DNA from: Haloimpatiens lingqiaonensis
Lineage (GTDB): Bacteria > Bacillota > Clostridia > Clostridiales > Clostridiaceae
Direction: 5' to 3'
Length of the DNA stretch: 38,943 nt
Assembly: GCF_901447495.1 (NCBI RefSeq)
Contig: NZ_CABDWS010000025.1
Location: forward strand, 1-38,943
This document shows positions 1 through 38,943 of this stretch, piece by piece. The notes below the pieces were generated by a model. The model searched no databases, was not told the DNA's origin, and worked only from the letters and a program-made list of their open reading frames with translations. Position numbers and translations under genes: made by a program. Numbering within the stretch: the first letter of the stretch is position 1; every line of letters starts with the position of its first letter.

Positions 1-97
1 ATTTTATTCTTTTATCTTTTAAGTTATTGATTTTTTCACCTATATCGTATACCTTATTAATATAAGTAAGTAATTGTTTTAAATAACTTTTACTCAT
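1..97 (-). CDS. 5' part of an unrecognised small protein, cut by the window edge
   Basis: An open frame starts at the ATG at 97 and runs off the left edge after 32 codons. It begins MSKSYLKQLL and is rich in Lys, Ile and Asn. An AAGGA Shine-Dalgarno lies about 8-12 bases upstream. No family is recognised and the fragment is too short to assign. The Shine-Dalgarno falls inside one arm of an inverted repeat (105-153). Confidence 0.4.
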   Translation of the reverse strand, partial: MSKSYLKQLLTYINKVYDIGEKINNLKDKRIK

Positions 98-104
98 TTT
101 ATCA

Positions 105-153
105 GCATCCTTTTTAAGTTGGTTTCTTGTCAAAACTATTATAAAAAGGATGC
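105..153. repeat. 11-bp inverted repeat overlapping a ribosome binding site
   Basis: GCATCCTTTTT (105-115) is the exact reverse complement of AAAAAGGATGC (143-153), with a 27-base loop. On the minus strand the 3' arm holds the AAGGA of the edge gene, so pairing would hide its ribosome binding site. On the plus strand the stem is followed by TTTTATT and could act as a weak terminator. Confidence 0.5.
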
Positions 154-351
154 TTTTATTATGCAAATTTTTTCTCTAAAATTTCCAGCAAAAATCAGAA
201 TTTATGGTTTTTAACCTAACCCTCAATCATTCATTATAAATCAGCGGGCTCACGCCCCAAAAATTTTTAAGCGCTAAACTTCTGGTAATATATTCACAAA
301 ATGTTATTAGTCAAAATCTAGTTTTCTTATCTTCGCCAAATTTTTAATATA
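154..351. other. Intergenic stretch with no gene seen
   Basis: About 200 AT-rich bases without a credible frame or ribosome binding site. A short GGGC/GCCC hairpin sits near 245-260. Nothing else stands out. Confidence 0.5.
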
Positions 352-394
352 AATAAAAAAAGACCTCTAAACATTTTACTTGCTTAAAGGTCTT
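352..394 (-). terminator. Rho-independent terminator of the membrane-protein gene
   Basis: GACCTCTAAACA (362-373) pairs over 12 positions (two G-U) with TGCTTAAAGGTC (381-392). On the minus strand the stem is followed by a run of seven T. It lies just 3' of the stop codon at 422. Confidence 0.85.
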
Positions 395-421
395 CTATTT
401 TACTATATTTTTTCTTCTTTA

Positions 422-1078
422 CTATAATTTTTTCTTTTCTTTATATCCAATATACACTATCCATAAATATGCAAGTGTTTTAGGTATCATAAGTATTCCA
501 ACCATTCTATAGGTATTTGCATATAAGACTACTGGTAGATAACATGCAAAGGATATTATTACCGCTATTCCAATCTTCTTAAATATAACATCATTATGTT
601 TATTAGCTTCCTTTAAAATTAAATAGACTACTAAAATTCCTAAAACAGTAAAAGGTATATTTCTATATATTCCAAATATAACAGGTGGATTATAAACTGT
701 CCATTGATTTTGTGGTAATAGGCTTAAAGCTATTCTAGATATTGCTAATATTCCAGCAAAAATTCTAATTCCTCCATCATTCTTTATATTAAATCTTATT
801 TCCCATATTCTAAGAAGTATCACATAAAATATAGTCATTGTTATAGATGTTATTAGTTTTCCAATACCTAGAACTGCTGTATTTGCTTCTAATCCAGTAG
901 TTAATAGGGCATATATTCTTGGCACTAGATGAAATGAATCACCAAATCCCAACACAAGCCCCATAAACCCAAATAATTTCACAATTTTCTTTTCTTTATC
1001 CGCAAGAATAGTTTTAATAGACATATACAATACTGATGTTAAATAAAATACATTAAAAATTGATTCAAAATATTTCAT
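422..1078 (-). CDS. Polytopic membrane protein of unknown function under a TetR-type operator
   Basis: A 218-residue integral membrane protein with about seven hydrophobic segments separated by short charged loops, for example IRFNIKNDGG near residue 95 and KEANKHND near 155. No signature motif or transporter family is recognised. The start is well supported by a GGGGGG Shine-Dalgarno 7 bases before ATG. It is 3' of the TetR gene and has its own operator-like palindrome at 1100-1116, so it is probably the main target of that regulator. Such TetR-membrane pairs are often involved in export or membrane stress, but that is inference. Confidence 0.75.
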   Translation of the reverse strand: MKYFESIFNVFYLTSVLYMSIKTILADKEKKIVKLFGFMGLVLGFGDSFHLVPRIYALLTTGLEANTAVLGIGKLITSITMTIFYVILLRIWEIRFNIKNDGGIRIFAGILAISRIALSLLPQNQWTVYNPPVIFGIYRNIPFTVLGILVVYLILKEANKHNDVIFKKIGIAVIISFACYLPVVLYANTYRMVGILMIPKTLAYLWIVYIGYKEKKKL

Positions 1079-1099
1079 AATATCCCCCCTTAAATCTAT

Positions 1100-1116
1100 A
1101 ATGAACGTTGTTCATT
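1100..1116. promoter_or_regulatory. TetR-type operator palindrome before the membrane-protein gene
   Basis: AATGAAC-GTT-GTTCATT is a perfect inverted repeat, and a further half-site TTCAT follows at about 1121. The same TGAAC-N3-GTTCA core occurs just upstream of the TetR gene at 1819-1831, so one regulator probably controls both genes. Confidence 0.7.
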
Positions 1117-1232
1117 TAAGTTCATTTTAAAATCATATCCTGGTAGATATGATTTTATTTGCAATTATTTTTAATATTTTCTTTAAATGTCTTGGTATTA
1201 GTTTCTTCTTTATTTTAATATTAATTTTATAT

Positions 1233-1796
1233 TTATTTTAGTACTTTTTTCAATACTTCTTGGAAGAATTCATATTTAAACTGTGGCATTTGAACCATAG
1301 TAATAAAATTCATCACAATAAAACTTGCCATTTCTTTTGAATTTATTTGTTCAAATCCTACATTAGGCTCAGTACTTAATTTCTCCTTAAGCATATCCTC
1401 TATAATTAATATTAATTTATCTATATAAATATTCTCTCTTTCTAAACCACTTTCAATATAATCTGGCGTTTCATAAATATCACTTTTTAACCATACATCT
1501 TTAAACCTTTTTATAAACTTAGAAAGAGAATTAAATATAGTCCTAAGCTTATAATAAAATTCATCTTGTGATTCTATTATATTCCTAATATCAAAAAAAT
1601 ACTCTTTCCAAAAGTTAGTCATCATCTCTACCACAAGTTCTTTTTTAGTAGGGAAATAGTTATATATGGTTCCAACGGCAATATTGCATTCCTTAGCAAC
1701 CCTTCTTATACTTAACTGAGAGTATCCTTCATTATACATAATTTTACTAGCAGTATCTAAAATCAGTTCCTTGGGATTCTTTATTGCTCTAGCCAA
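1233..1796 (-). CDS. TetR/AcrR family transcriptional regulator
   Basis: A TetR-type repressor with an N-terminal helix-turn-helix at about residues 27-51 (LSIRRVAKECNIAVGTIYNYF, the family's typical pattern) and an all-helical, hydrophobic ligand/dimer domain. Length (about 187 residues) is normal. The frame can start at GTG 1805, but the AGAGG Shine-Dalgarno abuts that codon and is 8 bases from TTG at 1796, so TTG is preferred. A TGAAC-N3-GTTCA palindrome 23 bases upstream suggests autoregulation, and the same site precedes the membrane gene at 1078. The ligand cannot be predicted. Confidence 0.9.
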   Translation of the reverse strand: MARAIKNPKELILDTASKIMYNEGYSQLSIRRVAKECNIAVGTIYNYFPTKKELVVEMMTNFWKEYFFDIRNIIESQDEFYYKLRTIFNSLSKFIKRFKDVWLKSDIYETPDYIESGLERENIYIDKLILIIEDMLKEKLSTEPNVGFEQINSKEMASFIVMNFITMVQMPQFKYEFFQEVLKKVLK

Positions 1797-1818
1797 ATTA
1801 GCCACCTCTAATCTTTAG

Positions 1819-1831
1819 TGAACCATGTTCA
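1819..1831. promoter_or_regulatory. TetR-type operator palindrome before the TetR gene
   Basis: TGAAC-CAT-GTTCA is a perfect 5-3-5 inverted repeat 15-25 bases upstream of the regulator start. Its half-sites are identical to those of the site at 1100-1116. Confidence 0.7.
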
Positions 1832-1897
1832 TTTTAAATCTACCATAAACAATTATAATTGTCAATATTTTTAACTTTTTTAGAATTTATATAAATT

Positions 1898-2539
1898 CTA
1901 AAATCTTATTAAACCCTTTAATACACTTATAGAACCACACAAAACAATTATTATACCTATTAGCTTTTCCACTAAAAAAATATTTTTAGGTTTAATATCT
2001 TTTTTTGAATATTTTACAAAAGTAGTAGTGATTAACCATAAAATACATGATCCCGTAAAAATTCCAAGGATAAATAACATATTTTTTATTATGCCGTTTC
2101 CACTACAATCTACACCCATCTTTGCAAATATTACTACAAATACTAAAAATGTCATTGGGTTAGAAAGTCCCATAATAAAATGAGTAAAAGCTGGATGGAT
2201 TAACTCCTCATCTGCTAATACCTTATTATTATTTTTTTCCTTTTTAACTTGTCTATTTTTTTTAGTCTTCATTATAATGCTTGTACCAACTATTAAAAAT
2301 AGCACTCCCGTTACACAGTTAATTAAACATTTATGTCTTTGCAGGAAAATTTCAATATATCCCATTCCTAAAACTGCACTAGTGGAGTAAACCATATCTG
2401 ATGCAGCTGCACCAACTCCTGATAGAAATCCCATTTTTCTGCCTTTGCTCATTGTTCTTTGTACAGCTAAAAGCCCCAATGGGCCTACTGGTATTGCTAC
2501 AATTACACCGATTATTAATGCTTTTAACATAAATATCAT
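1898..2539 (-). CDS. LysE/RhtB-family amino acid exporter
   Basis: A 213-residue inner-membrane protein with about six membrane segments. The N-terminal IPVGPLG motif (about residues 16-22), followed by QRTMSKGRKMGFLSG, is the hallmark of the LysE/RhtB exporter family, which expels amino acids such as lysine, threonine or homoserine. A second family-like region is FIMGLSNPMTFLVF near residue 125. A charged KKNRQVKKEKNNNK loop lies in the middle. A GAGG Shine-Dalgarno is 10 bases before ATG at 2539; an internal ATG at 2530 is an alternative. Substrate unknown. It is monocistronic, between SulP and TetR. Confidence 0.85.
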   Translation of the reverse strand: MIFMLKALIIGVIVAIPVGPLGLLAVQRTMSKGRKMGFLSGVGAAASDMVYSTSAVLGMGYIEIFLQRHKCLINCVTGVLFLIVGTSIIMKTKKNRQVKKEKNNNKVLADEELIHPAFTHFIMGLSNPMTFLVFVVIFAKMGVDCSGNGIIKNMLFILGIFTGSCILWLITTTFVKYSKKDIKPKNIFLVEKLIGIIIVLCGSISVLKGLIRF

Positions 2540-2615
2540 GAAACTTCAACCTCATTTCATCTTTAGTCCTTTAACTGTTAATTGTTATACACTAACATTT
2601 TATTTAAAAATTATA

Positions 2616-4268
2616 TCATACTTTTGGGTTTTCTAAAATAAAATTAGCTCTTTGTATAGCATCTTCGATACTATAACAAAAATTCTCTTTTCCGATTTCA
2701 TCTATATAACCGTACTGTTGAAGCATATCCATTGGTTGTTGTTGAAGTTTTAATATAATTAATCTAGTATGATGTTTTTTGCAAATATCATGTAGCATCT
2801 CAAAAGAATGATAGGCAGTAGAATCCATAAAGGGTACCTTACTCATTTTTATTATTAGTATTTTTGGTGGTGTTCCCATTTCCCTAATAGCATTAACGAA
2901 CTTGTTAGCTGCCCCAAAGAAAAACGGTCCACTTATTTCATAAATTGAAACATCATTTGGGGTTTTTAAATTATCTATTATTTCACATACCTCTTCATCG
3001 TTAATATCATCCAATATGTATTTAACATTTGTAATTTCCGCCATTTTTTTCATAAATAAAAATGAGGAAAGTACAATTCCTACACCTATAGCTACTACTA
3101 AATCTAAGAAAATAGTTAAAACAAATGTAACTATAAATACTAGAGCATCACTTTTAGGTGCTTTAGCTATTCTCTTGAACGTTTCCCATTCACCCATATT
3201 ATAGGATACCACAACTAACACTGCCGCCAATGAAGACATGGGAATTAATTTTACATAAGGCATAAACAAAAGCATAATAACTAGAATAGCCATGGAATGT
3301 ACTATCCCTGCTATAGGCGTTCTTCCTCCATTTTTAACATTAGCTGCTGTTCTTGCAATAGCTCCTGTCACTGGTATTCCTCCAAAGGCACCTGAAAAAA
3401 TATTAGCAACGCCTTCTGCTATTAACTCCATATTAGAACGGTGCTTTCCTCCTATCATCCCGTCTGATACCACTGCAGATAACAAAGATTCTACTCCTGC
3501 AAGTATTGCAATGGTTAATGCCGGAAGCATCAATTCATTTAACATTTCTAAATTTACGTTAGGTATGTTAATTCTAGGAAGATTAGAAGAAAGTTCACCA
3601 AATTGACTTCCTATGGTATCCACAGGTAAATTAAAAATTGTAGTAACTACTGTAGCTACTATAATAGCAATAAATGTACCTGGAATCTTTTTATTTATTT
3701 TAGGCCACAAAATAATTATTGCTAAGGTTAATATAGCAATAATTAAACTTTTAAAATTAATTGTATTAATGTTATTGAAATAAGCGATCCATTTATGTAT
3801 AAATTCAGATGGAACTGATTTCATCTGCAATCCCAATAAATCTTTTACCTGAGTAGATAAAATAACTATGGCTATTCCGCTTGTAAATCCAGTAGTTATG
3901 GATGATGGAATATACTTTATAAGACTACCAAACTTAAAAAGTCCCATAATAATAAGAAAACATCCTGCCATTATGGTGGCAACTATAAGCCCTTCCATTC
4001 CATGCTTTTGTATAATTCCATATACAATAACTACAAATGCACCTGTGGGGCCCCCTATTTGAACTCTACTTCCTCCAAGTAAAGATACTATAAAACCTCC
4101 AATAATTGCAGTATATAATCCTTTTTCTGGAGAAACCCCTGATGCTATTGCTAGAGCTATTGCCAATGGTATAGCAATAATTGCAACAATAATTCCTGCA
4201 ATTAAATCTTTTATAAATTGCTCTTTAGTATATTCTTTTAGGCATGTACATAATTTTGGAACTAACAC
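2616..4268 (-). CDS. SulP-family anion (sulfate) permease with STAS domain
   Basis: A 550-residue SulP/SLC26 transporter. The N-terminal half carries 10-14 membrane segments with family motifs such as the region around GLYTAIIGGFIVSLLGGSRVQIGGPTGAF (about residues 50-78). The cytoplasmic C-terminus (about 440-545) is a STAS domain with the MDSTAYHSFEML stretch (expected phosphorylatable Ser replaced by the DST pattern seen in many SulP proteins). Substrates of the family include sulfate, bicarbonate and other anions. Start is GTG at 4268 with AGGAG 9 bases upstream. It is divergent from a rhodanese gene, which fits a role in sulfur traffic (inference). Confidence 0.9.
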   Translation of the reverse strand: MLVPKLCTCLKEYTKEQFIKDLIAGIIVAIIAIPLAIALAIASGVSPEKGLYTAIIGGFIVSLLGGSRVQIGGPTGAFVVIVYGIIQKHGMEGLIVATIMAGCFLIIMGLFKFGSLIKYIPSSITTGFTSGIAIVILSTQVKDLLGLQMKSVPSEFIHKWIAYFNNINTINFKSLIIAILTLAIIILWPKINKKIPGTFIAIIVATVVTTIFNLPVDTIGSQFGELSSNLPRINIPNVNLEMLNELMLPALTIAILAGVESLLSAVVSDGMIGGKHRSNMELIAEGVANIFSGAFGGIPVTGAIARTAANVKNGGRTPIAGIVHSMAILVIMLLFMPYVKLIPMSSLAAVLVVVSYNMGEWETFKRIAKAPKSDALVFIVTFVLTIFLDLVVAIGVGIVLSSFLFMKKMAEITNVKYILDDINDEEVCEIIDNLKTPNDVSIYEISGPFFFGAANKFVNAIREMGTPPKILIIKMSKVPFMDSTAYHSFEMLHDICKKHHTRLIILKLQQQPMDMLQQYGYIDEIGKENFCYSIEDAIQRANFILENPKV

Positions 4269-4543
4269 AAATTATCACTCCTATATTATTTTATTTGTTT
4301 TTTTCAGTATTTATATATACAAATATTACTAATGTGCTCTATACAAATACATTTTTCCACATAAAAGTATACTATATTTTTTACAAAACGCCAAAAGTTC
4401 ATTAATATTTCATTACTTTAATTACATATTTATTTATAATTTAGTAGATTAATTTTAAAAATTGGTATATGATGTATATATATTATAAATAGATTATTAT
4501 TTATCTATTATTTTTTGTAATACAAGGGGGTTGAACTGTTACT
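4269..4543. promoter_or_regulatory. Divergent promoter region of SulP and rhodanese
   Basis: 275 AT-rich bases separating two genes read outward. It must hold both promoters. I see no convincing operator or riboswitch. An AGGGGG ribosome binding site ends it before the rhodanese ATG. Confidence 0.45.
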
Positions 4544-4927
4544 ATGAGCGAGTTAAAAAAAGCTGTTGAATTTTATTTTGAAGATTTAAAAAAAGGCTGT
4601 AACAATTTAATAGATTGTGAAACACTTTTTAAAAATCTTAGCACAAAAGACAAACTATTTATTTTAGACATAAGAAAAGAAGCAGACTTTGAAAAAGGCC
4701 ATATTGAAAGTGCAATTCATTCAGAATGGCCAGAAGTATGGGACTTTATAGATACTGATGCATTGCCAAAAGATAAAAAAATAATAGTTGTTTGCTATAC
4801 TGGTCAAACAGCAGGACAAGTTGTTTCTATTTTAAAACTTTTAGGATATGATGCTTGTTCACTAAAAGGCGGAATGATGAATGGTTGGAACAAATCTGAC
4901 ATGCCAATTAAATCTGGCTGTGACTGA
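4544..4927 (+). CDS. Single-domain rhodanese (sulfurtransferase)
   Basis: A 127-residue cytoplasmic protein with a single rhodanese domain. Visible are the LDIRKEADFEKGHIESAIH segment (about residues 41-59, family CH2A motif) and the active-site loop CYTGQTAG, whose Cys84 would carry the persulfide. The C-terminal GGMMNGW is the family's GG-x3-W end. It transfers sulfane sulfur to thiophilic acceptors; the acceptor is unknown. The start at 4544 has a GGGGG Shine-Dalgarno rather far upstream (about 14 bases), and no nearer in-frame start exists because a TGA lies three codons upstream. It is divergent from the SulP permease. Confidence 0.88.
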   Translation: MSELKKAVEFYFEDLKKGCNNLIDCETLFKNLSTKDKLFILDIRKEADFEKGHIESAIHSEWPEVWDFIDTDALPKDKKIIVVCYTGQTAGQVVSILKLLGYDACSLKGGMMNGWNKSDMPIKSGCD

Positions 4928-4972
4928 GGCTAAATAAATCTCTAGGTAGAGATATAGTTATTAAAAATCCCT

Positions 4973-5027
4973 AAGGGGCTGTGGCACTAAGAATAAATTC
5001 TTTAATGCAACAGCCCCTTCTATTTTT
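4973..5027 (+). terminator. Terminator of the rhodanese gene
   Basis: AAGGGGCTGT-GGCA pairs with TGCAACAGCCCCTT (5006-5019) with one mismatch, and is followed by TCTATTTTTTAT. Confidence 0.9.
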
Positions 5028-5031
5028 TATA

Positions 5032-5060
5032 TTGACATCCATATTTAGTGGTTATATAAT
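5032..5060 (+). promoter_or_regulatory. Consensus sigma-A promoter of the ABC exporter leader
   Basis: TTGACA (5032-5037) and TATAAT (5055-5060) are both perfect hexamers, 17 bases apart. Transcription from here would start near 5067 and give a leader of about 270 nt that carries the structured element at 5161-5295 before the first gene. Confidence 0.85.
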
Positions 5061-5160
5061 ATGATTTCATGGTTAAATTTTTTTGTACATTATTTACTTT
5101 ATTTCATTTATTTATTCATTCATTTTATTTGTTCATATCATTTTATTTCAATTTACTTTA

Positions 5161-5295
5161 TTTATCCGATGACTACCTGACGTAACACCCCCACTTCTAA
5201 CAAAGTGCGAGTTAACGGCAGCTACGTCCCTGGATAACGATCTCTAACCTTCAGTTGGAATAAAAACTCCATCTGAAGCTAAGAGCTCCGTTTAT
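5161..5295 (+). ncRNA. Structured 135-nt leader element, copy A
   Basis: A conserved, highly foldable element whose second copy is at 11459-11593 on the other strand, differing at about six positions. The fold is an outer TTATCC/GGATAA stem, a CTGCCGT/ACGGCAG stem (one mismatch here, perfect in copy B) topped by a CCCACTT...AAGTGGG hairpin, and a second arm CTTCAG/CTGAAG plus GGAG/CTCC around a TAAAA loop. Both copies are flanked by TTTAT. Copy A lies in the 5' leader of the exporter operon, 40 bases before its ATG, behind a consensus promoter. I do not recognise it as a known riboswitch class. Alternatives are a mobile palindromic repeat or an omega-RNA-like relic of an IS200/IS605 element. 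Confidence 0.55.
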
Positions 5296-5335
5296 ATCTA
5301 AATATATTATACATTTCTTTTAAAGGAGGGATACT

Positions 5336-6313
5336 ATGATAGAAGTTGAATCCTTAAGCAAAAGTTTTAAGGTTGTAAAGAGAGGTGCTGGCATTGGCGC
5401 AGCATTGAAATCCTTATTCAAGCCTGAATATTCCACAGTTGAAGCATTAAAGGATGTTTCATTTAAAATTAATGAAGGTGAAATCGTAGGATACATTGGC
5501 CCTAATGGTGCTGGTAAATCTACCACTATTAAAATTATCAGCGGTATTTTAGTACCTGACAGCGGCAAATGCAATATTCTTGGATACACCCCCTGGAAAA
5601 ACAGAGTAAACCATGTCAAAAACATAGGCGTAGTATTTGGTCAACGTTCTCAACTTTGGTGGGACGTGCCTGTAATGGATTCCTTTAATTTATTAAAAGA
5701 CATTTATAAAGTTCCTCAGAAAGAATTTAATGATAATCTGGAATTATTAACATCTACTTTAGATTTATCCTCATTACTTTCAACTCCTGTACGTCAATTA
5801 AGTCTTGGACAAAGAATGAGATGCGAAATAGGTGCTTCCCTACTTCATAGTCCAAAGATATTATTTTTAGATGAACCAACCATAGGCCTCGATGCCGTGT
5901 CAAAAGTGGCAGTTAGAAATTTTATAAAAACTATAAATAAAGAAAAAAAAGTAACTGTTATATTAACCACCCATGACATGAATGATATTGAAGCTTTAGC
6001 TGAAAGAATTATACTAATTGGCAAAGGGAAACTTTTGATGGACGGCACAATTACTGAATTAAAGAATAAGTTTTCAACTCATAAAATATTGAAGGTTGAC
6101 TTTGCTGAAAATCACGAAAATATACATATTTACGGTACTCAGATTATTTCTAGGTCTAAAGAAAATATCACTTTATCCGTAGATTTAGAAAAAATAAAGG
6201 TGTCAGAGGTCATAGGGCTACTATCAAATAAATTAGACATTATTGATGTTTCTGTGGAAAGTCGTCCAATTGATGAAATAATAGTAGACTTATATAAGGA
6301 GTATCAGATATGA
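5336..6313 (+). CDS. ABC-2 exporter ATP-binding protein
   Basis: A 325-residue ABC ATPase. Walker A GPNGAGKST is at residues 55-63, the signature LSLGQ at 155-159, Walker B ILFLDEPT at 175-182, and the switch His in TTHDMND near 214. A long C-terminal extension (about 240-325) is typical of ATPases that work with DUF990/ABC2_membrane_6 permeases. The FGQRSQLWWD stretch near 101-110 is also typical of this subgroup. It would energise export through the next two gene products. A strong AAAGGAGGG precedes ATG. It overlaps the next gene by 4 bases (ATGA), so the two are translationally coupled. Substrate unknown. Confidence 0.92.
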   Translation: MIEVESLSKSFKVVKRGAGIGAALKSLFKPEYSTVEALKDVSFKINEGEIVGYIGPNGAGKSTTIKIISGILVPDSGKCNILGYTPWKNRVNHVKNIGVVFGQRSQLWWDVPVMDSFNLLKDIYKVPQKEFNDNLELLTSTLDLSSLLSTPVRQLSLGQRMRCEIGASLLHSPKILFLDEPTIGLDAVSKVAVRNFIKTINKEKKVTVILTTHDMNDIEALAERIILIGKGKLLMDGTITELKNKFSTHKILKVDFAENHENIHIYGTQIISRSKENITLSVDLEKIKVSEVIGLLSNKLDIIDVSVESRPIDEIIVDLYKEYQI

Positions 6314-7155
6314 GTGCTTACAATTCAAATAAAAAAATTCACAGTTCGAATATAAAAGCCTATTACTCATTATTCAAGATGCGATTACTTAAGGGTTTAC
6401 AGTATAGGGTGGCAGCTTTAGCTGGCATCTCCACTCAATTTTTTTGGGGATTTATGTACATAATGATTTTTGAAGCTTTCTATAAAAGTACGCCTACAAT
6501 TCAACCTATATCTTTTAGAGAATTAATACAAGTTATTTGGCTTCAACAAAGCTTTTTAGTATTTATAATGCTGTGGTATAGGGATAATGAGCTTTTAGAT
6601 CTTATAACCAGTGGAAATATTGCTTATGAACTTTGTCGCCCTATTAACTTATACAAATTTTGGTATTCTAAACTTATAGCCCAAAGAATATCCGGTGCTC
6701 TGCTTCGTTGTTTTCCTATAATGATTATAGCAATTTTTTTACCTTACCCTTATAATTTTTCTCTACCACCAAGCTTTGCATCCTTTATATTGTTTTTAAT
6801 AACTTTAAACTTAGGACTAATTTTAATTGTTGCAATTTCTATGCTAATTTATATTTCAATTTTTTACACCATGTCCTCTACAGGCTCTTTATTAATTTTT
6901 GGTGTTTTCGGTGAATTCTTATCTGGACTAGTGATTCCAGTACCTCTAATGCCAAAATCACTACAAAAGATAGTATATTTATTGCCTTTTAGATATACCT
7001 CCGACTTACCCTTTAGAATATACGCTGGAAACATCCCCGTAAAAGAGGCCTTAATCAGCATTGGTGTACAAATTATTTGGATAGCTATTATAATAACCCT
7101 AGGCCAATTATGGATAAAAAAAGCCTTAAAAAAAATAATAGTCCAAGGTGGGTAA
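6310..7155 (+). CDS. ABC-2 family permease subunit 1 (DUF990-like)
   Basis: A 281-residue membrane protein with six hydrophobic segments and the layout of the ABC-2/DUF990 permeases: an N-terminal cytoplasmic part, RVAALAGISTQFFWGFMYI as the first segment, and the PINLYKFWYSKLIAQRI loop. It starts inside the stop region of the ATPase gene (ATGA overlap) and should form a heterodimeric channel with the protein at 7239-8021. Such three-gene exporters move hydrophobic or cationic compounds out of the cell; here the substrate is unknown. Confidence 0.88.
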   Translation: MSAYNSNKKIHSSNIKAYYSLFKMRLLKGLQYRVAALAGISTQFFWGFMYIMIFEAFYKSTPTIQPISFRELIQVIWLQQSFLVFIMLWYRDNELLDLITSGNIAYELCRPINLYKFWYSKLIAQRISGALLRCFPIMIIAIFLPYPYNFSLPPSFASFILFLITLNLGLILIVAISMLIYISIFYTMSSTGSLLIFGVFGEFLSGLVIPVPLMPKSLQKIVYLLPFRYTSDLPFRIYAGNIPVKEALISIGVQIIWIAIIITLGQLWIKKALKKIIVQGG

Positions 7156-7238
7156 AATATTTAAATCTAAGTATAGTCTCTTAAAATTGATTTTATTTTA
7201 GATTTTTATAGAAAATAACCTATTTCAAGGAGGTTAAT

Positions 7239-8021
7239 ATGAAATTGTATTTTAAATACATGAGTATACTTTTAAAAAGTCAAATGGAATATAGAACTTC
7301 CTTTATTCTACTTTCCATTGGACAGTTTTTTGTACCTTTTGTAGTTTTTATATCTATGTTTTTGCTTTTTCAAAGGTTTCCCAATATAGGTGGATGGTCC
7401 CTTTATGAAGTTGCTTTATGCTATTCTGTAATTCATCTAGCCTTTTCATTAAGCGAATGTTTCGCAAGAGGCTTTGACTCCTTTTCATCTCTAATTGTTA
7501 GAGGTGATTTTGATAGAGTTTTAGTGAGACCTCGCAGTACAATGCTTCAAGTGCTAGGTTCAAAATTTGAATTTACACGAATAGGCAGATTGGCTCAAAG
7601 TATAATTGTACTTATTTTTTCCTTGACAAACCTTACTATATGCTGGAGCCCCTACAAAGTAATAACCCTAATATTAATGGTAATAAGCGGAATATTTATA
7701 TTTACAGGCATATTTATGCTTGGTGCCACCCTTTGTTTTTGGACTGTGGAAGGCTTAGAGGTAATAAATATTTTCACAGATGGCGGTAGAGAAATGGCAC
7801 AATATCCTTTAAGTATTTATAAAGACTGGGTAAAAAAATTCTTTACCTTTGTGATTCCCTTTGGCACAGTAAATTATCTTCCCCTAATGTTCATTTTAGA
7901 TAAGGTTCAAGGAAATAATATTTTATACATGTTAACTCCTTTATTTGGAATAATGTTTATATTTCCTTGCATCCTAATATGGAGTTTTGGTGTTAAACAT
8001 TATAAGTCAACAGGCTCTTAA
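7239..8021 (+). CDS. ABC-2 family permease subunit 2 (DUF990-like)
   Basis: A 260-residue membrane protein with about six membrane segments, paralogous in layout to the preceding permease. RGDFDRVLVRPRSTMLQVLG is the family-typical cytoplasmic loop. It ends with WSFGVKHYKSTGS, again typical. An ideal AAGGAGG stands 6 bases before the ATG. The gap to the previous gene is 83 bases without an obvious terminator, so it is probably in the same operon. A terminator follows at 8096. Confidence 0.88.
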   Translation: MKLYFKYMSILLKSQMEYRTSFILLSIGQFFVPFVVFISMFLLFQRFPNIGGWSLYEVALCYSVIHLAFSLSECFARGFDSFSSLIVRGDFDRVLVRPRSTMLQVLGSKFEFTRIGRLAQSIIVLIFSLTNLTICWSPYKVITLILMVISGIFIFTGIFMLGATLCFWTVEGLEVINIFTDGGREMAQYPLSIYKDWVKKFFTFVIPFGTVNYLPLMFILDKVQGNNILYMLTPLFGIMFIFPCILIWSFGVKHYKSTGS

Positions 8022-8095
8022 ATACTATGAAGTACCACATAGATACTGAACGGAAATTCACCTAAAAAATATATAAACCTTATATATAGCAATTT

Positions 8096-8125
8096 AAAAG
8101 GTGCCTTATATTGGCACCTTTTTAT
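8096..8125. terminator. Bidirectional terminator between the exporter and Fur-family genes
   Basis: AAAAGGTGCC (8096-8105) is a perfect inverted repeat with GGCACCTTTT (8113-8122), with a 7-base loop and T runs on both strands. It serves convergent genes on either side. Confidence 0.9.
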
Positions 8126-8150
8126 ATTTTATTTTTTATTTTTTTATATT

Positions 8151-8585
8151 TTACCTATTTAAAGATTTACATTCTGAGCAGTAACCATATATCTCAAATT
8201 TGTGTCCTATTACTTGAAAGTTAACTTTATCTTTTAATTCTTCCTCAATATCATGAAAAGGACATTCATCAATGGGAATCATTTTATGGCATTTAATACA
8301 AATCAAATGATGTTTATGTTCATTTTGATTTAATTGGTATCGTGCTTTCCCATCATCCATAAAGCTTGATTTTATAGTTAACCCCTTGGCGCTTAGAGTT
8401 TCAAGGGTTCTATACACAGTAGAAATCCATATAGATATATCCTTGTCCTTTAAATTTAGAAAAACCTCTTCTGCTGTCAAAGGCATTTGTGTTTCTGCCA
8501 ATATTCCCAGTATAGCAATTCTATGCTTTGTATTTTTAATACCTTTTTCTTCTAAAGCTTCCTTAAATCTTTCCTTTTCCTGCAA
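8151..8585 (-). CDS. Fur-family metalloregulator, probably zinc-responsive (Zur)
   Basis: A Fur-family repressor of about 144 residues. The winged helix is in the first 85 residues (WISTVYRTLETL recognition helix), followed by the EHKHHL metal-binding His cluster, and two CxxC pairs (CIKC and CSEC) that form the structural zinc site. It is last in line after znuA-znuC-znuB on the same strand, so a Zur role is likely, though PerR/Fur cannot be excluded by sequence alone. The frame is open up to 8603 with a TTG there. The GAAAGGG Shine-Dalgarno abuts the ATG at 8594 and fits best (9 bases) with TTG at 8585. The start is therefore uncertain. Confidence 0.88.
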   Translation of the reverse strand: MQEKERFKEALEEKGIKNTKHRIAILGILAETQMPLTAEEVFLNLKDKDISIWISTVYRTLETLSAKGLTIKSSFMDDGKARYQLNQNEHKHHLICIKCHKMIPIDECPFHDIEEELKDKVNFQVIGHKFEIYGYCSECKSLNR

Positions 8586-8677
8586 TAAGCTCATCCCTTT
8601 CAATAGAACAACTTTGTTTTAAAAGTTTTTAATCATAACTTTTAATTTTATCTAAAAAATCCTTTATTTGTGGTTAA

Positions 8678-9505
8678 TTATTTTATTTTTATAGTTTTTA
8701 ATAAAAATTTCTTTATTACATTCTTATAGAACAAAATGCAAATAAGCATTATAACACCTATTATTACTATTGTACCACCAGGTTTTAAATCTACAATATA
8801 TGAAATATATAGTCCTAAAACAGTAGATGTCACAGCAAAAATTACAGAAAAAATTACTGTTTGCTTATAACTTTTAGAGATTTGCATTGCAGCTGCAACT
8901 GGCAACACCATAAGCGAAGATATTACAAGTGTCCCCACAGTCCTTGCAGATATAGAAACTGTAATAGCCGTAAGCAGTGTGAATATAAAATTTATACTTT
9001 TAATAGGTATTCCCGCAAGCCTTGCAGATTCCTCATCAAAGGTAATATAAAATAATTCTTTATATAGTAATATTACAGCCAAAATAACAACTGCACTTAA
9101 GGTAACTACCATGTAAAGCTCAAAATCTGTTATAGCAACGATACTTCCAAAAAGAAAACTGCTAAAACTAGCACCATTTTTAACAAATCCAGATAATATA
9201 CCAGCTATACCTATTCCCGCTGACATTATAACAGCTATTGCAATTTCCGAATACTTTGGAAAGGATTTACGTATTTTCTCTATACCAAAGGCAGAAATAA
9301 CTGAAAAAACTATAGCTCCAATTATAGGATTAAATCCAAAGGCTAACCCTGCAGCTACCCCTGCAAGGGAATTATGTGAAAGTGAATCTCCAATCATAGA
9401 AAGTCTTTTCAGTACGACTATTACACCGATACATGGTGTTATAATTGCTATGAGTATTCCAACAACAAAGGCCCTCTGCATAAAATCATATTGAAATATG
9501 CTCAT
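8678..9505 (-). CDS. znuB: Zinc ABC transporter permease ZnuB
   Basis: A metal ABC permease of the ABC-3 family with 7-8 membrane segments and the RLSMIGDSLSHNSLAGVAAG loop that contacts the ATPase. Length 275 is normal. The frame is open to 9541, but the ATG at 9505 has GAGGG 7 bases upstream and follows the znuC stop by one base, so it is the likely start. It forms the membrane channel of the uptake system with ZnuC and ZnuA. The metal could also be manganese, but the Fur-family neighbour and His-rich binding protein favour zinc. Confidence 0.92.
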   Translation of the reverse strand: MSIFQYDFMQRAFVVGILIAIITPCIGVIVVLKRLSMIGDSLSHNSLAGVAAGLAFGFNPIIGAIVFSVISAFGIEKIRKSFPKYSEIAIAVIMSAGIGIAGILSGFVKNGASFSSFLFGSIVAITDFELYMVVTLSAVVILAVILLYKELFYITFDEESARLAGIPIKSINFIFTLLTAITVSISARTVGTLVISSLMVLPVAAAMQISKSYKQTVIFSVIFAVTSTVLGLYISYIVDLKPGGTIVIIGVIMLICILFYKNVIKKFLLKTIKIK

Positions 9506-9506
9506 C

Positions 9507-10277
9507 TTATCCCTCTTTCCTACAACAGTTTTTATAGTCATGCATATGAAGATTCACATCATATCCATAAATTTCCGTAACAATTTCTCTAGTGATTCCT
9601 TCCTTTGTATTATGTTCAAATAAACCATTTTCTCCTAAGCAAATAAGCCTATTTGCATGAACAGTTATAGCTCCTATATCATGGGTAACCATAACTATAG
9701 TTAATCCAAGGGTTTTATTAAGCCGTGCAAGCAAGCAATATACTGCTTCCTCTGACTTTGCATCAATCCCAACTGTAGGCTCATCTAAAAATAGTATTTC
9801 AGGTTGACTTACAAGGGCCCTAGCTATAAATACCCTTTGCTGCTGCCCTCCTGATAAATTTCCTATAAGTCTTTTTCTGTAATCCTGCATTCCTACTTTC
9901 TCTAAAGCATCGTAAACCATATCTTTATGTTTCTTTTTAGGCAATCTAAAAAGTCCAATTTTAGAAAAAAGATTAACCTCAACCACCTCTTCAACAGTTG
10001 CAGGAAAATTACCATTAAAAGAGTTTGCCTTTTGAGATATATAACCAATTTTATCCCATTTTTTTAAGTTCTCTATATTCTCTCCCAATAATTTAATCTC
10101 ACCACTCATGGGTGTAAGTATTTTTAGCATTAATTTTATAAGAGTACTTTTTCCAGAGCCATTTGCACCAATAATGCCTAAAAAGTCTCCCTTATTTACT
10201 GAAAAGTTTATATTATCCAATAAAATATTTTCACTATATCCAAAACTCAAGTTATTTACTTCAATGATTTTATTCAT
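9507..10277 (-). CDS. znuC: Zinc ABC transporter ATP-binding protein ZnuC
   Basis: A 256-residue ABC ATPase. Walker A GANGSGKST is at residues 37-45, the signature LSGGQQQR at 141-148, Walker B ILFLDEPT at 161-168, and VTHDIG holds the switch His. The C-terminal tail (NLHMHDYKNCCRKEG) is rich in His and Cys, as in several metal-transport ATPases. It sits between the binding protein and the permease in the metal-uptake operon, 1 base from znuB. Confidence 0.93.
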   Translation of the reverse strand: MNKIIEVNNLSFGYSENILLDNINFSVNKGDFLGIIGANGSGKSTLIKLMLKILTPMSGEIKLLGENIENLKKWDKIGYISQKANSFNGNFPATVEEVVEVNLFSKIGLFRLPKKKHKDMVYDALEKVGMQDYRKRLIGNLSGGQQQRVFIARALVSQPEILFLDEPTVGIDAKSEEAVYCLLARLNKTLGLTIVMVTHDIGAITVHANRLICLGENGLFEHNTKEGITREIVTEIYGYDVNLHMHDYKNCCRKEG

Positions 10278-10324
10278 AGCACTTTTCTCAGTTACCCCCT
10301 ACATAATTTTAAAGTTTAATTGTA

Positions 10325-11251
10325 TTATTGCAATGCTTTTTTCAATATTTCTAAATTGTCATTCATTATAGAGAAATATTCTTTACCCGCGTTCATATCC
10401 TCATCTTTAATGCCTTCTAATGGGTTTAAAATAGCTATTTTAGTTCCTGTTTCTTTTGATATCGCCTCTGCTACCTTAGGGCTTAATAGTTCTTCTGAAA
10501 ATATATATTTAACATTATTTTCTTTTACATAGTTCACTATTTCAGCCATTCTTGCTGGTGAAGGTTCTGACTCCGCATTTAGTCCTTCTATACCTACTTG
10601 TTTCAATCCATAGGCATCACATAAATATCCAAAGGCTTCATGAGATACCACCATGTTCTTTTGGGTAAATTTTCCCACAGCCTCTTTGTATTTTTTATCT
10701 AATTGATCCATTTTCCTAGCATTATCCTCATAATTTTTTTCATAATAAGACTTGTTAGAAGGATCTGCCTTTACAAGTGCGTCTTTAATAGCTTCCATCT
10801 GCTTCTTTGCATTCATAGGATTTAGCCATACATGAGGATCATGCTTTAGGTGTTCATCACCATGAGCATTATCTAAAAGCTTTATTTCCTTAGATGTTTC
10901 CACTGCAATTAAATCCTTATTTTTCAATGTTTTTAATACTTTATCTATCCACCCTTCCATTCCAGCACCATTATAGACAATCACATCTGCCTCTTCAAGC
11001 TCAGCAATATTAGAAGGTTTAGGCTCCCAATCATGTGGCTCAATGCCTGCTGGAACTATATTGGTTATATTCACCTTATCCCCACCAATTTTTTTTGTTA
11101 AATCATACATAGCATAGAAACTAGTATAAACTGAAATCTTATTTTCATCTCTTTTACCTTGCTTTTCCTTAGGCTTATTGCTACACCCTGCTAATAAGGC
11201 TAAACATGCAATAATTATTAATGAAAATATTTTAAAAGTATTTTTCTTCAT
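10325..11251 (-). CDS. znuA: Zinc-binding lipoprotein ZnuA/AdcA-like
   Basis: A metal-binding protein of the ZnuA/TroA (cluster A-I) family, 308 residues from the chosen start. The signal peptide MKKNTFKIFSLIIIACLALLAGC ends in lipobox LAGC, so it is a membrane-anchored lipoprotein. Metal ligands are visible as His in GIEPHDWEP, the short HGDEHLKHDPHVWLNP loop, His in VVSHEAFGYL, and the C-terminal acidic ligand region. An upstream in-frame ATG at 11269 would put the AAAGGG Shine-Dalgarno inside the gene; the ATG at 11251 has it 9 bases away. A Fur/Zur-like operator lies at 11279-11299. Confidence 0.92.
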   Translation of the reverse strand: MKKNTFKIFSLIIIACLALLAGCSNKPKEKQGKRDENKISVYTSFYAMYDLTKKIGGDKVNITNIVPAGIEPHDWEPKPSNIAELEEADVIVYNGAGMEGWIDKVLKTLKNKDLIAVETSKEIKLLDNAHGDEHLKHDPHVWLNPMNAKKQMEAIKDALVKADPSNKSYYEKNYEDNARKMDQLDKKYKEAVGKFTQKNMVVSHEAFGYLCDAYGLKQVGIEGLNAESEPSPARMAEIVNYVKENNVKYIFSEELLSPKVAEAISKETGTKIAILNPLEGIKDEDMNAGKEYFSIMNDNLEILKKALQ

Positions 11252-11278
11252 TACATTCATCCCTTTCAAAAGACCTTT

Positions 11279-11299
11279 TGCAAATCATTCGCATTTGCA
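11279..11299 (-). promoter_or_regulatory. Fur/Zur-type operator upstream of znuA
   Basis: TGCAAAT (11279-11285) and ATTTGCA (11293-11299) form a perfect inverted repeat around 7 bases. Inside it, TGCAAAT-C-ATTCGCA is a 7-1-7 pattern with one mismatch, the arrangement typical of Fur-family boxes. It lies about 28 bases before the znuA start and beside a CATAAT -10-like hexamer, so binding would block transcription. Confidence 0.65.
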
Positions 11300-11458
11300 T
11301 TATGTTTATATTCTATACCAAAATTATACATAATGCAATGGTTTTTATTCCATTTGCTCATACCTATTATATTGACATATATTTTAAGTTGTATACCCCT
11401 ATCTAAAAAGATAATTTAAAAAGCTAGTCTGAAAAATAAAGTTTTTAGTTATCAAAAT
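11300..11458. promoter_or_regulatory. Upstream region of znuA
   Basis: AT-rich, no frame. On the minus strand it holds TATAAT at about 11360-11365 and other -10-like hexamers that could serve znuA. No further structure is seen. Confidence 0.35.
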
Positions 11459-11593
11459 ATAAACAGAGCTCTTAGCTTCAGATGGAGTTTTTACTCCAAC
11501 TGAAGGTTAGAGATCGTTATCCAGGGACGTAGCTGCCGTTATCTCCCACTTTGTTAGAAGTGGGAGTGTTACGGCAGGTAGTCATCGGATAAA
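11459..11593 (-). ncRNA. Structured 135-nt element, copy B
   Basis: The second copy of the element at 5161-5295, inverted in the window and in the same orientation relative to the next minus-strand operon (znuA, 190 bases downstream). Its pairing is better than that of copy A: TTATCC/GGATAA, CTGCCGT/ACGGCAG, CTCCCACTT/AAGTGGGAG and GGAG/CTCC are all perfect. A terminator-like hairpin abuts it at 11591. Read on the plus strand instead, the element would end directly in that terminator like a free-standing small RNA. The transcribed strand is therefore not certain. Confidence 0.5.
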
Positions 11594-11634
11594 AGCCTTA
11601 TCTGGTATATTTATCAGATAAGGCTTTTATTATA
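11591..11634. terminator. Hairpin terminator, dispersed family member 1
   Basis: AAAAGCCTTATCTG (11591-11604) is a perfect 14-bp inverted repeat with CAGATAAGGCTTTT (11615-11628), followed by TATTATATTT. Related hairpins occur at 19237-19298 and 23193-23249, each 3' of a minus-strand gene. Confidence 0.8.
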
Positions 11635-11715
11635 TTTAGTAGTCTTCATATCATTTAATTATTTATTGATTATTTATACATATTATTCCAAGCAATATTA
11701 GTAACTACCACTATT

Positions 11716-11907
11716 TCACCTAAACTCTTCACCTCTATTAATATTAATAATATCCCTCAAAATAGAAGCTGCAGCAGAAATTACACCAGATGCCCCTCCT
11801 ATAATTGTCAAATCCCCCAAAACATCCGTTTTGTATGTGACTCCTTTATTTTTTCCATCAACACTATAAAGTGGATGTGTAATATCTTTCTGAAATTTTA
11901 AGAATTC
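11716..11907 (-). pseudogene. 3' remnant of a homoserine-dehydrogenase-like gene
   Basis: A 63-codon open stretch without a start, directly after and in frame with the TGA stop of citX. The remnant reads HPLYSVDGKNKGV, then TDVLGDLTIIGGASG, then AAASILRDIININ. This is the pattern of the C-terminal end of the catalytic domain of homoserine dehydrogenases (a GVxx...GDxxGxxxxxGxGAG...A..DI series). The rest of the gene is missing, so a deletion probably joined citX to this tail. Family call moderately sure; non-functionality nearly certain. Confidence 0.45.
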
Positions 11908-12438
11908 TCATCTAAAATACTCCTTAGCCATAGATTCTATCTTAGCGATTAACTCTCCCACTTGGTGTCGCCTAGCTCTTCCACACTCAAAGGCATTACT
12001 TTCACATAATAAACATTTTCTTGGCTCTTTACCTAGCTCCTGTCTAGAAATTTGTTCTCCTTTTCCACTTAAAACATCAAAGTCGTACAATCTTCCCAAG
12101 GCATGTGTATCTTCAATATTAGTAGTTATCTTTTTCATTAAGTACGCTGGAATATTGAAAGCTCCAAAATACTCAGGACCGCTATTTTTATATATAGACT
12201 TTTCTTCTAAAATCACCAGGGAATTCCTATCTAACTTATCTTTAAAAACCTGTAAGCCTTCATCAAATATCTTTTTTATAAGAAAGTTATACTTTACTGC
12301 TCCAGGTATATTTAACTTATAGCATATAACTATATTTTGGTATTTCTCTAACAAACATTGTTGATACTGTACCCTCATATCCCTACATTTTAAAATATCC
12401 TGTAAGGATTGCTCCTGTCCTTGAAAATGCACATTCAT
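11908..12438 (-). CDS. citX: CitX, apo-citrate lyase phosphoribosyl-dephospho-CoA transferase
   Basis: A 176-residue holo-citrate lyase synthase. The C-terminal half shows the family motifs GRLYDFDVLSGKGEQISRQELG (about residues 115-137) and a Cys-rich RKCLLCESNAFECGRARRH (about 139-157). CitX attaches the 2'-(5''-phosphoribosyl)-3'-dephospho-CoA group to the serine of CitD. GGAGG stands 6 bases before ATG. The gene looks complete although citE and citF upstream are broken, so its product has a carrier protein but no complete lyase to serve. It closes the cluster. Confidence 0.9.
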   Translation of the reverse strand: MNVHFQGQEQSLQDILKCRDMRVQYQQCLLEKYQNIVICYKLNIPGAVKYNFLIKKIFDEGLQVFKDKLDRNSLVILEEKSIYKNSGPEYFGAFNIPAYLMKKITTNIEDTHALGRLYDFDVLSGKGEQISRQELGKEPRKCLLCESNAFECGRARRHQVGELIAKIESMAKEYFR

Positions 12439-12463
12439 AATAATCCTCCACTTTTTATTTAGA

Positions 12464-12529
12464 TGCTAGGTACTAGGTGCTAGGTGCGGAGTTGGGAGGG
12501 AGATCTATATTAAACTAGCACCTAGACAC
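12464..12529. repeat. Short CTAGGT-type direct and inverted repeats
   Basis: GCTAGGTACTAGGTGCTAGG is a 9-bp unit repeated about three times, and CTAGCACCTAG (12515-12525) is its inverted copy, so a hairpin with a 20-30 base loop can form. It lies between citF and citX. Function unknown; similar AT-poor repeats are usually neutral spacers. Confidence 0.6.
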
Positions 12530-12550
12530 TATTACCTTATCTTGCCTTTC

Positions 12551-13804
12551 CTACTTTACTTTTCTTACTACATCAATAATACTTCCATCCCTGTATTCCA
12601 CAACTGCAACTACTTTATCATCATATTTAACTTTTTCAGGAACTCCTACTATACTTTCAACCTTTTCCTTTAATTGCTCAATGGTAAACATAGGTATATT
12701 TATATCCTTAAATTTTTCAATCAAATCTTTTCTTCTTGGATTTATGGCAATACCAAATTCAGTAACGAGTACATCAACACTTTCACCTGGTGTAATAACT
12801 GTATTTACTGAATCTACTATGCATGGTATTCTTCCTCTAATTGTAGGAGTTACAATAATAGTTAATTTTGCACAAGCTGCTGTATCTGAATGGCCTCCAG
12901 AAGCTCCTCTTAAAACTCCATCTGAGCCAGTAATAACATTTACATTAAAATCTGTGTCTATCTCTAAAGCTGATAAAACAACTATATCCAGTTTATTTGC
13001 AATACATCCTCTATTATGTGGATTTGCATAAAAAGAGGAGTCTATCTCATGATGCATTGGATTTTTATCTATGGAATGTACCGCAGTTAAATCAAATCCC
13101 TGCACATCAAAAATATTTTTGATCAATCCTTCTTCAAGCATTTCTACCATTGGCCTAGTTATTCCACCTAAAGCAAAGCTTGCTTTAATTCCTCTTTGGA
13201 GCATTTCATTTCTTAAAAATCTACTTACAGCTAATGAAGCTCCCCCGGTTCCAGTTTGAAATGAAAAACCCTCCTTAAAATATTCAGATTCTGTTATAAC
13301 CTTACTGCAATATTCTGCAATTAGCAGTTCCTTTGGGTTTTTAGTGTATCTTGTGGCACCAGAAGCTATTCCTGCTGGATCCCCTATACTATCTACCTTA
13401 ACTACATAATCTACATTATGCTGCAAAATACTTGCAGGCATATTAGGAAAATCCACTAAGCAATCTGTTATTATAACTACTTTATCTGCATATAGTGCAT
13501 CTATTTTTGAATATCCCAAGGAACCACAATTAGCCTTTCCCCTTGAACCACTGGCATTGCCATATTCATCGCAGGAGGAAGCACCTAAAAATGCTACATC
13601 TATTTTAACATCACCTGCTTCAATGGCACGGGCTCTTCCCCCATGAGACCTTATAATTACAGGCTCCTCCATTAATCCATTAGATATCTCTTCTGCCAAT
13701 CTGCCCCTTAAACCACTAGTTGAAATTTTTGTAACTACACCATTTTTAATATGCTCTACTAGTGGACTGTGAATATTTGTAAGTGAACTAGGTATTAATG
13801 TTAA
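12551..13804 (-). pseudogene. citF: citF, citrate lyase alpha subunit, 5' end deleted
   Basis: The alpha subunit (citrate:acetyl-ACP transferase) is normally about 510 residues. Here the homologous frame begins near 13804 with [18 protein letters not shown] and runs 417 codons to the stop, so roughly the first 90 residues are missing. The rest is well preserved ([35 protein letters not shown] with the normal spacing, [27 protein letters not shown]). The frame runs out of the 3' part of citE in a different reading frame, so the two genes were joined by a deletion. An in-frame TTG at 13699 exists, but the product would lack its N-terminal domain. Confidence 0.88.
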
Positions 13805-14138
13805 CTTCTTCTATAACAGCTTCTACCCTTTCTATATCTTCTTTTCTCTCTGTCTTTGGAAGTCTAATTACATCTACCCCCGCTCTAACCACTGCTTCTA
13901 TATCATCTCTTCCAAAGGGGCTATCTAAGCCATTTATTCTTACAACAATTTCTGTATCACCATAATCTAAAGTTTTTATGGCATTGTAAACCACTAGTCT
14001 AGCTGCATCTTTCTGATTTATAGCAACTGCATCTTCTAAATCAAACATTAAAGAATCTGCTCCATAGATAGCTGCATCCTTAATCATTCCGGGATTGCTT
14101 CCTGGAACAAACATCATAGTCCTTCTTAATCGTTCCAT
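13788..14138 (-). pseudogene. citE: citE, citrate lyase beta subunit, 3' part deleted
   Basis: The start is normal: MERLRRTMMFVPGSNPGMI, then DSLMFDLEDAVA with the family's acidic metal-ligand region and IRLPKTERKEDIERVEAVI. CitE is usually about 290-300 residues. This frame stops at codon 117, and the last few residues (VNINT) come from beyond the deletion point, where citF sequence begins in another frame. The active-site region of the second half is gone, so citryl-ACP lyase activity is lost. It overlaps the citD stop by one base (TAATG), as in intact operons. Confidence 0.9.
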
Positions 14139-14437
14139 TAGTCAATTACCTCCCAATTATAATTTCCTTCAATACCACAGGCCCTAAAAATTGCACACTG
14201 TAACCTAGCCTTTATTGTGCAATCTAATGCTCCTCTATCCGTAGCTATTACTTTAACATTTTCTACCTCTAACTTTTCCAATGTTTCCATCATAACTTTT
14301 CTAATTTGTTTCCCAAATTGCTTTTCCACATTGCTTTTTAATTGTATTTCTATTCCTGAATCTTCATTTGGCAAAATCATTATTTGAATATCGCTTGATT
14401 CTAAGGTTCCAACTAATGATTCTTTTATAATTTTCAT
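14138..14437 (-). CDS. citD: CitD, citrate lyase acyl carrier protein (gamma subunit)
   Basis: A 99-residue acyl carrier protein. The LVGTLESSD stretch puts a serine exactly at residue 14, the known attachment site of the phosphoribosyl-dephospho-CoA arm. VEKQFGKQI and the C-terminal GALDCTIKARLQ are family-typical. The frame is open to a GTG at 14446, but GGAAGG is 8 bases from the ATG at 14437. The gene is intact between two deletion-fused pairs. Confidence 0.92.
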   Translation of the reverse strand: MKIIKESLVGTLESSDIQIMILPNEDSGIEIQLKSNVEKQFGKQIRKVMMETLEKLEVENVKVIATDRGALDCTIKARLQCAIFRACGIEGNYNWEVID

Positions 14438-14500
14438 AAAATTCACCTTCCATCAATATACTATATCTCAACTGTTAACTCTGAAAATTCCGAATATTTT

Positions 14501-15148
14501 CTACAATAAACTTTCCAGTTGCTTTGCCGCAAGATGTAGCCATTCTTCAGAATTTACAATATTCTTATTGCTTGCTTCTGAAAGCAATGCTAAATCCTTA
14601 GTGATAATCCCCTTATCTATGGTTTCAATACAAGCTCTTTCTAGTTTATATGAAAAGTCTACAAGTTCCTCTATTCCATCAAGTTCTCCACGTTTTCTAA
14701 GAGCTCCAGTCCATGCAAAAATAGTAGCCATAGGGTTTGTCGAAGTCTTCTCTCCCTTTAGGTATTTATAATAATGTTTTTGTACTGTGCCATGAGCAGC
14801 CTCATATTCAAAATATCCCTGTGGTGAAACTAATACAGATTTCATCATGGCCAAGCTTCCAAAAGCAGTGGCTACTAAATCAGACATAACGTCTCCATCA
14901 TAATTTTTACATGCCCAAAGCATTCCGCCCTGGGATTTTACGATACGGGCAACCACATCATCAATTAAAGTATAAAAATAAACTATACCAGCCTCCTTAA
15001 ACTTTTCTTTATAAGTACTCTCATATAGCCTATCAAATATAGCCTTAAAGTTAGCATCATAAGTCTTGGAAATAGTATCCTTAGTGGAAAACCAAAGGTC
15101 TATTTTCTTATCTAGTGCATAATTAAAGCAAGCCTTTGCAAAGCTTTC
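14501..15148 (-). pseudogene. icd: icd, NADP-type isocitrate dehydrogenase, 5' half deleted
   Basis: The frame holds the C-terminal 215 residues of a homodimeric isocitrate dehydrogenase of about 400. Recognisable are [53 protein letters not shown] (metal-binding Asp residues) and [18 protein letters not shown]. About 185 N-terminal residues are missing. At about 15148-15160 the sequence passes into the 3' side of the aconitase gene in another frame. Only a short internal GTG start (14956) remains, so no enzyme can be made. Confidence 0.88.
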
Positions 15149-16353
15149 AATACAGTAGTTTCAGGACTTGTTAAGTAAGCTTTTGCATCCTTTGTTCCAC
15201 TTCTCCCTTTAAAGTTTCTATTAAAAGTTCTCACAGTTACTCCTTCAGAACATGGTGCACAACCCATTCCAATACAAGGTCCACATGCATTTTCTAATAT
15301 TCTCGCACCTGCTTTAACTAAATATTTCATATCATTACTTTCAATCAAATGCTCTACCACCTGTCTTGAACCAGGACTAATGCTTAAATGAAGAGTATCA
15401 GAGATTGTTTTATCCTTGAGTGCTTTTGCAACAATTAAAAGATCTCTTAAGGATGAATTAGTGCAGGAGCCTATATTAACTTGATCTACTTTTATGCCAG
15501 CTACTTCAGATACTTTCTTAACATTTCCCGGACTATGTGGCAGCGCAACCATAGGTTCTACTTCTGCTAAATCTATTTCTATTACTTCATCATATTGAGC
15601 ATTTTCATCTGCTACAATTTCAGTCCACTGGTTTTCTCTTCCCTGGGATTTTAAAAATTCTCTTGTAATTTCATCACTTGGGAAAATACTAGTAGTACAT
15701 CCTGTTTCAGTTCCCATATTAGTAATTGTAGCTCTATCCGGCACACTTAAATTTTTAACACCCTCTCCAAAGTACTCAAATACTTTTCCCACTCCACCTT
15801 TTACATCTACACGTCTTAAAAGTTCTAGTATTACATCTTTTGCAGAAACCCAGGAAGAAAGTTTTCCTGTTAATTTAACTCCTACAATTTTAGGATACTT
15901 TATTCTAAAAGCTTCTCCTGCCATGGCAGCGGCAACATCCATGCCTCCTGCACCTATAGCCAAGGCTCCCATACCTCCTGCAGTAGGCGTATGACTATCA
16001 GAGCCAATTAAGGTTTTTCCAGGACCAGCAAATCTCTCTAAAAAAAGCTGGTGGCAAATGCCATTTCCAGGCCTAGAAAAATAAATGCTATATTTTTCTG
16101 CAACAGACCTTAAATAATTATGATCATCTGCATTTCTAAAGTCTGTCTGTAACATATTATGATCTACAAAACTTACACTTAATTCTGTCCTGACCCTATT
16201 TATTCCAATTGCTTCAAACTGTAAATACGCCATAGTTCCTGTAGCATCTTGAGTTAAGGTATGATCGATTTTTAAAGCTACCTCCTCCCCTACTGCCGCT
16301 TTTCCTTCTATAATATGAGCCTTCAATATCCTTTCTGTAATAGTTCCTGACAT
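15112..16353 (-). pseudogene. acn: Aconitase, 3' part (swivel domain) deleted
   Basis: Aconitate hydratase of the roughly 640-residue clostridial type. The preserved part has IGSDSHTPTAGG (112-127), GSCTNSS (296-301) and ACGPCIG (356-362), so cluster-ligand cysteines 297, 357 and 360 are present. At about codon 405 ([10 protein letters not shown]) it runs into icd sequence out of frame and stops after eight foreign residues. The C-terminal swivel domain with the catalytic serine is lost. The start has an AGGGGG Shine-Dalgarno. This would have converted citrate to isocitrate for the next enzyme on the way to 2-oxoglutarate. Confidence 0.88.
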
Positions 16354-16545
16354 TTTTAAAATCCCCCTATTTTTTGAATTAATTATTAGTACAGTATTAC
16401 CTTATGCTTACCCCTTACTAATAATCCTTCATTTAACCCATTTTATTCCTACCATTTTTTACATTATATTACTTTAATATTATTTAGTCAATAATTTATA
16501 TTTAATATAAAATTTACCACTAAATATATTATCATTAAAAATAAT
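16354..16545. promoter_or_regulatory. Upstream region of the acn-icd-cit cluster
   Basis: AT-rich spacer that must hold the cluster promoter. On the minus strand an AGGGGG ribosome binding site precedes ATG by 9 bases. I see no clear operator. Confidence 0.35.
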
Positions 16546-16592
16546 TATAAAAAATAAAAAAACTGCTGATAGCACATTCCATCAACAGTTTT
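16546..16592 (-). terminator. Terminator of the YhgE/Pip gene
   Basis: AAAACTGCTGAT (16559-16570) pairs with ATCAACAGTTTT (16581-16592) with one G-U, and a T-rich run follows on the minus strand. It lies just 3' of the stop at 16601. Confidence 0.85.
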
Positions 16593-16600
16593 CCACTAAA

Positions 16601-18934
16601 TTATTTATTTTCCATAATTTTTACCCTCGGGGTGAAAATTCTTCCAATTAAGAAACCAAAAACAACAAATACTAAAATGAATTTAATCATAACGACCACA
16701 TTTTCTTTAAACAAAACATTATTCATACCAGATACTATCATCCTCATCATTTTAACTGAGTATGTCATTGGTAGCACCTTTCCTATGGCTTGATAAAATT
16801 TAGGTGCTGTTTCTATTGGGAAAGTACCTGCGCAAGAGGATAATTGTAAAAGCAATGCTACGAATATTATAGGCGTTGCAACTCCCCCCATAGCATAAGA
16901 TAATCCATACATTATCATAAAGAACACAATAGCTACAAATATATTATTTAAATAAAAATATGAGTTATTTATTGAATGCATGCCTAAACCCTTAGCAAGT
17001 GTTGCACTTAAAATTACTGCTTGAATAGCTACCAATACTGATCCTATAATAGCTTTCCCTGTAAAGCTTCTTAAAAATTTATTTTTAACAACTTCTGAAA
17101 ATTTAGCTAGAGTTATTATAATATTTACAAACATAGCCCCTAGCCACAATGAAAGGGACATAAAGTATGGTGCTAATCCTTCTCCATAATACTTAACATC
17201 ATTAATTGGCTTTTCATGAAGGTTTACTGGTTCTGATATAAACTCACTGATATTTTCTGGAGTGAATTTTAGTTTTTCATCCATTTTATCATAGCCTTCA
17301 CTTAAACCGTCATTTAATTCTTTTCCACCATTACTTGCCTCTTTTAATCCACTGTTTAAAGTAGATGTTCCTTCTTTTAATTTATTACTTCCATCTAAAA
17401 GCTGATTAACTCCATCTATACCTTGCTTTTGCTTCTCATCTATTCCTTTAGCTAACTGTACATTACCCATGGCTACCTTATTTGTTCCATCTGTAACTTG
17501 TACTGAGCCATTAAAAAGCTTATTTACTGCTTCCGTTGCCTTATTTTGTCCATCTAAAAGTTCATTTGATCCATTTGAAAGTTCATTTAAAGCCCAAGAT
17601 ACTTGTCCAACTCCATTAGACAACTTAGTAGCTCCTATTGAAAGTTGATTTACTGCACCGCCAACTTTATTTGTACCTGCTAACATTGAAGTTGACCCTT
17701 CTTCTAATTGGCCTAAAACTCCAACTAAAGGTTTTAACGCATCTGCATTTTCTTTTAGTGGTTTAGCTATATTAGTGCTTATATCTTTACTTTTAACCGC
17801 CTCTAAAATATATTTTGACTTAGCTAAATTTACTTTAGCTTCATCCACTTTTCCATTTGCCATATCCTGTTGAGCCTGTGCCATTAAATCATAGGCTATA
17901 TTTATATTTTTACTAACAGCCTCAACACCATCACCTGCACCATTTAATTTTTTAGAAATATCTTCACTGTCCACTGATACTTTGTATTTCACTTGTTTAA
18001 TTCCATCATTTAATTTTTTAGCTCCAGATTGTAAACTTGGCATTTGCTTATTTAACTCGGATAACCCACCGCTAATTTGAGATGTTCCATTACTTATTTG
18101 TGGTATATTAGTATTTAATGCTACTAATCCTCCATTAATCTTATTAACACCCTCCGTTAATTGCGGCATTTTACCATTTAACACACCTAAGCCTTCACTC
18201 ACTTGTTTTGCTCCACCATTCACAGTTTGCGCTCCACTTATAAGTTCAGCAATTCTTGGATCTGTTTGGGACAATTTCCCTTTAAACACATTTAATCCAT
18301 CTACAACTTTACTTTGTCCATCTAATAATTTATTTCCTCCATCACTAAGTTCTAAAAGACCATCTTTTAATTTTTTAGAACCTTCACTAGCATCTTTTAT
18401 AGAATCTTTTACTTCATAAAGATTCTTAGCTAATTCTTTAGTAGTTTCCTTAGCCATATTTGAAGTTATTTCACTTTTTATAGCCTCAGCTGCCTTAGAT
18501 GACACCTGTGAAAATATGAAGTTAGTTCCTTTATTAGGGGTATAAATTATTTCAGGTTTTTGAAACTTCCCATCCGCAGCATCAGCTACCTTCCTAGAAA
18601 AATCCTCTGGTATAACAATCATAGCATAATACTTTGCTCCATTTATACCTTCATTGGCTTCATCATAATTTACAAATTGCCACTTAACCTTTTTATTTTC
18701 TTTAAGGTTATCCTCAACTTCCTCACCTATGTTATATTTTTTCCCATCCTTTGTAACGGGCTTATCCAGATTCACAAAGGCAACAGGTACATTTTGCAAA
18801 TTGCCATAGGGATCCCAAAATGCCTTTAAGTAAATAGCTGAATAAAGCATAGGAACAAACATTATAGCTATGACAGAAATAGCTATCACAGTATATGTGG
18901 TTTTTTTACTTATCTCCTTATTACCTATCTTCAT
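16601..18934 (-). CDS. YhgE/Pip-type membrane protein with long glycine-heptad stalk
   Basis: A 777-residue protein of the YhgE/Pip (phage infection protein) family. One N-terminal membrane segment (about 13-35) is followed by a conserved extracellular domain with VPVAFVNLDKP near 45-55. Then comes a very long region (about 175-550) of repeated L..G...L..G and N..L..G units that should form an extended helical stalk. Five or six C-terminal membrane segments resemble an ABC-2 permease domain. Family members serve as phage receptors or work with type VII-like secretion and membrane stress; the role here is unknown. GAAGGAG is 8 bases before ATG. A TGACC-N3-GGTCA operator-like palindrome lies 40 bases upstream. 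Confidence 0.88.
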   Translation of the reverse strand: MKIGNKEISKKTTYTVIAISVIAIMFVPMLYSAIYLKAFWDPYGNLQNVPVAFVNLDKPVTKDGKKYNIGEEVEDNLKENKKVKWQFVNYDEANEGINGAKYYAMIVIPEDFSRKVADAADGKFQKPEIIYTPNKGTNFIFSQVSSKAAEAIKSEITSNMAKETTKELAKNLYEVKDSIKDASEGSKKLKDGLLELSDGGNKLLDGQSKVVDGLNVFKGKLSQTDPRIAELISGAQTVNGGAKQVSEGLGVLNGKMPQLTEGVNKINGGLVALNTNIPQISNGTSQISGGLSELNKQMPSLQSGAKKLNDGIKQVKYKVSVDSEDISKKLNGAGDGVEAVSKNINIAYDLMAQAQQDMANGKVDEAKVNLAKSKYILEAVKSKDISTNIAKPLKENADALKPLVGVLGQLEEGSTSMLAGTNKVGGAVNQLSIGATKLSNGVGQVSWALNELSNGSNELLDGQNKATEAVNKLFNGSVQVTDGTNKVAMGNVQLAKGIDEKQKQGIDGVNQLLDGSNKLKEGTSTLNSGLKEASNGGKELNDGLSEGYDKMDEKLKFTPENISEFISEPVNLHEKPINDVKYYGEGLAPYFMSLSLWLGAMFVNIIITLAKFSEVVKNKFLRSFTGKAIIGSVLVAIQAVILSATLAKGLGMHSINNSYFYLNNIFVAIVFFMIMYGLSYAMGGVATPIIFVALLLQLSSCAGTFPIETAPKFYQAIGKVLPMTYSVKMMRMIVSGMNNVLFKENVVVMIKFILVFVVFGFLIGRIFTPRVKIMENK

Positions 18935-18973
18935 TTGTCTTGCTCTCCTTCATTATGTAAAGTTCATTAGTTA

Positions 18974-18986
18974 TGACCAACGGTCA
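18974..18986. promoter_or_regulatory. TetR-type operator before the YhgE/Pip gene
   Basis: TGACC-AAC-GGTCA is a perfect 5-3-5 inverted repeat, the same geometry as the TGAAC-N3-GTTCA sites at 1100 and 1819. YhgE/Pip genes are commonly next to TetR regulators, but none is adjacent here. Confidence 0.55.
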
Positions 18987-19236
18987 AATATTATTAAATC
19001 ACTTTTTTTGAAGAATTTCATCCCTAAAACATATACATTTATTGAAAATCCTTTATTCAATTACTATATATATTTATTATGTAATTATCCTCCATGGATT
19101 TTAATTAGTCTTTTTATGCCTTTTAATATCCATTAAATGGTGTAATTATGCGTCTGTAATCTTTTTCACAAATTTCCATCTCTTCTTATTCAAATACTAG
19201 CTTATGTGTTTCTTTTTAACAAAAAATTAATAATTT
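18987..19236. other. Intergenic stretch with no gene seen
   Basis: 250 AT-rich bases between the YhgE promoter region and a hairpin. Short plus-strand frames exist but lack ribosome binding sites and family character. Confidence 0.5.
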
Positions 19237-19298
19237 AATATAAAATAAGAGCCTTATCTACATATGATATATTCGTCAGATAAAGCTCATTTTATATT
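19237..19298. terminator. Hairpin terminator, dispersed family member 2
   Basis: AATATAAAATAAGAGCCTTATCT and its inverted counterpart ending TTTTATATT form a long stem with a 17-base loop. It is 3' of the Crp-family gene. The core (AGAGCCTTATCT, loop with TATATTC, CAGATAA) is shared with the hairpins at 11591 and 23193. Confidence 0.75.
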
Positions 19299-19328
19299 AA
19301 ATTATTATTATAAATTAATATACTCATT

Positions 19329-20021
19329 TTATTTATTACAATTATTAGTTAAATACCTTTTTAATCTATTTATATCCTTTATTACTATACTCCTATTTTC
19401 TGAAGTTATTATGTTTTCTTGTTTAAACTTCTTCAGAGTTCTGGTAACTGTAATTCTTGAACATCCTATTATATCTGCAATATCTTGGTGAGTTAAATTT
19501 ATTACTATTTTTTCATTATTAGTTCCTATTTCTTTTGACTGAGTCCATAATCTTATTAAAGTATCTGCTACCTTTTGTGTAGAATCATTAAAACATATAT
19601 TTACCATTTGAGTCATTGATATTCTATACTTCCTAACTAAGCTATGAATTATGAATCTATATATGTCAGCATTAAAATCTAAAAGTTTTTCTACTTCTCT
19701 TGAGTGAATTATAGATATGTCAGTGTTTTGTATAGCTGTATTTATAAAACAATCAGCTACACCTTCAAAATACTCTTCCTCTCCAAAGATTTCTCCCGGT
19801 TTTAAATAATAAAGATATTTTTCATCTCCATTACTATTATAAAAACTTCTTTTCACGCTACCATTAGTAACTACAGCTATAAACCTCTTTTCCCTAATTA
19901 TTATTTGCTCATTTTTGCGAAAACTTCTTTTTTCCCCATAATTACTAAAATCATTCAAGAAAAAATTTCTCATTTCTTGCTGTTTTTCACAATCAAATAA
20001 TTCTTCATACATTTCTATCAC
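19329..20021 (-). CDS. Crp/Fnr-family transcriptional regulator
   Basis: A 230-residue regulator with an N-terminal cyclic-nucleotide-binding-type beta barrel (about 30-115, including YYLKPGEIFGEEEYFEG). A dimerisation helix follows (about 118-150), then a C-terminal winged helix-turn-helix LTHQDIADIIGCSRITVTRTLKKF (about 176-199). The four-cysteine Fe-S pattern of Fnr is absent, and the cAMP-binding Arg-Ser motif is not visible, so the signal is unknown. It is monocistronic, with its own terminator-like hairpin 3'. It diverges from nothing obvious, so its targets may be elsewhere. Confidence 0.88.
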   Translation of the reverse strand: MIEMYEELFDCEKQQEMRNFFLNDFSNYGEKRSFRKNEQIIIREKRFIAVVTNGSVKRSFYNSNGDEKYLYYLKPGEIFGEEEYFEGVADCFINTAIQNTDISIIHSREVEKLLDFNADIYRFIIHSLVRKYRISMTQMVNICFNDSTQKVADTLIRLWTQSKEIGTNNEKIVINLTHQDIADIIGCSRITVTRTLKKFKQENIITSENRSIVIKDINRLKRYLTNNCNK

Positions 20022-20076
20022 CCAATTTAATGAATTTTTATTTTTTATATTTTGCTTATTATATCAAAAGGAATTT

Positions 20077-20123
20077 AAAAAGTGAAGAGCATTGTAGCAA
20101 CAAAATACTACAATACTCTTCAC
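20077..20123 (-). terminator. Terminator of the pyroglutamate operon
   Basis: GTGAAGAGCATTGTAG (20082-20097) and CTACAATACTCTTCAC (20108-20123) form a 16-bp stem with one G-U. On the minus strand it is followed by TTTTTAAATT. It lies 3' of the stop at 20165. Confidence 0.9.
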
Positions 20124-20164
20124 TCTACTCTATAAATTTTAAATAAGAAATGTACTAGATAAAA

Positions 20165-20626
20165 TTAACTAATATATTGTATCATAAATTTTCTCCAATC
20201 TCCATGATGCACATATATATCATTTTCATCTATTTTATTATTTTTATCATTATACTTATACACATAGGCTTTTTGAATCCTCGCTGATTCACCTTCCAAA
20301 ACTTCTACATCTGTTAATATTCTATTGTATTCGTTGCTAGAATCGTTTTCCCTTATATATCCCTCCATTTTATCTAATATTTTAAGGTTTTCCTTAAAAT
20401 TTTTAAAACTTATAAGCTCACCGTATACAAAATCTTTTCCATCTACTAAAGCTGGATATCCTCGTTTTGCTAAATGATAAAGTTTACCTTTAACTCTAGC
20501 TTTTTTTCTATCTAATATTATATCTCTTAGATATCTTTCATAGTTAAAAAAATTATTCATTAAACTTCCATAAACAAATACATTCTTTACTTCTTCAACT
20601 TCCATATTAACTTTAGTTTCTAACAT
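20165..20626 (-). CDS. Gamma-glutamylcyclotransferase-like protein (AIG2/GGCT fold)
   Basis: A 153-residue protein of the gamma-glutamylcyclotransferase superfamily. VFVYGSLM (about residues 16-23) is the substrate-loop motif, GYPALVDG and FVYGELISF are the second and third motifs, and LDKMEGYI carries the conserved acidic residue. Family enzymes release 5-oxoproline from gamma-glutamyl amines or peptides. The start overlaps the pcp stop by 7 bases, so the two are translationally coupled. Together with pyroglutamyl peptidase this gives two routes to 5-oxoproline in one operon. Exact substrate not known. Confidence 0.85.
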
Positions 20627-21264
20627 ATTTTACCACCAGTCTCTTTAATATCTTCTTTAGTTTCAATAGCTGCTTCTATAGCTAACTTTAATCCTTTAGT
20701 TATACTTTCCAACGCCATAGAAGGCATATTTCTCTTGTCTACTACTTGTTCTGGTATAAATGGAACATGTATAAATCCTCCAATAGTATTCTTAAATTCT
20801 TTATCTAAATGGTATAAAAGTCCATACATTATGTGATTACATACAAAAGTTCCTGCAGTATTAGAAACTGAAGCTGGAATACCACCTTCCTGTATCTTTT
20901 TAACCATAGCTTTTATTGGAATGCTTGCAAAATATGCATTTTCTCCATCATTAAATATTTTTTCATCTATGATACTATTTCCTTCATTATCTGGTATCCT
21001 AGCATCATCCATATTTATTGCAACTCTTTCTATAGTAATATCGTATCTTCCCCCTGCTTGTCCTACACATACCACCATATCAGGTTGTTCTGCTTTTATA
21101 GCTTCTGCAAGCTTTCTTACAGATTTTTTAAATACTGTAGGAATCTCTACTTTAACAATCTTAGCTCCGTTTATTTCTTCTGGGAGTTTTTTAACAGCTT
21201 CAAGAGCTGGATTTATGCTTTCTCCTCCAAAGGGATCAAATCCTGTAACCAATACTTTTTTCAT
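20620..21264 (-). CDS. pcp: Pyroglutamyl-peptidase I (pyrrolidone-carboxylate peptidase)
   Basis: A 214-residue cysteine peptidase that removes N-terminal pyroglutamate from peptides. The catalytic triad is complete: Glu in [11 protein letters not shown], Cys in [14 protein letters not shown], and His in [11 protein letters not shown] (79, 142 and 166 from the chosen start). [16 protein letters not shown] is the N-terminal family signature. ATGs at 21270 and 21264 are both possible; AGGAGAGA is 7-8 bases from the second. It is followed by the cyclotransferase gene and preceded by the DUF979/DUF969 pair. Confidence 0.95.
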
Positions 21265-21336
21265 CTTCATTCTCTCCTAACATAACGACGTAAAATTTAT
21301 TTCAATATTAATCCTAAAAATCTTATAAACTCTATA

Positions 21337-22293
21337 TTAAAATGCCCAAAAATACATAAGTAATATGTGTATAATTAACATTAATATAGCCACTGGGGCT
21401 TGATATTTTATAACTCCATATTTCCTATCTTTAATTTCTAAAATAGCTGTTGGAACTATATTAAAATTAGCTGCCATTGGTGTCAAAAGAGTTCCACAGA
21501 ATCCTGCTGTTAACCCCAAAGCGGAAACTACAACAGGGTTTCCTCCCTGAGCTATAACAAAAGGAACTCCTACCCCCGCAGTAATAACTGCAAAAGCTGC
21601 AAATCCATTACCCATTATCATAGTAAATAGTGCCATGCCTACGCAATAAGCCACTACTCCTGCAAGTATATTTCCTTGTGGTATAATTCCACTTATGCCA
21701 TCAGCAATTACCTTTCCAACCCCTGCACTAGCAAAAACTGAACCTAATGCTGCAAGAAGTTGCGGTAAAATATTAACAGGACCAACCATTTGGAATAATC
21801 TTCTTCCATCTTCCACCATTTCTTTTGGTTTTCCTTTTGTTATTACTATTGCAAGTATAGTAGCCAATAATGTACCTATTCCCAAAGCTACTAGGGAACC
21901 TAAAGATTCTTTAAATAGTTGTGCTACCAAAAAAGTAATTAGTGCTAAAGCTACTGCTGGTATAAATATAGCATTACCTATTTTATTAGCCATTTTATCT
22001 TTAAATTCTTGAGTTGACTGTTGATACTTTCCAGGCTTAACAACTTTAAGTGCTGACAATGCACAAAGTACTAAAATTAAATATCCTATTATAGTAGGGT
22101 TTACTCCTATCTTCTCATTTCCCCATATTAATCCTATTTTGCTGAAAGTGAATATAAATCCAAGTATAAGCCAGAACAGAGCTGTAGATATCTTAGAATT
22201 ATTCTCTTTATCTTTTAAAGTCATATAACTTGTATAAAAACATACCATGCCACACAAAACATACATTATTTCAGTTAAAGATGCTTTAAGCAT
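21337..22293 (-). CDS. DUF979 family membrane protein, putative 5-oxoproline transport subunit
   Basis: A 318-residue membrane protein with 9-10 hydrophobic segments, recognised as DUF979 by its length, the GNGFAAFAVITAGVGVPFVI stretch, and its pairing with a DUF969 protein and pcp. Its start overlaps the DUF969 stop by 8 bases. DUF969/DUF979 pairs are very often beside pcp, so a two-component permease for pyroglutamate or pyroglutamyl peptides is a reasonable inference. The biochemical function is not established from the sequence. Confidence 0.85.
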   Translation of the reverse strand: MLKASLTEIMYVLCGMVCFYTSYMTLKDKENNSKISTALFWLILGFIFTFSKIGLIWGNEKIGVNPTIIGYLILVLCALSALKVVKPGKYQQSTQEFKDKMANKIGNAIFIPAVALALITFLVAQLFKESLGSLVALGIGTLLATILAIVITKGKPKEMVEDGRRLFQMVGPVNILPQLLAALGSVFASAGVGKVIADGISGIIPQGNILAGVVAYCVGMALFTMIMGNGFAAFAVITAGVGVPFVIAQGGNPVVVSALGLTAGFCGTLLTPMAANFNIVPTAILEIKDRKYGVIKYQAPVAILMLIIHILLMYFWAF

Positions 22294-22993
22294 TTATATC
22301 CCCTCCTGACTCTGTATTTTGTTTAGCTTTCTTTTTATATTTCTTGTCAAACTTTTTATCATAATATAAGAATTGAATTGTTCCCACTATCATTATTATT
22401 ACAGCAATTGGTAAGGAAGCCTTTGCCACATCAATAGCTTCTACCTTATAATTCAATTCCTTAAGTACCCCAACAATCAATAGTACTCCACCAGATGCCA
22501 CAAAACCATTCTGACCAAAAAAGTTTCCATAATTCTCAACTGATCCTTCTAATCCCTTAACCACTTCTTTTCCTTCTTCATCAAAATCTTCATATCGATT
22601 TTCAGCAGCACCTTGAGCCATTGGAAGTATTAAAGGTCTTATAAATTGAACATGTCCACCTATTCTTAAACTAAAAACAGCTGAAATTGTTCTTATTATA
22701 AGATATATAGAAGTAAGTTTTCCAACTGTAGCTGTCTTTATCTTTCCTATGAGATATGCAGCTCTTTCCTTCAAACCATATCTTTCTAATAGACCTATAA
22801 CTGGAAGTGAAATAATAAATAATGACATATATCTATTAGTTACAAAAGCCTCTCCCAAAATTTTCATTATATCATTGAAGGACATTCCAGAAACAAGGCC
22901 TGTGGCAATACCGGCAATAACAACTACTGCCAAAGTATCCAATTTGATTATAAAACCTATTACAATAATTAAAATTCCTATTAACTTTATCAT
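22286..22993 (-). CDS. DUF969 family membrane protein, partner of DUF979
   Basis: A 235-residue membrane protein with about six hydrophobic segments. SLFIISLPVIGLLERYGLKERAA and the RIGGHVQFIRPLILPMAQGA loop are typical of DUF969. It ends in a Lys-rich tail (KKFDKKYKKKAKQ). An ideal AAGGAGGAGG is 8 bases before ATG. It is first of four co-directional genes (DUF969, DUF979, pcp, cyclotransferase). Confidence 0.87.
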   Translation of the reverse strand: MIKLIGILIIVIGFIIKLDTLAVVVIAGIATGLVSGMSFNDIMKILGEAFVTNRYMSLFIISLPVIGLLERYGLKERAAYLIGKIKTATVGKLTSIYLIIRTISAVFSLRIGGHVQFIRPLILPMAQGAAENRYEDFDEEGKEVVKGLEGSVENYGNFFGQNGFVASGGVLLIVGVLKELNYKVEAIDVAKASLPIAVIIMIVGTIQFLYYDKKFDKKYKKKAKQNTESGGDINA

Positions 22994-23059
22994 TTATTTC
23001 CCTCCTCCTTCTGATTTTTAATATATTTATTATAAAAATTATAACAAAACGAAAAATAA

Positions 23060-23087
23060 AAAAATGTAGCCTAGACTACATTTTTTG
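23060..23087. terminator. Small hairpin before the DUF969 operon
   Basis: AAAAATGTAG (23060-23069) and CTACATTTTT (23076-23085) form a 10-bp stem with a 6-base loop and T run. It separates the lipoprotein transcription unit from the DUF969 promoter region. Confidence 0.7.
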
Positions 23088-23192
23088 AAATAATCTGAAT
23101 TTTCGAACACAATAATTTATTTTTGTCCATTACCTGTGGACTCTATTTAACTAACCTTGTGAATGATTAGATGCGAAAAATAAATTTTTACA

Positions 23193-23249
23193 TAAATAAG
23201 AGTCTTATCTGCACATAGTATATTCAGCAAATAGAACTCTTATTTATAC
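23193..23249. terminator. Hairpin terminator, dispersed family member 3
   Basis: ATAAATAAGAGTCTTATCTGC (23193-23213) pairs at 18 of 21 positions with the right arm ending CTCTTATTTAT. It touches the stop codon of the lipoprotein gene and shares its core with the hairpins at 11591 and 19237. Confidence 0.75.
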
Positions 23250-23650
23250 TAGCATCTTAATTCTATACAAAGAGAACTATTATGTGAAGTATATGGAATT
23301 TCATTGTCAATATCCTCTTTTTTTAATGTTGCATTTGTCCCATCAATGCCCTTAAAAGTTATTTTTGAAAACTCCCCCACTTTACAATCTTTTAATATGG
23401 TAGATACTAATGAACCGCTTTCTTCTTTTCCTTCCATCTCTACTGATTCTGCAGGTAATTTCTTAATATCACCAATTTTATATTCTTTAACTTTTTCATT
23501 GTTGTAACTTACTTTTACCACATATTCATATTTTCCCTTGCTGTTTGTTCCTTTAGTTTCGCTAGCTTTCTTTTTCTCAGAGGTTGAACACCCTACAAAG
23601 GACAGTACCATAATTAATAATAGTAAAGCACTAATTACTTTTTTAAACAT
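23249..23650 (-). CDS. Small lipoprotein, possible molybdopterin-oxidoreductase-like domain
   Basis: A 133-residue lipoprotein. The signal peptide MFKKVISALLLLIMVLSFVGC has lipobox SFVGC, so the mature protein is lipid-anchored outside. The mature part (VSYNNEKVKEYKIGDIKKLPAESVEMEGKEESGSLVSTILKDCKV, in order) resembles the small sulfite-oxidase-like fold without cofactor-binding Cys, as in many secreted DUFs; this is a weak family call. Its ATG overlaps the stop of an ABC-binding-protein remnant by 8 bases, so it was probably coupled to a now mostly lost gene. Confidence 0.75.
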   Translation of the reverse strand: MFKKVISALLLLIMVLSFVGCSTSEKKKASETKGTNSKGKYEYVVKVSYNNEKVKEYKIGDIKKLPAESVEMEGKEESGSLVSTILKDCKVGEFSKITFKGIDGTNATLKKEDIDNEIPYTSHNSSLCIELRC

Positions 23651-23795
23651 TTCCCCATCTCTCCTTTACTAAACTACCTATAGCACTATTTACTTCATTG
23701 GTACTTGTCACTCCTGTAGAGATGATTTCGTAACCTTTGGAAACCTTTTTTAGTTCATTAACACAAACTTTATTATTACTTTCTACAATATATAA
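23643..23795 (-). pseudogene. 3' remnant of an ABC transporter substrate-binding protein
   Basis: An open stretch without start (about 50 codons) that overlaps the 3' end of the flavodoxin gene and the start of the lipoprotein gene. NELKKVSKGYEIISTGVTST, then NEVNSAIGSLVKE, resembles the middle of ABC_sub_bind (TrpX-type) binding proteins, where a similar strand precedes an EVxxAAxSL helix. Everything else is missing. Low certainty on the family. Confidence 0.3.
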
Positions 23796-24316
23796 TTAAC
23801 TAGAGTCACTATTGCACTTCTATCTGTAAAATCAACTTTATCTCCATAGGTAGCTAATAACTCTTTATCATCATCTGTTAACTTATCTTCAGGTTTTTTA
23901 GATACTACTTTTTTTAGCATTGCCATCATAGCTTTGTGTACTAAGCTTAGCTTTTTGTAATCTATTCCACCGCGAAAATGAAAAAACTTTATATTATCTA
24001 TAATTTCTTTAGGGAAATTCTTTTCTATAATTGGGGCGAAAACTTCTTTTTTATCCGTAGAAGCAAGTCCCACTGTGTAAACTATTATTTTTTTATACTT
24101 TATAATATCAAAGTTTTTAGTTATAAGTGATATACCTGAAATGCCACTAGCATAAAGTCCTCCACCGTAAACAATAGTGTCATATTCCTTTAACATTTCT
24201 ACCTTTATTTCTGAAGCATCAAATAAGTCTCCCTTTACCTCCTCGGCTATCCACTGAGCATATTTTTTACTACTGCCATATTTTGATTTGTATATTACTA
24301 CTATTTTATTATTCAT
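23783..24316 (-). CDS. Flavodoxin-domain protein, HemG-like
   Basis: A 177-residue FMN-binding protein. The N-terminal VVIYKSKYGSSKKYAQWIAEEV (residues 5-26) is the flavodoxin phosphate-binding loop, in the form seen in menaquinone-dependent protoporphyrinogen oxidase-type flavodoxins (SKYGST/SK). IVYGGGLYASGISG (about 48-61) and IVYTVGLAS contact the flavin. Its electron partner is unknown. The frame is open to 24367, but those codons lie in the palindromic element; the ATG at 24316 has GGGGG 7-9 bases upstream and fits the family N-terminus. Confidence 0.82.
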   Translation of the reverse strand: MNNKIVVIYKSKYGSSKKYAQWIAEEVKGDLFDASEIKVEMLKEYDTIVYGGGLYASGISGISLITKNFDIIKYKKIIVYTVGLASTDKKEVFAPIIEKNFPKEIIDNIKFFHFRGGIDYKKLSLVHKAMMAMLKKVVSKKPEDKLTDDDKELLATYGDKVDFTDRSAIVTLVNYIL

Positions 24317-24352
24317 ATACTTCGCCCCCAAAATTATACAAATTCTTATTCT

Positions 24353-24667
24353 ATGATTAACCCACAATAAGGTACAATGTAATGGAATTATGAAATTTCT
24401 CTTCCATGACTTGCATAGAAGCTCGGAACAATAAATTTAATTTAAGAAATTCTAATCTTTTAGCCATATAAAATTATCTAACGCTCACATTCAGCGTCCT
24501 GCCTCAGGTTCGCTAGCCTGGCGTCTTTGCCAGGCTTACGATAATTTTATCTGTCTAAAAGAAGAATTTCTAAAATTAAATTTAAACAGTGCTTTCGCTT
24601 CTTATGCAAGTCATTCCAGAGAAATTTCATAATTCAAGTAATGTAATACTTATTGTGGGATAATCAT
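24353..24667. mobile_element. MITE-like 315-bp near-palindromic element
   Basis: The left arm from ATGATTAACCCACAATAAG and the right arm ending CTTATTGTGGGATAATCAT are inverted copies that match with few gaps over about 125 bp each. Shared blocks include GAATTATGAAATTTCTCT and ATGACTTGCATA. The centre (24490-24540) is GC-richer and holds a perfect GCCTGGC/GCCAGGC hairpin. No transposase frame is present, so it would be a non-autonomous element. It ends 37 bp before the flavodoxin ATG and may bring or block its promoter. No clear target duplication. Confidence 0.75.
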
Positions 24668-24965
24668 TCTATTATTTATATGTCATCTAAAAGCTTGGTA
24701 AAACTTTCAACATAATATGTAAAAAAGCATTTTATTTAAAACATAATAACCCTATTATATAACATCATATCTAAATTATACTACACTAAAATTACAAAGC
24801 ATAGCTCATAAATTTTTATGAATCTCAATATAATAGCAAGCTTTATTGTTGTGCGAATTTTATTATGTGCATTTTTAATGCACTGTTAGAGAGGTAGGTA
24901 TTTTTATGTCAAAAAATGAAAACTATCAATTTTGCGTAAATCCTGTTTTACTTATACAAGCAAAA
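24668..24965. other. Intergenic stretch; one weak short frame
   Basis: AT-rich. On the plus strand an ATG at 24906 with AGAGAGG about 10 bases upstream opens 25 codons (MSKNENYQFCVNPVLLIQ...) ending in the terminator at 24966. It resembles nothing I know and is not called as a gene. Confidence 0.4.
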
Positions 24966-24990
24966 ACCGCCTGCATATTTTAGCAGACGA
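24966..24990 (-). terminator. Terminator of the MerR-family gene
   Basis: CGCCTGC-ATATTTTA-GCAGACG gives a 7-bp stem (one G-U) followed by TTTTTG on the minus strand. The same 22 bases recur at 28296-28317. Confidence 0.75.
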
Positions 24991-25006
24991 CTTTTGTTAT
25001 TCCGTT

Positions 25007-25825
25007 TTATTTCTTTCTTACAGGATAACATACTTCTGTTACCCATTCTTCAGGATTTTGTGTTTCATGAGGACTTACATGATAGATATTAAAGGCTAAA
25101 CCATTAAACTCATAACCATTATCACTTACCCAATTTGCAACTACCTGATTAACTTCACCAATTTTATCATAACTACCTTTATAAGTAGCTGATGCAATTT
25201 GAACAGGAGGCATTGTTTTAAACACTACATTTTTTGTGTTTTTATATTTTCCCTTTACAGATTTCTGAACCTCTACATCCACATCCTTTTCCTTGTATTC
25301 TCCATCATGGAAAATAGCAAGTGTATAGCAAGGTTCTCCATCCTTAATATTAAGTGGCATAGTTTCTGTCACTAATGTATGCCATAGCATACCCTCCTGT
25401 TCGTAAGAAGGAATTATTTTACGTACACTTGCCACATATCTTTCTGTCAATTCTTTTAAAGTTACATTATAATTCATAACCTTATCACCCTTTCCAAGTC
25501 TTTTAATAGCAGTTTCAATGAGTATTAAACGCCTATTGGTTTCCTCCGCCTGTTCTCGAACTTCTGTCTTCTTAAACAATAAATATTTCTTTAGAGCCTC
25601 TGGATTATCATAGCTCTTCAGTATTTCAGAAACAGATGCCAGACTAAACCCCATATCTTTCAGTGCGTTGATACGCCCTGCAAGAGGCAGTTGCGCCTCA
25701 CTATAATACCTATAACCTGTAAAATCATCTATACTTTCGGGGATAAGCAAACCAATCTCATCATAATGGCGCAGCATTCGTATGCTAATTCTTGATAATT
25801 TTGAAAAATCACCTATTCTTAACAT
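25007..25825 (-). CDS. MerR-family regulator with GyrI-like effector domain
   Basis: A 272-residue regulator. The N-terminal MerR winged helix (residues 1-70, ISIRMLRHYDEIGLLIPESIDDFTGYRYYSEAQL) is followed by a coiled-coil dimer helix (about 80-110). The C-terminal GyrI-like domain (about 120-270) would bind a small hydrophobic or cationic ligand, as in BmrR-type regulators. GAGGTAATATA precedes ATG. Its own promoter at 25866-25896 has the 19-bp spacer and central dyad used by MerR activators, so it is likely self-regulated. No exporter gene is adjacent. Confidence 0.92.
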   Translation of the reverse strand: MLRIGDFSKLSRISIRMLRHYDEIGLLIPESIDDFTGYRYYSEAQLPLAGRINALKDMGFSLASVSEILKSYDNPEALKKYLLFKKTEVREQAEETNRRLILIETAIKRLGKGDKVMNYNVTLKELTERYVASVRKIIPSYEQEGMLWHTLVTETMPLNIKDGEPCYTLAIFHDGEYKEKDVDVEVQKSVKGKYKNTKNVVFKTMPPVQIASATYKGSYDKIGEVNQVVANWVSDNGYEFNGLAFNIYHVSPHETQNPEEWVTEVCYPVRKK

Positions 25826-25865
25826 TTATATTACCTCACATATATGTGTTTTTGAGCTCAATTAC

Positions 25866-25896
25866 AGTATAGAGTATACCATAATGTGAGAGTCAA
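25866..25896 (-). promoter_or_regulatory. MerR-type promoter with 19-bp spacer
   Basis: On the minus strand TTGACT and TATACT are 19 bases apart, and the dyad GTATA-GAG-TATAC (25867-25879) overlaps the -10. The over-long spacer is the hallmark of promoters switched on by MerR-family DNA distortion. Confidence 0.75.
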
Positions 25897-25911
25897 CAAA
25901 TAATAATATAT

Positions 25912-25955
25912 TATAAAAAAAACATGAAAGCTTAGATTTTAACTAGGCCTTCATG
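25912..25955 (-). terminator. Terminator of the chemotaxis receptor gene
   Basis: CATGAAAGCTTAG (25923-25935) and CTAGGCCTTCATG (25943-25955) form a 13-bp stem with two mismatches, followed by eight T on the minus strand. Confidence 0.85.
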
Positions 25956-26026
25956 CCAACTTTTTTGACAAGTACCATCAATAAAACAAAATATTAAATT
26001 TGCTTTTATTTTAGCATATTTTTTAT

Positions 26027-28048
26027 TTATATTTTAAATTTATTTACTTCTTCATTCATTTCCTTTGTCATTTCACTTAGTTTCTCACCAGACAAAGCTA
26101 CCTTCTTTGAACAATTATGCATTTCCTCTGAAGATGCACTTATTTCTTCTGAAGATGCAGATATTTCTTCTGAAATAGCTGAGCTACCTTCCATTTTAGA
26201 TAAAACTTCTTCCTTCTCTTCATTTATAGAATATGCTGAACTATTAACATTTTGTATTTTAGGAACGATATCTTCAATAGATTGTATTATGTTTTTAAAT
26301 ACTCCAATTGTGTCCTCTATGGTTTTAGATTGACCATCAAGTTCTTCTTTCATCTTTCCTGCATTATCTATAATCTCTTGCTTATCTTTATCTATAATAT
26401 CTACTAATTTATTTATACTTTCAGAAGATTCTTTGCTTCTTTCTGCAAGCTTTCTTATTTCATCTGCTACCACCGCAAATCCTTTTCCTGATTCTCCTGC
26501 CCTTGCAGCTTCAATTGCCGCATTTAGAGCTAAAAGATTAGTTTGCTCTGAAATACTATTTATTAAACTAGTCATCTCACCTATCTGTCCTACATTATCA
26601 TCAAGTTTCGATATTACATCTAAAAAAGCTTTAAAAAATTCTTTAATATTCTTTACTGATACTATCATATGTTCCATCTTTTTATTACTATCATTAGCCA
26701 TTAAATTTATTCCTACGGAATTTTCACTTATTGCTGATAGCTCATTTACTACTATATCAAGCTTCTCTCCAAAACTTGATATAGTAGCTGTAGCTTTCAC
26801 AAGGTCCCCAGCTTGATTTGAAATTCCTTCTGCTACATCGTGTATTGCCCTTGAAACTTCACTTGAGGAGCCTGTCATTTCTTCTGAAGCAACTAATAAT
26901 TTTTCTTCCTCTTCTTCAACTACATCAGAACTTTTCTTAACCTTACCTATCATAGACTTTATAGAACTTTGCATTTTGTCTATTGATTTTATAATGTCTC
27001 CAATTTCATCCTGTAATTTAAAGTATTTTTCTTCTATTGGAATGGTAAAGTCCCCTTTTCCCACTTCTTTTATGTGTTCCGCTGCATATTTAATAGGCTT
27101 AGATATTTTATTAGCTATAAATATACATACTACCACTGCAATTATAGAAAATATAATAGTAAAAATTAAAGTTATACCACCTACATTATTGGCAGTTCTT
27201 GTAAGTTCACCCTTCTCTACAAAAGATATATAATACCACCCTAGTTTTTTATTAGAAGATTTTTTCACATTTATAAAATACTCTTTTCCATCATTCATTT
27301 TTGCACTAAAATTATTATTCTTATATTTTGATAAATCATTTAGCTGTTCTACTTTAAGTTCTTTTATACTTTTAGAAATAATTTCTTGATCTTTACCACT
27401 AGCTATTACTGTTCCTTTCTCATCTGTTACAATTAGATAACCATTTTCACCTATTTTTGTTTTTTTACTCATTTCAGACAATTTTTTTAAGTTTATATCA
27501 AAGGTTATAACCCCTTTAAAACTTGAATTTACATCTTTAACTGGATTTAAAACCGACATTACCATAGAACCTGATGAAGTTTTATAAACATCTGTAAAAG
27601 AGACTTTATCTTTATTATTCTTTGCCTCATCGTACCAATCCCTTTTTCTAGGATCATATCCCTTTTTTCTTGAAATTGCTGGGTACTGCATATATCCTCC
27701 ATTACTTTCTGAAGATATGGATACAGTCTCTATTCCATCATGAGTTTTTGTGAAATTTTCAAACTTTCCATATAAAGAAGCTTCAAAACCTCCATTTTCG
27801 AGAGGAGTCATAGGTATTTCATCCGATTCAGGCTTTTTATCAATATATGAAGTTACCTGATTCTCTAAATTATTTAGCTCTTTAGAAAACATATTTATGT
27901 TTTCTTCAAAAGCTACAATATAATTATTAAAGCTACTATCCACTTGTGTGATTTGCTTTTCTATAGATTGTACATAGTCTTCTTTTGTTTGATTATATAC
28001 TTTAGTGTATACTATAGAACCTAGTAAAACTAAACATACTAAAATCAA
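26027..28048 (-). CDS. Methyl-accepting chemotaxis protein with dCache sensor; start frameshifted
   Basis: A transmembrane chemoreceptor. It has an N-terminal membrane segment, an extracellular Cache-type sensor (about 30-290, with [15 protein letters not shown]), a second membrane segment ([21 protein letters not shown]), a HAMP region, and a methyl-accepting helical hairpin whose tip [19 protein letters not shown] is intact. It signals ligand binding to CheA/CheW at the pole. The only in-frame start left is TTG 28048 with no ribosome binding site. A proper ATG at 28098 with GGGG upstream is out of frame by one base because of a seven-A run; eight A would restore an [13 protein letters not shown] start. 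Confidence 0.85.
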
Positions 28049-28087
28049 ACAGACAAAAGAAAGTATAAGTTTATTTTTTATACTGTA

Positions 28088-28098
28088 TTTTTTTGCAT
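28088..28098 (-). other. Poly-A slip site at the chemoreceptor start codon
   Basis: ATG at 28098 is followed by CA7. Adding one A puts ATG in frame with the receptor at 28048 and completes its N-terminal membrane segment. This may be a real mutation, phase variation, or a sequencing error in a homopolymer. Confidence 0.7.
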
Positions 28099-28290
28099 TT
28101 CCCTAATTCCCCTTTTTTTTTGCATTTTGTCTATTTATATAATAACTTATCGTAATTCTTACACATTAATTTATACTTATTTAGCCTAATTGTAATGAAT
28201 TTATAAATATATTATAAAAAATATGATAACTAAAAAAATTTTAAATATAAAAAACCGATTACTTAACTATTTTTTCACATGTATTAATCT
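28099..28290. other. Promoter region of the chemoreceptor, no gene
   Basis: AT-rich, with no frame or structure beyond the ribosome binding site of the receptor. Confidence 0.4.
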
Positions 28291-28322
28291 AAAAACGCCT
28301 GCATATTTTAGCAGACGTTTTT
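28291..28322. terminator. Hairpin identical in core to the one at 24966
   Basis: AAAACGCCTGC-ATATTTTA-GCAGACGTTTT forms an 11-bp stem with T runs on both strands. It shares 22 consecutive bases with 24968-24989. It would stop minus-strand transcription coming through the arsenic operon. Confidence 0.75.
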
Positions 28323-28371
28323 TCCATATTCTAAACATCATTTTTTATACAGCTTATCCATTTATCCGTAG

Positions 28372-28524
28372 TTAAAACTGTATTCTCCATTCCTTGCTTT
28401 CTCTAATAAACGTTTCTGAATTATTTTCTACTTCCGTATGTTGAATTAAAATGATTGGAATATTATTTTTTTAAGCCTTACCCATAGACTTAATAATATT
28501 TTTTAAACTCCTATTAATCGGTTC
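28372..28524 (-). pseudogene. Isochorismatase-family hydrolase fragment with in-frame stop
   Basis: A 50-codon stretch in one frame, interrupted by TAA after SMGKA. The part KNNIPIILIQHTEVENN, then ESKEW, matches the middle of cysteine hydrolases of the isochorismatase family (IPVIFIQHTE...SKEWEI). The catalytic Asp, Lys and Cys parts are missing. A relic in a decayed spacer. Confidence 0.5.
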
Positions 28525-28555
28525 GGTAGATACAGTCCACAGTTTTTCCCTGTTC

Positions 28556-28605
28556 GGTAGATGTAGTCTACCACTAATGCCCGTTTGGTAGAACGGGCAT
28601 TAGTG
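28556..28605. repeat. Two adjacent hairpins in the arsC downstream spacer
   Basis: GGTAGA-TGTAG-TCTACC (28556-28572) is followed directly by CACTAATGCCCGTT-TGGTAG-AACGGGCATTAGTG (28572-28605), a perfect 14-bp stem. The stem is GC-rich for this region and could terminate arsC transcription, although the T run is on the plus side. A TATCTACCGAAC motif occurs twice nearby on the minus strand. Confidence 0.6.
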
Positions 28606-28717
28606 AATCCTTATTTTTCAAGTTTTTTTTGTCTTTTGACTTTTTAGTTGGTAAGTACAAATCGATAATATAATATTACAATGTCAACTACTAGATTTGT
28701 AATTGGCATTATAATTA

Positions 28718-29119
28718 TTATGACTTTAGTCTGTCTTTTAGCTCTCTTATTTTTGTTTCTATTGTTGAGATTACCTTTTTAAACTCCACATCATTCTTAC
28801 CTGTAGGATCATCCAGCCCCCAATCTTCCCTGTGTTTACATGGAAGGTAAGGGCATTCCACATTACAGCCCATTGTAATAACAATATCTACTGGAGGGAT
28901 TTCATCAAGCAACTTTGAATGTTGAGTTTTCTCCATATCTATGTCATAAAGCTCTTTCATAAGTCGCACAGCATCCTGATTAATTTGAGGTTTTGTTTCT
29001 GTGCCAGCAGAGTAGCTTTCAAATATATCTCCTGCAAAGTGTTTACCAAGTGCCTCAGCTATTTGGCTTCGGCATGAATTATGAACACATATAAAAGCGA
29101 CCTTAGGTTTATTACTCAT
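28718..29119 (-). CDS. arsC: Arsenate reductase ArsC (low-molecular-weight phosphatase type)
   Basis: A 133-residue thioredoxin-coupled arsenate reductase. The P-loop CVHNSCR is at residues 11-17, with the nucleophile Cys11, and the resolving cysteines Cys85 and Cys94 lie in MGCNVECPYLPC. The general-acid Asp is in GLDDPTG. It reduces arsenate to arsenite, which ACR3 then exports. AAAGGAGG is 10 bases before the ATG. It is last in the ars operon and complete. Confidence 0.95.
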   Translation of the reverse strand: MSNKPKVAFICVHNSCRSQIAEALGKHFAGDIFESYSAGTETKPQINQDAVRLMKELYDIDMEKTQHSKLLDEIPPVDIVITMGCNVECPYLPCKHREDWGLDDPTGKNDVEFKKVISTIETKIRELKDRLKS

Positions 29120-29136
29120 TGACCATTACCTCCTTT

Positions 29137-30189
29137 CTAACTTTTTACAGGAAACCAGTGCCTTGTATTGTTCGCTATCTTTACAAGTATCAACATAACA
29201 GGTACTTCCGTAAGAACCCCTACGATGGTAGCAAGTGCAGCTGGACTTTGTGTGCCAAACAATGCGATTGCAACAGCAACAGCTAATTCAAAAAAGTTAG
29301 ATGCACCTATCATACCGGCAGGCGCTGCTATATCATGCGGAAGCTTTATAGCTTTGCTTACCAGATATGCAATGAAAAAGATTAGGAAAGTCTGAATAAT
29401 TAATGGTATAGCTATTAAAACAATATGCAGTGGATTATTCAGAATTACATCGCCCTGGAATGAAAAGATTATTATTAATGTTAGCAATAGACCTATGGTA
29501 GTAATATTCCCAAACTTCGGTATGAAACTCTTTTCAAAGTAATCGAGTCCTCGCTTTTTTGTTATGTAATTACGTGTAATTATACCCCCAGCCAGCGGGA
29601 TAACAACAAACAATACTACAGATAGAATAAGTGTATCCCATGGTATGGTTACACCGCCCACACCTAGAAGAAACGCGACTATAGGAGTAAAGGCTATGAG
29701 AATTATAAGATCATTTGTCGCCACTTGCACGACAGTATAAGCTGCATTGCCTTTGGTCAAATGGCTCCATACAAATACCATCGCTGTACATGGCGCTGCT
29801 CCAAGAAGAATTGCCCCTGCAAGATATTCTGTTGCCAATTCTGTTGGAATTAGAGCTTTAAAAATTATAAAGAAAAACAGCCATGCAATGCCAAACATGG
29901 TAAAAGGCTTTATTAGCCAGTTGGTTATCCACGTAACAAAAAGTCCCTTAGGATTTTTGCCTACATTTCTAATACTTTGAAAATCTACTTTTAGCATCAT
30001 TGGATATATCATAAGCCATATTAATATCGCCATGGGTATCGATACATTTGCATATTCAAAACGTCCTAAAAACGCTGGGATTCCAGGTAAAAACTTGCCA
30101 ATCAATACTCCTGCAAACATGCATAAAATAACCCATACAGTTAAGTACTTTTCAAAAAAACCTATTCCACTTTTTTGTTCTTTACTCAT
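29137..30189 (-). CDS. acr3: Arsenite efflux transporter, ACR3 family
   Basis: A 350-residue membrane protein with ten hydrophobic segments. The conserved GAAPCTAMVFVWSHL (about 130-144) contains Cys134, required for arsenite transport in this family. Other family stretches are MAILIWLMIYPMMLKVDF and PAGMIGASNFFELAVAVAIALFG. It extrudes As(III) in exchange for protons and works without ArsA. GGAGG is 12 bases before ATG. It lies between DUF2703 and arsC. Confidence 0.95.
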   Translation of the reverse strand: MSKEQKSGIGFFEKYLTVWVILCMFAGVLIGKFLPGIPAFLGRFEYANVSIPMAILIWLMIYPMMLKVDFQSIRNVGKNPKGLFVTWITNWLIKPFTMFGIAWLFFFIIFKALIPTELATEYLAGAILLGAAPCTAMVFVWSHLTKGNAAYTVVQVATNDLIILIAFTPIVAFLLGVGGVTIPWDTLILSVVLFVVIPLAGGIITRNYITKKRGLDYFEKSFIPKFGNITTIGLLLTLIIIFSFQGDVILNNPLHIVLIAIPLIIQTFLIFFIAYLVSKAIKLPHDIAAPAGMIGASNFFELAVAVAIALFGTQSPAALATIVGVLTEVPVMLILVKIANNTRHWFPVKS

Positions 30190-30194
30190 CTAAA

Positions 30195-30728
30195 TCAGTC
30201 CTCCTTTCTTTCTAAGCTATCAAAAAAAGTAATCAAGTTTTGTGGAATTTCATATTCCACATTTGTTGAAGTGCTTGAACTATCCCCACCATAAATCTCT
30301 TTCAAAATTGCGTTGATAATCATGGATTTCGGTGGTTCTGTATACTCTATACCCTCATGCACCCAAACCCTGCAATCCACAGAATCACCACACAGATCCC
30401 CACATTCTTTACAGGAAGTTTCCTTAACCTCAAGAGCAATATCCCTGCCATTTACTCGAATTGTTGGGGAGCTTAAAAAATGATGTTCAATGGCTAACAC
30501 CCTTGAATTTATATTAACCTTATTAACCACTATCTCAAATCCTGCCGCTCTTAATACCGTTGATACTTCATTAACTGCATCATCGAGATTAGTTTCAGTT
30601 CCTTGACACCTCGTACATACACTCAGGTCAAGATAAAGAAAATCAATTATAATCTGCCTTTTTTTCTGCTCTTGTCCGCAGCAACCACTGCTACAAGAAC
30701 AACAACCAGTATCATTTTTATTCATCAC
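30195..30728 (-). CDS. DUF2703 Cys-rich protein of the arsenic operon
   Basis: A 177-residue cytoplasmic protein. The N-terminus is a Cys-rich tail (CCSCSSGCCG, residues 9-18) that could bind arsenite. The rest is DUF2703: DFLYLDLSVCTRCQGTETNLDDAV with a CTRC pair, a thioredoxin-like beta-alpha layout, SSPTIRVNGRDIA, and a second Cys set CKECGDLCGDSVDC. It is common in ars operons; its function is not established, but it may be a metallochaperone-like or reductase helper (inference). It starts at GTG/ATG inside the end of arsA, so it was translationally coupled to it. Confidence 0.85.
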   Translation of the reverse strand: MMNKNDTGCCSCSSGCCGQEQKKRQIIIDFLYLDLSVCTRCQGTETNLDDAVNEVSTVLRAAGFEIVVNKVNINSRVLAIEHHFLSSPTIRVNGRDIALEVKETSCKECGDLCGDSVDCRVWVHEGIEYTEPPKSMIINAILKEIYGGDSSSTSTNVEYEIPQNLITFFDSLERKED

Positions 30729-31695
30729 TTTTGCTACCTCCAGAAAAATTCACTATACTTTCAATTGATGCATCCTGGAACCAAGGGATTGCAACAAAGT
30801 TATCAGCACTTATTTGCTTAACTTTTTCTAGCCATTGCTTTTCAGCATCAGCGCGAGCTATTAACATACTATTTTTAGTATTCGTCAATGAAAGGCACTA
30901 ATTAACCACCCACCATTTATTATTAATTCCCGCTCTGTTTAAATCATCACTCAACCTCTGAGCTTCAAATACCGGTGTAACTTCAGGCAATGTCACAATT
31001 ATAACCTTTGTTTGTTTCTCATCCCAAAGTCTTAGTAGTAATCTTTGAACAGATATTGGCGTTTCACCTTTTGTTCTCTGTACCTCCTTATGGTAGCTCT
31101 GTGTAGAGTCAAGCAAAAGAAGCGTATGACCAGTTGGTGCAGTATCAATAATTACAACTTCATTTTCAGCCTTGTCAACAATCTCAGCAAAAGCTCTAAA
31201 TACTGCAATTTCCTGTATACATGGTGATTGTAAATCCTCCTCAACATCATCTTCGCTCATTGTTTCACGCGCCTTACTTAATACCTCATTTTGGTATCGC
31301 AATAGTTCCTGCTTTTCATCTATTTTGCTTAGTTTTATATTTTCAGTATCTTAAACCACATATTTAAGATGGTCAGCTGGGTCAGTAGATGTTAAATGTA
31401 CCTTAACACCCTTTCTAGCAAGGGCCACAGCAATAGTTGTTTTTCCAACACCGCCTTTGCCCATTGTGAATATCACTCTTTTACCTGCTGTATAAATATC
31501 CTCAATCAAAACATTAAGATGTTTTAGATTTAAGGCTTTGCTATAAGTATTCGCTCTTGCGTAATTATCAGCCAAGTTTATTGCCACAGCACAGGCGGTT
31601 GAGGTTTTGCCCACACCGCCCTTTCCTGTAAAAAACAAATATTTAGTCAGATTAACCTTAGCCAAATGAAATGATTCATAATTATTCCTTGACAT
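30718..31695 (-). pseudogene. arsA: arsA, arsenite-pump ATPase, A1 half deleted and two nonsense codons
   Basis: ArsA is normally about 580 residues with two ATPase halves. Here one continuous frame of 326 codons starts FTGKGGVGKTSTACAVAINLADN (A1 P-loop). It then jumps to the end of A1 (YSKALNLKHLNVLIEDIY) and continues as A2 (TMGKGGVGKTTIAVALA, TDPADHLK, IIDTAPTGHTLLLLD, KVIIVTLPE). It is interrupted by TAA at 31351-31353 and TAG at 30898-30900, where Gln/Glu and Gln would be expected. After the second stop the frame continues with family sequence to the end. No functional ATPase can be made without readthrough. Confidence 0.9.
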
Positions 31696-31696
31696 C

Positions 31697-31944
31697 CTAA
31701 CAGCACCCCTTTGGTCCGCAGCAACCGCTTTTCCTTTGAGATTTTGTGCTTATTTCCACCCCTAACCATGCTGAAAGTTCTTCGTTTGTTGGGTAGTTTT
31801 TAGTTTTTACAATTTCACCATCTGCAAGTGTTACAGGAAGAATATCAGCTCCTTATTTTTGAAGAATTTCACTTATAACTTTATTGGAGATAAAATCCTG
31901 TCGAACAACACATTGCTGGGTCAAAAAATCTCAATATTTTTCAT
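31697..31944 (-). pseudogene. arsD: arsD, arsenic metallochaperone, frameshifted and internally deleted
   Basis: The start MKNIEIF is normal, but a T6 run (one T too many) shifts the frame before the PAMCCSTG cysteines. Those are then joined directly to NKVISEILQK, so about 40 residues including the second Cys region are missing. A TAA interrupts LQK-GADILPVTLADGEIVKTK. The end (LGVEIS...KSGCCGPKGCC) is typical of ArsD. GGAGG precedes the ATG. Confidence 0.85.
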
Positions 31945-31957
31945 TACTAAATCCTCC

Positions 31958-32293
31958 TTAACAACATTGATTATTAGATTTTTTATTTTTGCACCTTTTA
32001 CAAATACAGTCTTCTTTGTCGCTTGTTATGCATGCAAAGAAAGTTTTAAGTTCATCTGTTTTTTCCTTGTTTAATGTATATCTCATCCAAGCTCCATCAC
32101 GCACTGCATTTACAAGGCCGCTTTCAGATAGAATTTTCATATGATAGCTTAGAGTGGATTGGGAAATGCTGAATTCTTCTAATATATCGCATGCGCACAT
32201 TTCTCCACACGACAGCATATCAATAATCTTTAACCGTGTTTCATCTGACATAGCCTTAATTGCAGGAACATAATCTGCATATGAATGCTCCAT
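31958..32293 (-). CDS. arsR: ArsR/SmtB-family arsenic repressor
   Basis: A 111-residue winged-helix repressor. GEMCACDILEEFSISQSTLSYHMKIL contains the helix-turn-helix preceded by a C-x-C arsenite-sensing motif of the ELCVCDL type. A Cys-rich tail (CICKRCKNKKSNNQCC) may add ligands. The frame is open to 32335, but the ATG at 32293 has AGGAGG 6-7 bases upstream. It is the first gene of the ars operon and should release its promoter (32357-32385) when As(III) binds. Intact. Confidence 0.92.
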   Translation of the reverse strand: MEHSYADYVPAIKAMSDETRLKIIDMLSCGEMCACDILEEFSISQSTLSYHMKILSESGLVNAVRDGAWMRYTLNKEKTDELKTFFACITSDKEDCICKRCKNKKSNNQCC

Positions 32294-32356
32294 AAAATTA
32301 CCTCCTATATATTTATATGTATCAATGATATCCAATGTTTTCGATATTCTAAAATA

Positions 32357-32385
32357 ATAATATCAAGCATATCGATAGTTGTCAA
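32357..32385 (-). promoter_or_regulatory. ars operon promoter with overlapping operator
   Basis: On the minus strand TTGACA (32380-32385) and TATTAT (32357-32362) are exactly 17 bases apart. The spacer holds the dyad-like TATCGATATGCTTGATA, of the ArsR box type (ATC...GAT). Confidence 0.75.
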
Positions 32386-32407
32386 TATGAATTAGATCTA
32401 ATTCATA
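32386..32407. promoter_or_regulatory. Perfect 22-bp palindrome beside the ars promoter
   Basis: TATGAATTAGA and TCTAATTCATA are exact reverse complements with no spacer, directly upstream of the -35 hexamer. It may be an additional operator or a recombination site; the binding protein is unknown. Confidence 0.6.
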
Positions 32408-32423
32408 AAAATGTTACAGACAA

Positions 32424-32475
32424 AAGCACACCCTCAAAGCATTTATTGCTTAAAGGGTGTGCGACATTTTGTTTT
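32424..32475. terminator. Hairpin between the ars operon and the mobile region
   Basis: GCACACCCTCAAAGC (32426-32440) pairs with GCTTAAAGGGTGTGC (32448-32462) with a 7-base loop. A T run follows on the plus strand, so it mainly shields the region to the right. Confidence 0.75.
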
Positions 32476-32496
32476 TTTAATTAGATTTCTATTTCA

Positions 32497-32658
32497 ATGC
32501 CTGATTTAAACCTCACAATATACCGCTTACGCGAGCAGACGCAGAAGGCCCAGATGGAAAACGCCAATCGTGATGAGCTACAAAAACGTATAGCTGATAT
32601 GAGCGCATTTCTAAAAGAACAGCCCACTACCATTTCCGAATATGACGAGCAACTCTAA
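32497..32658 (+). pseudogene. Large serine recombinase, C-terminal remnant
   Basis: Fifty-three codons, richer in G+C than the ars operon. They show the C-terminal coiled-coil region of resolvase/recombinase-family integrases (REQTQKAQMENANRDELQKR, then IADMSAFLKEQPTTISEYDEQL), where intact proteins continue with VRRLIEKVT. The catalytic N-terminal domain is absent. It abuts an IS66 fragment at 32660, so it marks the left end of the inserted mobile region. Confidence 0.65.
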
Positions 32659-32796
32659 TATTCTTTTATGGTAATAAAATTGACTCTTATTAAGGTTATT
32701 TTCAGCACAGAAATCTTTCACTGTTATTGTATCTTTAATAGAGTTAAATTTATTTAAATATTCCTCCCAGGCATCATTATCTAATTTTCTATACAT
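32611..32796 (-). pseudogene. IS66-type TnpA fragment
   Basis: MYRKLDNDAWEEYLNKFNSI, then TVKDFCAENNLNKSQFYYHKR, matches the small helix-turn-helix protein encoded by the first gene of IS66 elements. After about residue 45 (about 32661) the similarity ends where the recombinase remnant begins, so the last 15 residues are chance sequence. GGGAGG is 7 bases before the ATG. TnpB and TnpC of the element are absent. Confidence 0.6.
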
Positions 32797-32854
32797 AAGT
32801 AAACCTCCCATTGATAATCTTTTACTTAAGTTTATCAATGAGAGGATATGTTTT

Positions 32855-33070
32855 CTAGGTACTTAATTTTTGACGCTTACGTAATTCAACGATTTCATCG
32901 CCTGATATTAATGGTGTACTATCTTCTTCATTGAGAAATAACGCATCATATTTTCCAATTTTTGCTTTAGATAATAACCGTACAATAATCCATTTGTTTA
33001 AAAAGTCATCTCCACCTAATTGAATATCAAGTCCATTTCCTACTAAAAGAGATCTACAATCTGTATTCAT
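32855..33070 (-). pseudogene. N-terminal remnant of a possible AbiH-type abortive-infection protein
   Basis: A 71-codon frame with a good ribosome binding site. The start LLVGNGLDIQLGGDDFLNKW resembles the glycine-rich loop (IIGNGFD..hG) of AbiH-type or SIR2-like phage-defence proteins. The end (ELRKRQKLST) looks frameshifted and the frame stops far short of any such protein (usually more than 250 residues). The family call is weak. Confidence 0.3.
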
Positions 33071-33103
33071 CTTTACACCCCCAATCGTCTAATTCTAATC
33101 TCA

Positions 33104-33274
33104 ACATCTATCCTATAGCTTACGTCTATCCTGACCACACAACCTAATGGCTATGACATCTATCTTATAGTCTATAAAAAGTGACATCTATCCTGACTTC
33201 TAAACTATACGCTATTTTTCACTAGATATGTTTCCACGAACTACTTTAGCTTGTAAAAATAGGATAGATGTCAC
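33104..33274. repeat. Cluster of four direct and one inverted ACATCTATCCT repeats
   Basis: Copies of RCATCTATCYT occur at about 33104, 33121 (one change), 33155 and 33183. An inverted AGGATAGATGTCAC lies at 33261-33274. Alternate copies continue with ATAG or GAC. Spacings are 17-34 bases. This looks like a multi-site protein-binding region such as the transposase-binding end of an IS21-like element or an iteron; it is too irregular for a CRISPR. Confidence 0.65.
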
Positions 33275-33356
33275 CCACTACAAATTGCCACAAATCCCAG
33301 CAATAAGAGCTTTTTCGGGTGCTTAGTCTTTAACCCTTGACATCAATACTACCGTT

Positions 33357-33461
33357 TCAACATGTGTCGTATTCTTTGTTGGAACACATATTTTCTATGT
33401 CGTCCTCGCAAAAGGAACACTTTTTGGCTTCACTATTTAACAAGTTTTCCTGAGTGTTCAT
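33357..33461 (-). CDS. Small Cys-rich protein, unrecognised
   Basis: A 34-codon frame, MNTQENLLNSEAKKCSFCED through a CxxC at residues 15-18 and two more Cys (26 and 34). AGGAAGGA stands 9-13 bases before the ATG, similar to the leader of the neighbouring nuclease gene. It could be a small zinc ribbon or the truncated start of a longer gene. Its real existence is uncertain. Confidence 0.3.
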   Translation of the reverse strand: MNTQENLLNSEAKKCSFCEDDIENMCSNKEYDTC

Positions 33462-33553
33462 TGTCAATCATTCCTTCCTGTTAAATTGTTGGTTTACTAT
33501 AAATTCTACCATTACAACTGCGACATTTATATTACGCACCAACTTGTGCATAA

Positions 33554-34588
33554 TTAATCATCTAACTTTTCATAATCGTCAAGATTCAACTCTCTCCGCA
33601 GTTCTTCTTTCGTTGGCATATAAGGGAGATATTTTGCTGCATAAATTTGATTATTATCTTCTGGCAAAGTGTACTCTACAAGCGTATCACTTTTATCTGC
33701 ACAAAGTAATATTCCAATTGGTGGATTATCTCCTTCATTCATTAGTTCTCTTGTATAATAATTTACATACATCTGCATCTGACCAATATCCTGATGTGTT
33801 AAATCATCAATTTTCAAATCTATCAAAACAAAGCATTACAAAATATAATTGTAAAAAACAAGATCGATATAAAAATGACGTCCATCAAAATTTATATGTT
33901 TTTGCCTTGCTACAAAAGAAAAGCCACGTCCTAATTCCAACAAAAATTTCTGCAAATGATCAATTAATGCCTGTTCCAAATTAGATTCATAAAAATGTTC
34001 ATTTTTAGGCAAATTTAAAAATTCAAGTACATATGGATCTTTAAGTATTTTCTCATATTCCAACTTTGGTTCTGTCGATTCAATTTCTTTCGCTACTGCA
34101 TCTTTGTTTTTACTGGCTAAGATTCGCTGATAATACATTGTGTTAATCTGGCGATCCAATTGTCTTGAACTCCATCCTGCCTTAGCAGCTTCGTCCATAT
34201 AAAACACTCTCGCCTTTTCATCTTCCACTCTCATCAATGAACGATAATGTGTCCAACTCAATTCCGAACGCAGTGCGTTCGCATTTGGAAATGTTAAATA
34301 AAATTTTCGCATCATTTGTAAATTACGTACAGTATATCCTTTTCCAAATTCATTCATCATTTTTTCCGAAATATATTGTAACAACTGTTTGCCATATGTT
34401 GCTCTGTCATTTTCGCCACAAGCTTTAAATATCTGTTCACCAATTTCCCAATATGCAATTACCATAGCTATATTCACTGCTGAACATACTTTTTTCTGTG
34501 CATCGAGAACACATCCTCTAATAGATTTGTATGTTTCTTCTGGTTTTATATCACTTATCAAATTTGAATTTCCAGTTATATCACCCAT
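33554..34588 (-). pseudogene. DUF1016/YhcG PDDEXK nuclease gene with one internal stop
   Basis: The frame encodes a YhcG-type protein (about 345 residues) with N-terminal DUF1016_N (SAVNIAMVIAYWEIGEQI, GKGYTVRNLQMMRKFYLTFP, WSSRQLDRQINTMYYQRI) and C-terminal PDDEXK nuclease domain (LEQALIDHLQKFLLELGRGFSFVARQ, FYIDLVFYNYIL). TAA at 33836-33838 replaces the Lys normally found in YLLKCFVLIDLK. The same frame continues CFVLIDLKIDDLTHQDIGQM to the normal end. The catalytic core (E, D, then the DLK lysine) is therefore split by a single nonsense codon. GGAAGG is 8-11 bases before the ATG. Same strand and 75 bases from the recombinase. Confidence 0.85.
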
Positions 34589-34663
34589 TCAATCCCTTCC
34601 TTCCATTGATATATTCAGATTGCCACCTATCATCCTAATATTGGTAATAACAGGTGTTTCTTT

Positions 34664-36349
34664 CTATCCTGCCTGCTTACGCAGATTCTTATACCGATTC
34701 TTCACATCAGGCACATTACGGTTATCCATCCCTTTCAGTACAAATGTCAACTTGTAAGGATCAACCGTTCCATCTTCGTTCGTCTCGCCTACGATAATCT
34801 TTTCCACGCTGCTTTCAAATACAATGCGGTCAAAGTGATCCATAATATCTGCATCCTTAAGCTGTGAGCGAATATCCTTCATACGCTTTGATATTGCATT
34901 CTGCGTTGCAACGCCCTCTGAAAATAACAATTTTTCAGATTCTGCTTTTGCCAGCTTCTTGCATATCTCATCATATTTCTCGTCATAGGCTTCCTTGCTT
35001 ATTTTATCATCCAGCATCATATCGGTCAATTTGTTTCGGCGGTTCTCAAGGTTCGATATTTCCTTGTTCACACGCTTTAATTTCTCTGCACTTCCGTCTG
35101 CTGAAAATGTTTCTTCCACCGATGCAAGCACCGATTCCAATACATCATCAAAGTTCTCTGCCAGAAGCCCAAACATTTCTACAAATGCATTCTCAATGAT
35201 AGCTTCATCAATGGATTTACTGTTTGGACAATTCTCGATTCCCTTGTTGGATGCAGTTCTGCATTTCCAGACTGGTTTCTTGTGCTGTGTATCCTGATTG
35301 TGGGAACGTCTGGTAAGATTCGTACCGCAGAATCCACATTCACACATACTGCTGAAAGCAAATTTTCTTGCGAACTTCGTTCGTGTGCCTTCCACAACAT
35401 TAGGATTTTCCTTATATCTGCTCTTACAGATTTCCTGTGCCTTATCCCAAATTTCTGCTGATACAATAGGTTCATGATGATTTTCAATATAGAATCTGTC
35501 CTGCTCTCCACGATTATCCAGTCTGCGCTTGGAAATCGGATCAACGGTGTAAGTCTTTCCAAGAAGTAAATCACCTTTATATTTTTCATTCTTGATAATT
35601 CCCCGGACACCACTGTCTGTCCATTTCACCAGACCTTTTTTGTTAATCTTTCCTAGTCTTGTCAACTCTTTCGCAATGGAATATGCTCCATATCCTTCGA
35701 TATATCGGTCAAAAATAAATCTGACGATTTCCGCTTCTGCTTCATTGACTGTTAATGATTTATCTTCCTGATGATAATCATATCCAAGGCAACCATTGAA
35801 GCCCATCAATTCTCCTCGCTGCATCTTCATCTTGACACCCATCTTTACATTCTGTGAGATAGATTCTACCTCATTCTGTGAAAGTGATGCCAATAATGCA
35901 AGCTGCATTTCACCTTCCATCGTGGAAGTATTGATATTCTCTTTCTCGAAAATGATAGTGATACCCTGATCTTTCAACATCCTTACATAAGTAAGTGTGT
36001 CCAGAAGATTACGTGAAAATCTTGAAATTGATTTTGTCATGACCACATCAATCATTCCATTCATGCAGTCTTCAATCATTTTCAAAAATCCGTCTCTGTT
36101 TTTCGTTTTCGTACCAGTAATAGCTTCATCAGCATATATTTCCACCATGACCCAGTCCTTATTCTGTGAAATCTTATCCTGATAATACTGTTTCTGCGAC
36201 TGAAAACTCTGTAACTGTTCCTCTCCGTCCGTGCTGACACGAACATATGCAGCCACTCTTTTACGAGTAAGCTGAACTGGTTTTCCAACCATTCTTACAT
36301 CTCTGACAATCGGTCCATCCGATGCCTGTATTACTTGTACCTCTGCCAT
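34664..36349 (-). CDS. Large serine recombinase (site-specific integrase)
   Basis: A 561-residue serine integrase. The resolvase domain (about 30-175) starts VAAYVRVSTDGEEQLQSFQSQ with the nucleophile Ser at about residue 39 and continues with MTKSISRFSRN. The recombinase domain (about 180-330) is followed by a zinc ribbon (CECGFCG...WKCR...CPN, about 340-395), and a coiled coil (about 430-500) that steers integration versus excision. AGGAGG is 8 bases before the ATG at 36349; an upstream TTG at 36355 is less likely. The gene is complete and is the probable engine of the mobile region. No att site pair could be identified in the window. Confidence 0.93.
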   Translation of the reverse strand: MAEVQVIQASDGPIVRDVRMVGKPVQLTRKRVAAYVRVSTDGEEQLQSFQSQKQYYQDKISQNKDWVMVEIYADEAITGTKTKNRDGFLKMIEDCMNGMIDVVMTKSISRFSRNLLDTLTYVRMLKDQGITIIFEKENINTSTMEGEMQLALLASLSQNEVESISQNVKMGVKMKMQRGELMGFNGCLGYDYHQEDKSLTVNEAEAEIVRFIFDRYIEGYGAYSIAKELTRLGKINKKGLVKWTDSGVRGIIKNEKYKGDLLLGKTYTVDPISKRRLDNRGEQDRFYIENHHEPIVSAEIWDKAQEICKSRYKENPNVVEGTRTKFARKFAFSSMCECGFCGTNLTRRSHNQDTQHKKPVWKCRTASNKGIENCPNSKSIDEAIIENAFVEMFGLLAENFDDVLESVLASVEETFSADGSAEKLKRVNKEISNLENRRNKLTDMMLDDKISKEAYDEKYDEICKKLAKAESEKLLFSEGVATQNAISKRMKDIRSQLKDADIMDHFDRIVFESSVEKIIVGETNEDGTVDPYKLTFVLKGMDNRNVPDVKNRYKNLRKQAG

Positions 36350-36450
36350 AAGCAATTCCTCCTTCTGCTACCGACTATACATCCGAATCAAAATATGAAC
36401 GAATGTACAGCCGAAATAATATTCCAAAATCTATAAGTTCAAAAATCCTT

Positions 36451-36594
36451 CTAAGCAGTCATAAAGCTGACCACATTGTAGGATGCCATAATCTTGTACT
36501 TTGCTCTGCTGTACTCATCTTCCGTGATAAGCTGATTGTGATAAATCCACCCAAGTACCGCCAGCTTCTTTGCTAGCTCAAGCTCCTTCGTCAT
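36451..36594 (-). CDS. 47-residue SHOCT-like protein upstream of the recombinase
   Basis: A complete small gene: GGAGGGG is 7 bases before the ATG, then 47 codons and TAG. It begins MTKELELAKKLAVLGWIYHN, followed by QLITEDEYSRAKYKIM. The L-x-x-GLIT-x-x-EY-x-x-xK-x-KI pattern is that of short SHOCT-type domains. Small proteins of this kind commonly precede Lachnospiraceae serine recombinases. It is 102 bases from the recombinase on the same strand and may modulate its direction, as recombination directionality factors are often small, but that is inference. Confidence 0.7.
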   Translation of the reverse strand: MTKELELAKKLAVLGWIYHNQLITEDEYSRAKYKIMASYNVVSFMTA

Positions 36595-37119
36595 ACAAAT
36601 CCCCTCCTTCTCCTAAAATTCTTTGATCACCTTCTTTCTTCCATCAGCAAGCTGATGTTTCTAAAGTGAATATATGTTGTAATCCAGCAAGAAAATGGTT
36701 TGGCTTTCTACGTAGAGTGGGGCGGTTAGCTTACTGCTTCCATCCATCTATCAGATTAAAATATTCTTCTGATAGATGCGGGCCTCTCCTGTGCGAGATC
36801 ATCTCCCAACTTGACGTGATTCCTATTCCTCGGCTCTTACTAGATTACTAACATAAGTAATTCAGTCCTCATCACCCGAGGGGACTTCCCCAGCTCTACA
36901 GCTTATTTACTTTTCAATGTGCAGTTGAAACTTCTAAAGTTCTTATAGAACATAAGTTTGTTTCGTGTTATAATTTTTGTAGCTACTTTGCTTTGAATCT
37001 GATGCTTTGCAGCTACGTTTCATGAGTTTATTGTAGCGGAATCTATTATAAAAAATAATTGACGGACTATTGACCAAGACTTGACATAGAAAATAAAATG
37101 GAAGGAATCAAGGATACCT
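36595..37119. promoter_or_regulatory. Divergent control region of the recombinase and STAND genes
   Basis: 525 bases without a credible frame. It contains a 16-bp palindrome CATCAGC-AA-GCTGATG (36642-36657) 48 bases before the small gene, a 10-bp stem CATCTATCAG/CTGATAGATG (36745-36778), a GGGGA/TCCCC hairpin at about 36880-36893, and GTAGCT/AGCTAC repeats at about 36980-37016. A TTGACC...TAAAAT pair about 40-70 bases before 37120 is a possible STAND promoter. Confidence 0.45.
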
Positions 37120-38778
37120 ATGAGAAACAGAATGACCTTTGCCAATGTAGTTGGCATCTTACTTGAAAACAGCAATAAGACTTACCCACAGCACCTGCTC
37201 ATCCGCAATCTGTTCTCAGAGTGTCTGGATGATACACTTCCCGCTTCTGAAATCTTAGATGGAGAACGCATCGAATACAGTCGTTGGTGTACAGGTGCAC
37301 GACCAGTCACCATTGCAATCATCAATTCTTATGAGCCTGACAACTGGGATACTATGGAAGCTGATTTCAATGATAAAATATTACCGAATCTGCTTAACCC
37401 AATCAATGCACGTACTCAGATGGAGAAGCTGATTACAGACTGTACGGACACCATTGGACAAGCTGTAGCAGATGAACTGCTTTCCTATACTGATGATGCA
37501 GAGTTCTATACTATGACGGTTCGTTATACGATTCTTAACAACCATCATAACGGTAATCTGTATTCACCAGACCTATCCGACACCTTGTTAAGTTCTCGTG
37601 TTCCCTCTCACACAAAAGAATTTGTAGGAAGAAAAGCAGAACTTAAGGACGCCTATACTAAGTTAAGCACCAGTACCCCATTATTTATCACTGGAATACC
37701 TGGCATTGGAAAAAGTGAATTTGCAAAGACCTTTGCAGAGAAATATAGACGTAAATACACCAATATTATCTTCCTGCATTACACTGGAAGCCTTAAGAAA
37801 TGTGTTGCTGGAATGGAATTTGATACAGACAATTCACAGATGGATGAAGAAGCACTCTTTCAGGCTCATTATGATGTATTGAAAACGCTCCACTCTGACA
37901 GCCTGATTATCCTTGATAACTTCAATGTGTTACCAAAAGATGATGGATGGATGAAAGAATTTTTAAAGAATGATTTTCAGTTGATGGTCACAACCAGATG
38001 CAGAATTACATCCTTTGAAACCCTAGAAATCAAAGAATTAGAGAAAGAAAAAGAACTGACTGACCTGTTCTACCGTCACTGTCCTTCTGCCAAATCAGAA
38101 CCGGATACCGTAAAACAGATCATTGAAGTATTGCACGCTCATACGCTTACCGTATGTCTTGCAGCCCTTGCCATCAATGCAAGCGGTATCGAACCAGAGG
38201 AATTATTACAGGAGCTGAATACCTGTGGTCTGAATGCAGATATCAGTGAAGAAGTGGAATTATACAAGGATGAAGAATTCGACCAAGCTTTGTTAATTGA
38301 GCATTTGCGGAAGCTGTTACAGTTCAACCATCTGAATAATACCGAGCAAGACATCCTTCGCAATCTTTCTCTGTTACCTGTATCAGGTGTACGTAAGCGT
38401 TCTGTCAGAAACTGGCTACAGTTAAAAAATCTCAATGATGTGAATCACATGATTGGCTATGGCTTCGTAACGGAAGACACAGAAAACAAGACCATTAGTC
38501 TGCATCCACTGATTCAACAGATAGCACTCCTTGAAACAATGCCCTCTGTTACGAACTGCATCACATTACTTCATACGCTTCATGGAATCTGTCTTGTTCA
38601 CGGGTTGGACATTCGCCGTCCAGAAGAAGTATTATCGACCCTTGTCAATATCAATGAACGAATTATTGTAGATGCTCCAGAAGATTATCTGTTATTATTA
38701 CAGGATGAATTCCCATACTTTGAAAAATACGGCGTAACAGATGCTCTTACTGATCTTGATATTGTCAATATTACTTGA
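37120..38778 (+). CDS. STAND (NB-ARC-like) NTPase, probably truncated
   Basis: A 552-residue NLR-like ATPase. An N-terminal domain of about 160 residues is not recognised. The STAND core follows: FVGRKAEL (168-175), Walker A GIPGIGKS (192-199), Walker B LIILDN (262-267), the TTRCR sensor arginine (291-295), the TLTVCLAALAI helix (342-352) in the GLPLAL position, and a winged-helix part with SLLPVSG and LHPLIQQIA (461-469). Such proteins usually carry a TPR or other sensor domain after the winged helix. Here the frame stops at 38778, right where an IS3-type end begins. Related proteins act in phage defence or signalling. AAGGA is 6 bases before the ATG. Confidence 0.78.
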   Translation: MRNRMTFANVVGILLENSNKTYPQHLLIRNLFSECLDDTLPASEILDGERIEYSRWCTGARPVTIAIINSYEPDNWDTMEADFNDKILPNLLNPINARTQMEKLITDCTDTIGQAVADELLSYTDDAEFYTMTVRYTILNNHHNGNLYSPDLSDTLLSSRVPSHTKEFVGRKAELKDAYTKLSTSTPLFITGIPGIGKSEFAKTFAEKYRRKYTNIIFLHYTGSLKKCVAGMEFDTDNSQMDEEALFQAHYDVLKTLHSDSLIILDNFNVLPKDDGWMKEFLKNDFQLMVTTRCRITSFETLEIKELEKEKELTDLFYRHCPSAKSEPDTVKQIIEVLHAHTLTVCLAALAINASGIEPEELLQELNTCGLNADISEEVELYKDEEFDQALLIEHLRKLLQFNHLNNTEQDILRNLSLLPVSGVRKRSVRNWLQLKNLNDVNHMIGYGFVTEDTENKTISLHPLIQQIALLETMPSVTNCITLLHTLHGICLVHGLDIRRPEEVLSTLVNINERIIVDAPEDYLLLLQDEFPYFEKYGVTDALTDLDIVNIT

Positions 38779-38943
38779 CAGTTTTTTCTCGCATAGTTCG
38801 TTATTAGGCAGCTTGATTTAGAGATTCATAGTATCTCTGTCTTTTAACCATAGGAGGTAGCCCACCATTGGCAGAGCAAATCCTCCTGTTGTTCCAATAA
38901 CTGATGAAATAACGCCATATAAGAATCTTAAGTTCTTCAACAG
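38776..38943 (-). mobile_element. IS3-family insertion sequence end with partial transposase
   Basis: From 38804 to the right edge the minus strand encodes the last 45 residues of an integrase-core transposase (WRYFISYWNNRRICSANGG, then LPPMVKRQRYYESLNQAA), typical of IS3-type OrfB ends. TGACAGTTTTTTCTCGC at 38776 is a likely terminal inverted repeat. Its TGA provides the STAND stop codon, which suggests that the element inserted into that gene. Confidence 0.65.

Follow-up and report, generated by a model that had tools for sequence, protein, structure and literature searches.

The 135-base element that precedes an ABC exporter-like gene in the window (the whole stretch of 38,943 nucleotides of Haloimpatiens lingqiaonensis DNA that was analysed) belongs, as a single copy, to a family of short mobile DNA repeats and is not a switch dedicated to the exporter. 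The repeat is dispersed in the genome, four of its insertion sites are empty in a sister genome, its copies share a junction sequence, its hairpins covary and the pentamers at its two ends are unequal in some subfamilies. We put a probability of roughly 0.6 on the reading that the repeat is non-autonomous mobile DNA that moves as a folded single strand through the action in trans of a Y1 HUH transposase, for which a RAYT is the leading candidate. According to this proposal, the mobile unit would be an element of about 130 nt with two covarying hairpins and defined ends, the folded single-stranded DNA of which would be cut and joined in trans by the transposase, and which would be inserted into intergenic DNA on the 3' side of TTTAT, with no duplication of the target. 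The leading candidate would be a 196-aa RAYT-like protein with two genes on one contig (C26) of the same genome. One copy (copy A in Table 1) would have landed between the promoter and the start codon of the exporter, where it is probably transcribed as an incidental leader. We see copy A as an insertion in the leader region of the exporter, with no sign of dedicated control.

Table 1. Positions in the window of the two repeat copies, their parts and the neighbouring features.
Feature	Position	Strand	Basis or remark
Copy A of the mobile two-hairpin repeat (unit of 130 nt and left TTTAT)	5161-5295	+	Family of at least 150 copies; empty site in G001
Left junction TTTAT of copy A, read as target site	5161-5165	+	Junction counts
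Larger hairpin of copy A, arm closed by TTATCC/GGATAA	5162-5237	+	Fold; covariation helices 4-6
GTAG, REP-like, where the inner stem of the larger hairpin starts (5' foot, minus strand)	5222-5225	-	Sequence
Smaller hairpin of copy A	5239-5288	+	Fold; covariation helices 1-3
Right-end TTTAT of copy A, read as element-borne	5291-5295	+	End counts; TTGAT in related subfamilies
Copy B, adjoining a terminator-like hairpin (11588-11631)	11459-11593	-	Alignment to copy A
Promoter-like TTGACA-N17-TATAAT, 5' of the exporter	5032-5060	+	Exact sequence match; also in G001
ABC exporter ATPase-like ORF, 3' of copy A	5336-6313	+	Name inferred from sequence

The preliminary description of this DNA had reported two near-identical copies on opposite strands, both flanked by TTTAT, and had located them correctly: copies A and B are 95.6% identical across 135 nt, TTTAT is seen at both, and their flanks are unrelated. 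It had also called the element highly structured, and both strands of copy A indeed fold better than shuffled sequences, with -37.2 kcal/mol (z -4.6) for the plus strand and -53.9 kcal/mol (z -7.1) for the minus strand when folded as RNA. The better-folding strand is thus the complement of the one used in that description. Two arms closed by TTATCC/GGATAA had been proposed; the closure holds for one arm, but the other is a separate hairpin. The perfect promoter sequence followed by the ATG of the exporter was found as described. Copy B does lie upstream of the znu genes (the znuA-like ORF is at 10325-11269, minus strand) and is oriented relative to them as copy A is to the exporter, but a promoter-like site (11395-11366) is found between copy B and the znuA-like ORF, with 10 of 12 matches, a score no better than that of shuffled sequence, and a terminator-like hairpin adjoins the copy. 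The element had not been recognised as any riboswitch, and Rfam gave no match to it, either in a search of the window at gathering scores or in a search of positions 5050-5400 at E values up to 10. A known Rfam family or an omega RNA was rejected as the identity of the element, as no covariance model matched it. The sole match in the window was elsewhere, a TwoAYGGAY RNA (RF01731) at 24431-24585 on the minus strand with 62.7 bits.

A covariance model built from 26 copies detected at least 150 full-length copies on both strands of the 3.29-Mb genome, and all of the 150 listed candidates match over the full length. Among the listed matches, head-to-tail arrays occur in nine places, with steps of 130 nt and with neighbouring units sharing TTTAT. 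Copies occur in codirectional, divergent and convergent gaps between genes. Placement was studied in 411 kb of the genome, made up of 20 copy-rich blocks and the window, with ORFs of at least 80 aa defined by a simple ORF rule and not by a gene finder. None of the 60 full copies in this sample lies mainly inside an ORF, compared to 3372 of 4880 control TTTAT sites, and when the copies were excised only 6 of 56 insertion sites touched an ORF, each at 3-16 nt from the start or end of it. The place within the gap did not differ significantly from the control (p 0.12). The hairpin beside copy B had suggested a preference for insertion after terminator hairpins; this was rejected, as the fold energies upstream of the insertion sites did not differ from the control (p 0.80; strong folds at 12 of 56 sites versus 98 of 796, p 0.06). 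Judged by GC skew, 42 copies have their plus orientation on the leading-sense strand and 18 have not, while control intergenic TTTAT sites are divided 632:894, a bias that is confounded with gene direction. In other genomes the corresponding counts were 55:24 in G067 (81 of 118 matches listed), 11:12 in G074 (27 of 41), 5:9 in G090 (15 of 45) and 5:8 in G071 (27 of 32), with 21 listed matches near the origin or terminus excluded from these four.

Four insertion sites were compared with the sister genome of Clostridium sp. KNHs214 (G001), copy B being excluded as one side of it alone aligned, and all four are empty there. At the exporter locus the sister genome has the same promoter, with an exact TTGACA-N17-TATAAT, the same ribosome site and the same gene start, and it has no element; copy A is therefore a mobile repeat and not the exporter's own leader RNA. 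Another copy, upstream of one of the RAYT genes, is missing both from the paralogous locus of the same genome (L036) and from the orthologue in the sister genome, each of which has a single ATAAA. The empty sites at the exporter and beside the RAYT gene thus carry one TTTAT or ATAAA only. Contig C1 has a triple array and a lone copy that are likewise absent from the sister genome, as read from the gaps between aligned blocks only. The preliminary description had itself allowed for a mobile repeat with a structure that lets it pass for a leader, for which empty sites in related strains were to be expected, and both the dispersal and the four empty sites speak for this.

The other possibility raised at the same time, a new class of structured leader RNA (riboswitch-like or attenuator) that would control transporter genes, did not stand, and we regard it as very improbable. 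A strong covarying fold and the position of copy A between a promoter and a start codon are what such a class would have, and leader-like placement (on the same strand and at most 300 nt from a start) is seen for 27 of 50 copies as against 473 of 1526 control TTTAT sites; a strand bias would also give such an enrichment. However, the family has its many copies on both strands, in tandem arrays and in convergent and divergent gaps, and where the gap is codirectional, 30 of 43 copies have their weaker-folding strand as the sense strand. A consistent position before genes had been proposed as a mark of a leader class, whereas the copies occupy gaps of every type and the position is not kept at the exporter orthologue, where the leader is without the element. 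In addition, the sister genome G002 has no match. A leader RNA is already largely refuted by the dispersal over both strands and all gap types, the empty exporter leader and the lack of a match in G002, and was rejected.

The ends of the copies are sharply defined. In the own genome, TTTAT forms the right end of all 60 full copies and the left junction of 58 of the 59 with a complete left end, the remaining one having TTTAC. In an overlapping set of 45 copies, the left junction was TTTAT in 43 and TTTAC in two (L039 and L046, both with TTTAT on the right), the right end was TTTAT in 44 and TCTAT in one, and no likeness was seen between the flanks beyond the TTTAT on each side. Both end pentamers are TTTAT also in most copies read from G001, G016, G067, G074, G078 and G117. 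In four further genomes (G090, G036, G071 and G079) the first pentamer of the minus strand is ATCAA in 20 of the 24 copies read and ATAAA in four, while the pentamer at the other end is ATAAA in all 24, so that 20 copies have on the plus strand TTTAT at the left and TTGAT at the right. The single copies of G085 and G003 start on the minus strand with neither standard form. By eye only, the inner segment and the right end seem to change together between subfamilies. Because the end pentamers are unequal in related subfamilies, the repeated TTTAT is not a simple target duplication there, and duplication of the target was ruled out on this ground, in agreement with the two copies that have TTTAC on the left and TTTAT on the right. 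Unequal ends fit the pattern of IS200/IS605 elements, in which the left site belongs to the target and the right site to the element. As for terminal inverted repeats, no relation is seen by eye between one end, CCGATGAC, and the other read in reverse, ATAAACAG.

Covarying stems had been named in the preliminary description as a mark of a new leader class, and they were found. Among 23 diverse copies, changes on both sides were seen at 28 of 53 pairs compared to 14.3 in shuffles, and 87.1% of the cells were paired compared to 36.7-52.0% for slid versions. The pairing of the inner GGATAA with the left TTATCC is kept in nearly all of the 23 copies. In the copy that adjoins the RAYT gene, the hairpins are nearly perfect (z -15.8 as DNA). 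On the minus strand of the diverse set, G-U pairs outnumber A-C pairs by 34 to 12 (p 0.0016), which favours folding of the minus strand; among the copies of the own genome the ratio was 20:15 (p 0.50). The copies of the window and most aligned relatives have GTAG at the foot of the inner stem on the minus strand, and it is replaced by GTGC, GTAT or another sequence in some. Matches of about 185-190 nt recur in G067, G022, G040, G090, G035 and G074, and the longer version, read in G090 only (L154/L203), has its additional length of about 50 nt in the larger hairpin, on the loop side.

The repeat is not confined to one species. Within the genus, 60 matches were found in G001 and none in G002, and at least 40 of the 96 sampled genomes of the same family carry the element. 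The loci L132 and L133, chosen for copy B and for G002, gave no match either. In a class-wide sample at least 20 of 291 genomes match, of which 8 are among the 13 shown as belonging to the same family and 12 among the other 278 or so; the filters were strict and 251 non-matching genomes were not listed by name, and these counts are lower bounds. No copies were found in plasmids, phages and viral contigs, a part of this search having been made with one exact pattern only. The mean identity of copies within a genome was 0.947 in the own genome (61 rows) and 0.981 in G001 (15 top-scoring copies, some of them in larger duplications), followed by 0.93 in G078 (7 copies) and G117 (7), 0.92 in G071 (7), 0.88 in G090 (6), 0.83 in G067 (8), 0.80-0.83 in G016 (13), 0.81 in G074 (7), 0.80 in G079 (9) and 0.77 in G035 (5; a sixth copy gave no end motif). 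The samples are mostly of the best-scoring copies and some left ends were misplaced in G079, G071 and G090, which makes the values a rough guide. The two youngest sets of copies are those of the own genome and G001, which have an intact RAYT, yet G079 has a RAYT and old copies.

Transposition as a folded single strand seems rather probable from the fixed junction, the unequal ends and the hairpins, whereas the RAYT can be named as the mobilising enzyme only tentatively, at somewhat less than even odds. Both RAYT-like proteins of the own genome have 196 aa; the sole NCBIfam match is NF047646 with 72.5 bits, below the cut-off of 80, and the match to Pfam Y1_Tnp is above the cut-off (44.6 bits, cut-off 23). 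An HUH motif (NHVHI) and a tyrosine in SRYIHLNP are present, which we take to be the catalytic residues. A search by sequence for relatives with a solved structure gave none at E values up to 0.01. In 3 of 24 genomes of the family a clear copy lies no further than about 1.5 kb from the RAYT, when the best RAYT locus of each is considered and weak element matches in L117 and L125 are excluded: in the own genome at 84 nt from the RAYT start (the second RAYT locus, L036, being without a copy), in G003 about 40 nt past the RAYT stop, and in G079 just after the RAYT, with another copy 600 nt further. Outside the family, none of 20 RAYT loci has an adjoining copy. The element is present in 16 of 24 genomes with a short RAYT versus 24 of 72 without (Fisher p 0.008, with kinship ignored), and in the genus the short RAYT and the element occur together in the own genome and G001 and are both missing from G002. 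On the other hand, the short RAYT is absent at E<1e-50 from 24 of 40 genomes with the element, and the element is absent from 8 of the 24 with a short RAYT. Outside the family the RAYT matches are only 32-45% identical and mostly longer, and were found in 8 of 12 element genomes versus 4 of 15 others, which is a weak contrast. Also against the proposal, the strand data disagree, the orientation counts between genomes and the pairing counts between the diverse set and the own copies.

The RAYT is a tentative choice of mobiliser, since there are element genomes without any Y1 match. In G006, G009 and G016 the element is present and a Y1_Tnp match is absent at E values up to 0.001. Together with the small number of genomes in which a copy adjoins a RAYT, this could mean that the same repeat is moved by an enzyme of another kind, such as a recombinase of the tyrosine or serine type or a reverse transcriptase that works through an RNA copy, and that the neighbourhood of the RAYT is coincidental. 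We consider this unlikely: the fixed pentamer, the unequal end pentamers and the paired hairpins fit HUH-Y1 elements, and in G016, the one of the three genomes in which identity was measured, the copies are old, which allows for an enzyme that has been lost. Alternatively, the transposase could be an IS605-type TnpA, which the own genome encodes in a tnpA-tnpB pair on contig C32 (locus L031). IS200/IS605 elements insert beside a fixed pentamer without duplication and have hairpins near their ends, and the repeat has the same traits; a likeness, noted post hoc, also seems to exist between the CCCA..TGGG stems of the L031 hairpins and the apex (CTCCCACTT/AAGTGGGAG) of the larger arm. This is nevertheless quite unlikely in our view, as not all genomes with the repeat have a Y1_Tnp match, and as in G001, with its near-identical copies, the best Y1_Tnp match has 144 bits and is of a longer type, compared to 155 bits for L031. 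Moreover, G001, G090, G032 and G088 have multi-copy IS200 elements whose ends showed no likeness to the repeat by eye, and IS200 ends were rejected as its source on the basis of these four genomes. A Y1 transposase acting in trans, with the RAYT as its first candidate, is the reading that we retain.

Some further observations were made at these loci. The hairpins that flank the tnpA-tnpB pair of L031 are at 280-340 and 1960-1995. The short RAYT closely adjoins a comM-like gene, presumably of the Mg-chelatase family, in L101, L102, L106, L110, L112, L116 and L120, with a remnant in L036; in L116 the RAYT frame runs into the comM-like gene. In the same locus, which is from G079, two copies of the repeat (2115-2244 and 2715-2844) lie inside the comM-like frame behind the RAYT, and insertions of about 130 nt should break the frame. 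G028 has 12 RAYT matches, of both length types and including fragments, and no element was found in it; its RAYTs may serve another repeat family.

In its behaviour the repeat family resembles REP or IS200/IS605-type DNA, although some of the features that define these groups are missing from it, and it is at most a putative member of either. As in REP/REPIN-BIME systems with their RAYT (TnpAREP), there are many short palindromic intergenic copies with an irregular stem, GTAG is at the foot of the hairpin stem in most aligned copies, and the genome holds a RAYT-like HUH-Y1 gene, which in some genomes has an adjoining copy. In contrast to REP sequences, which are given as 20-50 nt in the available part of PMC8266576, the element is longer, consists of two different hairpins in a fixed order, and has sharp TTTAT ends and tandem units of 130 nt; GTAG is not universal in it, and the own RAYT stays below the NCBIfam cut-off. 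It shares with IS200/IS605 the hairpins near the ends, the insertion at a fixed pentamer without target duplication and, in some subfamilies, the unequal pentamers, but it has 130 nt without a transposase gene and no ends in common with the IS200 copies examined. In IS608, as the same part of PMC8266576 describes it, a guide sequence lies 5' of each palindrome, whereas in our element the left end has its pairing partner in a single GGATAA inside the repeat. Classical MITEs such as RUP, ERIC and NEMIS, as presented in the part of PMC3733652 consulted, are similarly small, non-coding, structured, intergenic and high in copy number; unlike them, the element is without terminal inverted repeats by eye and without target duplication. 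It is possible, although doubtful, that the family represents a REP-like lineage throughout Clostridia, moved by RAYTs and characterised by sharp ends, a fixed TTTAT site and one internal GGATAA that pairs with both termini.

We found no description of this two-hairpin family in the literature searched, which included PMC3116915 as far as its text was available and had most subscription papers and preprints outside its scope. The passages of the REP literature that were available describe no such repeat in Clostridia, and 'Clostridi' is absent from the main text of PMC3733652 and PMC2817692. Clostridia are named for subclass 1.1 in the account of distribution in the available part of PMC6006769. 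For C. perfringens and C. tetani, the accessible part of PMC2267715 tabulates clusters of stem-loops but gives no sequences, and these may include a relative of the element, which would then be an earlier sighting. The spread of REP-type repeats is called unresolved in the sections of PMC8266576 that were seen, and the present element is a good test case for the spread of repeats of REP/IS200 type: its copies are nearly identical, its target is defined and a sister species has clean empty sites, so that cutting, joining and insertion are directly testable. If the repeat does belong to a REP-like lineage moved by RAYTs, it would offer a RAYT-repeat pair with readable junctions, empty sites and target choice, and such a pair would help to settle whether RAYTs really transpose repeats. 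The results also suggest caution, as an intergenic sequence of Clostridia that folds well and covaries may belong to mobile DNA instead of being a riboswitch.

The own genome contains a second dispersed repeat, unrelated to the first and about 141 nt long, at L256:14631-14772 (about 100630-100771 of contig C1). Rfam has no match at this locus, and in G001 the repeat occurs in 18 places at 85-89% identity and in two at 76-77%.
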